Of a stretch of DNA of 64,000 nt, positions 1 to 64,000 are shown piece by piece. Source of the DNA: Actinomycetota bacterium. GTDB taxonomy: Bacteria > Actinomycetota > Acidimicrobiia > Acidimicrobiales > RAAP-2. Location of the stretch: NCBI GenBank assembly GCA_021324355.1, contig JAJPJD010000018.1:93369-157368 (forward strand), in the 5' to 3' direction. Numbering within the stretch: position 1 is the stretch's first letter; every line of letters begins with the position of its first letter. The position numbers and the translations under genes were made by a program. The notes below the pieces were generated by a model. That model had not been told where the DNA came from. It was given only the letters and a program-made list of their open reading frames with translations, and made no database searches.

Positions 1-333
1 CTGGCGGTCACCGGGGCCCTCGAGGGCGCCGGGCGCGGCCGGGACTGCGCGCTGGTCACCGACGGGCGGTTCTCGGGCGGGACCCACGGCTTCTGCATCG
101 GCCACGTCGCCCCCGAGGCGGTCGACGGTGGCCCGATCGCGCTGGTGGCCGACGGTGACCGGATCGTGCTCGACGTGCGCGACCACCGGATCGACCTCGT
201 GGTCGACCCAGCGGAGCTCGAGCGCCGGCGGGGCGAGCTCAAGGCGTTCGAGCCCCGCTACCGTTCGGGCGCGCTGGCCAAGTACGCCCGGCTGGTGACC
301 GGCGCCGACCGGGGCGCGATCACCGAGCCGTGA
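1..333 (+). CDS. ilvD: Dihydroxy-acid dehydratase, C-terminal part (5' truncated by window)
   Basis: Frame-1 translation [40 protein letters not shown]...[10 protein letters not shown] matches the IlvD/Edd C-terminal signature; stop TGA 331-333. Confidence 0.95.
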
Positions 334-344
334 GCGCCCGGTGG

Positions 345-373
345 TTGTCCGCCCTGGCGAGGCGTGCCACAAT
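345..373 (+). promoter_or_regulatory. Putative sigma70-like promoter of the ilvB leader (TTGTCC-17bp-CACAAT)
   Basis: -35 TTGTCC 345-350, 17 bp spacer, -10 CACAAT 368-373; leader ATG begins at 383. Confidence 0.6.
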
Positions 374-382
374 GGGGCCACC

Positions 383-433
383 ATGAGCACGAGGGGCACC
401 GCCGCCGGCACGATCCTGGTACTGGTTACCTAG
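383..433 (+). CDS. Leader peptide [16 protein letters not shown] (ILVLV run), attenuator of ilvBNC
   Basis: ATG AGC ACG AGG GGC ACC GCC GCC GGC ACG ATC CTG GTA CTG GTT ACC TAG; BCAA codons just before stop; followed by hairpin and terminator upstream of ilvB. Confidence 0.8.
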
Positions 434-459
434 CGCGCGGCCACATCTCCGCCGCGCGC
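433..459 (+). promoter_or_regulatory. Hairpin 1 of ilvB attenuator, starting on the last base of the leader stop codon
   Basis: GCGCGCGG (433-440) / CCGCGCGC (452-459), 11-nt loop CCACATCTCCG. Confidence 0.7.
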
Positions 460-461
460 CC

Positions 462-489
462 ACGACCTCCCGTTCCGGGAGGTCGTTTT
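462..489 (+). terminator. Intrinsic terminator/attenuator upstream of ilvB
   Basis: Perfect 11-bp stem ACGACCTCCCG-TTC-CGGGAGGTCGT (462-486) followed by TTTT. Confidence 0.85.
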
Positions 490-575
490 CGTGTCTGGCC
501 TCTTGCCCAGACCCGCTCGCCACCGACCAACCAGGCCCGCCGACAGCGTGGCCGACCGACACAAAAGGACAGACC

Positions 576-2368
576 ATGAAACTCACCGGAGCCCAGGCCC
601 TCATCAAGAGCCTCGAGACCCAGGGGGTCGACGTGATGTTCGGCCTGCCCGGTGGGGCGATCCTGCCGGTCTACGACCCGATCCTCGGGTCCTCGATCCG
701 CCACATCCTGGTCCGCCACGAGCAGGGGGCCGGGCACATGGCCGAGGGGTACGCGATGGTGACCGGACGGGCCGGGGTGGCCATGGTCACCTCCGGCCCG
801 GGGGCCACCAACGTGGTGACCCCGCTGTCGAATGCCTACATGGACTCCACGCCCCTGGTGGTGATCTCGGGCCAGGTGGCGACCTCGGCCATCGGCTCCG
901 ACGCGTTCCAAGAGTGCGACATCACCGGGGTCACCATGGGCATCACCAAGCACAACTGGCTGGTGACCCGGGCCGAGGACATCCCTCGGACGGTGGCTGC
1001 GGCCTTCCACGTGGCCACCACCGGCCGCCCCGGGCCGGTGCTCATCGACCTCCCCAAGGACGTCTCCAATGCCGAGATGGAGTGGTACTGGCCGGCCACG
1101 GAAGCCGACCTCGACCTCCCCGGCTACCACCCCCGCCTGGACGGCGACCCGGCTGCGATCGCCCGGGCAGCCCAGCTGATCCTGGCAGCCGAGCGCCCCG
1201 TGCTCTACGTGGGCGGCGGGGTGCTCAAGGCCGGGGCCACCGACGCCCTGCTCGAGCTGGCCGAGCGGACCGGGTTTCCGGTGGTCACGACGCTCATGGC
1301 CCGGGGGGCCTTCCCCGACTCCCACCCGCTGTGCCTCGGGATGCCAGGGATGCACGGCAACTACACCGCGGTGACCGCGATGCAGCGGGCCGACCTGCTG
1401 GTGGCGCTGGGCGCCCGCTTCGACGACCGGGTGACCGGCAAGGTGAGCGCGTTCGCCCCGGCGGCAAAGGTGATCCACGTGGACGTGGACCCGGCCGAGA
1501 TCGGCAAGGTGCGGGCCCCCGAGGTCGGCATCGTCGGGGACTGCCGGCGGGTCATCGAGGCGCTCCTCGAGGCGCTGGAGGCGGCCGGCCTCGGCCACGA
1601 CGACGCCGCGGTCCGCACCGAGCGCGGGGCCAGGGGCCGGCCGGGCACCCAGGCTGCCTCCCGGCCGGCCCGGGACGGGTGGTGGGCCCAGCTCCGGGCG
1701 TGGCAGGCGGCCTATCCGCTCCACTACGAGGAGGAGGCTGGCGGGCCGCTCAAGCCCCAGCGGGTGGTCGAGACCCTGCGGGCGCTCTCCTCGCCCGACA
1801 CGGTGGTGGTGGCCGGGGTCGGCCAGCACCAGATGTGGGCGTCGCAGTACTGGCGGTTCGAGCAGCCTCGCACCTGGGTGAACTCGGGCGGCGCGGGAAC
1901 GATGGGCTTTGCGGTCCCGGCGGCCATCGGGGCCAAGGTCGGCCGGCCCGATCGGACGGTGTGGGCGATCGACGGTGACGGCTGCTTCCAGATGACCGCC
2001 CAGGAGCTGGCCACCGCGTCGGCCGAGCGGATCCCGGTCAAGGTGGCCATCTTGAACAACGCCTACCTGGGCATGGTCCGGCAGTGGCAGGAGATGTTCT
2101 ACGCCGAGCGCTACTCGGAGGTGTACCTCTCCCCCGACCTCCCCGACTATGTGAAGTGGGCCGAGGCGATGGGGTGCGTGGGCATCCGGGCCGAGACCCC
2201 AGAGGAGGTGGCGCCGGCGATCGAGAAGGCCAACGCGATCGACGACCGCCCGGTGGTGGTCGACTTCCGGACCGACGCGTTCGAGAAGGTGTTCCCGATG
2301 GTTCCGGCCGGCGGGTCCAACGACGACATCGTGGTCCACCCCTCCCAAGCCCAGGGACGGGTCGTCCA

Positions 2369-2372
<4 letters not shown>
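576..2372 (+). CDS. ilvB: Acetolactate synthase large subunit
   Basis: TPP enzyme: [34 protein letters not shown]...[15 protein letters not shown]. Confidence 0.97.
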
Positions 2373-3959
<1,587 letters not shown>

Positions 3960-3992
3960 GCCCGCCGAGTCGGGGCCCTCGCCTGCCCGGCG

Positions 3993-6372
<2,380 letters not shown>

Positions 6373-6395
6373 GGGGGGTCGAAGGAGGAGGACCC

Positions 6396-7961
6396 GTGGC
6401 CCGGGTACTGGTCACCGAGACGATCGCCAACAGTGGGCTGGACCGGCTACGCGCTGCCGGCCACCAGGTGGACGTGGCCGAGGGCCTGGACCACTCGGCC
6501 CTGCTGGAACGGGTGGCCGGCGCCCATGCCCTCATCATCCGCTCGGCGACCAAGGTCACCGCCGAGGTGATCGAGGCCGGCACCGAGCTGGTGGTGATCG
6601 GCCGGGCCGGCGTGGGGATCGACAACGTCGACGTCGCCGCGGCCACCGAACGCGGCGTGATGGTGGTCAACGCGCCCGAGTCCAACATCCTGTCGGCTGC
6701 CGAGCAGACCATGGCCCTCCTGCTGGCCCAAGCTCGCAACATCCCCCAGGCCCATGCCGCGCTGATCGCTGGCCGCTGGGAGCGGTCTCGCCGGGAGGGG
6801 GTCGAGCTGCACGGCAAGACCTTGGGCATCGTCGGTCTGGGCCGGGTTGGGACCCTGGTCGCCCAGCGGGCGCTGGCCTTCGGCATGCGACTGCTCGCGT
6901 ATGACCCCTACGTCTCGGCCGAGCGGGCCCGCCACCTCGGGGTGGAGCTTCGGAGCCTGGACGAGCTGGCGGCCGAAGCCGACTTTTTGACCGTGCACCT
7001 GCCGAAGAACGCCGAGACCGTGGGCTTGATTGGGGCTGAGCTCCTGTCCCGGTGCAAGCCGGGGATCCGCATCGTGAACACCGCGCGCGGCGGGATCGTC
7101 GACGAGGCGGCACTGGCCGAGGCCATTGCGTCTGGCCGGGTCGCCGGGGCAGCCCTGGACGTCTTCGCCGAGGAGCCGACCACCGAGTCACCCCTGTTCT
7201 CGCTGGAGTCGGTGGTGGTCACCCCGCACCTGGGGGCGTCCACCGCCGAGGCCCAGGACAAGGCCGGCGTGACCATCGCCGAGCAGGTGCTCCTCGCGCT
7301 GGCCGGCGAGTTCGTCCCCCTGGCGGTGAACGTTGCGGCGAGCGGGATCTCCGAGCCGGTGAAGCCGTTCATGGGGCTGGTCGAGCAGCTGGGCCGGTTC
7401 TTCGGCTGCCTGCACGACCGGCTCCCCGACCGCCTCGAGGTTCACGTCGAGGGAGCCATCGGGGCCGAGCGCCACGACATCTTGACCCTGTGCGCCCTGA
7501 AGGGCCTGTTCGCCACCAGCACCGAGGAGCCGGTGTCCTACGTGAACGCGCCCCAGATGGCGCAGCGGCGGGGGCTGCGGGTGCAGGAGACCTCCACCGC
7601 GACACCGGGCGAGTACGTCAACCGGGTGACCCTGCGCTCGGCCGAGCACTCGGTCGCGGGCACGGTCACCGCCGGGGGCCCGAGGATCGTGTCGGTCGAC
7701 GACCTCCCGGTCGAGGTGACCCCGTCCCCCCACATGCTCGTCGTCCGCAACGACGACCGGCCGGGGATGATCGGGGTGGTGGGGACGGTGCTGGGGGACG
7801 CCTCGGTGTCGATCCGCTCCATGGCGCTGGCACCCCGCACCGAGGAGACCACCGCTCTCATGGTCCTGTCGGTGGACGCAGACCCACCCGACGAGGTCCT
7901 GACCGAGCTGGCGTCGCGCTCGGGGATCCTGGGCGTCAACCGGGTCACCCTCGAGCCCTAG
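6396..7961 (+). CDS. serA: D-3-phosphoglycerate dehydrogenase
   Basis: VARVLVTETIANSGLDRLRAAGHQV...GKTLGIVGLGRVG...; C-terminal ACT domain HMLVVRNDDRPGMIGVVG; SD GGAGGAGG upstream of GTG. Confidence 0.95.
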   Translation: MARVLVTETIANSGLDRLRAAGHQVDVAEGLDHSALLERVAGAHALIIRSATKVTAEVIEAGTELVVIGRAGVGIDNVDVAAATERGVMVVNAPESNILSAAEQTMALLLAQARNIPQAHAALIAGRWERSRREGVELHGKTLGIVGLGRVGTLVAQRALAFGMRLLAYDPYVSAERARHLGVELRSLDELAAEADFLTVHLPKNAETVGLIGAELLSRCKPGIRIVNTARGGIVDEAALAEAIASGRVAGAALDVFAEEPTTESPLFSLESVVVTPHLGASTAEAQDKAGVTIAEQVLLALAGEFVPLAVNVAASGISEPVKPFMGLVEQLGRFFGCLHDRLPDRLEVHVEGAIGAERHDILTLCALKGLFATSTEEPVSYVNAPQMAQRRGLRVQETSTATPGEYVNRVTLRSAEHSVAGTVTAGGPRIVSVDDLPVEVTPSPHMLVVRNDDRPGMIGVVGTVLGDASVSIRSMALAPRTEETTALMVLSVDADPPDEVLTELASRSGILGVNRVTLEP

Positions 7962-8961
7962 GGGCCGATCCGGTTCGCCGGCGCCATCCCGGCTTGGCGC
8001 TCGGTGCCGACAGGCCGCGGCCGGCCGCCCTCGACCGCTGCTCGGCCCGAGGGCTCGGGCACCGCCGCCACGTCCCGTCCTGGCAGGCGACTCCGCTCAT
8101 GAGCGGCCGATCGGCAGCCGGCACGGGCGGACCATCGGACGCCACCGTCGGACGCCATGGGTCCCTGGTGGCCCCGAAGAGGAGCGCTACCGCAGCCAGG
8201 GCGCAGCCGCCCACGCCGGCTGCGACGGCCGGAGCGGTCGGGCCCCCCGAGAGCCAGGCCCTGGGCGCATGGGTGGTCAACTCGATGAGGTGCCCAGGAG
8301 CCACCGTCGCCGGTCTTGCCGAACCGAGGCGGAGCCGGGCCGCCAGCAGGCCGGTGTTCAGGACCCGGAGCGCGGCGCCACGGGGGAGCAGCCGCACCGC
8401 CACCACCTCGGCCTGCACGAACGGGTCCAGGACCGCGACCGGCACGGCCACCAAGACGACGACGAAGAGGCGGTCGGCGTGGGGTCGGAGCCTGCGTTGG
8501 AGGGCCGACCGGGCCAGCAGATACAAGGCCAGGGCGGCCGCCATCGCCGGCAGGCACCGCCAGAGCCAGCCCAGGCCGGCGATCGTGGCCACCACCCGGC
8601 CCAGCACCCGCTGGCGGGGCACGGTCCAGGGATCGGCCCGGCCCAGCACCTCCCCCGCGGTGCGGAGCCGCCCATCGGCCAGGACGGCCACCACTCGGTG
8701 GGTGTAGACCGCGGCGATCCCCGGCGGCCGGAAGCTCACCACCATCCCCGGCCGCGCCGGAGTGGTCAGGGGGCGCTCGAGGACCAGGGACCCGACGCAG
8801 CGCGCCGGGCACATGGACGGGGTGGCCACGACGAAGGCCGACCCGCCAGCCAGCCGCCAGGCCACCGCCGCCGCCACCGCCAGGGCCAGCGCGGTCGCCG
8901 CCAGCCCGAGCGCGATCGGCCGGCCGACCGGCCGCTCGGCGGCAGGCAGACGGGCGGGCAC
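7945..8961 (-). CDS. Signal peptidase I, SipW/ER-like (Ser/His type), membrane protein
   Basis: ATPSMCP...VSFRPPG...YTHRVVAVLADGRLRTAGE...DPW motifs and several hydrophobic segments. Confidence 0.75.
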   Translation of the reverse strand: MPARLPAAERPVGRPIALGLAATALALAVAAAVAWRLAGGSAFVVATPSMCPARCVGSLVLERPLTTPARPGMVVSFRPPGIAAVYTHRVVAVLADGRLRTAGEVLGRADPWTVPRQRVLGRVVATIAGLGWLWRCLPAMAAALALYLLARSALQRRLRPHADRLFVVVLVAVPVAVLDPFVQAEVVAVRLLPRGAALRVLNTGLLAARLRLGSARPATVAPGHLIELTTHAPRAWLSGGPTAPAVAAGVGGCALAAVALLFGATRDPWRPTVASDGPPVPAADRPLMSGVACQDGTWRRCPSPRAEQRSRAAGRGLSAPSAKPGWRRRTGSAPRARG

Positions 8962-9008
8962 CGGCCGAACGGTCGCCGGAGCGGCCGGGAGCGTGCCACC
9001 ATCGGCCC

Positions 9009-9635
9009 ATGGCCTGGCCGCCCGGCTTCTTCGACCGGCTCGACCCCGCGCCCGACCGCCACTTCTACGCCCAGCCGAGGCTGGTCACCCACATCGACGA
9101 CCATGCCATCGCCGCAGTCGGCGCCCTCTACGACGAGCTCGGGGTGCGCGGTGAGGTTCTCGACCTCATGGCCTCGTGGACCTCGCACTTCGCCCATCGG
9201 GTGGCCCGGCTCACCGTCCTCGGGATGAACGCGCTGGAATTGGACGCCAACCTGGCCGCTGCCGAGCGGGTGGTTCACGACCTCAACGCCGACCCGGTGC
9301 TGCCGTTCGCCGACGACCGCTTCGACGCCGCGGTGTGCTGCGTCTCGGTCGACTATCTCACCGCACCGGTCGAGGTGTTCCGCGAGGTGGGTCGGGTGGT
9401 GCGGCCAGGGGGCCCGTTCGTGTGCACGTTCTCCAACCGGATGTTCCCGACCAAGGCCATCGCCGGGTGGCTGGTCGCGACCGACGAGGAGCGGGGGGCC
9501 ATCGTCCGGCGGTACTTCGAGGTCGCCGGTGGTTGGAGCGAGCCGTCCTTCCGTCGCTGCACGCCGCGTCAGCATCGCGGCGACCCGCTGTTCGCGGTGT
9601 GGGCCTACAACGCCAAGGTGAGCGCCCCTGCCTGA
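9009..9635 (+). CDS. SAM-dependent methyltransferase (methyltransferase type 11-like)
   Basis: VLDLMASWTSHF...LGMNALELDANLAAAERVVHDLNADPVLPFADDRFDAAVCCVSVDYL...EVGRVVRPGG. Confidence 0.8.
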   Translation: MAWPPGFFDRLDPAPDRHFYAQPRLVTHIDDHAIAAVGALYDELGVRGEVLDLMASWTSHFAHRVARLTVLGMNALELDANLAAAERVVHDLNADPVLPFADDRFDAAVCCVSVDYLTAPVEVFREVGRVVRPGGPFVCTFSNRMFPTKAIAGWLVATDEERGAIVRRYFEVAGGWSEPSFRRCTPRQHRGDPLFAVWAYNAKVSAPA

Positions 9636-9647
9636 ACCCCTGGCCGG

Positions 9648-10517
9648 TCAGCGCCACCACTGGGCCACGTGGCGTTCGATCCGCTGGCGAGCACGCCAGA
9701 GCGCCGACGGTCGGAAGGTGGCGTAGAACCAGGCGACCCGGGCGGCGAGGATCGCCATGCACACCGCCGCCACCGGGTCCGGGCAGACCCTGGCGACCAG
9801 CCGGGCGGCGCTTGCCGCGGCGTCGGCAGTCCACTGGTTCGGGGCGAGCTCGGACCAAAAGGCCAGGGTGCACAGGTCGAAGCGCCAGTCGCCGCTGTGG
9901 GCACCCTCCCAGTCGAACACCCCAGTCACCGTCTGGTCGTGGGCCAGCACGTTGCGGTGGTGGAAGTCGCCGTGCGCGACGTCGCCCTGGCGGACCCCGA
10001 CCGGTCCGAGCGCGTCCAGCACCTCGACCAGCTCCGCCCCCAGCCGCCGGGTGGGCTTCCGTCCTTCGAGCCAGCGGGCCTGCTCCCGAGCCAGGCCGAG
10101 CTCGGTCGCCAGCCATGGCTCGGGACGCCCGTGCTCGGCGTGGCGCTCGGCCAGACCAGCCAGCTGGCCGAGGTGGGCCTCGGTCAGGGCGGCCGGGATC
10201 ACGCCGGGGAGGCGCTGCTGGAGGGACCAGGTGAGGCCGTCGTGCGTCCCGGTGCCCACGTAGCGGGGGCAGGGGTAGCCGGCGTCGCGAAGCACGTTGG
10301 CAAGCCGCGCCCCCTCGGCCCAGCGAGACCCGGCACCGAGGTCGGCGGTCGCCTTGAGCACCAGTTGCTCGCCGGCCGGGCTGCTCACGAAGGTCGCACC
10401 GAACTCACCACCGTCGGCCGGACCGAGCGGCACCAGGCCGAGGGTCGCCGCCAGTGCGTCGAGCGCGGGGCGGCCCGGCACCGAGCCGGGCCGGTTGGTG
10501 CCACCGCCGGTCCCCAT
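9648..10517 (-). CDS. Aminoglycoside phosphotransferase-family (APH) protein
   Basis: GDVAHGDFHHRNVLAHDQTVTGVFDWEGAHSGDWRFDL motif. Confidence 0.8.
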   Translation of the reverse strand: MGTGGGTNRPGSVPGRPALDALAATLGLVPLGPADGGEFGATFVSSPAGEQLVLKATADLGAGSRWAEGARLANVLRDAGYPCPRYVGTGTHDGLTWSLQQRLPGVIPAALTEAHLGQLAGLAERHAEHGRPEPWLATELGLAREQARWLEGRKPTRRLGAELVEVLDALGPVGVRQGDVAHGDFHHRNVLAHDQTVTGVFDWEGAHSGDWRFDLCTLAFWSELAPNQWTADAAASAARLVARVCPDPVAAVCMAILAARVAWFYATFRPSALWRARQRIERHVAQWWR

Positions 10518-10543
10518 CGGCCGATTCTGGCACCGCGGCCTCG

Positions 10544-11242
10544 TCAGGCCTGGTTCCAGGTCATGGTCATGCTGGCGGTGAGCCCCTGGTCGGCGTTGGT
10601 GGCCGAAGGGTCGAGCATGACCGTGAAGGTGTAGGCCTGCGAGGCCCCGGCGGCCAGCAGGGGCAGCGGCGGGGTCGACTGCTGGTTGAAGGTGGCCCCG
10701 GCCACCGCGGCCAGGTTTCCGACGTTGGTGGGCACCCCGGGGCAGGCCGCCGAGGGGTTCGGGGGGTAGATGCACTTGCCGCTGATCCCGATCGACAGAT
10801 CCACCTTGGCGCAGAAGCCGCTGGTGTCGGTGCCGACGTAGCCGTTGTCGTCGCTGGCCGGGGCCACCGTGCACCCCCCCATGACCAGGCTGTCTAGGCT
10901 GGCGGCCGCCGACCCCACGTTGGTGAGCGTGACGGTGGTGGTGAGGGGGGTGCCTCCCGGCACCTGGTCCAGCGTGCCCACCAGCTTGTCGATGGCGCAG
11001 GTCGCGCTGTTGGTCGCGCTGACCGAGCCGCCAGCGCCCGACCCGGTCGAGTAGCAGCTCAGGGTGCCGTCGCTCTCCTTGAGCTGCATGGTCCCCGAGG
11101 AGAAGCTGTTGGCGTTGCCCACGATCTGGGCGCTGAAACCGGCCACCGAGACGGCGGTGGTGGTGGCCAGGGCGGCCACCGCCAGCACGGCGGCAGCCAG
11201 GGGGAACCACCGGCGGGAGGCGAGCAGCGGCTTGCAGGACAT
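10544..11242 (-). CDS. TasA/camelysin-like secreted protein with SipW-type signal peptide
   Basis: MSCKPLLASRRWFPLAAAVLAVAALATTTAVSVAGFSAQIVGNANSFSSGTMQLKE...TVTLTNVGSAAASLD...LAAGASQAYTFTVMLD. Confidence 0.7.
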   Translation of the reverse strand: MSCKPLLASRRWFPLAAAVLAVAALATTTAVSVAGFSAQIVGNANSFSSGTMQLKESDGTLSCYSTGSGAGGSVSATNSATCAIDKLVGTLDQVPGGTPLTTTVTLTNVGSAAASLDSLVMGGCTVAPASDDNGYVGTDTSGFCAKVDLSIGISGKCIYPPNPSAACPGVPTNVGNLAAVAGATFNQQSTPPLPLLAAGASQAYTFTVMLDPSATNADQGLTASMTMTWNQA

Positions 11243-11338
11243 GTCCACGCTCCAAGATGACGGCACCGGGTGCCGGACGGGTTGGCAGTGGCGGGAACGG
11301 TCCGAGGACGCCGGCCGACCGCGCCCCATGACGGTGCC

Positions 11339-11367
11339 TTGACCAGGGGCGCCGACGATGCCATCAT
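11339..11367 (+). promoter_or_regulatory. Putative promoter of leuA leader (TTGACC-17bp-CATCAT)
   Basis: -35 TTGACC 11339-11344; -10 CATCAT 11362-11367; leader ATG at 11377. Confidence 0.55.
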
Positions 11368-11369
11368 GA

Positions 11370-13262
<1,893 letters not shown>

Positions 13263-13839
13263 CAGCGATCGGCGACAGGGGCCTCCGGGTCCACCTCACC
13301 GATGGCGTGGTTGCAGCTGTTGGCGTGACCGCGCCGGCAACAAGCCCAGACGATCCTGGCCGGACCAGCCCCTGACACGCGCCCCGTCCAACGATCTCAC
13401 GTTCGGCGCTCAAATCTCGGGCCGTCGACGGCGCAGCCGGGCGACGGGACACTCGTCGCGAGGCCTGGTCGTCCTCGAGGGCCGCGCTTTCGGCGACCCC
13501 GGCACCCGGTCCAGCTGCGGGACCCAGATGGTCCTTCCGCATCACACCGAGCCCGCTCCCTCGCCACCCGACGGTGGCAGCGTTGGTCCAAGGGAGCGGT
13601 GGCAGCCCACGCCGAACGACGCCACTGGGCGGGACGCGGCCGCCCAGCGAGGGACGGGTCACAGCCCTGTCGTGAGGGCGGAGCCGGGGAGCGATCTCCC
13701 GCGGCGCTGGTCGGGTGCGTCGTGCCCTGCCCTCGGGGGTGATTCGGTGGCAAGGTCCGCCCTGGGCTGAGGCCCTTCGCCTCGGGCCGCCTCGGCGTCC
13801 GAGCAGAGAGAGAACCGCAGAGAGCACCAAGGAGGAGCC

Positions 13840-14190
13840 ATGGCCACCGAGGGTATCGAGGGCCTGTACATCGAGACGCGTGACTACCAGGCGACCGCCG
13901 CCTTCTGGGCCGCACTGGGGTTCGCCAGGAGCTTCGAGACCGACCACGGCTCGGGCCAGTGGAGCCACCCGGCCGGTGGACCCTACGTGTTCATCAACGA
14001 GCGTCCGGACGGCCGGCTCGAGACCCATCCCATCCTGCGTGCCCCCGATCCCTCGGTCGCCGACCCCGGAGGTGGCCTCGAGGTCATCCAGCCGTTCGCG
14101 CCCCAGCACTGGGGCGTGCTCGAGGCCCAGGTGCGCGACCCGGATGGACGCACCGTCCGCCTCCAGGCTCCCCTGGGCGAAGCGGGCTGA
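13840..14190 (+). CDS. VOC (glyoxalase/bleomycin resistance)-family protein
   Basis: MATEGIEGLYIETRDYQATAAFWAALGFA...VLEAQVRDPDGRTVRLQAP. Confidence 0.75.
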   Translation: MATEGIEGLYIETRDYQATAAFWAALGFARSFETDHGSGQWSHPAGGPYVFINERPDGRLETHPILRAPDPSVADPGGGLEVIQPFAPQHWGVLEAQVRDPDGRTVRLQAPLGEAG

Positions 14191-14224
14191 GCGGCACCGT
14201 GCCGAGGTGCCTCGGCCCTGCCGG

Positions 14225-14821
14225 TCAGGCCGAGACCGAGGGGAGCCAGTCCGGTCGGTTGGCCTCGTAGCGGGCGATCAGTTCTTCGAAGCGCAGGGTC
14301 AGGCCGATGTCGTCCCAGCCGTTGAGGAGCCGGGCCCGGGTGAACTCGTCGAGCGGGAAGGTGCCCGACAGGCCGGCCGCCGGGGCCTCGATGGTCCCTC
14401 GCTCGATGTCGATCGTCACCTCGAGCCCGGGGTCGGCTGCCACCGCGTCCAGGAGGGCCCGGCCCAGCTCCTCGTCCACTCGCACCGGCACGAGGCCCTG
14501 CTTGGTGCAGTTGGTGGCGAAGATGTCGCCGAAGCGGGGCGAGACCACCGCCTCGAAGCCGTAGTCCATGAGCGCCCACACCGCGTGCTCGCGCGACGAC
14601 CCGGTGCCGAAGTTGGGACCGGCCACCAAGATGGTGGCTCCGGCGTGCTCGTCCCGGTTGAGGACGAAGTCGCGGTCGTCCCGCCACTCGGCGAAGAGCC
14701 CGGCCCCGAAGCCGGTCCGCTCGACCCGCTTGAGCCAGTCCGACGGGATGATCTGGTCGGTGTCGACGTCGGAGCGGTCGAGGGGGACCGCGGTTCCGCT
14801 CACCACCCGCACTGGCTTCAT
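14225..14821 (-). CDS. leuD: 3-isopropylmalate dehydratase small subunit
   Basis: [32 protein letters not shown]...[17 protein letters not shown]. Confidence 0.95.
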
Positions 14822-16233
14822 GGCAGCTCCTCGGGGGTCCCGAAGCGACCGAGCACCGCGGTCGCCGCCGCCACGGCCGGCGAGACCAGGTGGGTCCGGC
14901 CGCCGCGCCCCTGACGCCCCTCGAAGTTCCGGTTGGAGGTCGACGCGCACCGCTCGCCGGCCGACAGCTTGTCGGGGTTCATGGCCAGGCACATCGAGCA
15001 GCCGGGCTCCCGCCAGTCGAAGCCCGCAGCCCGGAAGACGGCGTCGAGCCCCTCGGCCTCGGCCTCGGTTTTGACCCGGTGTGAGCCCGGGACGACCAGG
15101 GCCCGCAGCCCGGGACGGATTCGGCGGCCGGCCAGGACCGCGGCCGCCGCCCGCAGATCCTCGAGACGGGAGTTGGTGCACGACCCGATGAACACGGTGT
15201 CGACCGGGATCTCCCGGATCGGGGTGCCGGCGGTCAGGCCCATGTAGGCCAGGGCCCGGGCGGCTGCCTCCCGCTCGGCCGGCTGGGCGAAGGCGTCGGG
15301 GTCTGGCACGGTGCCGTCGATCGGCACCACCTGGGCCGGATTGGTCCCCCAGGTCACATGGGGCTGGAGCGTGGCGGCGTCCAGCGCGACCTCCTTGTCG
15401 AACACCGCTCCGGGGTCGCTGGGCAGCGACCGCCAGGAGTCAAGCGCCGCTTCCCAGGCCCGGCCCCGGGGCGCGTGGCGCCGTCCTTCCAGGTAGGCGA
15501 AGGTGACGTCGTCGGGAGCGACCATGCCGGCCCGGGCACCGCCCTCGATGCTCATGTTGCACACGGTCATGCGGCCCTCCATGGAGAGGGACCGGATGGC
15601 CTCGCCCCGGTACTCGATGACGTGGCCGGCCCCGCCGCCGGTGCCGATCCGCCCGATCACCGCCAGCACGATGTCCTTGGCGGTGACCCCGGCACCGAGC
15701 ACGCCGTCGATGGTCACGGCCATGGTCGCCGGTCGGGACTGGGGGAGCGTCTGGGTGGCCAGGACGTGGTCGACCTCGCTCGTGCCGATGCCGAAGGCGA
15801 GCGCCCCGAAGGCCCCGTGGGTCGAGGTGTGGCTGTCGCCGCACACCACGGTCATCCCGGGCTGGGTCAGCCCCAGTTCCGGCCCGATCACGTGCACGAT
15901 GCCCTGGTCGGGGTGGCCCATCGGGTAGCAGGCGATCCCGAACTCGGCACAGTTGGCCGCCAGCACCTCGAGCTGGCGACGGGAGATCGGGTCGGCCACC
16001 GGAGCTCGCACGTCGGTGGTGGGCACGTTGTGGTCGGCGGTGGCCACGGTCAACTCCGGGCGACGAACCCGTCGGCCGGCCAGCCGCAGACCGTCGAACG
16101 CCTGGGGCGAGGTGACCTCGTGCACCAGGTGCAGGTCGATGTAGAGCAGGTCCGGCTCCCCCTCGGCCGACCGGACGACGTGGGCCTCCCAGACCTTGTC
16201 GACCAGGGTCTTGGGGGCGCCCTCGGCGGCCAT
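14818..16233 (-). CDS. leuC: 3-isopropylmalate dehydratase large subunit
   Basis: [13 protein letters not shown]...[35 protein letters not shown]...[16 protein letters not shown]. Confidence 0.96.
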
Positions 16234-16733
16234 CAGGCCTCGACCTCGACGATGGTGACCGTGAGGGTGCCCCCGGGGGCTTCGTAGGCGACGGTGTCGC
16301 CCGGTCGGCGGCCCAGCAGCGCCTGGCCGAGCGGGGCCTCGGGCGAGACCACCGCCAAGCCCTCGCGCCGCTCCTCGATCGAGCCGACCAGGAACCGCTG
16401 GATGTCGTCCTCGTCGTCGCCCTCGTAGCGCAGGGCGACGACGGAGCCGTGGGTCACCGTGCCGTCTCCGTCGCTGCCGGACACCACCGTCGCCTCCTTG
16501 AGCAAGGCCTGGAGGTGGCGGATCCGGGACTCCATCTTCCCCTGCGTGTCCTTGGCCGCGTGGTAGTCCCCGTTCTCCGAGAGGTCGCCCAGTGCCCGGG
16601 CGGCCTCGATCGCGGCCGCGATCTCGCTGCGGCCCCGGGTGGTGAGGTCCTCCAGCTCGGCCACCAGGCGGTCGTAGGTCTCCTTGGTGAGGCGGGTGCC
16701 GGTCGTCTCCTCGCTTGGTCGATTCGGCGTCAT
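16233..16733 (-). CDS. greA: Transcription elongation factor GreA
   Basis: [51 protein letters not shown]; stop overlaps the leuC start by 1 nt. Confidence 0.93.
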
Positions 16734-16822
16734 GGGCTGAGTCCTGGCTGTCTCTCCCCGGCCGTGCTCCCGGCCGGGCACCCCTCGAGGCTACCGGCCC
16801 CGGCCGGGGACCTCGGCGCCGC

Positions 16823-17665
16823 TCACGCGTCCCGGCGGACCATGAGGATGCCGCCGATGACGAGGACCGCCGCGCTGTAGACGCAGAGCAGCGCGAACCC
16901 GACCCAGGGGGACAGGAGCGGGATCCCGCCGAAGGCGTGGGTCGTCGCCCGGGTGGCGGCCATCCGCTCCCCGATGACCAGCGGCATGAACTTCATGACC
17001 GAGTGCTGGAACGACTGGGGGAATGCCTGGATGATGAGGGGCAGCACGAGCAGGAGGCCGACGTAGGCGGTGAGCGCCCCGGCGGTGTGCCGGATGATGG
17101 TGGCCAGGCCGAGGGCGAACAGGCCGAGCACGGTCAGCACCAGGCCGGCCCCGACCACCGCCCGCAGCACCCCGGGCTGGCCCAAGGTCGCGTAGGGGGT
17201 GGATCCCCGCAGGAGCGCCTGGCCCAGGAAGAACGCCCCGAAGGTCAGCACCTCGCTGGCCACCAGCGCGACCAGCGCGAACACCGCGGTCTTGCACGCC
17301 AGCACCAGGGGGCGGTTGGGCACGGCCGACAGGGTGGCCCGGATGGTCCCGGTCCCGTACTCGGCGCTCATCACCAGGACCCCGAGGACGCCGATCACGA
17401 TCTGGCCCAGGAACAGCCCGGCCAGGCTGCGGGCGGTGGGGTCGAAGTTGACCCGGTCGACGATCCCGCCGCTGCGCCAGTGGGCAGCAGTCACTGCGGT
17501 GGCCAGCGCGCCGATCCCGATCACTGCGACCACGGTCGCCACCAGGGCCCAGATGGTCGAGCGGACCGTGCGCATCTTGGTCCACTCCGAGCGCAACTGC
17601 CCGAGCGGCCCGTAGTGGCCACCCGGCAACCGAGCCGTCCCGATCGCGGCCGCCCCGGCGCTCAT
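16823..17665 (-). CDS. ABC-2 type transporter permease
   Basis: [25 protein letters not shown]...[19 protein letters not shown]. Confidence 0.85.
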
Positions 17666-18621
17666 CGAGCCGCTCCGGGGCCGGGGGCGCTGGGCACCGT
17701 CGCCGCCGGCCCGGCCTCTTGCCGGGCGCCGAACTCGACGCTGTCGCGGGTCAGGTCCATGAACGCCTCCTCCAAGGAGGCCTGCAGCGGGGTCAGCTCG
17801 TGGAGCCGGACCCCGTGCTCGCCGGCCAGGTCGCCGATGGCCTCGGCGCCGAGCCCGGTGACGGTGAGGGCCCCGTCGGTGCCCGGGTCCACCTGGCCGC
17901 CAGCGCTCTCGAGCAGGGGCACCAGCCGTTGCGGCTCGGGGGTGCGGACCCGGACGAACTGGCGGGAGCGGTCGGCGACCAGCTCGGCCACCGGCCGGTC
18001 GGCGATGAGCCGGCCCCGTCCGATCACCACCACGTGGTCGGCGGTCAGGGCCATCTCGCTCATCAGGTGGCTGGAGACGAACACCGTCCGGCCCTCGCCG
18101 GCCAGGTGCCGCAGGAGGGTGCGGACCCACAGGATCCCTTCGGGGTCCAGGCCGTTGACCGGCTCGTCGAACAGCAGGACCGCCGGGTCGCCGAGCAGGG
18201 CGGCGGCGATTCCCAGCCGCTGGCCCATGCCGAGGGAGAACTTCCCGGCCCGGCGGCCGGCGACCTCTGCCAGCCCGACCAGCTCGAGGACCTCGTCGAC
18301 TCGCCGGCGCCCGATCCCGTGGGTCTGGGCCAGCATCCACAGGTGGTTGAACGCGCTCCGCCCGGGGTGGATGGCCTTGGCCTCGAGCAGGGCGCCGACC
18401 TCGTGCAGCGGCCAGGGGAGGTCGCGGTAGGGGCGGCCGTTGATCCGGGCCTCGCCGGCGTCAGGCCGGTCGAGGCCCATGATCATCCGCATGGTGGTCG
18501 ACTTCCCCGACCCGTTGGGCCCGAGGAAACCGGTCACCTGTCCCGGCCGGACCTCGAAGGAGAGCGAGTCGACCGCCAGGGTCTTGCCGTAGTGCTTGGT
18601 CAAGCCGTGGGCCTCGATCAT
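17662..18621 (-). CDS. ABC transporter ATP-binding protein
   Basis: MIEAHGLTKHYGKTLAVDSLSFEVRPGQVTGFLGPNGSGKSTTMRMIMGL... Confidence 0.92.
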   Translation of the reverse strand: MIEAHGLTKHYGKTLAVDSLSFEVRPGQVTGFLGPNGSGKSTTMRMIMGLDRPDAGEARINGRPYRDLPWPLHEVGALLEAKAIHPGRSAFNHLWMLAQTHGIGRRRVDEVLELVGLAEVAGRRAGKFSLGMGQRLGIAAALLGDPAVLLFDEPVNGLDPEGILWVRTLLRHLAGEGRTVFVSSHLMSEMALTADHVVVIGRGRLIADRPVAELVADRSRQFVRVRTPEPQRLVPLLESAGGQVDPGTDGALTVTGLGAEAIGDLAGEHGVRLHELTPLQASLEEAFMDLTRDSVEFGARQEAGPAATVPSAPGPGAAR

Positions 18622-19406
18622 GGGTGCTCCTCGACCAGCTCTCCGGGGTCGCTCGGGGATCGGGCCACCTTAGCGCCGGGGTGCCGGCCGGCCAGGGCAG
18701 CCGGCCGGTCCCGGGCCGCTTCGACCAGGCGCTCGAACAGCCTGGGGTCGTCCCCCGCCTCGGGGTGCCACTGCACCGCGACCAGGAAGGGGAGCTCGGG
18801 GTCGTCCAGCGCTTCGACGATGCCGTCGCCGGACCACCCGCAGGCTCGCAGGCCCGACCCGAGGCGATCGATCCCCTGGTGGTGGTGGGTCGGGACGTCC
18901 AACTCGGCCCCCAGCAGGGCCCCGAGCCGGCTGGCCGGGTCGAGCCGGACCCGGTGGGTGCCGTAGCCGCCGGGAGGCCCCAAGTGCTCCGGGCTGGCCC
19001 CGACGTCGGGGAGGTGCTGGTGGAGCGTCCCGCCCCGCCACACGTTGACCACCTGGATGCCTCGGCAGATGGCCAGCACCGGCAGTCCGCCGTCGGCGGC
19101 CGCGTCGAGCAGGTCGAGCTCGAAGCGGTCCCGCCGGCGGTCGGGCCGCTGGGCCTGCGGGTGCCGGGGCGCCCCGAACACGTCGGGGTCGACGTCGGTC
19201 CCTCCGGTGAGCACCAGCCCGTCGAGGTGGTCGGCCACCGAGCGAGCCGCGCCGTCGACCGCGGCCAGCACCACCGGGATGCCGCCGGCCCGAGCCACCG
19301 CGCGGACGTAGTCGGTCGGGACGAGGGTGCACCGCTCGGTCCAGTCGCCGTAGGTGGCGGTCAGCTCGCTGGCGGTGATCCCGATAACCGGGCCTCGCTC
19401 AGCCAT
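18618..19406 (-). CDS. Gamma-glutamyl-gamma-aminobutyrate hydrolase-like (peptidase C26)
   Basis: VIGITASELTATYGDW...LVLTGGTDVDPDVFG...LPVLAICRGIQVVNVWRGGTLHQHL. Confidence 0.88.
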   Translation of the reverse strand: MAERGPVIGITASELTATYGDWTERCTLVPTDYVRAVARAGGIPVVLAAVDGAARSVADHLDGLVLTGGTDVDPDVFGAPRHPQAQRPDRRRDRFELDLLDAAADGGLPVLAICRGIQVVNVWRGGTLHQHLPDVGASPEHLGPPGGYGTHRVRLDPASRLGALLGAELDVPTHHHQGIDRLGSGLRACGWSGDGIVEALDDPELPFLVAVQWHPEAGDDPRLFERLVEAARDRPAALAGRHPGAKVARSPSDPGELVEEHP

Positions 19407-19442
19407 GCCGAAGCGGACCCTTGGGCCGCCCGGTGGGGCTGG

Positions 19443-19472
19443 TTGACGTGGCGGGGGAGCGCAGGGGACAAT
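19443..19472 (+). promoter_or_regulatory. Putative promoter of the leuB-ilvE-cimA leader (TTGACG-18bp-GACAAT)
   Basis: -35 TTGACG 19443-19448; -10 GACAAT 19467-19472; leader ATG at 19481. Confidence 0.6.
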
Positions 19473-19480
19473 GGTGGCTC

Positions 19481-19516
19481 ATGTTCGTCGCCCACGGCCA
19501 GGTGATCATCGTGTAG
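19481..19516 (+). CDS. Leader peptide MFVAHGQVIIV (VIIV immediately before stop), attenuator of leuB-ilvE-cimA
   Basis: ATG TTC GTC GCC CAC GGC CAG GTG ATC ATC GTG TAG followed by two hairpins. Confidence 0.75.
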   Translation: MFVAHGQVIIV

Positions 19517-19539
19517 GCACGTGCCCACCGGCACGTGCC
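19516..19539 (+). promoter_or_regulatory. Hairpin 1 of leuB attenuator, starting on the last base of the leader stop
   Basis: Perfect 10-bp stem GGCACGTGCC-CACC-GGCACGTGCC. Confidence 0.75.
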
Positions 19540-19543
19540 TGTT

Positions 19544-19570
19544 CGACCGTCCACTTGGTGGGCGGTCGTT
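19544..19570 (+). terminator. Terminator-like hairpin upstream of leuB (weak U tract)
   Basis: CGACCGTCCAC-TTG-GTGGGCGGTCG, 11 bp with one G-U pair, followed by TTGCAT. Confidence 0.65.
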
Positions 19571-19672
19571 GCATATTCAGACCCATTTCGCGAGCGGACC
19601 AGAGCTGATGGACCACACTACAGAGATGCACCGGGAGCACCTGAGCGCGTCGGGCGGCCAGGCGGTGCCCAC

Positions 19673-20719
19673 GTGACCGGCCGCCGCCACGCGGTGGCGG
19701 TCATCGGCGGCGACGGGATCGGCCCCGAGGTGGTGGCCGAGGCGCTCAAGGTGGTCGAGGCGGCCGGGGTTGCCCTCGACACCACCACCTATGAGCTGGG
19801 GGCGGCCCACTACCTGCGCACCGGCGAGGTTCTCAGCGACGAGGTCCTCGAGGAGCTGCGGGGGTTCGACGCCATCTTGCTCGGGGCGGTCGGACCGCCG
19901 GTCGGCGACACCTCGGTCCCGCCGGGCCTGCTCGAGCGGGGGCTCCTGCTCAAGCTCCGCTTCGAGCTCGACCTGTACATCAATCTGCGGCCCTTCGCTG
20001 GCGCCCCCGGTGCCATCGCCGAGGGGGCCGAGTTCGTGGTGGTTCGGGAGAACACCGAGGGCGCCTACGCCGGCGAGGGCGGGTTCCTGCGCCGGGGCAC
20101 CCAGCACGAGATCGCCACCCAGGGCTCGGTGAACACCCGGATGGGGGTCGAGCGGTGCGTCCGGTTCGCCTTCGAGCTGGCCGAGCGCCGCCCGGCGCAC
20201 CGGCTCACCTTGGTCCACAAGACCAACGTGCTCACCTTCGCCGGCGACCTGTGGCGGCGGACGGTCGAAGAGGTCGCCGCCGACCACAGCGGGGTGGCGC
20301 ACGACTACCAGCACGTCGACGCGGCCTGCATCTACCTGGTCGAGCGGCCCCGCAGCTACGACGTGATCGTGACCGACAACCTGTTCGGCGACATCCTCAC
20401 CGACCTGGCCGGGGCGGTGTGCGGCGGCCACGGCCTCTCCCCGTCGGCCAACCTCAACCCGGCCCGCACCGGGCCGTCGCTGTTCGAGCCGGTCCACGGG
20501 GCGGCCCACGACATCGCCGGCCAGGGAGTGGCGAACCCGGTCGCGGCCATCCGGTCGGCCAGCCTCATGCTCGACTTTTTGGGCGAGACCGACGCAGCGG
20601 CCCGCATCGACAAGGCGGTCGCCGACCTCGTCGGCTCCGGCCAGCTCTCCCGCCCCCCAACCGGCGCCGACCGGTGGTCGACCTCGGCCATCGGCGAGGC
20701 CATCGCAGAAAGGCTCTGA
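19673..20719 (+). CDS. leuB: 3-isopropylmalate dehydrogenase
   Basis: [32 protein letters not shown]...LLGAVGPP...[24 protein letters not shown]. Confidence 0.93.
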
Positions 20720-20720
20720 G

Positions 20721-21650
20721 ATGCCCATCACCCCGACCGAGAAGATCTGGATGGACGGTGAGCTGGTCGACTGGGCCGACGCCACCGTGCACGTCCTCAC
20801 CCACACCATGCACTACGGCTCGGGGGTCTTCGAGGGGATCCGGGCCTACAAGACCGCCCGGGGGGTGGCCATCTTCCGGCTGCGCGACCACATCGAGCGC
20901 CTCTTCGCCTCGGCCAAGGTCCTCATGATCGAGATGCCCTACAGCCTGGACCAGGTGCTGGAGGCCTGCCGCCAGGTGGTGAGGGTGAACCGGCTGCACG
21001 ACGGCTGCTACCTGCGCCCGATCGTCTACCTCGGCTACGGCGAGATGGGGCTCAACCCGCTGCCGTGCCCGGTCAACGTGGCCATCGCGGCCTGGCCGTG
21101 GGCCAGCTACCTGGGCGACGAGGGGGTGGCCAACGGGGTCCGGGTGAAGGTCAGCTCGTGGCAGCGCCACGACCCCAACGCGGTACCCACCGCGGCCAAG
21201 AGCACCGGCATGTACCTCAACTCCTCGCTGGCCAAGGTGGAAGCCCTGAAGGCCGGGTACGACGAGGCCATCTTGCTGGCACCGGACGGGCACGTGAGCG
21301 AGTGCACCGGGGAGAACCTCTTCATCGTGCGCGACGGGACGCTGATCACCCCCCCGTCCTCGGATGCCGGCGCCCTGGACGGCATCACCCAGCGCTCGGT
21401 CGAGACCATCGCCACCGATCTCGGCTACGGCCTGGAGCACGAGGCCCTGATCCGCACCGATCTCTACCTGGCTGACGAGGCCTTCCTCACCGGGACCGCG
21501 GCCGAGGTGGTCCCGATCTGCTCGGTCGACGACCGGCCGGTCGGGACCGGGCGACCCGGGCCGATCACCAAAGAGATCCAGTCGGTCTTCTTCGCCACCG
21601 TGCGCGGCGAGGTCGACCGGTACAAGGACTGGTTGGACCATGTCGAGTAG
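20721..21650 (+). CDS. ilvE: Branched-chain amino acid aminotransferase
   Basis: TPTEKIWMDGELVDWADATVHVLTHTMHYGSGVFEGIRAY...VSECTGENLFIVRDG. Confidence 0.96.
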   Translation: MPITPTEKIWMDGELVDWADATVHVLTHTMHYGSGVFEGIRAYKTARGVAIFRLRDHIERLFASAKVLMIEMPYSLDQVLEACRQVVRVNRLHDGCYLRPIVYLGYGEMGLNPLPCPVNVAIAAWPWASYLGDEGVANGVRVKVSSWQRHDPNAVPTAAKSTGMYLNSSLAKVEALKAGYDEAILLAPDGHVSECTGENLFIVRDGTLITPPSSDAGALDGITQRSVETIATDLGYGLEHEALIRTDLYLADEAFLTGTAAEVVPICSVDDRPVGTGRPGPITKEIQSVFFATVRGEVDRYKDWLDHVE

Positions 21651-23274
21651 CCCCCGAGCGCATCTCCACCGGCCCGCCTCGCACGACTTCACCATGCCGA
21701 GCTGGCCTGATTCGGTCGACATCTTCGACACCACGCTGCGCGACGGCAGCCAGCAGGAGGGGCTCTCCCTCACCGTGGACGACAAGCTCCGGGTGGCCGA
21801 GCAGCTCGACCACCTGGGCGTGGCCTACATCGAGGGGGGGTGGCCAGGCGCCAACCCCAAGGACGACGAGTTCTTCCGCCGTGCCCCGAGCGAGCTTCGC
21901 CTCGGCACCTCGACCCTGGTGGCCTTCTCGTCCACTCGTCGAGCCGGGGGCCGGGCCGAGGAGGACGAGACGCTGCGCAAGCTGGTCGAGGCCGGGACCT
22001 CGACGGTGTGCATCGTCGCCAAGTCCTGGGACCGCCACGTGACCGACGCGCTGCGCACCGACCTCGACGAGGCAGTGGCCATGGTGGCCGATTCGGTCGA
22101 GTTCCTCCGCCGCCACGACAAGCGGGTGTTCCTCGACGCCGAGCACTTCTTCGACGGCTACCGGCACAATCCGGAGTTCGCCCTCCGGGTGCTTCGGGCG
22201 GCCGAGGAGGCCGGGGCCGAGGCCCTGGTCCTGTGCGACACCAACGGCGGGGCGCTGCCCCACCAGGTCGCGGTCGCAGTCGCAGAGGTCCGCGAGCGGA
22301 CCAGTGCCCAGATCGGGATCCACTGCCACAACGACACCGGCTGCGCGGTCGCCAACACGTTGGCCGCGGTGGCCGCTGGTGCCACCCACGTGCAGGGCTG
22401 CATCAACGGCTACGGCGAGCGGGCCGGCAACGCGGATCTGGCCGCGGCCATCCCGGACCTCACCCTCAAGCTGTCCGTGCGCACGATCCCGCCCGAGCGG
22501 ATGGAGCGACTGACCGCGGTCTCCCACCACATCGCCGAGCTGGTCAACGTGGCCCCGAACCCCCAGCAGCCCTACGTGGGGGCCTCGGTGTTCGCCCACA
22601 AGGGCGGGCTGCACGCCAGCGCGATCGCTCGCCGGCGCGACCTCTACGAGCACGTGCCGCCGGACTCGGTTGGCAACGGCACCAGAGTGGTGGTCTCGGA
22701 GATGGCCGGCCGCTCCACGCTGGCCATGAAGGCCACCGAGCTCGGCCTGGACCTCGACGGCGAGGTCCTGGGCCGGGTGCTCGACGAGCTCAAGCGGCTG
22801 GAGCACGAGGGCTACCACTTCGAGGTGGCCGACGGTTCGCTGGAGCTGCTGCTGCGACGGGCGAGCGGGTGGGAGCCCGACTTCTTCACCGTCGAGTCCT
22901 TCCGGGTCATCACCGATCACGGCGGGTCGGCAGCCGGCGGTCCGCTCACCACCGAGGCCACGGTGAAGGTCCATGTCGGCTCGCAGCGGGTGGTGGCGAC
23001 CGCCGAGGGCAATGGTCCGGTCAATGCGCTGGACGCCGCCTTGCGCCAGGCGGTCGAGCCGCACTTCCCGGCACTGGCCGGCATCCGGCTCACCGACTAC
23101 CGGGTTCGGGTGCTCGACAGCGGCGTGGGGACCGGAGCCGTGACCCGGGTGCTGGTCGACACCAGCGACGACCAGAGCACCTGGACCACCATCGGGGTGT
23201 CGGAGAACATCATCGAGGCCAGCTGGCAGGCCCTGTACGACTCGATCGTCCTCGGTCTGCTGAGGGCAGGGTGA
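21640..23274 (+). CDS. cimA: (R)-citramalate synthase
   Basis: VDIFDTTLRDGSQQEGLSLTVDDKLRVAEQLDHLGVAYIEGGWPGANPKDDEFF...; citramalate-synthase subclass of the LeuA superfamily; true start may be ATG 21693. Confidence 0.9.
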   Translation: MSSSPRAHLHRPASHDFTMPSWPDSVDIFDTTLRDGSQQEGLSLTVDDKLRVAEQLDHLGVAYIEGGWPGANPKDDEFFRRAPSELRLGTSTLVAFSSTRRAGGRAEEDETLRKLVEAGTSTVCIVAKSWDRHVTDALRTDLDEAVAMVADSVEFLRRHDKRVFLDAEHFFDGYRHNPEFALRVLRAAEEAGAEALVLCDTNGGALPHQVAVAVAEVRERTSAQIGIHCHNDTGCAVANTLAAVAAGATHVQGCINGYGERAGNADLAAAIPDLTLKLSVRTIPPERMERLTAVSHHIAELVNVAPNPQQPYVGASVFAHKGGLHASAIARRRDLYEHVPPDSVGNGTRVVVSEMAGRSTLAMKATELGLDLDGEVLGRVLDELKRLEHEGYHFEVADGSLELLLRRASGWEPDFFTVESFRVITDHGGSAAGGPLTTEATVKVHVGSQRVVATAEGNGPVNALDAALRQAVEPHFPALAGIRLTDYRVRVLDSGVGTGAVTRVLVDTSDDQSTWTTIGVSENIIEASWQALYDSIVLGLLRAG

Positions 23275-23294
23275 CGAAGGAGGAGCGAGAGGCG

Positions 23295-24737
23295 ATGGCC
23301 GACCCAGTGGTGCACACCGACCGGGGGGCCCTCCGGGGGGTGAGGACCCCGCATGGCTATGCCTTCTTCGGGGTCCCCTACGCCAAAGCTCCCTTCGGTC
23401 CGCTGCGGTTCCGGGCGCCGGAGCCGACCGAGCGTTGGGAGGGCGAGCGCCTCGCCCAGCAGCCGGCGCCCACTGCCCCCCAGCCGGCCACCGGCTTCAC
23501 CATCATTCCTGAGCCCACCATCGACGGTGGCGAGGCGCCCGAGTGCCTGTCGCTCAACGTCTTCACGCCCGAGCTCGGGCCGGCCGGCCTCGGGGTCCTG
23601 GTCTGGATCCATGGCGGCGGCTTCGTGACCGGCACTCCTTCGAGCAGCTGGTACAACGGCGACCGGTTCGCCCGGGACGGGGTGGTGGTGGTCAGCGTGG
23701 GGTATCGGCTTGGCGCCGAGGGGTTCCTCACCATCCCGGGCGCCCCAGCCAACCGCGGCGTGCTCGACTGGATCTGCGCGTTGGAGTGGGTCCAGCGCAA
23801 CATCGCGGCCTTCGGTGGCGACCCGGCGAAGGTGACCGTCGGCGGCCAGAGTGCCGGCGGGGTGGCGGCCATGCTGCTCGGGACCCTGCCGCGGGCCTCC
23901 GGCCTCATGCGGGCTGTGGTCCCGATGAGCGGGTCGGTCTTCCCGGCTCGGCCGGCTGAGGCAACCCTCGAGCTCACCCGCCGGATCGCCGGACACCTCC
24001 GGATCGAGCCCGAACTCGAGGCGTTCGAACGGGTCCCCCCGTCGGCACTGATCGAGGCCCAGGTCGCGGCCACTGCTGGTCAGGGGATCTCGGCCGCCGA
24101 GCGAGTCGGGCGCGAGCTGCCCTTCTTCCCGGTGGTCGACGGCGAGGTGGTCCCGGCCTCCCCGAGGGCGGCGGTGGCCGGCGGAGCCGGCTCGCAGCTC
24201 TCGATGCTCATCGGCACCACCGCCGAGGAGTTCAACGCTTCCGCCCGAATGGCGCCGATGGACGAGGCAGCGGCCGCCCACGCGCTGGAGCAGCTGGGGC
24301 TGGACGAGACAGGCCGGGAGTGGTACCGGTCCCTGGGCGGCTCGCCGGCCGACTGGGTCGGCCAGGCGCTCACCGACCGTTCCTTCAAGATCCCAGCCCT
24401 GCGGGTTGCCGAGGCCCGAAGAAGCGCGCCGGCACCGACCTTCCACTACGAATTCCAGTGGCGCTCCCCGGCACTGGGCGGCATCGGGGCGGTGCACTGT
24501 CTCGACCTGCCCTTCGTCTTCGACGTGCTCGACGACGACCACGTGCGGGTGGTGGCAGGGGAGTCCCCGCCTCAGGAGCTGGCCGACCGGATGCACAGGG
24601 CCTGGGTCGCCTTTGTGACCGACGGCGACGCCGGATGGCCGGCGTTCACCGGAGCGCGTCGGTCGACCATGGTGTTCGACGAGACCTGCAAGGTGGCCGA
24701 GGACCTGCACGGGCCGATCCGCTCGCTCTGGCCCTGA
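23295..24737 (+). CDS. Carboxylesterase type B (para-nitrobenzyl esterase family)
   Basis: DRGALRGVRTPHGYAFFGVPYAKAPFGPLRFRAPEP...VWIHGGGFVTG...FGGDPAKVTVGGQSAGG; SD AAGGAGGA 10 nt upstream of ATG. Confidence 0.9.
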   Translation: MADPVVHTDRGALRGVRTPHGYAFFGVPYAKAPFGPLRFRAPEPTERWEGERLAQQPAPTAPQPATGFTIIPEPTIDGGEAPECLSLNVFTPELGPAGLGVLVWIHGGGFVTGTPSSSWYNGDRFARDGVVVVSVGYRLGAEGFLTIPGAPANRGVLDWICALEWVQRNIAAFGGDPAKVTVGGQSAGGVAAMLLGTLPRASGLMRAVVPMSGSVFPARPAEATLELTRRIAGHLRIEPELEAFERVPPSALIEAQVAATAGQGISAAERVGRELPFFPVVDGEVVPASPRAAVAGGAGSQLSMLIGTTAEEFNASARMAPMDEAAAAHALEQLGLDETGREWYRSLGGSPADWVGQALTDRSFKIPALRVAEARRSAPAPTFHYEFQWRSPALGGIGAVHCLDLPFVFDVLDDDHVRVVAGESPPQELADRMHRAWVAFVTDGDAGWPAFTGARRSTMVFDETCKVAEDLHGPIRSLWP

Positions 24738-24816
24738 CCCAAGCGGTGGCCGGGAGCCGCGCTGGCTGCCCGACCCTGTCGTTTTCGAACACGGGCGGCG
24801 GTCCGAGGTCGCAGCG

Positions 24817-25983
24817 TCAGCAGGTGATGCTGCGGCCACGCCGCAGGTCGCGGTTCCACCGCCAAAGGACGGCTCGGGGGATGGCGGCAAACCCGGCGAA
24901 GCCGTCGTGGGGCGGCCAGAGCTCGACCGAGCTGGCGTGGTACGCGGAGGCGACCGCCATCGCCGGACAGTTGACGGCCGGGCCGACGGTCTGGAAGTAG
25001 ACGGCGGGGGGGCGTGGATTCCGGCTGGCCACCAGCGCCTGGATCTCGGCATAGGTCTGCCCCAGGACTCGGCTGCCAGGAGCAGCGGTGCTCAGCCCGT
25101 TGTTCCCGAGGACGCAGTCGGGGCCACCCGAGGCACGAGAGCGGGCGCAGGCCCTCATGATGATGGTCGTGAAGGCCTGGTCGAAGCCGGGCTCGAGCGG
25201 GAGCGGGTTGAAGGCGAAGGTGATCGGGGTCAGTCTCCAGCCTGCGTAGTCGGCGATCGCGCCTGCAAGGCAGCGCTCCTGGGATTGGACACTCCAGCCG
25301 GCCTTGAGCAGGTTGGCGCGCGAGATCGGATTGTTGCTCACGTTGAACGGCTCGCCGGTGGTGCTCGAACAGGACGAGACCGAGACGGCGCGGATGAGCG
25401 GATTGGCGTCGTAGCGAGCCGCCAGGGCGCGCTGGAAGCTCGACCACGCGTCTCGGAACGGGGCGGTCCACCACCGTCCGATGCTCCGGACCTGCTGGCC
25501 ATGGCGACCCGAGATGATCGTCACTGGCGGTCCGGCACGCCGCACGACCCATGCCGGTGCGCTGGCACCGGCGAAGACCCGAAGCTTCACCGACAGCGGG
25601 GTCGACCGGTGCTCCTGGTTCCAGCGCTCCACTGCCGCCAGCGACCCGTCGAGCGGTGCCCAGTCCTCGTGCCCCGGCGACGGCTCGAGCTGCGACCAGG
25701 ACTCGTTGACCACGATGCCGGCGAAGGCGCCGGCATAGGGGTCGAGAACGGCCGGGTCGGTGGTGGGGAACGGCCGGCTCTGTTGGTAGGGGGCCTGGTT
25801 TCCCATGTCGATGAGCCCGGTCAGCGGAGACTTGGGGCCGGGGTTCCGGGAGGCCTGCAGCTGTTCGACCACATGGACAACCGAGGCGCTTGGTGTGGCT
25901 CGAACCGCCGGAGCACTGGCGAGGACCGGGACGAGCGTGGCGATCGCAACGGCGCAACGCCACCGGAGGCGGTTCTCGCTCAT
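24817..25983 (-). CDS. Secreted protein of unknown function, possibly a glycoside-hydrolase-like barrel
   Basis: N-terminal signal peptide VAIATLVPVLASAPAVRA; FAGIVVNESWSQLEPSPGHEDWAPLDGSLAAVERWNQEH resembles GH-A type barrels. Confidence 0.55.
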   Translation of the reverse strand: MSENRLRWRCAVAIATLVPVLASAPAVRATPSASVVHVVEQLQASRNPGPKSPLTGLIDMGNQAPYQQSRPFPTTDPAVLDPYAGAFAGIVVNESWSQLEPSPGHEDWAPLDGSLAAVERWNQEHRSTPLSVKLRVFAGASAPAWVVRRAGPPVTIISGRHGQQVRSIGRWWTAPFRDAWSSFQRALAARYDANPLIRAVSVSSCSSTTGEPFNVSNNPISRANLLKAGWSVQSQERCLAGAIADYAGWRLTPITFAFNPLPLEPGFDQAFTTIIMRACARSRASGGPDCVLGNNGLSTAAPGSRVLGQTYAEIQALVASRNPRPPAVYFQTVGPAVNCPAMAVASAYHASSVELWPPHDGFAGFAAIPRAVLWRWNRDLRRGRSITC

Positions 25984-26141
25984 GGACCCCTCAGCAGCTA
26001 GCTCGGTTCTCGAGGTGTGGTGCCCCTCATGACCAGCCGGCGTGCTGGCCGGGATGCCGCGATCCCGACCGTATCCTGCCCAGCGCGACCAAGCTTGGCG
26101 GTGCCGGAAGGTCGGGCAGCTCGACGGGGCAAGGAGGCCAA

Positions 26142-27098
26142 ATGCTGCGGACAGAGCTCACTGACCGGTTCTCGCTGCAGGTGCCGATCGTCGGTGCACC
26201 GATGGCGGGACCGGGTGGGCCGGCGCTGGCCTCGGCGGTGTCGCTGGCCGGCGGGCTCGGAATGATCGGCGTCTCGTCGGCCGCAACACCCGAGTGGATC
26301 ACCGCGGCGGCCGACGAAGTGCGCCAGGCGACCGAGCGCTTCGGGATCGGCCTCATGGCATGGAACCTTGCCCGACGACCCGAGCAGCTCGACGCGGCCA
26401 TCGCGGCCCGCCCGGCACTGGTGTCGGTGAGCTTCGGCGACTACTCGGTCGCTCTCGACCCGCTGCGGCAGGCCCGGATCCCCGTGGCCACCCAGGTTGG
26501 CGACGTCGCCAGCGCCCGACAGGCACACGAGCAAGGGATCGAGCTGATCGTGGCTCGGGGCGCAGAAGGCGGCGGCCACGGTGATGATCGGGTGGCCACC
26601 CTTCCCCTCCTGCAGGGCGTCCTGGAGGCAGTCGGGGACGGCGCGGTGGTGATCGCCGCCGGCGGGATCTCGACTGCCCGGGGGTTGGCAGCGGTGCTGG
26701 CCGCCGGTGCCGCCGGAGCGTGGATCGGCACTGGTCTGCTCGCGTGCCACGAGGCGCTTGCCCGGCCGGAGGCGAAACGACGCCTCCTTGACGCGACCGA
26801 GCTCGACACCGTCTCGACCAGCGTCTTCGACATCGCCCAGGGCATCCCCTGGCCACCCGCGTACCGGGGACGGGCCCTGTCCAACGCGTTCAGTCGGCGC
26901 TGGCACGGTCGGGAGGACGAGCTTGCACAGGACCCCGCGGCCCGCCAACAGCTGGTCGATGCCATGGCGGCGGGCGATTACGACACCGCCGTCATCTATG
27001 CCGGGCAGGCAGTGGGCTCTCTGTCGACCGAGCGCAGTGCACGCGAGGTGGTCAGCACGCTTGCGGCAGGGGCCGAAGCCCTCCTGCGGCGCTGGTGA
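26142..27098 (+). CDS. Nitronate monooxygenase / 2-nitropropane dioxygenase family
   Basis: LQVPIVGAPMAGPGGPALASAVSLAGGLGMIG...GAEGGGHGDDR...VIAAGGISTARGLAAVLAAGAAGAWIGT. Confidence 0.88.
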   Translation: MLRTELTDRFSLQVPIVGAPMAGPGGPALASAVSLAGGLGMIGVSSAATPEWITAAADEVRQATERFGIGLMAWNLARRPEQLDAAIAARPALVSVSFGDYSVALDPLRQARIPVATQVGDVASARQAHEQGIELIVARGAEGGGHGDDRVATLPLLQGVLEAVGDGAVVIAAGGISTARGLAAVLAAGAAGAWIGTGLLACHEALARPEAKRRLLDATELDTVSTSVFDIAQGIPWPPAYRGRALSNAFSRRWHGREDELAQDPAARQQLVDAMAAGDYDTAVIYAGQAVGSLSTERSAREVVSTLAAGAEALLRRW

Positions 27099-27206
27099 GC
27101 GAGACGCAACGACTCCGGTGCCGGTCCTCCCTCGAGCCGCGTGGTGAAGGATCCTGGGCGCCACCAGCCCGCAGGCGCGGGCAGTCCGCTGAGCAATGCT
27201 TGGGCC

Positions 27207-28139
27207 GTGCGCGCTGCCGTCGTTCCGAGGCACGGCCCGGCTGAGGTCATCGAGATCCGTGACGACTGGCCGGAGCCGGATCCGCCTGGCCCGGGGGAGG
27301 TGTTGGTGGCGGTCCAGGCCGCCGGCCTCAACCCGAGCGACGTGAAGATCCGAGCCGGAGGTGGCGCACGCAGCGCCGAGGCCATCCAGTTCCCCTACGT
27401 GGCCGGCCGCGAGGCGGCCGGCCGGGTGGTGGAGGTGGGGGCGGCAGTGGCGGACTTGGAGCCGGGCGACGAGGTCTTCGCGTTCTTCGGGTGGGCCGCT
27501 CGCCCCGGGGGCCATGCCGAACGGCTCGTGGTTGCGGCATCGGCGTTGGCCCGCCGGCCGGTCGGGATCCCGGTCGAGCAGGCAGCCGGCCTGCCGTTGG
27601 CCGGCCTGACCGCGCTGCAGGGGCTCGAGGCGCTGCAGCCCCGGCCCGGAGACCGGGTGCTCGTGACCTCGGGGTCGGGTGGGGTCGGGCACCTGGGGGT
27701 GCAGCTCGCGGTGGCCCTCGGCTGCGAGGTGATCGCGACGACCGGCCCCGCCAACCTGGCGTTCGTTCGCGAGCTCGGGGCCGCCGAGGTGCTCGACTAC
27801 CGGGACCCGGACCACCGCCGAAGGCTCCGGGAGGTCCCGTACTTGTTGGACAGCGTGGGGCCGCAGAACATCGCGTCCTACCTCCCCTGCCTGTCGCCCG
27901 AAGCGAGCGTGGCCGCGGTCGCCGGGATGCCGAGCGAGGTGCCCGACGGGATCACCATCACCCCGATCCGCTGCGAGGCGAGCTCGGAGCGGCTGGGTCG
28001 GTTGGCCGCCCTCATGACCGAGAGCCGCCTGTCGGTGACGGTGCAGCAGGTGTTCCCGCTGGAGGATGCAGCGGTGGCCCACCGGGTCCTCGAAGGCGGC
28101 CATGTCCGGGGGAAGCTGGTCCTCGCGGTCGGTCCATGA
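27207..28139 (+). CDS. Zinc-type alcohol dehydrogenase-like / NADP-dependent quinone oxidoreductase (MDR)
   Basis: GEVLVAVQAAGLNPSDVKIRAGG...VLVTSGSGGVGHLGVQLAVALGCEVIATTG. Confidence 0.88.
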   Translation: MRAAVVPRHGPAEVIEIRDDWPEPDPPGPGEVLVAVQAAGLNPSDVKIRAGGGARSAEAIQFPYVAGREAAGRVVEVGAAVADLEPGDEVFAFFGWAARPGGHAERLVVAASALARRPVGIPVEQAAGLPLAGLTALQGLEALQPRPGDRVLVTSGSGGVGHLGVQLAVALGCEVIATTGPANLAFVRELGAAEVLDYRDPDHRRRLREVPYLLDSVGPQNIASYLPCLSPEASVAAVAGMPSEVPDGITITPIRCEASSERLGRLAALMTESRLSVTVQQVFPLEDAAVAHRVLEGGHVRGKLVLAVGP

Positions 28140-28191
28140 CAGCAGTGGCACACGACCCAAGTGGGCTTCGGCGAGGTCCGCACTCGAGGTG

Positions 28192-28847
28192 ATGGCTGCC
28201 ATCGAGACCGAGCTTCGGCGCGTCGAGTATCGAGGGGCCGAGCGGGTGAACTTCGTGGTGCGCACCACTGATCCGATCTACCAACGGCAACTGGTCAAGA
28301 TGGGCTGGAGGCCGACGCCGGCTGAGGGGGAGTTTGCTCGCCTGCTCGACTCGGCGCCCGAGGTGGAGTCGATCTTCGATCGCTTCAGCCGGCACATCGA
28401 GGCGATGATCCGTCAGAGTGCCAGGCTGGAGGCGACCGGGTCGATGGCAGCGACCTCGGGTGGTGGCTATACGGGAGCGGTGCCCTGGCGGTGCGCGGGT
28501 TGCCCGTTGCGCCGGGCGATCTGGACCTCCATGTCGACGACGCCGACGTGGCCGGAGCGCTCATGGCTGATCTCCTGGTCGAGCCGGTGACCCGCATGTC
28601 GGGCTGGGTGGCAGACGCTGGCGGCCGTGCCTATGCCGGAGTCATCGTGGAGTGGCTGGCCGGGGCCCATCCCTCGGGCTCCTACCCACCCCATGAACAG
28701 GAGGAGGCGGCTCGCCGCCACCTCGAACTCGTCGAATGGAGGGGGCGCCGGATCCCGGTCCCCAGCCTGCAACTCCAGCTGGCGATGGCGCAGAAGCGAG
28801 GGCTGGTCGGCCGAGCGGCGGTCATTCGCCGTGCCCTCTCCCGGTGA
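28192..28847 (+). pseudogene. Nucleotidyltransferase-like protein interrupted by an apparent 1-nt deletion near 28438-28441
   Basis: Frame 1 MAAIETELRRVEYRGAERVNFVV...IEAMIRQSARLEATG; continues in frame 3 as VDGSDLGWWLYGSGALAVRGLPVAPGDLDLHVDDADVAGALMADLL... Confidence 0.65.
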
Positions 28848-29019
28848 GACACACTCGACGGCTCGGGTCAGCTCACGTCGCACCTCCCCGGTCGGCGCTC
28901 AGGGATCCGCTCCGAACCGATGAGGCCGAGCCGCGACCGGGTGGCTGCAGAGACGAGTTCCGCTGCCCCCTTCCCCGCAGGCAGGTGTCCGACGCAATCG
29001 AGGACGCGCCGGAACCCTG

Positions 29020-30537
29020 CTAGCGGAGTCCTGGAGTCGTGCGAGGAATCGGGCGAACGCTGGTGACGCGAAGCTCGGAGTGGTCCACCGAGCGCTCGGC
29101 ATCCTGCAGTTGCGCAGTCAGCTGCTTGGGTCCGAGGAAGCCAGAGACTGCACCGGCGACGAGCGCCATCGCGGCGCAGTAGAGCCACAGGTGCTGGAAG
29201 GCATGGAGGGAGCTGGCCGGGCCATGGGCCGGGGCGAGGATCGCGACGAGGACCGCGATCCCGAGGGCGCCGCCGACCTGGCGGCCGGTCTGGTTGACCG
29301 CGCTGCCGACCGCGAAGCGGGATGCGTGCAGGCTGGAGACGGTGGCGGCGCCCAGCACCGGGAAGGTGAGGCCGATCCCCAGTCCGGTGACCAGCGTCCC
29401 CGGCAGCCACCTCGAGGTGTATGCCGGGTGGATCCCGACTTGCGTCCCGTACCAGGTGATGCCGGTTGCCAACACAAGGAAGCCGGGGAGCAGGACTGAC
29501 CGAAACCCGCACCTGGTGGCGAGCCGCCCGGCCAGACCCGACACGGCGGCTACCACCAGCGGGCCGGGAGTGACCGCCAGTCCGGCCTTCAGGATCGAGT
29601 AGTGCCACACGCCGGTCAAAAAGAGGATGTTGCCGAGCAGCATGGCGAAGAACCCCATCGCGTACACGACGGTGGCGGCGTTGGCGACGCTGAAGGATCG
29701 GTGCGCGAACAGGCTCAGATCGAGCACCGGTGAAGGATGCCGGGCGCAGCGGCGCACGAACAGCGCGCCGAGCGCCAGGCCGCCCAGGCCGGCGGCCACG
29801 ATCCGAGGGTCGCTCCAGCCCCATCCGGAGCCTTCTGAGATGGCGAAGACGATCCCCGAGAGCGAGGCGGTCACCAGGGCGACGCCCCGGTAGTCGGGCC
29901 GCTGGCCGCGATCGGCCGGCCGGTCGGCCGGGAGCACCCGAGGACCGACGACGGCCGCCAGGAGGGCGACGGGCAGGTTGACGTAGAAGGCCCAGCGCCA
30001 TCCGCCGGCACTGATGAGCGCCGCCCCGAGCGACGGTCCGGTCGCGACGGCCAGGGCGCCGACCCCGGCCCACAGCGCGACGACCTGGGCACGGGACTGG
30101 GCCGAGAAGGCGTCCAAGAGAAGCCCCAGGGAGGCGGGGAGCAAAAGGGCGGCCCCGATGCCCTGGCCGGCCCGGCCAGCGATCAGCAGGGGGACCGACG
30201 GGGCCATCCCACACAGCGCGGAGCCGGCCGCGAAGCCTCCCATCCCAATGAGGAACACCCGCCGGCGTCCGAGCCGGTCGGCCGTGCGTCCGGCGGTGAC
30301 CAGCAGGGAGGCGAACACGATCGCGTACGCAGTGATGACCCAGGCCAGCTCGGCCCGGGGCACACCTCGGAACGATCGGGCCAGCGCGGGGAATGCCACG
30401 TTGACGATCGACAGGTCCAGCGACGCCATGAACGCCCCGGCGGCAGTGACCGCGAAGACCAGGGTTCGGCGGCCGCCAGCTCGCCTCGTGGCATCGGCCG
30501 AGGCTGACGGACCGGGCTCCGAAATGAGTTCTTTCAT
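29020..30537 (-). CDS. MFS transporter, DHA2/EmrB-type drug efflux
   Basis: MKELISEPG...FMASLDLSIVNVAFPALARSFRGVPRAELAWVITAYAIVFASLLVTAGRTADRLGRRRVFLIG. Confidence 0.92.
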   Translation of the reverse strand: MKELISEPGPSASADATRRAGGRRTLVFAVTAAGAFMASLDLSIVNVAFPALARSFRGVPRAELAWVITAYAIVFASLLVTAGRTADRLGRRRVFLIGMGGFAAGSALCGMAPSVPLLIAGRAGQGIGAALLLPASLGLLLDAFSAQSRAQVVALWAGVGALAVATGPSLGAALISAGGWRWAFYVNLPVALLAAVVGPRVLPADRPADRGQRPDYRGVALVTASLSGIVFAISEGSGWGWSDPRIVAAGLGGLALGALFVRRCARHPSPVLDLSLFAHRSFSVANAATVVYAMGFFAMLLGNILFLTGVWHYSILKAGLAVTPGPLVVAAVSGLAGRLATRCGFRSVLLPGFLVLATGITWYGTQVGIHPAYTSRWLPGTLVTGLGIGLTFPVLGAATVSSLHASRFAVGSAVNQTGRQVGGALGIAVLVAILAPAHGPASSLHAFQHLWLYCAAMALVAGAVSGFLGPKQLTAQLQDAERSVDHSELRVTSVRPIPRTTPGLR

Positions 30538-30544
30538 GAAACCT

Positions 30545-30584
30545 AGGCTAGTCGAGTGCATCCTATGAAGCAACTGACTAGCCT
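30545..30584. promoter_or_regulatory. Inverted repeat in the MFS/HxlR divergent intergenic region, candidate operator
   Basis: AGGCTAGTC (30545-30553) ... GACTAGCCT (30576-30584), perfect 9-bp arms. Confidence 0.65.
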
Positions 30585-30590
30585 GGTGCC

Positions 30591-31067
30591 GTGGAACGCA
30601 AGAGCTTTGCCGACATGCACTGCTCGGTCGCCCAGTGCCTGGAGGTGGTGGGGGAGTGGTGGTCGATGCTGATCCTGCGGGACGCGTTCTTGGGCGTCAC
30701 CCGGTTTGACGCCTTCCAGGAGCGGCTGGGGATCTCCCGCAACGTGCTGAACCAGCGGTTGACCCGTCTGGTCGCTGAGGGTGTCCTGAAGAAGGTGCCC
30801 TACAGCCAGCGTCCCCCTCGCTACGACTACAAGCTGACCGAGAAAGGACGCGACCTGTGGCCGGTCCTCACCGCGATGCGCCAGTGGGGGGACAAGCACG
30901 CCGCACCCGACGGACCGCCGATACGGATGGTGCACACGGCCTGCGGGCAGGTCTCCGAGGCGGTGATGACCTGCTCGGCCTGCGGCGAGCCGCTCTCGGC
31001 GCGCCAGGTGCGGGTCGTGCGTGGCCCAGGAGATCGCGACCAGCTGGTTCCCCCGGCGCGGCGGTAG
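30591..31067 (+). CDS. HxlR-family transcriptional regulator
   Basis: CSVAQCLEVVGEWWSMLILRDAFLGVTRFDAFQERLGISRNVLNQRLTRLVAEGVLKKVPYSQRPPRYDYKLTEKGRDL. Confidence 0.93.
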   Translation: MERKSFADMHCSVAQCLEVVGEWWSMLILRDAFLGVTRFDAFQERLGISRNVLNQRLTRLVAEGVLKKVPYSQRPPRYDYKLTEKGRDLWPVLTAMRQWGDKHAAPDGPPIRMVHTACGQVSEAVMTCSACGEPLSARQVRVVRGPGDRDQLVPPARR

Positions 31068-31092
31068 CGCCGGCGACGCCGGGTCGGTTCGG

Positions 31093-31824
31093 TCAGCGGC
31101 TCGGCGGGTGGGCGGTCGGGGGCCCGGCCGAGGTGTGCTCGGTGCCGGGAGGGTCGACCGCCCACGCCGGCGGGGTCCCCCACTGCTCCTCGTAGACCAG
31201 CTCGGCCATCGGACGCCGCCGCACCGGGCCGTGCCGGCCGACCGGGCGCCCGAGGGTGATGGTCGCGGCCATGAACGCCTCGTCGGGCACGCCGAGGAGC
31301 TCCCGCAGCGCCGCCTCGGCGCCAAAGTGGAACCCGGTGAGCACCCCGCCGTAGCCGAGGGCGCGCGCCGCCAGGAGGAGGTTCTGGCAGGCCGGGTACA
31401 CCGAGGCGCCCTCGAAGGAGTTCGGCGCCCGGTAGCGGACCAGGCAGGGCAGGATGAGCACCGGCACCGTCTCGAAGTGGTCCACGTAGTGCTGCATCGC
31501 CCGGGCGGTGCGGGCCTTGGGCGAGGACGGGTCGGTGCCGCTCCCGGCGTCGTAGGCGTCAGCCACTCGCTTGGCGCCCCAGGTCCGCCGGGCTGACTCG
31601 GCGATCAGCCGCTTGGCCTCGGCCGCCTTGGGCCCGTCGGTCAGAACCAGCATCCGGAACGGCTGGCGGTTGGAGCCGCTCGGGGCCCTGGTGGCCGCGA
31701 AGAGGATGGCTCGCAGCACCTCGGCCGGGATGGGCTCGTCCCGGTAGCGGCGGATGGCCCGGGTGGTGGCGATCCCCTCCAGCAGTCCGACCGTGTCCGG
31801 GGGCAGCCCCCTGGGCTCGGTCAT
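31093..31824 (-). CDS. Nitroreductase family protein
   Basis: TTRAIRRYRDEPIPAEVLRAILFAATRAPSGSNRQPFRMLVLTD. Confidence 0.92.
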   Translation of the reverse strand: MTEPRGLPPDTVGLLEGIATTRAIRRYRDEPIPAEVLRAILFAATRAPSGSNRQPFRMLVLTDGPKAAEAKRLIAESARRTWGAKRVADAYDAGSGTDPSSPKARTARAMQHYVDHFETVPVLILPCLVRYRAPNSFEGASVYPACQNLLLAARALGYGGVLTGFHFGAEAALRELLGVPDEAFMAATITLGRPVGRHGPVRRRPMAELVYEEQWGTPPAWAVDPPGTEHTSAGPPTAHPPSR

Positions 31825-32948
31825 TCCAGGCCCTCGGGGACCGCGGGCCGGCCGCCGACCGAGCGGCGCATGGCTGCGTGCAGCGCATTGGGGGTCAGCA
31901 CCCCGAGGTAGCGCTCCCCGTCGACCACCGGCAGCCAGCGAACGTCGTGCTGGAGCATCTCGCCCAGTGCGGCTCGCAAGGAGGCGCCCATCGGCACCTG
32001 GATCTCGAAGCGCACCAGGTGGTCCGAGACGCAGCCCGAGCGGGGCGGGTCGAGGTCAACCCATCCGACCAGGCGCTCGTCTCGGTCGACGACGACCGCC
32101 CACCGGCTCTCGGCGCTGGCCGCCCGTCGGCGGGCCTCGGTCATGGAGGTCTCCGGGGTGACGACCGGTGGGTGGAACAGGTCGTCGACCCCGATGCTCA
32201 CCACCCCCAGTCGGCGGACCCCCCGGTCGGCGCCGACGAAGTCCGCCACGAACGGCGTCGCCGGTCGACCGAGCACCTCGGCCGGGGTGTCGTGCTGCTC
32301 GAGCACGCCGCCCTGGGAGAGCACCACGATCCGGTCGCCCAGCATCGCCGCCTCCTCGATGTCGTGCGTCACGAACACGATGGTCTTGTGGAGCTCGCGC
32401 TGCAGTTCGAGCAGCTGCTGCTGGAGGTGCTGGCGAGTGACCGGGTCGACCGCACCGAACGGCTCGTCCATCAGCAAGACCGGCGGGTCGCCTCCGAGCG
32501 CCCGGGCCACCCCCACCCGCTGGCGCTCCCCGCCCGACAGCTCATGGGGGTAGCGGGACCCGTAGCGGCGAGGGTCCAGTCCGACCAGCTCCAGCAGTTC
32601 GTGGACCCGCCGTTCCACCCTCGAGCGGTCCCAACCAAGCAGCCTCGGCACGGTGGCGACGTTGTCGGCCACCCGCCGGTGAGGGAAGAGACCACCCTGC
32701 TGGATCACGTAGCCGATCCCGCGGCGAAGCGTCACCGGGTCCAGGCTGGCGACGTCGGTGCCGTCGATCAGGATCCGGCCACCGGACGGTTCGATCAGGC
32801 GGTTGATCATTCGCAGCGTCGTGGTCTTGCCGCATCCCGACGGGCCGACCAGCACGCACAGCTCGCCGTCGTCCACTGTGAAGCTGAGCTCGGCCACCGC
32901 CACCGCGTCCTCGCCGTAGCGCTTGGTGACCCGCTCGAGCGAGATCAT
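31821..32948 (-). CDS. Osmoprotectant (glycine betaine/choline) ABC transporter ATP-binding protein with CBS domains, OpuCA-like
   Basis: MISLERVTKRYGEDAVAVAELSFTVDDGELCVLVGPSGCGKTTTLRMINRLIEPSGGRI...; C-terminal CBS-like repeats. Confidence 0.9.
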   Translation of the reverse strand: MISLERVTKRYGEDAVAVAELSFTVDDGELCVLVGPSGCGKTTTLRMINRLIEPSGGRILIDGTDVASLDPVTLRRGIGYVIQQGGLFPHRRVADNVATVPRLLGWDRSRVERRVHELLELVGLDPRRYGSRYPHELSGGERQRVGVARALGGDPPVLLMDEPFGAVDPVTRQHLQQQLLELQRELHKTIVFVTHDIEEAAMLGDRIVVLSQGGVLEQHDTPAEVLGRPATPFVADFVGADRGVRRLGVVSIGVDDLFHPPVVTPETSMTEARRRAASAESRWAVVVDRDERLVGWVDLDPPRSGCVSDHLVRFEIQVPMGASLRAALGEMLQHDVRWLPVVDGERYLGVLTPNALHAAMRRSVGGRPAVPEGLE

Positions 32949-33002
32949 CCGCCGACGTTACCCGGGGCCGGCCGGATGACGTGCTCCAGATAACGTGGCT
33001 CG

Positions 33003-33689
33003 GTGGTCCTGGCCGGCTCGCCGTTCTTCCAGTGGAGCTACGTCACCGGACAGTGGGGCCAGATCCAAGGTGACCTGGTCCAACACGTCGAGCTGAGCCT
33101 GATCGCGGTGGCCATCGGCGCCGTCATCTCGGTGCCGGCCGGGGTGGCGGCGTGGCGCTACCGGCTGCTGCGGACCCCGGTGCTCGGGGTGGCCAGCGCC
33201 CTCTACATCATCCCGTCCCTGGCGCTGTTCGCCGTCCTGGGCGGCCTGACCGGCTACGTCCCACCTCGCTCGTGGGTGACCGCCGAGTTCGCGCTGGTCG
33301 GGTACACGACATTGGTGCTGATCTGGAACACCGTCGCCGGTCTGGAGGCGGTGCCGGCCGAGGCCAGGGAGGCTGCGGTCGCGCTCGGCTACTCGAGGCG
33401 GGCCGAGCTGTGGCGGGTGGACCTCCCGCTGGCCCTGCCGTACGTCTTCGCCGGCTTGCGGGTTGCGACAGCCACGGTCATCGGCCTGGTCATGGTGACC
33501 GCCCTGATCGGTCTGGGTGGCCTCGGCCAGCTCATCACCTACGGGTTCAACATCGCCTACAACACACCCATCATCGTCGGCCTGGTGTTGTCGATCGCGC
33601 TGGCCGCGGTGGCCGACCTCTTGCTGGTCGCGGCCCAGCGCGTCGTGGTGCCGTGGTCGCGAGCATCCCGACGGCGGTCGGCGGGGTGA
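33003..33689 (+). CDS. Osmoprotectant ABC transporter permease
   Basis: LVQHVELSLIAVAIGAVISVPAGV...YIIPSLALFAVL...EAREAAVALGYSRRAELWRVDLPLALPYVFAGLRVA. Confidence 0.9.
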   Translation: MVLAGSPFFQWSYVTGQWGQIQGDLVQHVELSLIAVAIGAVISVPAGVAAWRYRLLRTPVLGVASALYIIPSLALFAVLGGLTGYVPPRSWVTAEFALVGYTTLVLIWNTVAGLEAVPAEAREAAVALGYSRRAELWRVDLPLALPYVFAGLRVATATVIGLVMVTALIGLGGLGQLITYGFNIAYNTPIIVGLVLSIALAAVADLLLVAAQRVVVPWSRASRRRSAG

Positions 33690-33698
33690 GGGCTTGAG

Positions 33699-34415
33699 AT
33701 GTCGTTCCTCGACCGTCTCGTCCACTGGTTCGGCACCGGCGCCAACTGGCACGGCCCGGGGGGCATCCCGTTGCTCTTCGAGCGGTCCCTCGAGCTGAGC
33801 GCGGCAGTCGTGGCTCTGGCCCTGGTCCTGGGGGGAGGGCTGGGGCTGGTCCTCGGCCACACCGGGCGAGGCGGCCTGGTCGCAGTGAACGCGGCCAACG
33901 CCTTTCGAGCGGTCCCCAGTCTGGCCCTGCTGACCCTGCTCGCGATCCAGCCGGCCATCTCGCTCAAGTGGGACGGTTTCCTGGCGTCGTGGATCGCCCT
34001 GACCGCCTTGGCGATCCCGCCCATCCTCACCAACACCTACGTCGGCATGCGGGAGGTCGACGCCGACGTCCGCGACGCCGCCCGGGCGATGGGGCTCCGG
34101 GGCGGACATGTGCTGTGGCGGGTGGAGGCGCCGCTCGCCCTGCCGTTCGTCATGGCCGGAGTCCGGACGGCGGCCATCGAGGTGGTGGCCACCTCCACCC
34201 TGGCCGCCTACGTCGGCTACTCGGATCTCGGCACCTACGTGATCGCCGGCTTGGACACCCAGAACACGGTCGAGGCGGTGTCCGGTGCCCTGCTGGTCGG
34301 GGCGATGGCCGCGCTGGTCTCGGTGGCACTCGGGGCGCTGGGCCGGCTGGTCACCCCCCAGCCGCTCCGCCGCCGCCACCCGGTCTTTTCCCTGGCTGGC
34401 CGGCCGGCGGCCTGA
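33699..34415 (+). CDS. Osmoprotectant ABC transporter permease
   Basis: RAVPSLALLTLLAIQPAI...DVRDAARAMGLRGGHVLWRVEAPLALPFVMAGVRTAAIEVV. Confidence 0.88.
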   Translation: MSFLDRLVHWFGTGANWHGPGGIPLLFERSLELSAAVVALALVLGGGLGLVLGHTGRGGLVAVNAANAFRAVPSLALLTLLAIQPAISLKWDGFLASWIALTALAIPPILTNTYVGMREVDADVRDAARAMGLRGGHVLWRVEAPLALPFVMAGVRTAAIEVVATSTLAAYVGYSDLGTYVIAGLDTQNTVEAVSGALLVGAMAALVSVALGALGRLVTPQPLRRRHPVFSLAGRPAA

Positions 34416-34544
34416 TGACTGGATTCCATTGCGAAATCGACCAGAATGGTCATCGTTCCGTAGAGGTTTCGTCAAGCGGCAGCGGTGGCATGGTCACCGG
34501 CACGTCGTGACGACGTCGCCACCCCACGAAAGGCCAGAGACCCG

Positions 34545-35459
34545 ATGATCCGTACCCGTGCCCTGCTCGCCGTTGCCGCCGTGGCGGCGGCTGCCGTCGC
34601 ACTCGCAGCAGCGGTGCCTGCCGGCGCCGCGAAGAAGACCACCTCCAAGCCAAGCATCGTGATCGGCTCCACCAACTTCGAGGAGCAAGCCATCGTCTCC
34701 AACATCTACGGCGACGTGCTCAGCCGAGCCGGCTTCCATGTCACCGTCGAACCGGCGCTCGGGACCCGAGCGATCGTGGTCCCGGCGATCGAGAAGGGCC
34801 AGATCGACCTGGAGCCCGACTACGCCGCCTCCCTGCTCGCCTTCCTCCACGGTGGCAACCCCCAGAAGGCGGGGGACAACATCGCGACCGCCATCCCGGC
34901 CGACCGCAAGGCCCTCGCCCCCTACGGGGTGACCGTGCTCAACCCCTCCAAGGCTCTGGACACCAACGTGTTCGCGGTCACCCAGGCGACCGCGAAGAAG
35001 TACCACCTCACGACCTTGTCGAGCCTCAAGCCCTACGCCTCGAAGATGATCTTGGGCGGGCCTCCCGAATGCCCGACCTACGCCGGCTGCGAGGTCGGGT
35101 TGGAGAAGGTCTACGGGCTCCACTTCGCCGGGTTCAAGCCGCTGGACGAGGCCGGGCCGCTCAGCGTGGCCGCCCTCAAGGACGGTGAGGTCCAGGTGGT
35201 CGAGCTGTTCTCGAGCGACGGCAACGTGGTGGCCAACCACTTCGTGGCCCTCACCGACAACAAGCACCTGGAGGGAGCCGACTACATCGTCCCGGTGATC
35301 CGCAAGTCCGTCGACACCCCCGAGGTGGCCAGGCTGCTCAACGGGATCGACGCCAAGCTGACCACGGTGGCGATCTCCAAGCTCAACCTGGACGTGACGG
35401 CCAAGAAGGAGCAGCCGGCGGCAGTGGCGGCGGCCTGGCTGCGCTCGGTGGGCTACTGA
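34545..35459 (+). CDS. Osmoprotectant ABC transporter substrate-binding protein
   Basis: Signal peptide followed by KPSIVIGSTNFEEQAIVSNIYGDVLSRAGFHVTVEPALGTRAIVVPAIEKGQIDLEPDY. Confidence 0.9.
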   Translation: MIRTRALLAVAAVAAAAVALAAAVPAGAAKKTTSKPSIVIGSTNFEEQAIVSNIYGDVLSRAGFHVTVEPALGTRAIVVPAIEKGQIDLEPDYAASLLAFLHGGNPQKAGDNIATAIPADRKALAPYGVTVLNPSKALDTNVFAVTQATAKKYHLTTLSSLKPYASKMILGGPPECPTYAGCEVGLEKVYGLHFAGFKPLDEAGPLSVAALKDGEVQVVELFSSDGNVVANHFVALTDNKHLEGADYIVPVIRKSVDTPEVARLLNGIDAKLTTVAISKLNLDVTAKKEQPAAVAAAWLRSVGY

Positions 35460-35519
35460 TCGAACGCAGGCCGGGACCCGGCCGGGCTCGGCGAGCAGAC
35501 GGGATACCCTGAGGGCCCG

Positions 35520-36050
35520 ATGGCCCAGCCCAGCTTCGTTCCCATCACCGAGGCCGACAAGGTGCGCGCCGCCCGACGGCTGGCCGTCCCCGGGCGCTGG
35601 TCGGCCCACCGCCCGGCCGACCAGACCGGCCCGCGGCGGCCGAGCGGTCCCCGCCTGGGGACGCCGGGTCCGGACCAGGGCTTTGCCCTCTCCCTGGCCA
35701 AGCGCTTTGAGGGCCGGCTCCGGCTGGCCGGCTCCGAGTCCCTGGAGGACGTCCTGGCAGGTGGCGCGGTGCTGGCGGCCAAGCGGGCCGGGCTGGTGGG
35801 CCGGGCCCCGTGCATCTACGACCTCGAGGCTGTGTTCACCCTCTTCGGGTTCCTCGCCGAGCAGCCTCCCGCCGACCTGGTGGCCGAACGGGGCCGGCTG
35901 TTCCGGTCGGTTGCCCACGACTACGTCGCCCAGCGCGCCCTGGCTGACGCAGTGCCCGAGGCGACCCTGCTGCTCCCGGCGGCCGAGCTCAGCGCTCGGC
36001 TGGGGGACTGGCCGGCCCTGCTCGGCCGGGCCGTCGAGCCCGCCTCCTAG
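35520..36050 (+). CDS. Conserved hypothetical protein
   Basis: Continuous ORF with normal codon usage; MAQPSFVPITEADKVRAARRLAVPGRW. Confidence 0.6.
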   Translation: MAQPSFVPITEADKVRAARRLAVPGRWSAHRPADQTGPRRPSGPRLGTPGPDQGFALSLAKRFEGRLRLAGSESLEDVLAGGAVLAAKRAGLVGRAPCIYDLEAVFTLFGFLAEQPPADLVAERGRLFRSVAHDYVAQRALADAVPEATLLLPAAELSARLGDWPALLGRAVEPAS

Positions 36051-36913
36051 CTGGGAGAGACCTCCTCGGCCGGCGTGGCTGGCCGAGGAGCGATCGCAGC
36101 CCGTCCGCCTGGTGCTCCGGCTGCCAGCCATGCCTTCCAGCGCCGCCGGGTGAAGCCGGCCAGGACCAGGCCGGCGACGATGAGGACCAGGCCGGCCCCT
36201 TGGACCAGGACCGAGCCCAAGTGGCCGTCCTCCCCCAGCCACAGGTGCTCGTCGAAGAAGCGCTCAAGACCCCACAGCACCATGCCGGCCGAGAGCACCC
36301 CGCCCGAGGGGTAGCCGGTCCGAGCGGTGCCGTCGGGCCAGCGCCGCAGCCGCCGCTCGAGCACGAGGAGCAAGCAGTAGATGGTGGTGTCCTCGAGCGC
36401 CTGGAAGATCGGCACCGGGAGACGCTTGCCGGCCTGGCCGGCGTAGTACATGCCGAACCACTGGTGGGTCGGGTGTCCCCCACCGGCCACCATCAGCTGA
36501 GGCCCGAGCAGGCGCCCCAGGGCCCAACCAGCCATGAGCACCGGGGCCACGATGTCGAGCGCCTCGCCGATCGGCAGCTCGGGGCACCGGCGACGAGTCT
36601 GGAGGATCCCGGTGGGCACCGCGAAGAGGAGCCCCCCGAACGACGACAGGCCGCCGTGCCAGATAGCCAGGATCTCGATGGGGTGGGCGTCGTAGTAGGG
36701 GAGGTTGGCCAGTACGTGGAGCACCCGGGCGCCCACGACCGCGGCGACGATGACCCAGACGAAGAGGCTGCTCAGCCAGTCGGTCCGATAGCCGCGGGCC
36801 CGTAGCCGCCGGCCGAAGTACACGTAGGCGAACCAGAAGGCGATCGCCAGTCCGATGCCGTAGGTGTGGACCTCGAGCGGCCCGATGTGGAAGGCGACCG
36901 GGATGGGCTTCAT
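36047..36913 (-). CDS. lgt: Prolipoprotein diacylglyceryl transferase
   Basis: IPVAFHIGPLEVHTYGIGLAIAFWFAYVYFGRRLRARGY...GARVLHVLAN...IWHGGLSSFGGL. Confidence 0.93.
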   Translation of the reverse strand: MKPIPVAFHIGPLEVHTYGIGLAIAFWFAYVYFGRRLRARGYRTDWLSSLFVWVIVAAVVGARVLHVLANLPYYDAHPIEILAIWHGGLSSFGGLLFAVPTGILQTRRRCPELPIGEALDIVAPVLMAGWALGRLLGPQLMVAGGGHPTHQWFGMYYAGQAGKRLPVPIFQALEDTTIYCLLLVLERRLRRWPDGTARTGYPSGGVLSAGMVLWGLERFFDEHLWLGEDGHLGSVLVQGAGLVLIVAGLVLAGFTRRRWKAWLAAGAPGGRAAIAPRPATPAEEVSPS

Positions 36914-37135
36914 AAGGCGTCCCCCAAGTATGCCCGGGAGCTTCAGCTGCGGGCGGGCGGCTGTCTAAGCGATCCCGAGAATGGTCACGAATTGTGGACA
37001 GACGATTCCGGTCAGGCGGCGACGGACTTTCACTTCGAGGAGTTCGACTTCGACCACCAGCGATCGCTTCGCCGCGGGTTGCTCGCCGACCTGACCCCGT
37101 AGGCGCCGCGCGCCGTCGAAGATTCTGAAAACCTC

Positions 37136-37167
37136 TTGACTCCGTACCTAAGTACAGGGTTTACCTT
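37136..37167 (+). promoter_or_regulatory. MerR-type promoter/operator with long spacer
   Basis: TTGACT (37136-37141), dyad CCGTAC-CTAA-GTACAG in the spacer, -10-like TTACCT/TACCTT 19-20 bp downstream. Confidence 0.65.
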
Positions 37168-37173
37168 TGACGA

Positions 37174-37590
37174 GTGCGAAGTTCCGAAGTCGCCTCCCGA
37201 GCCGGCGTCAATATCCAGACACTCCGTTACTACGAGCGGCGGGGAATCCTCCCCCGGCCGAAACGCTCTGAGGCCGGGTACCGCGCCTATGACGCCCAGG
37301 CAGTCCGGACCGTCCGGTTCGTTAAGGGCGCCCAGCGACTGGGGTTCTCTCTGGAGGAGATCGACTCGCTGCTCAAACTGGCGGCCGGCGAACCCCACAA
37401 CTGCGATGCCGCGAGGGCGATGGCGACCGACAAGATCGCGCATATCGAGGCGAAGATTGCGAGCCTCTCGGCGATGCGGGATTCGCTCCGTCAGCTCATC
37501 GCCACCTGCGATCGTAGCCCGAGCAGGCGGGAGTGCCCCCTACTCGACGCGATCGAAGACGAATCCATCATCGAAGGAGAGGGCCGATGA
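37174..37590 (+). CDS. merR: MerR-family (mercury) regulator
   Basis: VASRAGVNIQTLRYYERRGILPRPKRSEAGYRAYD...EEIDSLLKLAAGEPHNCDAARAMA...CDRSPSRRECPLLDAIE. Confidence 0.85.
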   Translation: MRSSEVASRAGVNIQTLRYYERRGILPRPKRSEAGYRAYDAQAVRTVRFVKGAQRLGFSLEEIDSLLKLAAGEPHNCDAARAMATDKIAHIEAKIASLSAMRDSLRQLIATCDRSPSRRECPLLDAIEDESIIEGEGR

Positions 37591-38216
37591 CCGAACCGCA
37601 CTGTTGCAACGACGCCGTCTTCATCTCGAGCTTTGAGGGCTGGAGGGCGCTTCCCCAGCTTCTCCGTCTCCTTGCCAAGGGAGAGCCGATCGATCTTTTA
37701 GAGCTCGCGAATATCGGCGGGCAATCCGGATCCGACCTCGAACGAGCACTCCGGGCGCAGCCGGGAACCGAGTGGGATGACCAAGGGCGTCTAATCGGCT
37801 TCGGACTCACCCCTAAACCGACTGACTACCGCTTCCTTATCGGCGGGAAGACGCTTTACACGTGGTGCGCATCTGACACGCTGTTCTTTACTGTAATCCT
37901 CGGGGAGGAGACGGTCGCAGAGTCGATCTGTCCCGCTACGGGCGTGCCGATTCGTCTCGAGATCACGCCCGACGGGGTCGCTTCGGTGACACCGCCCGAT
38001 ACAGTCGTCTCGCAGCGGCATAAAAGCGAGTACGTCGGGAATCTCAGGTCAGATGTTTGCGACCACGGCCACTTCTTCGCGTCTACATCGGCCGCCGCGG
38101 GCTGGCTCGTAGAGCATCCGGAGGGAAACGTTCTCAGCATTGGGGAGGCTTTTGCAGAGTGCCGGACCGCCTGCGAGGAGCTTGGATGGATCGCCCCCGG
38201 AGTTAGCGGGGGATGA
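37587..38216 (+). CDS. merB: Alkylmercury (organomercurial) lyase
   Basis: TLYTWCASDTLFFTVILGEETVAESICPATGVPIRLEITPDG...LRSDVCDHGHFFAS; Cys/Asp active-site pattern; start overlaps merR stop. Confidence 0.9.
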   Translation: MTEPHCCNDAVFISSFEGWRALPQLLRLLAKGEPIDLLELANIGGQSGSDLERALRAQPGTEWDDQGRLIGFGLTPKPTDYRFLIGGKTLYTWCASDTLFFTVILGEETVAESICPATGVPIRLEITPDGVASVTPPDTVVSQRHKSEYVGNLRSDVCDHGHFFASTSAAAGWLVEHPEGNVLSIGEAFAECRTACEELGWIAPGVSGG

Positions 38217-38512
38217 GCGTCTCGTCCGTCGGGGGATCGCTCGGTGGTCTGCGGATTCGGTTTCCCCGTGTGCCCGATTGCCCACTCACCGGTCGCCTTC
38301 GGACCGATGTGGAGCGAGCCGTCGCGACCCTCGGGCTCAGCGCGCCGGTGGTGGCGATCGCGGGGCCTTACCCGTCGCCGACCCTGCTCATCGACAACCT
38401 TGACGTGATCGGACAGCCTTGCGACTTCGACCCCGCGTGCCGGCCTGACCTTCCGACCACCGACGAGATCGTGGCTGGACCCTGGCCGCCGGCGACGGCT
38501 TGGACCTCGTAA
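38213..38512 (+). CDS. Small MerB-associated thioredoxin-like protein (putative)
   Basis: VPDCPLTGRLRTDVERAVATLGLSAPVVAIAGPYPSPTLLIDNLDVIGQPCDFDPACRPDLPT; ATGA overlap with merB. Confidence 0.6.
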   Translation: MSVSSVGGSLGGLRIRFPRVPDCPLTGRLRTDVERAVATLGLSAPVVAIAGPYPSPTLLIDNLDVIGQPCDFDPACRPDLPTTDEIVAGPWPPATAWTS

Positions 38513-38531
38513 GGGCGTTGGGAGACGCGTC

Positions 38532-38996
38532 ATGAGCGTCACGGAACCCCGGGAGACACCGCCCGTCGACAGCCGCAGACCACGGGCCCTCTGTGGCTGG
38601 TCTCCGCCGTCTCTCGCGGCCGATACGCCCTGGAAGCGCCGCGTCGACGTTCTGAGGACGGGAACTGTGGCGTCGGTCGGAATAATCGCTATCGTGGTGG
38701 CCCTACTCAGTCTGGCCGCGTATCTGCCGATTCGCCCGGCGCTCGGGGTCGACGCGCTTGCCGGCCTGGCGGCGGGCGGATGGTGCGCTGTCAACTTCTG
38801 GCGGTGTCGTCACGCCCACTGCCTCATCACCGGGCCGGGCTGGTTGACGTTCGGGGTCTTTGCACTCGTCGAGACGATTCTCGGCCGCAGCCTTATCGGC
38901 GGTGACGAGCAGCTTGTGTTCCTCGGCATCCTGGGCCTCGCCCTGATCTTCGAGGGGGCGTGGTACGTGGGGCACCGCACGAACGCGATCGGTTGA
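38532..38996 (+). CDS. Small Cys-containing membrane protein in the mer gene set
   Basis: Hydrophobic segments and WCAVNFWRCRHAHCLITGPGWLTFG Cys/His motif. Confidence 0.55.
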   Translation: MSVTEPRETPPVDSRRPRALCGWSPPSLAADTPWKRRVDVLRTGTVASVGIIAIVVALLSLAAYLPIRPALGVDALAGLAAGGWCAVNFWRCRHAHCLITGPGWLTFGVFALVETILGRSLIGGDEQLVFLGILGLALIFEGAWYVGHRTNAIG

Positions 38997-39620
38997 CTGC
39001 CGGGTTGGCCAAAGGTGAAACCCCTTCATGACGATCTGATCAAGTTGACGACCTAGCAGGGTCCCATCAGCGCCCCGAGGTTCCCTGGCTGCGCTTCCGT
39101 GGTTGGAGCCGGCTCGCATAGGACCCAGTTTCACGCCGGCTCCATCGAGCGCGTCGGCGCGTGGGAGCCATGTCATCGACATGGGCCGGTGATGGCAAGT
39201 GCCCCGGCCAGCGCTTGGCGAGGTTGTCTATGCGCGCCAGCGTCGGGGCAGCGACATAGTCGTCAACGACCTCACCAAGACGTCCGGTCCGGGTCGGGTC
39301 GTCGCACGACAATGTGGTGGCTGCCCACAAGCACCGGGTCGATCCCGATCGCAACGCAACTAGGCTCAGTCGTCATCCGCTCCTCAATGAGGCTCGCTAG
39401 TTCCTCTTTTGGGCCAGGAGCTTGCCGGCCACGACCTCGCTTGCCATGGGCAGGAGGATCCTTGAGTACTCTCACACCTCTGGGCCGAAGTTCCGTTGCC
39501 GATCGAGACGGGTGGGTGGCTGTGTGCCCCCCTCAACCGAGTCCGCTCGGGATCAGAATCCTGGCGACGATCTCTTTCATGAGTCCTAAGCCCAGCCAAA
39601 TTGCATCGCCGCCGCGGCCG

Positions 39621-40754
39621 CTAGGGCCGGCCGGCTCCCACGAACCCGTCGCCCAGTCGGATCGGGGTGATCCAGACCACCGCGCCGGTGTAGGGCGCCT
39701 CGATCATCTCGCCCCCGCCGATGTACATCGCGACGTGGTCGCTGCCGCCCGGGCCGTAGAAGAGCAGGTCCCCGGGCTCGAGGTCTGACACCGGCACCGG
39801 GGCGCTGTCCTCGTACTGCGCCCCGGAGTAGTGCGGCAGGTCCACCCCGGCCTGGGCCCACGCCCAGGCAACCAGCCCGGAGCAGTCGAACCCCACCCCT
39901 GGGGTCTCCCCACCCCACACATAGGGCACGCCCAGCTGGGACTCGGCTGCCCGCACCGCGATCGCGCCAGCGCTGTTGGGAGGGGGTGGCGGGAAGCTCG
40001 CCCCCCCGGTGAGCAGCGACCGGGTGAGTGCGGCCTGGTTCGCGTCAGCCGCCTGCTGGGCGGCCTGCTCCAGGGTTCCGAGCTGCCCTTTGACCTGAGC
40101 GAGTTCGCTGTCCAGCTGGGCTTGCTTGGCGTTCGCCTCCTGCTCGGCCTGGTAGGCGGCGTTCACCGCTGACTGGGCGGCGCTCTGTTCCACCAGAAGT
40201 TGAGCCTTCTGGCTGTTGAGTGCGAGCACCGCAGTGTGCAGGTCGGCCAGCGCAACGCCCAGGTTGCCCACCGCCACCTGGCCGTACTCCTGACGGGCAG
40301 CGAAGGTCTGCTGGTTCCCTGAGAACAGCGGGTTGCTCTGCGAGGACACTCCCTGGTTCACGTAGGCGTCGATGGCATCGGCGCGCAGGTGATGTCGGTC
40401 GAGCAGGACCCGCTGCTGGTCGGCTGCGATCTTGGCCTTGGTCTGGGTGATCTGGCCGTCGATCTGGGCCAGTTGCGTCTCGGCCTGGTCGTAGCGCTGG
40501 CCCAAGGCGCCGATCTGGGCGGTGGTGGAGGAGATCTCTTGCTGGAGCTGGTTGGCCTGGGCCTGCAGGGAGCCGATGGTGGCCGCCCGTGCCGGGCTGG
40601 CGGTCGTGAGCACAGGGACGACTGTGGTCAGGAGGCCGACGGTGGCCAGCCCCGCCAGGGGTCGCCAAGAGCACCAGAGCCGCCGCAGGCTCTGGCGGGA
40701 CCGCGGTTCGGGGCGGGCGCGAGCCCCCTCGACGTCAGCCACAATGGGCCACAT
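39621..40754 (-). CDS. NlpC/P60 peptidoglycan hydrolase with N-terminal coiled coil
   Basis: Signal peptide, coiled coil LQAQANQLQQEISSTTAQIGALGQRYDQAE..., NlpC/P60 domain GVPYVWGGETPGVGFDCSGLVAWAW...DLEPGDLLFYGPGGSDHVAMYIGGGEMIEAP. Confidence 0.92.
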   Translation of the reverse strand: MWPIVADVEGARARPEPRSRQSLRRLWCSWRPLAGLATVGLLTTVVPVLTTASPARAATIGSLQAQANQLQQEISSTTAQIGALGQRYDQAETQLAQIDGQITQTKAKIAADQQRVLLDRHHLRADAIDAYVNQGVSSQSNPLFSGNQQTFAARQEYGQVAVGNLGVALADLHTAVLALNSQKAQLLVEQSAAQSAVNAAYQAEQEANAKQAQLDSELAQVKGQLGTLEQAAQQAADANQAALTRSLLTGGASFPPPPPNSAGAIAVRAAESQLGVPYVWGGETPGVGFDCSGLVAWAWAQAGVDLPHYSGAQYEDSAPVPVSDLEPGDLLFYGPGGSDHVAMYIGGGEMIEAPYTGAVVWITPIRLGDGFVGAGRP

Positions 40755-40876
40755 CTTGACCAAGGCCGTCGGGATCGGCAAACACCGTGACCCCGGCGCG
40801 GCGCCTGGGGCCCCCTCGCAGTGGCCGCTCGCCAGGGCGTCCTCCCAGGTCGTCAGCTCAAGGTGGCGACTTTGTG

Positions 40877-40895
40877 ACGATCGCGTGTCGATCGT
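40877..40895. promoter_or_regulatory. Palindrome ACGATCG-CGTGT-CGATCGT between the NlpC/P60 and CitE-like genes
   Basis: Perfect 7-bp arms, 5-nt spacer. Confidence 0.5.
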
Positions 40896-40944
40896 GGGAC
40901 CTGGGCTTTTCGCAACGCTCTGACCAGCCGTTACCATCGGGACG

Positions 40945-41886
40945 ATGTCCGCCCGTTCCCGTGACCTGCCCCGCCGCTCGTGCCTGTCGACCCCCGCGTC
41001 GAGCGAGCGCTTCTTGGCCAAGGCGCCGACCGTGCCGGCCGACATGACCTTCCTCGACCTCGAGGACTCGGTCGCCCCCTTGGAGAAGGTGGCCGCCCGG
41101 GCCAAGGCGGTCGACGCCATCAAGAACCTCGACTGGGACGACCGGGTGCTGTGCGTCCGGGTGAACGCCTGGGACACCAAGTGGACCTACGGCGACGTCA
41201 TCGAGGTGGTCGGGGGAGCTGGCGAGCGGCTCGACGAGATCATGCTCCCCAAGGTCCAGACGGCCGCCGAGGTGGTCGCGCTCGATCTGTTGCTCACCCA
41301 GGTGGAGCAGAACGTCGGTCTCCCGGTGGGTCACATCGGGATCGAGGCCCAGATCGAGACCACGAGGGGCCTGATCAACGTGGACGACATCTGCGCCGCC
41401 TCGCCCCGTCTCGAGGCGATCATCTTCGGCCCGGCCGATTTCGCGGCGTCGATGGAGATGCCGGTGCTGACCGGAGGGGTCCAGATCCCCGAATATCCCG
41501 GCGACCACTTCAACTATGTCTTCTCGCGCATCTTGATGGCCGGGCGAGCCAACGGGCTCCAGGTCATCGACGGTCCCTTCCTGCTGGTGCGGGATCTGGA
41601 CAAGCTGCGGGACTTCGCGCAGCGGACCCGGATTCTCGGCTACGACGGCAAGTGGGCGCTCACCCCGGACCAGGTGCAGGTGCTGAACGAGGTCTACTCG
41701 CCAACCCAGGAGCAGTTCGACCGGGCTCACGCCATCCTCGAGGCCTACCGCAAGGCGACCGAGGAGCAACGGCAGGGCGCGGTCATGTTCGGCGACGAGA
41801 TGATCGACGAGGCCAGCCGGAAGATGGCGACCAAGTTCGTGACCCGGGGCCTGCGGGCAGGCCTCAAGCGCTCCGAGCCGGCGTAG
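40945..41886 (+). CDS. HpcH/HpaI aldolase / CitE-like CoA ester lyase
   Basis: RSCLSTPASSERFLAKAPTVPADMTFLDLEDSVAPLEKVAAR...LDEIMLPKVQTAAEV...GIEAQIETTRGLINVDDI. Confidence 0.9.
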   Translation: MSARSRDLPRRSCLSTPASSERFLAKAPTVPADMTFLDLEDSVAPLEKVAARAKAVDAIKNLDWDDRVLCVRVNAWDTKWTYGDVIEVVGGAGERLDEIMLPKVQTAAEVVALDLLLTQVEQNVGLPVGHIGIEAQIETTRGLINVDDICAASPRLEAIIFGPADFAASMEMPVLTGGVQIPEYPGDHFNYVFSRILMAGRANGLQVIDGPFLLVRDLDKLRDFAQRTRILGYDGKWALTPDQVQVLNEVYSPTQEQFDRAHAILEAYRKATEEQRQGAVMFGDEMIDEASRKMATKFVTRGLRAGLKRSEPA

Positions 41887-41893
41887 GGCGGGC

Positions 41894-43480
41894 TCAGCCC
41901 CCCTCGAGGAGCCGGCGGGCGATGACCTTGAGCGCCAGGGTTTCGTCGGCTCCCTCGAAGATCGACAGCACCCGGGCGTCGACGAAATAGCGGCTCACCG
42001 CGACTTCCTCGGCATAGCCCATGCCGCCGTGAATCTGCATCGCCTCCCTGGTGACCCACTCCGCCGCCCGGCACCCGTAGGCCTTGACCATCGAGGCCTC
42101 CAAGGCGCCTTCGCCCTTGGCCATCAGACGGGCCACTCGGTAGGCGAACTGACGGATCGCCTGGATGGTCACCGCCATCTTGGTGAGCTTGGCCCGGGTC
42201 AGCTGGTAGTCGAGAATCGGCGAGCCGAAGACCCGGCGCTCGGAGGCGTAGCGGAAGGCGGCCTCGTAGGCGGCCTGCATCACGCCCAGCGCCCGGGCCG
42301 CGGTCTGCAGCCGACCGTTCTCGAAGCCCTGCATCTGCAGGTAGAAGCCCTGGCCCAGTCCGGCTTCCCCGCCCACCAGGTTGGCCTCGGGGACGAACCA
42401 GTCCTCGAAGGACAGCTCGTAGGAGTGCATCCCGCGGTACCCCAAGGTGTCGATCGGGCGGCCCTCGAGCCGCCCGGGGACCGGCTGGTCCTGGGTGAGA
42501 AGGAACCCCCGGCCGTCGGTTTGGGGCTTTTCGACCACGAACATCGACAGGCCACGGTGGGCCCGGGTGCGGTCGGGGTCGGTGCGGGCCAGGAGCATCA
42601 GCACCTCGGCCCGGGCTGCGAAGGTGCACCAGGTCTTCACCCCCCTGATCAACCACCCCCCGTCGGTCCGGGTGGCCGAGGTGGCAAGCGAGGCGACGTC
42701 GGAGCCGTAGTCGGGTTCGGTCACTGCGACCGCAGCCATGGTTTCGCCCCGAGCCAGCCGCGGCAGCCAGTGACGCTTCTGGTCCTCGGTGCCCCCTTTG
42801 AGGAGGGCCCGGGCCAGGATCTCGGGCCGGGTGATGAGCGAGCCCCCGATGCCGAGTGACCCCCAGCTCAGCTCCTCGGTCGCCACCACCATCCCGAGGT
42901 AGTCGCTCTCGGTTCCCGACGCGAACCCACCGAACTCCTCGGGGACCGACAACCCGAAGCCACCCAGTTCGGCCAGCCCGGCGATGACGTCCTCGGGGAC
43001 GTCGCCGTTGGTCCGATGGACCTCCTCGGCCCGGGGCCGCACCCGGTCCTCGGCGAAGCGGTGGAACGTGTCGCGCACCAGCTCGAAGTCCGAGTCGAGG
43101 TGGCTCGGCCCTTCCTGGCCGCACAGCGACGAGAGGAAGGCCGGCGAGCGGAACTCGGCCAAGAACGCCGCCGCCGGTGCCCACCAGTCGGGCTCCAACC
43201 CCCAGGCCTCCTCGCGGCCGACCACCCGAGCGCACAGGTCGACCAGGACCTCGGCGACGAAGGCGGCCGCCAGGTCGGACTCGAGCTCACCGCAGGCCGC
43301 GTAGTCGAGCATGGAGCGGGCGGCCATGGCAGCCGAGGCGGCGTGGGCCAGGTCGTAGGCGACGACCTGGTCGACGTCGGCACCGGGGCCGCGTCGGAGG
43401 GTGTGCACGGCGGCGTCGACCGCCGACTGGCCGACCTGGACCGCCGCCTCGAGACGGTCGAGCGAGGGGTGGGAGGGCAT
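41894..43480 (-). CDS. Acyl-CoA dehydrogenase
   Basis: MAAVAVTEPDYGSDVASLATSATRTDGGWLIRGVKTWCTFA...ATEWVTREAMQIHGGMGYAEE-type C-terminus. Confidence 0.92.
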   Translation of the reverse strand: MPSHPSLDRLEAAVQVGQSAVDAAVHTLRRGPGADVDQVVAYDLAHAASAAMAARSMLDYAACGELESDLAAAFVAEVLVDLCARVVGREEAWGLEPDWWAPAAAFLAEFRSPAFLSSLCGQEGPSHLDSDFELVRDTFHRFAEDRVRPRAEEVHRTNGDVPEDVIAGLAELGGFGLSVPEEFGGFASGTESDYLGMVVATEELSWGSLGIGGSLITRPEILARALLKGGTEDQKRHWLPRLARGETMAAVAVTEPDYGSDVASLATSATRTDGGWLIRGVKTWCTFAARAEVLMLLARTDPDRTRAHRGLSMFVVEKPQTDGRGFLLTQDQPVPGRLEGRPIDTLGYRGMHSYELSFEDWFVPEANLVGGEAGLGQGFYLQMQGFENGRLQTAARALGVMQAAYEAAFRYASERRVFGSPILDYQLTRAKLTKMAVTIQAIRQFAYRVARLMAKGEGALEASMVKAYGCRAAEWVTREAMQIHGGMGYAEEVAVSRYFVDARVLSIFEGADETLALKVIARRLLEGG

Positions 43481-43490
43481 CGGCAGGACC

Positions 43491-44144
43491 CTACCGCTCG
43501 CCAGGACGCCGCCCGACCACCGTGACCAGGGGCGGGAGCACGATCGGGTCGTCGCCCGGGTCGACCCCGGTCAGGCCCTCGAGGTAGGCCCGCACCGGTC
43601 CGGGGCCGACGCCGGCCGGTGCCTCGGCCCAGGCGTCGACCAGCTCCAGGCCGCTGTCCTTGACCAGGGCCGGGAGGAAGGCGCCGACGTCGGGGTGGCG
43701 TGCGTCGGGCATGGACAGCGCCTGGCCGCCGACCCGACCGGCCGAGGTGATCGGCTCCTGGGCCACCACCCATCCCCCCGGTCGCACGGCGCCGGCCATC
43801 CGGGCCAGCACCACCGCCGGGTCGACCACGTGGAGGAGGAGGAACCGGCAGAAGGCCAGGTCCACCGGCTCAGGGAGGGCCAGGTCCTCTCCGGCCTGGG
43901 TGATGGCCAGGACCTGACTGTGGGCGGCTGCTGCCCGGGCCACCTCGTCTCGGGCCAGCGGGTCCGAGTCGACCGCGTAGACCCGCCCGGTTCGGCCGAC
44001 GACCTCGGCCAGCGCGACTGACACATCACCGCCACCAGCTCCCACGTCGACGCACCGCCAACCCGGTCCCAGGCCCAGTCGCTCCAGTGCGGTCGCCAGC
44101 GGCCGCCGGTAGACGTCATCGCGCAGTCCCTTGAGCTCAGTCAT
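43491..44144 (-). CDS. SAM-dependent methyltransferase
   Basis: GWRCVDVGAGGGDVSVALAEVVGRTGRVYAVDSDPLARDEV. Confidence 0.85.
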   Translation of the reverse strand: MTELKGLRDDVYRRPLATALERLGLGPGWRCVDVGAGGGDVSVALAEVVGRTGRVYAVDSDPLARDEVARAAAAHSQVLAITQAGEDLALPEPVDLAFCRFLLLHVVDPAVVLARMAGAVRPGGWVVAQEPITSAGRVGGQALSMPDARHPDVGAFLPALVKDSGLELVDAWAEAPAGVGPGPVRAYLEGLTGVDPGDDPIVLPPLVTVVGRRPGER

Positions 44145-44227
44145 GGCGTGCGGCAGCCGAGCGGCGGAGGACCATGGTGGCGAGTCTCTCACGGCAGGTG
44201 CCGGCCAGCTCGATAACCTCGGCCGAC

Positions 44228-44656
44228 GTGCACGTCACCATGCTCCTGTGCGATGCGGCGCAGGTCGCCGAGGGCAAGCTCTACATCCTGGGGGGCGGCT
44301 GGAGCATCACCGGGCCGGGGCCGGTCCCCTCGGCGATCGCGATCAAGATCGAGGTCGACTGGCACGAGGCCGACCGGCCGCACCACTGGGAGCTGTTCTT
44401 GGAGGACGCCGACGGGCGACCGGTGCTGGTGGACACGCCGGAGGGTGCCCAGCCGGTCGAGGTCCGGGGCGAGTTCGCGGTGGAGAAGCCGGCCGGGATC
44501 CCCGAGGGTGCACCGATCGACGTGGCCCTGGCGGTGAACCTCGGTCCCATTCCCTTGGAGCCAGGCGCCCGCTACAGCTGGCGCCTGGTGATCGACGGCA
44601 ACGCCCTGCCCGGCGCCTCGGTGGCCTTCAGCACCCGGCCCCGGCTCGCGGAGTGA
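44228..44656 (+). CDS. Conserved hypothetical (DUF6941-like)
   Basis: VHVTMLLCDAAQVAEGKLYILGGGWSITGPGPVPSAIAIKIEVDW; alternative start 44174. Confidence 0.65.
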   Translation: MHVTMLLCDAAQVAEGKLYILGGGWSITGPGPVPSAIAIKIEVDWHEADRPHHWELFLEDADGRPVLVDTPEGAQPVEVRGEFAVEKPAGIPEGAPIDVALAVNLGPIPLEPGARYSWRLVIDGNALPGASVAFSTRPRLAE

Positions 44657-44702
44657 TCCCCGGGATGGACGTCGCAGTGGTCCGGCGACTACACCACGGG
44701 CC

Positions 44703-45215
44703 ATGACCACCTACGACCGGCCCTTCGGGCGCTACCTCGAGGACTTCGAGATCGGCGACGTCTACCGGCACTGGCCGGGCAAGACGATCACCGAGGCCGA
44801 TGACCACCTGTTCTGCATGATCACCATGAACCACCACCCGTTGCACACCAATGCCTGGTTCGCAGAGCACGAGGCGGTGCACGGGCGCAACGTCGTGGTG
44901 GGCAACCTCGTCTACTCAATCGCCCTCGGGATGAGCGTTCCCGATGTGAGCGGCTCGTGCATCGCCAACCTCGAGGTCGAGACTCTCCAGCACAAGAACC
45001 CGACCTTCCACGGCGACACCATCTACGCCGAGACCCGGGTCGTCGACAAGACCGAGTCCCGCTCCCGCCCGGACCGGGGCATCGTGACCGTCGAGACCAA
45101 GGCCTTCAACCAGCGCGGAGAGGAGGTCTGCTTCTTCCGTCGCAAGGTCATGGTGTGGAAGCGGGAGGCGGCGCCCCCCCGGCGTCGGCCCTACGGCGAC
45201 GACGTCTGGGACTGA
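44703..45215 (+). CDS. MaoC-family dehydratase (hot-dog fold)
   Basis: RYLEDFEIGDVYRHWPGKTITEADDHLFCMITMNHHPLHTNAWFAEH. Confidence 0.9.
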   Translation: MTTYDRPFGRYLEDFEIGDVYRHWPGKTITEADDHLFCMITMNHHPLHTNAWFAEHEAVHGRNVVVGNLVYSIALGMSVPDVSGSCIANLEVETLQHKNPTFHGDTIYAETRVVDKTESRSRPDRGIVTVETKAFNQRGEEVCFFRRKVMVWKREAAPPRRRPYGDDVWD

Positions 45216-45246
45216 CCCGGGTCCCGGCCCGGGCTTCGCCCAGCTG

Positions 45247-46140
45247 GTGCTGAGGTGGGGGGAGGCCAACCGCCGCGCCTTCCCGTGGCGGGCCACCCGG
45301 GACCCGTGGGCCATCCTCTCGAGCGAGGTGATGCTCCAGCAGACCCAAGCGGCCCGGGTGGTCGTGCCCTTCGAGCGCTGGGTCGAACGGTTCCCCGACC
45401 CTGCGTCGCTGGTCCGGGCCGGGCCGGGGGCGGCGCTCGCCGCCTGGCACGGGCTGGGCTACAACCGCCGGGCGCTGCATCTGTACCGCTCGGCGGTCGC
45501 GATCACCGAGCACTTTTGCGGTCTGGTCCCGGCTGACGAGGGGGCTCTGCGCACCCTGCCAGGCGTCGGCGCCTACACCGCTCGGGCGGTGCTGGCCTTC
45601 GCGTTCGAGGCCCCGGTCGGCGTGGTGGACACCAATGTCGCCCGGGTGCTGCGACGGGTGAGCGGGCACCCCCTGCGCCCCGGCGCGGCCCAGGCGCTGG
45701 CCGACCGGCTGGTCCCTCACCGCCGCTCCTGGGCCTACAACCAAGCCCTGTTCGACGTGGGCGCCCTGCACTGCCGGCCCCGGCCGCGCTGCGCAGGCTG
45801 CCCGCTGCGACCGGCGTGCGTGTGGAGCGCCTCGGGCCTGCGTCCCCCCGACCCCGCCGCCACCCGGCCTGTCAAGACGCGCTTTGCCGGCTCGGACCGC
45901 CAAGGGCGGGGGCGGCTGGTGGCCGCCATGCGGCGCGGCCAGATCGACCCCGACCAGCTGGCCGAGGCGGCCGGGTGGCCGGGTCAGCACGACCGTGCCC
46001 GCGCCGTGGCCGAGGCGCTGGTCACAGAGGGCCTGGCCACTTGGACCCCAAGCGGCGGGCTCGGGCTCCCTGAGGCCCCGGCCCTCTCTTCACCGATCGA
46101 CCTGGGCTTGGCCGAGGTGGCCGTCGTATCCTTGCCGTGA
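45247..46140 (+). CDS. mutY: A/G-specific adenine glycosylase
   Basis: RRAFPWRATRDPWAILSSEVMLQQTQAARVVVPFERWVERFP...LPGVGAYTARAVLAFAFEAPVGVVDTNVARVLRR...CRPRPRCAGCPLRPAC. Confidence 0.92.
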   Translation: MLRWGEANRRAFPWRATRDPWAILSSEVMLQQTQAARVVVPFERWVERFPDPASLVRAGPGAALAAWHGLGYNRRALHLYRSAVAITEHFCGLVPADEGALRTLPGVGAYTARAVLAFAFEAPVGVVDTNVARVLRRVSGHPLRPGAAQALADRLVPHRRSWAYNQALFDVGALHCRPRPRCAGCPLRPACVWSASGLRPPDPAATRPVKTRFAGSDRQGRGRLVAAMRRGQIDPDQLAEAAGWPGQHDRARAVAEALVTEGLATWTPSGGLGLPEAPALSSPIDLGLAEVAVVSLP

Positions 46141-46173
46141 CGGGCACCGTCGGTACGAGTCGAAGGAGGGCCC

Positions 46174-47721
46174 ATGAACGTCCCGCTCACCATTGGCGAC
46201 TTCCTGGAACGAGCGGCGCTCATCTACCGGGACCGCATTGGGGCAGTGGACGAGCCGGGGGCTCCGGGCTCGCTGGGACGGGTCACCTATGGCGAGCTCC
46301 ACGACCGGGCCCGGGCCATGGCAGTGGGCTTCGACGAGATGGGCATCGGGGCCGGGGAGCGGGTGGCGATCGTGAGCCCCAACTCTGCCCGTTTCCTCAT
46401 CTCCTACTTCGGGGTGAGCGGCTTCGGCCGGGTCTTCGTCCCGATCAACTACCGCTTGAACGCCGAGGAGATTGCCTACATCGTCGAGCACTCCGGCACC
46501 AGCGTGGTCCTCTACGATCCCGACCTCGACGAGATCGCCCAGCGGGTGACCTCGGCCAAGTGGATCCGCCTCGACGGGATCCAAGATGCCGAGCTGTTCG
46601 ACCCCGATCGAGGACGGAGCCGGGACCCGGTCCCCTGGCAACCCGACGAGGACGCCACCTGCTCCATCAACTACACGTCGGGCACCACGTCGCGGCCAAA
46701 AGGCGTGCAGCTCACCCATCGCAACTGCTGGATCAACGCCGCCAGCTTCGGCTGGCATATGGGGGTCTCCGACCGCGACGTCTTGCTTCACACCCTGCCG
46801 ATGTTCCACGCCAACGGCTGGGGGATGCCCTACGCGCTCAGCGCGATGGGCGGTCGTCACGTGGTCCAGCGGCGGATCGACGGTGAGACCATCCTTGAGC
46901 GGGTGGAGCAGGAGGGCGTGACCCTCATGTGCGCCGCCCCCGCGGTGGTGGCCACGATCTTGGCCGCCGCCGAGGCCCGTCGGGAGGCCGGCCGGCCGCT
47001 CCCGGACGGCCAGGTGCGGATCGTGGTTGCCGGTGCTCCGCCGCCGTCCAAGACCATCGAGCGGGTCGAGGAGGAGCTTGGCTGGGAGTTCGTGCAGATC
47101 TACGGCCTCACCGAGACGTCGCCGCTGCTCACCATCAACCGGGCGCCGGCCGAGTGGGACGGGCTCGAGCGCGCCGATCGGGCCCGCTTGCTGAGCCGGG
47201 CCGGGGTCCCTGCGGTCGGCGTGAAGATGGCGGTCAGCCCCGACGGCGAGGTGCTGGCCCGTTCCAACCACGTCTTCAAGGGGTACTGGGAGCAGCCCGA
47301 GGAGACGGCCCAGGCCCTCGAGGGCGGGTGGTTCCACACCGGCGACGGGGGGTACGAGGACGGTCCGTACATCGTGATCACCGACCGCCGCAAGGACGTG
47401 ATCATCACCGGGGGCGAGAACGTCTCGTCGATCGAGGTGGAGGACGTCCTCTACCAGCACGAGGCGGTCGCCGAGGTGGCGGTGATCGGCATCCCCGACG
47501 ACACCTGGGGCGAGTCAGTGCTGGCCCTGGTGGTTCGCCGCCCAGGAGCCTCGGTGAGCGAGCAGGAGCTGATCGACCACTGCCGGGACCGCCTGGCCCA
47601 CTTCAAGGCGCCCCGGCGAGTCGAGTTCGTCGACTCCCTGGCCCGCACCGCCACCGGCAAGCTCCAGAAGTACAAGCTGCGCCAGCCCTACTGGGAGGGG
47701 CGGGACCGCCAGGTCAACTGA
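46174..47721 (+). CDS. Acyl-CoA synthetase (AMP-forming)
   Basis: INYTSGTTSRPKGVQLTHRN...TGDGGYEDGPYIVITDRRKDVIITGGENVSSIEVEDVLY; SD GAAGGAGG. Confidence 0.93.
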   Translation: MNVPLTIGDFLERAALIYRDRIGAVDEPGAPGSLGRVTYGELHDRARAMAVGFDEMGIGAGERVAIVSPNSARFLISYFGVSGFGRVFVPINYRLNAEEIAYIVEHSGTSVVLYDPDLDEIAQRVTSAKWIRLDGIQDAELFDPDRGRSRDPVPWQPDEDATCSINYTSGTTSRPKGVQLTHRNCWINAASFGWHMGVSDRDVLLHTLPMFHANGWGMPYALSAMGGRHVVQRRIDGETILERVEQEGVTLMCAAPAVVATILAAAEARREAGRPLPDGQVRIVVAGAPPPSKTIERVEEELGWEFVQIYGLTETSPLLTINRAPAEWDGLERADRARLLSRAGVPAVGVKMAVSPDGEVLARSNHVFKGYWEQPEETAQALEGGWFHTGDGGYEDGPYIVITDRRKDVIITGGENVSSIEVEDVLYQHEAVAEVAVIGIPDDTWGESVLALVVRRPGASVSEQELIDHCRDRLAHFKAPRRVEFVDSLARTATGKLQKYKLRQPYWEGRDRQVN

Positions 47722-48058
47722 GCGGCCCCGCCCGGTCGTCGGGGTCCTGGGCGTCGTCCTCATCGAAGCTGGTCCCGTGCTGGACCTCGATGACCACCAG
47801 GGAGCGGGTGCCCAGGCACCCGAGTCGGTGGCTGGTCCCGGCCGGGACGTCCAGCGCATCGCCTGGACCGATCGAGTGGGCCGTGCCGTCGACCACCGCC
47901 AGTCCCCGTCCGGCCACCACGAACCAGTGCTCCGAACGGCGGTGGTGGCGCTGGTCGGGCAGGCGGTGACCGGGCTCGACGGTGAGCCGGGTCACCTTGT
48001 GGGCAGGCCCCTCGGCCAAGACCTCGCAGCTGCCCCACGCTCGGCGCAGCACCTCCAC
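47714..48058 (-). CDS. Cupin-domain protein (mannose-6-phosphate isomerase type II-like)
   Basis: KVTRLTVEPGHRLPDQRHHRRSEHWFVVAGRGLAVVDG...GDALDVPAGTSHRL. Confidence 0.8.
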   Translation of the reverse strand: MEVLRRAWGSCEVLAEGPAHKVTRLTVEPGHRLPDQRHHRRSEHWFVVAGRGLAVVDGTAHSIGPGDALDVPAGTSHRLGCLGTRSLVVIEVQHGTSFDEDDAQDPDDRAGPLS

Positions 48059-48141
48059 GCCGCGATTGTGGATCAGCCGGAGCGCCGGCGTCGCTCCGTC
48101 CCTCTGGGCCCCAGGGGGTGGCGACCGGTACGCTGAGGGTC

Positions 48142-48993
48142 GTGGAGGTCACCTTCTTCGGGACCCGCGGCTCATGCCCGTGCTCGGGCGACGCCTACCA
48201 ACGCTACGGGGGCAATACCCCGAGCGTTCTGGTTCGCACCGGTGACCAGCTGATCGTGTTGGACCTGGGGACTGGCCTGCGGGCCCTCGGGGCCCACGTC
48301 TCCTCCGACCACCCGGCGGGCGGGCCGCCGGTTAGGGCGACCGCGCTGCTCACCCACCTGCATTTCGACCACATCATCGGGCTCCCGTTCTTCGGCCCGC
48401 TCCGCCACCACGACTCGGTGTTCGACGTCTACGGTCCCCGCCAGCCCGACGGCACCTTGGACGGCGCGCTGCGAGAGATCGTGCGGCCCCCCTTCTTCCC
48501 GGTCCGCCTGGACACACTGCTCGGCGCGCTGCGCTTCCACGACCTGGACGACGGCGACCACCTGGCCATCGGCGACGCCAAGGTCCGGGCCCGGACGATC
48601 CGCCACCCCGGGGCCACTCTCGGGTACCGGATCGAGGCTGACGGTCACTCGATGGTGTACATCCCCGACCACCAGCAGATCGGGGCCGACGAGCCAGATG
48701 AGGATGGCGCGCTCGAGCTGTGCGAGGGTGCCGACCTGTTGGTCCATGACGCGCAGTACACGGACTTCGAGCTCGTCCACAAGCGCAAGTGGGGCCATTC
48801 GACCGTCGAGTACGCGGTGGCGCTGGCCGTGCGGGCCGGTGTCGGCCACCTCGTCTTGTTCCACCACGACCCCTCCCACGACGACCGCCAGCTGGACGCC
48901 ATGCTCGAGCGGGCCAAGGAGCTGGCCTGGCCGAGCGGGCTGCGGGTGACCTCCGCCGCCGAGGGCGAGACGGTGGTCCCCGGCGCCGGCTGA
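48142..48993 (+). CDS. MBL-fold metallohydrolase
   Basis: VEVTFFGTRGSCPCSGDAYQRYGGNTPSVLVRTGD...LLTHLHFDHIIGLPFF...LFHHDPSHDD. Confidence 0.88.
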   Translation: MEVTFFGTRGSCPCSGDAYQRYGGNTPSVLVRTGDQLIVLDLGTGLRALGAHVSSDHPAGGPPVRATALLTHLHFDHIIGLPFFGPLRHHDSVFDVYGPRQPDGTLDGALREIVRPPFFPVRLDTLLGALRFHDLDDGDHLAIGDAKVRARTIRHPGATLGYRIEADGHSMVYIPDHQQIGADEPDEDGALELCEGADLLVHDAQYTDFELVHKRKWGHSTVEYAVALAVRAGVGHLVLFHHDPSHDDRQLDAMLERAKELAWPSGLRVTSAAEGETVVPGAG

Positions 48994-49015
48994 GTCTCCG
49001 TCCGCCCCGTCGCCG

Positions 49016-49552
49016 GTGCCATCGGTTCAGCCTTCGCCCCGGATCGACGGGGTGGTGATGGTGGAGCTCGACTTGCATCCGGACTCCCGCGGCAGCTTCG
49101 TCGAGATCTGGCGCCAGGAGTGGCTTCCCGACCGGCCGGAGATGGTCCAGGCCAACCACTCAGAGAAGGTGGCCGGCTCGCTGGTCGGCCTCCACTACCA
49201 CCTCCGCCAGGCCGACTACTGGTACGTGGCCAGCGGCGAGGCCCGGGTGATCCTCTACGACCTGCGGGCGGGCTCGGCCACGAGCGGCGCCGCCGAGTTG
49301 CTGGATCTGGGCGACTCTCGCCGGCTCGGGCTGTACATCCCCCCGGGGGTCGCGCACGGCTTCGCCGCCCGCAGCCCGCTCGTGCTGTGGTACCTGGTCG
49401 ACCGGTACTACGACCCGGGTGACGAGCACGGCGTGGCCTGGGACGACCCACAGCTGGCGCTCGACTGGGGGGTGGCTGACCCAGTCCTGTCCCAGCGCGA
49501 CCAGCGCAACCCCCGGCTCTCGGAGATCCCACCGGGGCTGCTGCCCCGGTAG
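49016..49552 (+). CDS. dTDP-4-dehydrorhamnose 3,5-epimerase family
   Basis: RGSFVEIWRQEWLPDRPEMVQANHSEKVAGSLVGLHYHLRQADYWYV...LYIPPGVAHGFAA. Confidence 0.85.
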   Translation: MPSVQPSPRIDGVVMVELDLHPDSRGSFVEIWRQEWLPDRPEMVQANHSEKVAGSLVGLHYHLRQADYWYVASGEARVILYDLRAGSATSGAAELLDLGDSRRLGLYIPPGVAHGFAARSPLVLWYLVDRYYDPGDEHGVAWDDPQLALDWGVADPVLSQRDQRNPRLSEIPPGLLPR

Positions 49553-49617
49553 CGCCGGCTCGGGCTTCTCGGCTCCCGTCCAGCCGCTGGGACCGGTCTT
49601 TCCTGTTGAATGTGGGG

Positions 49618-50478
49618 ATGGTCGTCGCCGCCGTCCTGGTCCTGGTGGTCGTCCTGGCCGGGTTGGCGGTCTGGGCGCTGCGCCGGCGCGGCTCCGACGA
49701 GCTGCACTCGGTTGCCGGGTACCAGCGTCGCTTGGAGCGGTTGGAGGAGCTCCGCCGGCGCCAGCTCGGCGACGTCCGCCCGCTCGGGCCCGAACGCCGC
49801 GATGACCGGGTCGACCGGGTGATCGGTGAGGGCCTCGAGACCCCCGGCGCGCTGGGGCGGCGAGCGGCCGAGCCCGGCCGGCTCGGGGGTGAACGGCGCC
49901 GGCCGCCACCGCGGGGCCGGCGCGACCTGGCCATCGCCCGCATGGGGCACCGACCCCGCCGGCTCGGGGCACCCATCGCAGCCGCGGTGGCGGTGGTGAT
50001 CCTGGTGGTCCTGCTGGCGGTGGCCGGCGCGCACTCCCGCTCGCCCCACTCGTCGGCGCCGACCACCACCCAGGCGCACCGCGGCGCGGCGAGAGGGCGC
50101 AAGCCGACCACCACCACGACGACCACCGCGCCGAAGCCCACGACCTTCGTCGCGGCGTCGACCAGCGGCTCGCGGGCCACCTACGACCTGCCCTTCTCCT
50201 CCTACACCCTGTCGGTCAGCGCGACCGCCGACTGCTACCTGCAGGTGACGACCGCGTCAGGCCAGGTCCCCTACGCGTCGGTCCTCCACGCTGGTCAGAG
50301 CGAGCAGCTGACACTGACCGGTGACAGCACGGTCGACCTCGGCGCCCCGACCTACGCCCAGGTGGAGGTGGACCGGACGCCGGTCACCTTCCCGACGCCC
50401 CTGCCAGCCCCTCTCGACCTGGTGTTCAACGCCGCCGCCGGGACCGGGGCCACCACGACCACCACGACCAGCTCCTGA
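49618..50478 (+). CDS. Membrane-anchored hypothetical protein with extracytoplasmic Thr/Ser-rich domain
   Basis: Two hydrophobic segments (VVAAVLVLVVVLAGLAVWAL; IAAAVAVVILVVLLAVAGA) and a TTTTTTTAPKP linker. Confidence 0.6.
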   Translation: MVVAAVLVLVVVLAGLAVWALRRRGSDELHSVAGYQRRLERLEELRRRQLGDVRPLGPERRDDRVDRVIGEGLETPGALGRRAAEPGRLGGERRRPPPRGRRDLAIARMGHRPRRLGAPIAAAVAVVILVVLLAVAGAHSRSPHSSAPTTTQAHRGAARGRKPTTTTTTTAPKPTTFVAASTSGSRATYDLPFSSYTLSVSATADCYLQVTTASGQVPYASVLHAGQSEQLTLTGDSTVDLGAPTYAQVEVDRTPVTFPTPLPAPLDLVFNAAAGTGATTTTTTSS

Positions 50479-50518
50479 GGCGACCAGCCGGGCGCGTTGG
50501 GCCCCTGGGGAAGTTGTT

Positions 50519-50532
50519 ACTATCGAGATAGT
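50519..50532. promoter_or_regulatory. Palindrome ACTATC-GA-GATAGT overlapping a TACTAT -10 candidate, upstream of sufB
   Basis: Perfect 6-bp arms at 50519-50524 / 50527-50532. Confidence 0.6.
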
Positions 50533-50591
50533 GGAAATGTCCACGGACTCGGGTGGCCGAGCGCGCCAGCCGAGGGGAGGACGGAGCACCC

Positions 50592-52013
50592 ATGGCGCTG
50601 ACTGACCTCGATCTCGGTCGCTACCAGCTCGGGTGGAGCGACGAGGAGGACTACGTCTTCAAGCCCAAGAAGGGGCTGAACGAGGACATCGTCCGGGAGA
50701 TGTCCGCCATCAAGAAGGAGCCGGAGTGGATGCGCGACTTCCGGCTCAAGGCGCTGGGCCGCTTCGAGCGCAAGCCGCTGTTCCCGCTGTTCCGGGGGAT
50801 GGGTCAGCGGATCGAGCACGACCTCGCCGACCTCGACTTCTCCAACATCTACTACTACGTCAAGCCGACCGAGTCCCAGGTGAAGGACTGGAACGACCTC
50901 CCGGAGTCGATCAAGCGGACCTATGAGCGCCTGGGCATCCCCGAGGCCGAGCGCAAGTACCTGGCCGGGGTGACTGCTCAGTACGAGAGCGAGGTGGTCT
51001 TCCACCGCAACCGGGCCGACCTGGAGAGTCAGGGGGTCTTGTTCTGCGACATGGACACCGCGGTCCGGGAGTACCCCGACATCGTCCGGCGGTGGTTCGG
51101 GACGGTGATCCCGCCCAACGACAACAAGTTCGCTGCCCTCAACTCGGCGGTGTGGTCGGGGGGCTCTTTCATCTACGTGCCGCCGGGGGTGAAGGTGGAC
51201 ATGCCCCTGCAGGCCTACTTCCGGATCAATGCCGAGAACATGGGCCAGTTCGAGCGGACCCTGATCATCGCCGACGAGGGGTCTTACGTGCACTACATCG
51301 AGGGCTGCTCGGCCCCGGTCTACTCGACCGACTCGCTTCACTCGGCGGTGGTGGAGCTGGTGGCGCTGCCGGGGAGCCGCATCACCTACACCACCATCCA
51401 GAACTGGTCGAACAACGTGTACAACCTGGTCACCAAGCGAGCCCGGGCCGAGGCCGAGGCGAGAGTGGAGTGGGTGGACGGCAACATCGGCTCCCGGCTG
51501 ACCATGAAGTACCCCTCGGTGTACCTGATGGGGCCGAAGGCCTCCGGCGAGGTCCTCTCGGTGGCCTACGCCGGTCCCGGCCAGCACCAGGACGCCGGGG
51601 CCAAGATGATCCACGCCGCGCCCGAGACCACCTCGACCATCGTCTCCAAGTCGATCTCCAAAGACGGCGGGGTGACCACCTACCGCGGCACCGTCCACGT
51701 CAACGAGGGGGCGACCGGGGCCAAGTCCTTCGTGCGCTGCGACGCCCTGTTGCTCGACGACCGATCGGTCTCTGAGACCAAGCCCTACATGGAGGTCGCC
51801 GAGCGAGACGCCAGCATCGGGCACGAGGCCACGGTGGCCAAGATCGGTGAGGACCAGCTCTTCTACCTCATGACTCGCGGTCTGTCGGAGTCCCAGGCCA
51901 TGAGCATGATCGTGAACGGCTTCATCGAGCCGGTCACCAAGACCCTGCCCATGGAGTACGCGGTCGAGTGGAGCCGGCTGATCGAGCTGCAGATGGAGGG
52001 CTCGGTCGGCTGA
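50592..52013 (+). CDS. sufB: Fe-S cluster assembly protein SufB
   Basis: [55 protein letters not shown]...[11 protein letters not shown]. Confidence 0.97.
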
Positions 52014-52055
52014 GCACCTCTAGGCGGCTCCCAGCGGGCGTGGCACGATGGTGCC

Positions 52056-52400
52056 GTGCCCATGCGCGAGGAGTGCAAGCACTTCCAGTCCAGGACCTAC
52101 GCCTCGGGAGAGGTGGCCCGCTTCTGCGTCTTGGACCTCGCGCCCGAGGCCCCGTGGCGCTGCCCGGAGAACTGCCCTCGCTACGAGCGGCGGTTGGCCG
52201 ACGTGGGCTGGGACCACGGCAGCCTGGTCTCGCCGCCGGTGGAAGACGAGCCCTCGCTGCCGCCGTCACAGCTGGCCGAGCTGCTGGGACGGGCCGAGAC
52301 CATCGTGAACGAGGTCTCCTCGGAGGCCTTGACCGAGGTCCGGGCCGAAGAGACCCGGGAGGCGAGAGGCCCTCGGCGCTGGTTCGGTCGGCGCCGCTGA
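52056..52400 (+). CDS. Small Cys-containing protein of unknown function between sufB and sufD
   Basis: MPMREECKHFQSRTYASGEVARFCVLDLAPEAPWRCPENCPRYERRLADVGW. Confidence 0.65.
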   Translation: MPMREECKHFQSRTYASGEVARFCVLDLAPEAPWRCPENCPRYERRLADVGWDHGSLVSPPVEDEPSLPPSQLAELLGRAETIVNEVSSEALTEVRAEETREARGPRRWFGRRR

Positions 52401-52430
52401 GCGGCACCCCCAGAGTCGGTCGGGACCACG

Positions 52431-53723
52431 GTGCGGAACTTCGGGCCTGAGGCCTCGGCCGCCCTGGGCGGCCCGCGTTGGCTGGCCGCCCGGCGGGCCG
52501 AGGCGGCGGAACGCCTGCGCGGCCTCGGACCGCCGAGCGCGGACGGGGCCGAGGTGTGGCGGTACTCGCCGATCGACCAGTTGGACCTCGACGCCTACCA
52601 CCCGGCCCCCGAGACGCCAGCCCCGCCGGTTCCGGCGCTGGCCCAGGAGCTCGGAGCCGGGGCGGTGGTGCTGGTGGCCAACGGCCGGGTGGTCTCGGTC
52701 GAGCGCGACGGCCTCGATCCGGCGGTGTCGGTGGTCGCCGGGTCGGACCTCGAGCGACCGCCCGATGCCCTGGGGACACTGGTCTCTGCCAACGACTTCT
52801 TCGTGACCCTGAACGACGCTTTCGTGCCCGAGGTCGTGGTGGTGGAGGTTCCACCAGGGACCGTGGTCGAGCGCCCGGTGGTCATCGCCCACTGGGCCGG
52901 GGCGGCCGGGCCCGACGGGCCGGCGCCGTGCGCCTTGGCCCGCACCTTCGTGCACGTCGGCGAGGGGGCCCAGGCCGACGTGGTGGAGGTGTTCGCCGGG
53001 GGCGGCCAGGCTGGCCGCTCGCTGGTCGTCCCGGTGGGCGAGGTGGTGGTGGAGGACCGGGGGCGGCTGGCCTACGCCATGGTGCAGGACCTCGGCCCGG
53101 CCAGCTGGCAGCTGGCCCGGCTGGGCGGGTCGGTGGGCCGGGACGCGACCCTGCAGACCTTCACCGCCGGTCTGGGTGCTTCCTACGGCCGGGTCCGGTT
53201 CGACGCCGAGACTCGCGGCGAGGGTGGGGCAACCGAGCTGACCAGCGTCTACCTCGGATCGGGCGACCAGATCCACGACGTGCGGACCATGCAGGACCAT
53301 GCTGCCCCCCGCACCACGAGCGACCTGTTGTGCAAGGGGGCGGTCGGCGAGCGGGCCAACTCGGTCTACTCCGGGCTGATCCGGGTCCGCCATGGCGCGG
53401 TGCGAGCCGACGCCATGCAGACCAACCACAACCTGGTGCTCGACGAGCGTGCCCGGGCGTTCTCGCTGCCCATCCTCGACATCGAGGAGAACGACGTTCG
53501 CTGCAGCCATGCCTCGAGCGTGGGCCCGCTGAGCGAGGATCAGCGGTACTACCTGGAGTCCCGGGGCCTGGCTCCCGACCGGGCCGAGCGGCTGATCGTG
53601 CTCGGCTTCTTCGAGGACGTGGTGGACCGGGTGCCGGTCGCCTCGGTCCGCCGGGCCTTGCGCTCCCGGATCGCCGGCCGGCTCGAGGCGCTGCTGGGCG
53701 GGAGGGTGACAGACGGTGGGTGA
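52431..53723 (+). CDS. sufD: Fe-S cluster assembly protein SufD
   Basis: LPILDIEENDVRCSHASSVGPLSEDQRYYLESRGLAPDRAERLIVLGFFEDVVDRV. Confidence 0.94.
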   Translation: MRNFGPEASAALGGPRWLAARRAEAAERLRGLGPPSADGAEVWRYSPIDQLDLDAYHPAPETPAPPVPALAQELGAGAVVLVANGRVVSVERDGLDPAVSVVAGSDLERPPDALGTLVSANDFFVTLNDAFVPEVVVVEVPPGTVVERPVVIAHWAGAAGPDGPAPCALARTFVHVGEGAQADVVEVFAGGGQAGRSLVVPVGEVVVEDRGRLAYAMVQDLGPASWQLARLGGSVGRDATLQTFTAGLGASYGRVRFDAETRGEGGATELTSVYLGSGDQIHDVRTMQDHAAPRTTSDLLCKGAVGERANSVYSGLIRVRHGAVRADAMQTNHNLVLDERARAFSLPILDIEENDVRCSHASSVGPLSEDQRYYLESRGLAPDRAERLIVLGFFEDVVDRVPVASVRRALRSRIAGRLEALLGGRVTDGG

Positions 53724-54033
53724 ACGGGCGGTGCTGTGTCGGCGGGACGAGCTGGCCTCCGGAGAGGTGCGGCGGTTCGAGGTCGCAGGGGTGGCCGTCG
53801 CTCTGGTCCGGATCGGCGACGACTTCTATGCCCTCGCCGACCGCTGCAGCCACGAGGACTACCCGCTGTCGGAGGGTGAGGTGTTCGCCGAGGACTGCAC
53901 GCTCGAGTGTGCCCGCCACGGGAGCACCTTCGACCTGCGGACCGGCGAGCCGTGCTCGCTGCCGGCCACCGTGCCGGTGGCGGTCTACGAGGTGGACGTG
54001 CGCGGGGACGAGGTGGCGGTGGTGCTGCCATGA
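53716..54033 (+). CDS. Rieske [2Fe-2S] ferredoxin
   Basis: DDFYALADRCSHEDYPLSEGEVFAEDCTLECARHGSTFDLRTGEP (CxH...CxxH). Confidence 0.92.
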   Translation: MGERAVLCRRDELASGEVRRFEVAGVAVALVRIGDDFYALADRCSHEDYPLSEGEVFAEDCTLECARHGSTFDLRTGEPCSLPATVPVAVYEVDVRGDEVAVVLP

Positions 54034-54782
54034 CCGGCGGCGAGCGGCTGGTGGTCTCGGGGCTGGTGGCCGAGGCCGGCGGGGTGGAGATCCTCCACGG
54101 GATCGACCTCGAGGTCGCCCCGGGCGAGGTCCACGTGGTGATGGGCCCCAACGGGTCGGGGAAGAGCACCCTGGCCCACGCCATGATGGGCCGGCCTGGG
54201 ACCACGGTCACCGCCGGACGGGTGGCGATCGGGGACACCGAGCTCACCGGGCTGCCGAGCTGGCAGCGGGCCCGGGCCGGCTTGTTCCTCGCCCTTCAGC
54301 AGCCGATCGAGGTGCCCGGGGTCCACCTCGACGCTTTGGCGGCCGAGGCGCTGGAGGCGGCCGGCCGCCCCGCCACCGACGCCGCCGACGCGCTGGTTGT
54401 CGAGGCGCAGCGGCTTGGCCTCGACCGCCGGCTCCTGGCCCGGGCGCTCAACGTCGACCTCTCGGGGGGCGAGCGCAAGCGCAACGAGATCCTCCAGCTG
54501 GCGGTGCTCCGGCCCTGCTTTTGCGTCCTGGACGAGATCGACTCGGGGCTCGATGTCGACGCCCTGCGCACGGTGGCCCGCCGGGTCGAGCAGGCCACGA
54601 CCGAGTGGGGCCTGGGCGTGGTGGCGGTGACCCACTTCCGCCGGCTCCTCGACGAGCTGCGAGCCGACCGGGTCCACGTGATGGTCGGGGGCCGGATCGT
54701 CGCCGTCGGCGGGCCCGAGTTGGCCGACCAGCTGGAGACCACCGGCTACGCCGCCTTGGCCGCCGGGCCGACGCCTCGCTGA
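54030..54782 (+). CDS. sufC: Fe-S cluster assembly ATPase SufC (copy 1)
   Basis: MGPNGSGKSTLAHAMMGRPG...LFLALQQPIEVPGV...DLSGGERKRNEILQLAVLRPCFCVLDEIDSGLDVDALR. Confidence 0.93.
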   Translation: MTGGERLVVSGLVAEAGGVEILHGIDLEVAPGEVHVVMGPNGSGKSTLAHAMMGRPGTTVTAGRVAIGDTELTGLPSWQRARAGLFLALQQPIEVPGVHLDALAAEALEAAGRPATDAADALVVEAQRLGLDRRLLARALNVDLSGGERKRNEILQLAVLRPCFCVLDEIDSGLDVDALRTVARRVEQATTEWGLGVVAVTHFRRLLDELRADRVHVMVGGRIVAVGGPELADQLETTGYAALAAGPTPR

Positions 54783-54803
54783 GGGATCCGGCCGCCGTCC
54801 GGC

Positions 54804-55304
54804 TCAGGACGCGGCGGCCAGCTCGTCGAGCCCCTGGACCAGCGCGTTCCAGCTCAAGGTGGCGCACTTGATCCGGACCGGGAACTTCACCACCCCCTGG
54901 AGCGCCGCCAGCTCGCCCAGGGAGGCGAGGTCCACCGGTTCGGGCTCGACGTCGGCATCCCCGCCGCCGGCGGTCCGGTCGTCGTCGGAGAGGGACGCCT
55001 CGTGCACCGACATCATCGCCTTGAACATCCGGATGAGCTCGCGGACCTCGGGGATTGGCTTGCCCTTCACCGCGGCGGACATGAGCGAGCCGGAGGATTG
55101 GCTGATCGAGCAGCCTGACCCGGCGACCTTGATGTCCCGGAGCACCCCGTCGACCACCTCCAGGCTCAAGATGACCTCGTCGCCGCAGAGCGGGTTGAAG
55201 CCCTCGACCCGATGGGCCGGTGGTGCCGGCAGCTCGCCGCGGTTCCGGGGGGAGCGGTAGTGGTCGAGGATGATCTCCCGGTAGAGCTCTTCGAGGTCCG
55301 GCAT
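54804..55304 (-). CDS. sufU: Fe-S assembly scaffold/sulfurtransferase SufU
   Basis: LYREIILDHYRSPRNRGELPAP...NPLCGDEVILSLEV...GSGCSISQSSGSLMSAAVKGK...CATLSWNAL. Confidence 0.94.
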   Translation of the reverse strand: MPDLEELYREIILDHYRSPRNRGELPAPPAHRVEGFNPLCGDEVILSLEVVDGVLRDIKVAGSGCSISQSSGSLMSAAVKGKPIPEVRELIRMFKAMMSVHEASLSDDDRTAGGGDADVEPEPVDLASLGELAALQGVVKFPVRIKCATLSWNALVQGLDELAAAS

Positions 55305-55329
55305 CAGCGTTGTGGCTGCTGGATGGGGC

Positions 55330-56601
55330 TCACCCGAACACTGTACCGACGTGGGCCAGGCCCTCGACCAAGGTGTCGATGTCGGAGGGATCGTTGTACA
55401 ACGCGATCGAGGCCCGGGCGGTGGCACTGACCCCCAGTCGGCGCATGAGGGGCTTGGCGCAGTGGTGGCCCGGGCGGACGCACACCCCGAACTGGTCCAG
55501 GATCTGGGCCACGTCGTGGGCGTGGACGTCGCGGTAGGCGAGGGAGAACACCCCGGCCCGGTCGCCGCCGGCCGGCGGGCCGAAGACCCGGCAGTCAGGC
55601 CCGAGCCGGTCGCCGAGGGCGTCGAGCGTGTAGGCGGTGAGGGCCCGCTCGTGGGCGACGATCCGTTCCATGCCCACGGCCGACAGGTAGTCCACCGCGC
55701 TGGCCAGGCCGACCGCTTCGGCGATCGGTGGCGTCCCGGCCTCGAACCGCCAGGGCACCTCGGCCGGGGAGAACCGCTCCAACGCGACGTCGAGGATCAT
55801 CCCGCCCCCGCCGAGGAACGGCGGCATCGAGTCGAGCAGCTCCTGGCGGCCCCAGAGCACCCCGATCCCGGTAGGACCGAGCATCTTGTGGCCAGAGAAG
55901 GCGAGGAAGTCCGCCCCGAGCGCCTTCACGTCGGTGACCAGGTGGGGCACCGACTGTGCACCGTCCACCACCACGACGGCGCCGTTGCGGTGGGCGGCCT
56001 CGGCGATCAGCGGGACCGGATTGACCGTTCCGAGCACGTTGGACATCGCGGTGACCGAGACCGCACGGGCGCCGTCCAGGATCTTGTCCAGGTCGCACAA
56101 ATCCAGGCGACCCTGGGCGTCAACCGGGAGGTAGCGCAGCTCGATGCCGATCGCCTCGGCCAGCATCAGCCACGGGACCAGGTTGGAGTGGTGCTCCATC
56201 TCGGTCAGCACCACGGCGTCGCCGCGCCGCAGGTTGGCTCGCCCCCAGCTGTTCACCACCAGGTTCAGAGCCTCGCTGGCGTTCTTGGTGAACACGATCT
56301 CCCGTCGGGGGTCGGCCGCCCCGACGAAGGCCCCGACCTTGCGGCGCGCCCCCTCGTAGAGCGCGGTTGCCTCCTCAGCGGTTGCGTACACCCCGCGGTG
56401 GACGTTGGCGTGGGTGTGCTCGTAGTAGTGGCCGATGGCGGCGAGCACCGACCGGGGCTGCAACGAGGTGGAGGCCGAGTCCAGGTAGACGATGGGCCGG
56501 TCGTGCACGGTCCGGGACAACAGGGGGAAGTCCTTGCGGATCGCCTCCACGTCGAGCGGGTCGTTGGGGCTACTCATCGGGACCGTCATCGGGACCGCCA
56601 C
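55330..56601 (-). CDS. sufS: Cysteine desulfurase SufS
   Basis: IRKDFPLLSRTVHDRPIVYLDSASTSLQPRSVL...FLAFSGHKMLGPTGIGVLWGR...RPGHHCAKPLM. Confidence 0.95.
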   Translation of the reverse strand: MAVPMTVPMSSPNDPLDVEAIRKDFPLLSRTVHDRPIVYLDSASTSLQPRSVLAAIGHYYEHTHANVHRGVYATAEEATALYEGARRKVGAFVGAADPRREIVFTKNASEALNLVVNSWGRANLRRGDAVVLTEMEHHSNLVPWLMLAEAIGIELRYLPVDAQGRLDLCDLDKILDGARAVSVTAMSNVLGTVNPVPLIAEAAHRNGAVVVVDGAQSVPHLVTDVKALGADFLAFSGHKMLGPTGIGVLWGRQELLDSMPPFLGGGGMILDVALERFSPAEVPWRFEAGTPPIAEAVGLASAVDYLSAVGMERIVAHERALTAYTLDALGDRLGPDCRVFGPPAGGDRAGVFSLAYRDVHAHDVAQILDQFGVCVRPGHHCAKPLMRRLGVSATARASIALYNDPSDIDTLVEGLAHVGTVFG

Positions 56602-57344
56602 TGGTCGTAGCCACCCGACTCGATTCGGGCGGCCAGGTCAGCCCCCCCGCTCTCGACGATCCGGCCACCGATCATGAGGTGGACCCGGTCTGGGACCAGA
56701 TCTCGCAGGATCCGCTGGTAGTGGGTCACCACCAGCACCCCCATGGAGGGCCGGAGCTCGCGGACCGTGCGGACCCCCCGCCCGACCACCCCCAGGGCGT
56801 CGATGTCCAGCCCGGAGCCGGTCTCGTCCAGGATCGCGACCTCGGGGTCGAGCAGGGCCATCTGGAGGATCTCGTTGCGCTTGCGCTCCCCCCCCGAGAA
56901 CCCCTCGTTCAGGTAGCGCTCCCCGAAGGCGGGATCCATGCCCAGGCGCTGCATCCACTCGGTCATCGCGACCCGGACCTCCAACACCGACACCTCGGTC
57001 CCTCGGCGGGCCGACATGGCCTGACGCAGGAACTGGGTGACCGAGACTCCGCTCAGGGCCTCGGGGTGCTGGAAGGCCAGAAACAGGCCGGCCTTCCCCC
57101 GCACGTCGGTCGGCCAGTCGGTCACGTTCTCGCCCTTCAGATAGATCGCCCCGCCGGTGACTCGGTACCCGGGATTGCCCAGCAGCACGTTGGCCAGGGT
57201 GGACTTGCCGGCCCCGTTGGGGCCCATGAGGGCGTGGACCTCTCCCGGCGCGATCTGCAAGCTCACGCCGCGCAAGATCTCGGTGTCCTCGGCCGTGGCC
57301 CGAAGGTCCTCGACCGCGAGGAGGGGGGGCGGGCTGGTGGTCAT
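56586..57344 (-). CDS. sufC: Fe-S cluster assembly ATPase SufC (copy 2)
   Basis: MGPNGAGKSTLANVLLGNPGYRVTGGAIYLKGENVTDWP...GFSGGERKRNEILQMALLDPEVAILDETGSGLDIDAL. Confidence 0.95.
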   Translation of the reverse strand: MTTSPPPLLAVEDLRATAEDTEILRGVSLQIAPGEVHALMGPNGAGKSTLANVLLGNPGYRVTGGAIYLKGENVTDWPTDVRGKAGLFLAFQHPEALSGVSVTQFLRQAMSARRGTEVSVLEVRVAMTEWMQRLGMDPAFGERYLNEGFSGGERKRNEILQMALLDPEVAILDETGSGLDIDALGVVGRGVRTVRELRPSMGVLVVTHYQRILRDLVPDRVHLMIGGRIVESGGADLAARIESGGYDQWRSR

Positions 57345-57425
57345 CGGAAAAATCCTACCTGTTTGGTCAACTTTTCTGCCCGCTGCCGTCGGCCCGCCGC
57401 GGACGGCCGTCGGCGCGGCCCTGGC

Positions 57426-58043
57426 TCACCAGCCGCGCGCAACCCACTCCGGGAGGCTGGGGGCCTCGGCCCCGATGGTGGTGGGCCTGCCATGGCCGGG
57501 CAGGACGATGGTGTCGGGGGCGAAGCGGGCGAACAGCCGCTCCTCGATCGAGCGGATGATGGTCGGGAAGTCCCCCCCCGGGTACTTGGTCGCCCCCGGG
57601 CCCCCTGGGAACAGGGTGTCGCCAGTGAGCAGCAGCGGGGTGCCTTCGACCGCGAAACACATGGACCCGGGGGTGTGGCCGGGCGTGGCGATGGTGCGCA
57701 CCCGCAGCCGTCCGACCTCGAGCACCGAGTCGTCCTCCAGGAGCAGGTCGTAGCTGGGCAGCATGTCGGCGTCGGCCGCGGTGACCGAGACGCTGATGCC
57801 AGCCTCCCGAACTGCCGGCACGGCCTGGATGTGGTCGGCGTGGCCGTGGGTCTCGACGACAGAGCGCACCCCCAGGGCCTGGCACACCTCGAGCAACGCC
57901 TCGTGCTCGTTGGCCGCGTCGACCAGCATGGCCTCGCCGGTGCGCCGACAGCGGAGCACGTAGACGTTGTTGTCCATCGGCCCCACCACCATCCGGTGGA
58001 GCTCGCAGGCTGCATCCTCCCAGATCCTGACCAGTTCGGGCAC
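57426..58043 (-). CDS. MBL-fold hydrolase (glyoxalase II-like)
   Basis: VVGPMDNNVYVLRCRRTGEAMLVDAANE...VVETHGHADHIQAV...IATPGHTPGSMCF...LLTGDTLFPGG. Confidence 0.9.
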   Translation of the reverse strand: MPELVRIWEDAACELHRMVVGPMDNNVYVLRCRRTGEAMLVDAANEHEALLEVCQALGVRSVVETHGHADHIQAVPAVREAGISVSVTAADADMLPSYDLLLEDDSVLEVGRLRVRTIATPGHTPGSMCFAVEGTPLLLTGDTLFPGGPGATKYPGGDFPTIIRSIEERLFARFAPDTIVLPGHGRPTTIGAEAPSLPEWVARGW

Positions 58044-58102
58044 CGTCTCAAGGATCGCACAGCTGGCGGCCCGGTGGAACGCCGGTCGGCTGGGCCCGGG
58101 AT

Positions 58103-58114
58103 GGGAACGTTCCC
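58103..58114. promoter_or_regulatory. 12-bp perfect palindrome GGGAACGTTCCC in a divergent intergenic region
   Basis: Between the MBL-fold hydrolase (minus) and acyl-CoA dehydrogenase (plus). Confidence 0.45.
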
Positions 58115-58218
58115 GTTGTCGTGCCGAGCCCATTTCTGGTAGACACCAGGCGAAGCGCCGGTGGCGGGGGCTGCCCGGTCGGCGCCGGACGCCAGGAGAA
58201 GAAGAGAGAAGAGCCGCC

Positions 58219-59334
58219 ATGAACTTTGCCTTCAGCGAGGAGCAAGAGGAGCTGCGGAGCGCCGTGCGGCGCTTCTTGCAGGAGAAGTCGCCGGAGACCG
58301 AGGTCCGACGGCTCATGGAAACCGAGGACGGCTACGACCCTGCGGTGTGGTCCCAGATGGCCGACCAGCTGGGCCTCCAGTCGCTGATCATCCCCGAGGA
58401 GTACGGGGGGTCGGGATTCGGCTACGTGGAGCTGATCGTCGTCTTGGAGGAGATGGGCAACGTGCTGCTCTGCGCCCCCTTCTTCTCCACGGTCGCCCTG
58501 GCCACCAACGCGTTGCTCACCTCGGGGGACGAGCAGGCCAAGAAGGACCTGCTGCCCGGACTGGCGTCGGGGCAGACCATCGGGACCCTTGCCATCACCG
58601 AGGACAACGGGCGGTGGGACTTCGACGGGATCGCGCTCAGCGCCCGCGAGTCGGGCGGCACCTGGACGCTCGACGGCCACAAGTCGTTCGTGCTCGACGG
58701 CCACACCGCCAACCTGATCCTGGTGGTCGGCCGGAGCGCGGCCGGCCTGAGCCTGTTCGCGGTGGACGCCGACGCGCCCGGGCTGACCCGGACCCCGCTG
58801 CCGACCATGGACCAGACCCGCAAGCAGGCCCGGCTGGTGTTCGAGTCGACGCCGGCCCGACTGATCGGGACCGACGGCGGCGCAGCCGAGGGCCTGACCA
58901 AGACCCTCGACCTGGCGGCAGTGGCGCTGGCCGCCGAGCAGGTGGGCGGGGCTCAGCACTGCCTGGACAGCTCGGTCGACTACGCGAAGAACAGGATCCA
59001 GTTCGGCCGGCCGATCGGGAGCTTCCAGGCGATCAAGCACAAGTGCGCCGACATGCTGCTCGAAGTGGAGTCGGCCAAGTCGGCCGCCTACTACGCCGGC
59101 TGGGCGGCAGCCGAGGACTCCGAGGAACTCCCGGTCGTGGCCAGCTTGGCCAAGTCCTACTGCTCGGAGGCGTACTTCCACGCCGCGGCCGAGAACATCC
59201 AGATCCACGGCGGGATCGGGTTCACCTGGGAGCACGACGCCCACCTGTACTTCAAGCGGGCCAAGTCCTCCGAGCTGCTGTTCGGCGACCCCGCCTACCA
59301 CCGGGAGCTGCTGGCGCAGCGGATCGGGATCTGA
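58219..59334 (+). CDS. Acyl-CoA dehydrogenase
   Basis: MNFAFSEEQEELRSAVRRFLQEKSPETEVRRLMETEDGYDPAVWSQMADQLGLQSLIIPEEYGGSGFG. Confidence 0.95.
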   Translation: MNFAFSEEQEELRSAVRRFLQEKSPETEVRRLMETEDGYDPAVWSQMADQLGLQSLIIPEEYGGSGFGYVELIVVLEEMGNVLLCAPFFSTVALATNALLTSGDEQAKKDLLPGLASGQTIGTLAITEDNGRWDFDGIALSARESGGTWTLDGHKSFVLDGHTANLILVVGRSAAGLSLFAVDADAPGLTRTPLPTMDQTRKQARLVFESTPARLIGTDGGAAEGLTKTLDLAAVALAAEQVGGAQHCLDSSVDYAKNRIQFGRPIGSFQAIKHKCADMLLEVESAKSAAYYAGWAAAEDSEELPVVASLAKSYCSEAYFHAAAENIQIHGGIGFTWEHDAHLYFKRAKSSELLFGDPAYHRELLAQRIGI

Positions 59335-59356
59335 GCCTGGCCGTCTGGCCGGGGCG

Positions 59357-60097
59357 GTGAGCGGCCAGTGGCGCGAGGCCGCCGGCCCGGCGGGCACCCT
59401 GCGGTACTACGCGGCTGGCGCGACCCGGCGGCCGCCGGCACCGCTGCTGGTGGTCTGCCCGGAGCTGCCCACCCTGGAGGGCGCCCACGGCGACGTCGGT
59501 CTCCCCTACGAGGCGGTGGCCGACCGAGTCGCCCAGGAGTCGGGCTGGCGCGTGGTGGCGGCCATGCTGCGGGGGGTCGGAGGGTCGGCCGGCAGCTTCT
59601 CGGCTGCTGGCTGGCTCGAGGACGCGGCCGTGGTGGTCGCGACCGAGCTGGACGAGGGGGGCGAGCTCCGGGCGGCCGGCTTCGGCTTCGGAGGAGCGGT
59701 TGCCCTCGCGCTGGCGGCCGGTGACCCCCGAGTGCGGGCGGTGGCCTGCTTCGCCGCCCCGGCCCGGCTCGCCGAGTGGGCCGCCGATCCCCATGGGCTC
59801 GCCCAGCGGTGCGCGACCGCCGGGGTGATCGAGCCCGGCTTCCCCGACGACGTCGAGGCCTGGGCGGCCGAGTTGGCCGACCTCGAGCCGCTGGCCTCGG
59901 CGACGCGCCTGGGAGACCGGCCCTTGCTGGTCGTGCAGGGCTCCGAGGACAACGACGTGCCCCCTGAGTCGGCGGCCGCGCTCGCCCGGGCCGCCCCCCG
60001 GGCCGAGCTGCGGGTGGTGCTGGGGGCCGGCCACTGGCTGCGGGCCGACCCGCGGGCGGTGGCCACCCTCATCGGCTGGCTGGAACGTCAGGGCTGA
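59357..60097 (+). CDS. Alpha/beta hydrolase
   Basis: LRAAGFGFGGAVALALAAGDPRVRAVACFAAPA...PLLVVQGSEDNDVPPES. Confidence 0.8.
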   Translation: MSGQWREAAGPAGTLRYYAAGATRRPPAPLLVVCPELPTLEGAHGDVGLPYEAVADRVAQESGWRVVAAMLRGVGGSAGSFSAAGWLEDAAVVVATELDEGGELRAAGFGFGGAVALALAAGDPRVRAVACFAAPARLAEWAADPHGLAQRCATAGVIEPGFPDDVEAWAAELADLEPLASATRLGDRPLLVVQGSEDNDVPPESAAALARAAPRAELRVVLGAGHWLRADPRAVATLIGWLERQG

Positions 60098-60732
60098 GCT
60101 CCGGCCTGCTCGAGCGCCTCGGTGATGGCCGCCCGCAGTGCTCGCGCGGCGTGCTCGGGGTCGGGAGCGCCGGTCAGGTACCGGACGACCACGAAGTGCC
60201 GGGCTCCGGCGGCCACCAGCCCGGGCACGGTTTCGGGGGTCACCCCCCCGGTCACAAAGACCGGCCATGGTGAGCGAGCCACCGCCAGCGACAGGTAGCC
60301 GGTCCCGGTGGCGGGCCGTCCCGGCTTGGTCGGAGTCGCCACCACCGGCCCAGCCGAGAGGTAGTCAACCGGCTCACCCAGGGCGGCAGCCAGGTCGTCC
60401 TCGCCGTGGGTCGAGGTCCCCACGATGGCCTCGGGGCCGAGCAGACGCCGGGCCAGCGAGCGTGGCGCGTCGTCCCGACCGAGGTGGACGCCGTCGGCCT
60501 CGGCCTCGAGGGCCAGATCGGGCCGGTCGTTCAAGATGAACGGAACGCCGTGGTCCCGGCACACGGCGGCCGCCAGGCGGGCCCGCTCCAGCAGGGGACG
60601 GGCCTCGAGGTGCTTGTCGCGTAGCTGGACCAGGTCGACCCCGCCGGCGATGCAGGCCTCGAGGAAGCTCGCCAGGTCGGGGCGGTCCGGGGTGCACAGG
60701 TACAGCCGGCGCTCCCCGAGGGCCGGGGTCAC
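60088..60732 (-). CDS. thiE: Thiamine-phosphate synthase
   Basis: GGVDLVQLRDKHLEARPLLERARLAAAVCRDHGVPFILNDRPDLALEAEADGVHLGRDD...VTGGVTPETVPGLVAAGARHFVVV. Confidence 0.93.
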   Translation of the reverse strand: MTPALGERRLYLCTPDRPDLASFLEACIAGGVDLVQLRDKHLEARPLLERARLAAAVCRDHGVPFILNDRPDLALEAEADGVHLGRDDAPRSLARRLLGPEAIVGTSTHGEDDLAAALGEPVDYLSAGPVVATPTKPGRPATGTGYLSLAVARSPWPVFVTGGVTPETVPGLVAAGARHFVVVRYLTGAPDPEHAARALRAAITEALEQAGAQP

Positions 60733-61325
60733 CGCTGCCTGGCCGCCGCCTTGGCCGCCTTCTTGGCGTCCCGGACCCTCGCCAGGCTGGCCTCGTCGAC
60801 GATGTCGGCCACCGAGCGGAACGAGCCCGGCTCGCCGTAGGGGGCGGAGGCCTCGACCCAGCCCTTGGGCCGAATGCCGAGCTGCTTGCCGGCCAGCGCG
60901 ACGAAGATCCTGGCCTTCTGGTCGCCGAAGCCCGGCAGTGCCTTCACCCGGGCCCGCAGCTCCGTCCCGGTGGCCACCCCGGCCCACAGCTTTGCCGGGT
61001 CCCCGCCGTAGGTGGAGGCGATCTCGGCCGCCAGCGCATGCACCCGCCGGGCCATCGAGGCCGGATAGCGGTGGAGCGCCGGCTTCTCGGCGAAGACCGC
61101 CTCGAGGGCGCTTGGTTCGGTGGCCGCGATCCGGGCTGCATCCAGGCGGCCGCCGAGACGCCGGGCGAGCTCCTTGGGGCCCCGGAACGCCCACTCAAGC
61201 GGCACCTGCTGGTCGAGCACCATCCCGAAGAGCAGAGCGAGCGGGCTGGTGGACAGCAGGGCATCGGCCTCGGGGTCCTGGGCCAAGTGGAGGTCGACCT
61301 CGATCGGGTAGCGTCCGGTGCTCAC
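60729..61325 (-). CDS. HhH-GPD base-excision DNA repair protein
   Basis: LLFGMVLDQQVPLEWAFRGPKELARRLGG...VKALPGFGDQKARIFVALAGKQLGIRPKGW. Confidence 0.88.
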   Translation of the reverse strand: MSTGRYPIEVDLHLAQDPEADALLSTSPLALLFGMVLDQQVPLEWAFRGPKELARRLGGRLDAARIAATEPSALEAVFAEKPALHRYPASMARRVHALAAEIASTYGGDPAKLWAGVATGTELRARVKALPGFGDQKARIFVALAGKQLGIRPKGWVEASAPYGEPGSFRSVADIVDEASLARVRDAKKAAKAAARQR

Positions 61326-61351
61326 CCGGCCAGCGTAGGCGAGCCGTGCGT

Positions 61352-62840
61352 TCAGGGAGCGCCCGGGGCGGCCCGAGGCCACCGAGGTGCGGGCGGTGGG
61401 TCGGGGGCGACGGCACGCTCGGCCGGGTCGGGGGCAAGGCCGTCCCCGCCCGGCTGTTCTTCGGGCGGCAGGACCTGGTGGAAGGCCAGCCAGTAGGCAA
61501 CCACGTTGGCGGCCATGAAGGCGGCCGCCCCTACCAGTGGCGCATCTTCGAAGACCGCCATCAGCGCGCCACCGATTGCCGGGCTCACACTGGAGGCGAC
61601 CTGCGAGGGCAGGGACCCGAGCGCGGCGACGGTCCCTCGTCGCCCAGCTTCGGCCACGCCCATCACGTAGGACTGGCGAGCGGGGAGCCCGAGGGAGTTG
61701 AGGGCCATCCGGAGGCCGTAGAGGATCCCAGCCCACACGAAGTCGGGCGCCCAGATCATCACCACGAGCAATCCGATGGAAAACGCGCGGGTGACCGTGA
61801 CGGTCATCACCGCGCCAAGGCGTCGGGTCAACCGGGCTGCGCCCAGGTAGGGCAGGGCGGTCGCCAGGTTGATGATGGTGTAGAGGACCCCGAGCTCGCC
61901 GGCCCCGACCCCGAAGCGGACGTGGAACCAGTAGGTGAGCAGCGGGCCGAGGAACCCGAAGCCGAACCCGTTGAGCGAGTTGGTGAGGGCCAAGCGCCAC
62001 ACCAGTTGGCGGGTGGCCAGCGTCTGGGTGCCCGGCGGCGCGGGCGAGGGCCGGCTGGCTGGCCGGTCTGGCAGCCGGCCGGCACCACTGTGGCGTCGGC
62101 CTCCTCCGCTGACCCCGTCGCGCAGGGGCAGGCTGATTGCCAGCAGACCGAGCGACACCACCGCGCCGAGGAGGAACACTAGGCGGTCAGCGGAGGAGGC
62201 CGTCCACCCCGAGTGTTGGAGCCAGTCGGGCACCCATGCCACCAGGGAGCCCAAGGCGCCGGCCACCACACCGATGAAGCCGATGAACCCAAAGGCGGCA
62301 GTTCGCTTCTGGTTGCCGGCTGACTCGGCCAACAGCGGTTGCTCGGCGGGGAACACCGGCCCCCATGACCCTCCGCTGCCGGCACCGCCGCCTCGTCCCA
62401 CCCCTCCGAGGCCGCTCGCGATCAGGATGAGCGGCAGGCTGGTGGTGGTGGCCATGAGGAGGCCCCCGACGACGCCGGCGGCGGCCAGGAAGACGAGCAT
62501 GCGCCGTGGCCCCAGCCGGTCCGTGCCCAGGCCGACCACCAGCACCAGCAGGGCCGAGATGACGGTGGTGCCGCTCAGGATCCCGCCGATGACCGAGCTC
62601 GAGTACCCACGAGCGTCCAGGTACAGGGGGAAGACGACGGTGAGGAAGGCGACGCCGAAACTGCGCAGGGCCCGGGCGGCGTAGAGCAGCCGCAGGTTGG
62701 TTGCTCTAGCTGCCGCGGCCACCGAAGCCGATGATTCGAGGGAGACCTGCTCACCGGACGGGCCGGGGTCCTGGGCGAGAGGCAGGTGGCGGGCGGGCTC
62801 GCCCTCGTGGTGCCCCCCTCTGCCACCGACCGTCACCGTC
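61352..62840 (-). CDS. MFS transporter (start approximate)
   Basis: LRLLYAARALRSFGVAFLTVVFPLYLDARGYSSSVIGGILSGTTVISALLVLVVGLGTDRLGPRRMLV. Confidence 0.85.
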
Positions 62841-62977
62841 CCATCCTGCCAATGGTGACCGACGGACCAAAAGTTCGGCTCCGGGTGCTGGGGTGCTCGG
62901 CGCTCCACGGCCAGATGGGCCATGGCGACGGCAGTCTCCATTTCTGCAGGGAGACCGGTTGTGGGAAGATCTGGGCC

Positions 62978-63844
62978 GTGGAAGCGCGGGTCTTCGAGCT
63001 CGAGGACGGACGGGACCTCGCCTATAGTGAGGCGGGTGACCCAGCCGGGACTCCGGTGCTGGCGTTCCACGGCACGCCGGGGTCGCGGCGCCAGGTCCTG
63101 CTCCCAATCGTCGCCCAGGCGGCGAAGCGGGTCGGCGTTTGCCTCATCGCGCCGGATCGTCCCGGCTACGGCCTTAGCTCGTACCAGCCCGGACGCCGTC
63201 TTGTTGACTGGCCCAGGGACGTTGCAGCGATCGCTGAGCGGCTCGACCTCGAGCGGTTCGCGGTCGTGGGCGTCTCCGGCGGTGGTCCGCACGCGCTCGC
63301 GTGTGCCGCGCTCCTGGGGAGCCGGGTCACGCGCGCCGCCGTGGTGAGCGGGATCTTCGAGATCCGCACGGCCGCGGATGCCCAGGGCATGATGGCAATG
63401 AACCGGCTCCTCGCCGCCCTGGCGAGACGGTCCGAGCGAGCGCTCGTGCCGGTCACCTCGGTGGTTGCCCAGGTCGGCCGCCGCCGGCCCGAGCAGGCAG
63501 TGAAGTGGATGCTGCGACAGGTCCCAGCGAGCGACGCGACCGTCCTTCAGCGCCCGGAGATCTCCGAAGCCTTCATCAGCGACCTCCGCCATGCGTCGGC
63601 CACGGCACCACGGGCAGCAGCTCAGGACATGGCGCTGTTTGCTCGGCCGTGGGGCTTCGAGCTCACCCAGATCGAGGTCCCGGTCGACTTCTGGCAGGGC
63701 GATGCCGACAAGAACGTCCCTCCCGAGCATGCCCGCCGGCAGGCGGCGCTGGTGAAACGTTCGGTCCTTCACGAGGTCGCAGGTGCGGGCCACTTGCTGT
63801 TCGTGGACCGGGCGGAGGAGATCCTGCAGGCAGTGGTGGCTTGA
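62978..63844 (+). CDS. Alpha/beta hydrolase
   Basis: VEARVFELEDGRDLAYSEAGDPAGTPVLAFHGTPGSRRQVLL...RPGYGLSSY...VVGVSGGGPHALACAALL. Confidence 0.88.
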   Translation: MEARVFELEDGRDLAYSEAGDPAGTPVLAFHGTPGSRRQVLLPIVAQAAKRVGVCLIAPDRPGYGLSSYQPGRRLVDWPRDVAAIAERLDLERFAVVGVSGGGPHALACAALLGSRVTRAAVVSGIFEIRTAADAQGMMAMNRLLAALARRSERALVPVTSVVAQVGRRRPEQAVKWMLRQVPASDATVLQRPEISEAFISDLRHASATAPRAAAQDMALFARPWGFELTQIEVPVDFWQGDADKNVPPEHARRQAALVKRSVLHEVAGAGHLLFVDRAEEILQAVVA

Positions 63845-64000
63845 CGCGCTGAGCTCAGCCGCCCAGAGCCAGGATCTGGCGCCGGATCCTTAGCAGGGTG
63901 CGGAAAATTGGCGGTCAGGGGCCGACGTAGGTCCCCAGAGCCTGCGCCGGTTCTTCATTGCCGTTGGTCCTCTCACCGCTCGGCCACCCTGAGGGTTCCT

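Follow-up and report, generated by a model that had tools for sequence, protein, structure and literature searches.

Why is an operon headed by leuB preceded by a leader peptide that contains no Leu codon? The question arises at one locus of an Acidimicrobiales bacterium (contig JAJPJD010000018.1), inside a stretch of 64,000 nucleotides that was analysed as a whole and is called here the window. We propose that the element upstream of leuB is a ribosome-mediated transcription attenuator of leuB-ilvE-cimA, which would read the charging of Val- and Ile-tRNA and in which a first hairpin, H1, would report the position of the ribosome. From sequence analysis, we give this reading a probability of roughly 0.85. 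It is built on the anatomy of the element, its conservation, the covariation of H1 and of a second, terminator-like hairpin (T), and the match between leader codons and downstream gene; the direction of control and the termination at T are inferred.

The features of the locus are collected in Table 1. The preliminary description had read here a Leu-free leader, MFVAHGQVIIV*, and a 10-bp self-complementary hairpin with a CACC loop that overlaps the TAG; the window sequence bears out both, and the coordinates and the pair count given at that time are correct. Only 8 nt separate the -10 box from the ATG of this 11-codon ORF, and the gap between -10 box and start codon measures 6-10 nt in 112 relatives, 57 of which carry the exact TTGACG. 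The transcript is predicted to be leaderless, beginning on the leader ATG or adjacent to it.

Table 1. Positions, in the window, of the leuB element, its operon and the two sister attenuators
Feature	Positions	Strand	Description
Promoter	19443..19472	+	sigma-70-type; TTGACG 19443-19448, 18-nt spacer, GACAAT 19467-19472; 9/12 match, 0.0 expected
Leader ORF MFVAHGQVIIV*	19481..19516	+	ATG 19481; GTG ATC ATC GTG 19502-19513; TAG 19514-19516
Hairpin H1	19515..19540	+	GGCACGTGCC-CACC-GGCACGTGCC at 19516-19539 plus A19515-T19540; 11 bp; begins within the stop codon
Terminator-like hairpin T	19544..19568	+	CGACCGTCCAC-TTG-GTGGGCGGTCG; arms change together in other classes
T-rich tail (weak U tract)	19569..19577	+	TTGCATATT; TTTTTCAATT in most relatives
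leuB, 3-isopropylmalate dehydrogenase	19673..20719	+	NCBIfam NF002898
ilvE, branched-chain transaminase	20721..21650	+	NCBIfam TIGR01122
cimA, citramalate synthase	21640..23274	+	NCBIfam TIGR00977
ilvB sister attenuator	345..500	+	promoter TTGTCC-CACAAT 345-373; leader 383-433; H1 433-459; T 462-486
leuA sister attenuator	11339..11478	+	promoter TTGACC-CATCAT 11339-11367; leader 11377-11415; H1 11417-11440; T 11446-11469, then TTTTTG

The answer to the opening question probably lies in the operon itself. NCBIfam confirms the identities that had been assigned to leuB, ilvE and cimA; leuB begins about 100 nt past the T-rich tail, and ilvE and cimA then adjoin without gaps. CimA, together with LeuCD and LeuB, produces 2-ketobutyrate for isoleucine, and IlvE catalyses the last step for Val, Ile and Leu. 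No threonine deaminase was found in the 96%-complete genome, where the best deaminase-like match is threonine synthase, so that CimA is likely the isoleucine source of this organism. Because it includes the citramalate route, an operon that begins with leuB can be read as an isoleucine operon. The Leu codon would be missing for this reason, and also because leuA, 8 kb upstream in the window, is served by a Leu leader of its own. Between the tail and leuB, a 22-codon ORF (19609-19676) shares the sequence GTGA with the GTG start of leuB, an overlap that may serve translational coupling; in one congener (L003), the start of the corresponding short ORF runs in frame into leuB.

The preliminary description had named the absence of the leader from relatives as one finding that would speak against it. 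On the contrary, the leader is conserved. When LeuB was searched in 61 related genomes, 58 of them with a usable upstream region, the element lay before leuB in 49 of the 58 (E <= 0.01) and in 32 of the 34 belonging to the same family. A covariance model of the element matches 186 of the 299 genomes of the order (150/228 among those of good quality) and 37 of 398 genomes across the phylum, mostly from the same order and class. This model spans the last 24 nt of the leader, and leader conservation among its matches is therefore partly by construction; three other data sets are free of this bias, i.e., the first 42 sequences, which were chosen by their terminator sequence independently of the leader, the ilvB and leuA sets, obtained via the protein family, and a codon-blind scan of the window. 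As a separate observation, three loci (L005, L017 and L019), of which one comes from a genome in the window's genus, share a near-identical leader region, M-x-SR-x-ASR-x-HVI[IS]FD*, unlike the leaders of the other members of that genus; this suggests either transfer or mixed bins.

The two hairpins are conserved as structures. In the window, comparison with 200 dinucleotide shuffles gives a folding z of -5.6 for the region, and both hairpins were folded in 173 of 174 elements. In 160 of 173 elements, H1, mostly of 9-12 bp, has its first base at position 0-2 of the stop codon, and T follows it after mostly 2-5 nt (3 nt in the window). The covariation that had been suggested as a check is present: among 101 sequences, compensatory changes occur at 10/10 pairs of H1 and at 5/9 pairs of T, in an alignment that was fitted to the model, and none of 500 shuffles matches the observed covariation. 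A model-free alignment of the first 42 sequences also gives compensatory changes at 8/10 pairs of H1. T hardly varies within the leuB class (CCGTCCAC-n-GTGGGCGG, its U-G pair being kept). Its arms become CGACCTCCC/GGGAGGTCG in the ilvB class and ACCTCCTGCGCC/GGCCAGGAGGT in the leuA class. We also considered a DNA operator at CCGTCCAC-n-GTGGGCGG, which is disfavoured by a loop that varies from 3 to 7 nt and by the sequence changes in the other classes; elsewhere in the genome, the T motif is not more frequent than a reversed control.

Is T a terminator? It lies, with its T-rich tail, between the leader and the first gene, as an intrinsic terminator should, and transcription would probably end there. 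The preliminary description judged the U tract poor. With 5 T in 9 it is indeed weaker than most, but the worry is largely removed by the comparison with relatives: 52 of 173 have the same count, T stems are mostly of 9-11 bp with tails of mostly 5-7 T per 9 nt, and the window copy has a longer 11-bp stem in place of a strong U tract, relatives having mostly TTTTTCAATT. The minimum-energy fold of the window's leader and hairpins is without T, whereas about 95% of relatives include T in theirs. When the 5' arm of H1 was masked, T was still in the minimum-energy fold in 96% of cases.

The leader codons carry the signal expected of a leader-peptide attenuator, i.e., a run of codons for the amino acids that the operon produces. 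Across 151 leuB-class leaders, Val and Ile occupy residues -5 to -2, with Ile at -2 in 140 and Val at -5 in 109; residue -1 can be any, often Pro or Arg. Rare codons are preferred at these positions: GTA makes up 61% of the Val codons in the leader tails versus 3.3% in leuB, and ATT 42% of the Ile codons versus 9%. The window leader is a mild outlier, since it uses the common codons GTG and ATC and since its VIIV directly abuts the stop.

The same layout recurs in the window. Both strands of the 64-kb window were scanned, without regard to amino acids, for three features in a row: a short ORF that has a -10 box, a hairpin at its stop, and another hairpin with a T-rich tail. Exactly three places matched, before ilvB, leuA and leuB; all three leaders contain branched-chain codons, and in each copy a T-rich tail comes after the second hairpin. 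The ilvB leader has 16 residues ending in ILVLVT* (stop at 431) and the leuA leader 12 residues ending in VLLLT* (stop at 11413). Relatives were scanned for ilvB and leuA leaders by requiring at least three of L, V and I among the last six codons, with their identity left free. Regulatory codons track the downstream gene in four gene classes: V/I/I at leuB-ilvE-cimA, IIII at cimA, mixtures of L, V and I at ilvB (LV(V/L)(I/V), e.g., LVVI or LVLV), and LLL(L) at leuA, i.e., LLLL or VLLL.

Several side observations concern these sister copies. Most ilvB loci of relatives (L221-L250) carry a leader similar to that of the window's ilvB copy, and, within the family, the H1 loop of the leuA copy, CACATC, recurs in the majority of leuA copies and in many of the ilvB ones. 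In Nonomuraea gerenzanensis (L281, 4848-4936), a short ORF, MFYGLLIIGRRAG*, and two hairpins stand directly before cimA; branched-chain leaders at cimA may extend beyond the window's class.

The tracking of the gene by the codons bears on an alternative in which the terminator and the stop-codon hairpin operate without amino-acid sensing, the ORF being translated and control being constitutive or exerted by a trans factor. In Streptomyces coelicolor, mutations of the candidate codons of ilvB and leuA did contradict the predictions of classical attenuation (PMC1262725). Against this stand the codon identities in the four classes, the strong enrichment of rare codons at precisely those positions, and the ilvB1 attenuator of Mycobacterium tuberculosis, in which the change from LVVI to AAAA abolishes induction (PMC13236596); we regard an element blind to amino acids as improbable. 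The earlier suggestion that the leader of the leuB operon is tuned to Val and Ile is thus upheld by conservation, by the matching of codons to genes and by the logic of the isoleucine pathway.

How would the position of the ribosome be transmitted to T? The preliminary description proposed a classical route, in which 19522-19531, the top of H1, would pair with the loop and 3' arm of T (19555-19564) as a mutually exclusive antiterminator or pseudoknot. The ten pairs, three of them G-U, do exist in the window, where the duplex reaches -17.1 kcal/mol (-15.5 in one congener); with 50% C and 11% G, the H1 loops are rich in C and poor in G, so that some G-rich partner is always available, and a pairing between the P1 loop and P2 has been proposed for the Corynebacterium ilvB-II motif (PMC10272879). 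However, this pairing is not conserved. In 216 relatives, the complementarity between the H1 top and the T 3' arm equals that of shuffled H1 tops (z = +0.3; -0.4 in the leuB class alone), and its strength varies between sequences of the genus, from strong to weak, other congeners giving -5.9 to -8.6 kcal/mol. H1 and T together are also more stable than the alternative. Class swaps revealed no consistent preference of H1 for the T of its own class. More generally, when the leader and the 5' arm, loop and 3' arm of H1 were compared with both arms of T, using mono- and dinucleotide shuffles, class swaps and relatives, no pairing was clearly enriched. Between the H1 3' arm and the T 5' arm, complementarity even falls below that of shuffles, which argues against a 2:3 strand and is expected if T must fold once H1 opens. 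An antiterminator sharing a strand with the terminator, the mark of the classical strand-exchange subtype, is possible in the window sequence but finds no support across the relatives, and we consider this mechanism unlikely. If the absence of an antiterminator holds, textbook strand exchange fails to cover this attenuator family.

According to the ribosome-mediated attenuator that we favor, RNA polymerase would initiate on the leader AUG or beside it; a ribosome would load on the 5' end and translate the 11 codons. With abundant Val- and Ile-tRNA, it would reach the UAG and cover the H1 5' arm, T would form and transcription would end. With scarce Val- or Ile-tRNA, the ribosome would halt on the codons before the stop, H1 would stay folded, T would be prevented and the operon would be transcribed. 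The geometry is compatible with these two states. A ribosome extends about 12 nt ahead of its A-site; given this size, it covers the H1 5' arm when standing at the stop and leaves H1 whole when halted at -5 to -3. With H1 beginning so close to the first base of the stop codon, coverage of its 5' arm would be confined to a ribosome at the stop. Which state is ON would follow from the pathway: starvation must give readthrough, hence the halted ribosome with H1 whole would be the ON state and the ribosome at the stop the OFF state.

As for the way in which T would be prevented, we put forward a doubtful proposal without antiterminator: a folded H1 would shorten the RNA between the stalled ribosome and the polymerase, and leave T without room. 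With the ribosome at codon -5 and both hairpins folded, a median of 31 nt remains unfolded from the P-site to the transcript end, compared with 42 nt when the ribosome stands at the stop codon and H1 is open. It was reported that collided complexes are incompatible with terminator hairpins (PMC7858274) and that, in the pyrL system, a trailing ribosome lowers termination (PMC10135430). If the spacing model is true, one architecture could be re-tuned to any amino acid by codon changes alone, as the leuB, cimA, ilvB and leuA copies suggest.

The vicinity of H1 and the hungry codons also allows another scenario, in which ribosomes slip at these codons during starvation, miss the stop, and block T by translating through H1 and T. 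H1 lies a few nucleotides past the codons, a distance able to stimulate slippage, and frames +1 and +2 frequently stay free of stop codons through T. Yet the open frames (121 and 93 of 133, for 107 and 82 expected) are barely above those of composition-matched sequences and no slippery sequence is evident, which makes starvation frameshifting highly improbable.

Whatever the link between H1 and T, the leuB, cimA, ilvB and leuA attenuators form a large comparable set in which the codons vary with the gene and the layout stays fixed. In effect, nature has swapped the codons, which offers an experiment on amino-acid sensing in actinobacteria, a group in which the results of codon mutations contradict each other.

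In the enterobacterial trp, his and leu attenuators, the position of the ribosome on the leader ORF decides termination. Unlike there, the control codons of the present element lie 5' of H1, outside a 1:2 stem, and no strand shared between 2:3 and 3:4 was found. Rfam covariance models gave no match at the gathering score in the window and none at E <= 5 in 19430-19680, and T-boxes and riboswitches were among the classes without a match. A limited literature search returned no work joining Acidimicrobiia and an attenuator.

Several actinobacterial systems come closer. The LEU element resembles the leuA sister copy of the window by its Leu-run leader before leuA, but it is a pseudoknot with the leuA Shine-Dalgarno sequence, whereas the window's leuA copy has H1 and a U-tailed terminator (PMC1262725); the leuB leader falls outside this element, having no Leu codon and a U-tailed terminator. 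In Streptomyces lividans, leuL, ilvL and trpL are likewise short-peptide ORFs transcribed leaderless ahead of amino-acid genes, and two hairpins occur in some of them. However, its ilvL (MRTRILVLGKRVG*) has the codons farther from the stop, and a Val/Ile leader of leuB or cimA is not among the leaders listed there (PMC8079986). Corynebacterium ilvB-II shares the two stem-loops, a branched-chain uORF and a second stem-loop that is the terminator; its P1 spans the uORF, whereas here H1 begins at the uORF stop, and gene and lineage differ (PMC10272879). The leuB element is not a member of ilvB-II, which has ilvB downstream and the uORF inside P1: its gene is leuB and its uORF ends where H1 begins.

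Elements of this kind are known, and what makes the present one a variant is the gene it precedes, the placement of H1 at the stop codon and the lack of an antiterminator. Among tested attenuators, that of the M. tuberculosis ilvB1NC operon comes nearest; its induction is lost when the LVVI codons of the uORF are mutated. Both place branched-chain codons in a short uORF, with four regulatory codons including GUA in M. tuberculosis, before a Rho-independent terminator, and the ilvB copies of the window's type end in LVVI or LVLV, close to its LVVI. They differ in that ilvB1 has a 166-nt leader with a proposed terminator/antiterminator switch, whereas here the transcript is predicted to be leaderless and the antiterminator is not conserved; the placement before leuB-ilvE-cimA is not described for M. 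tuberculosis in that paper (PMC13236596).
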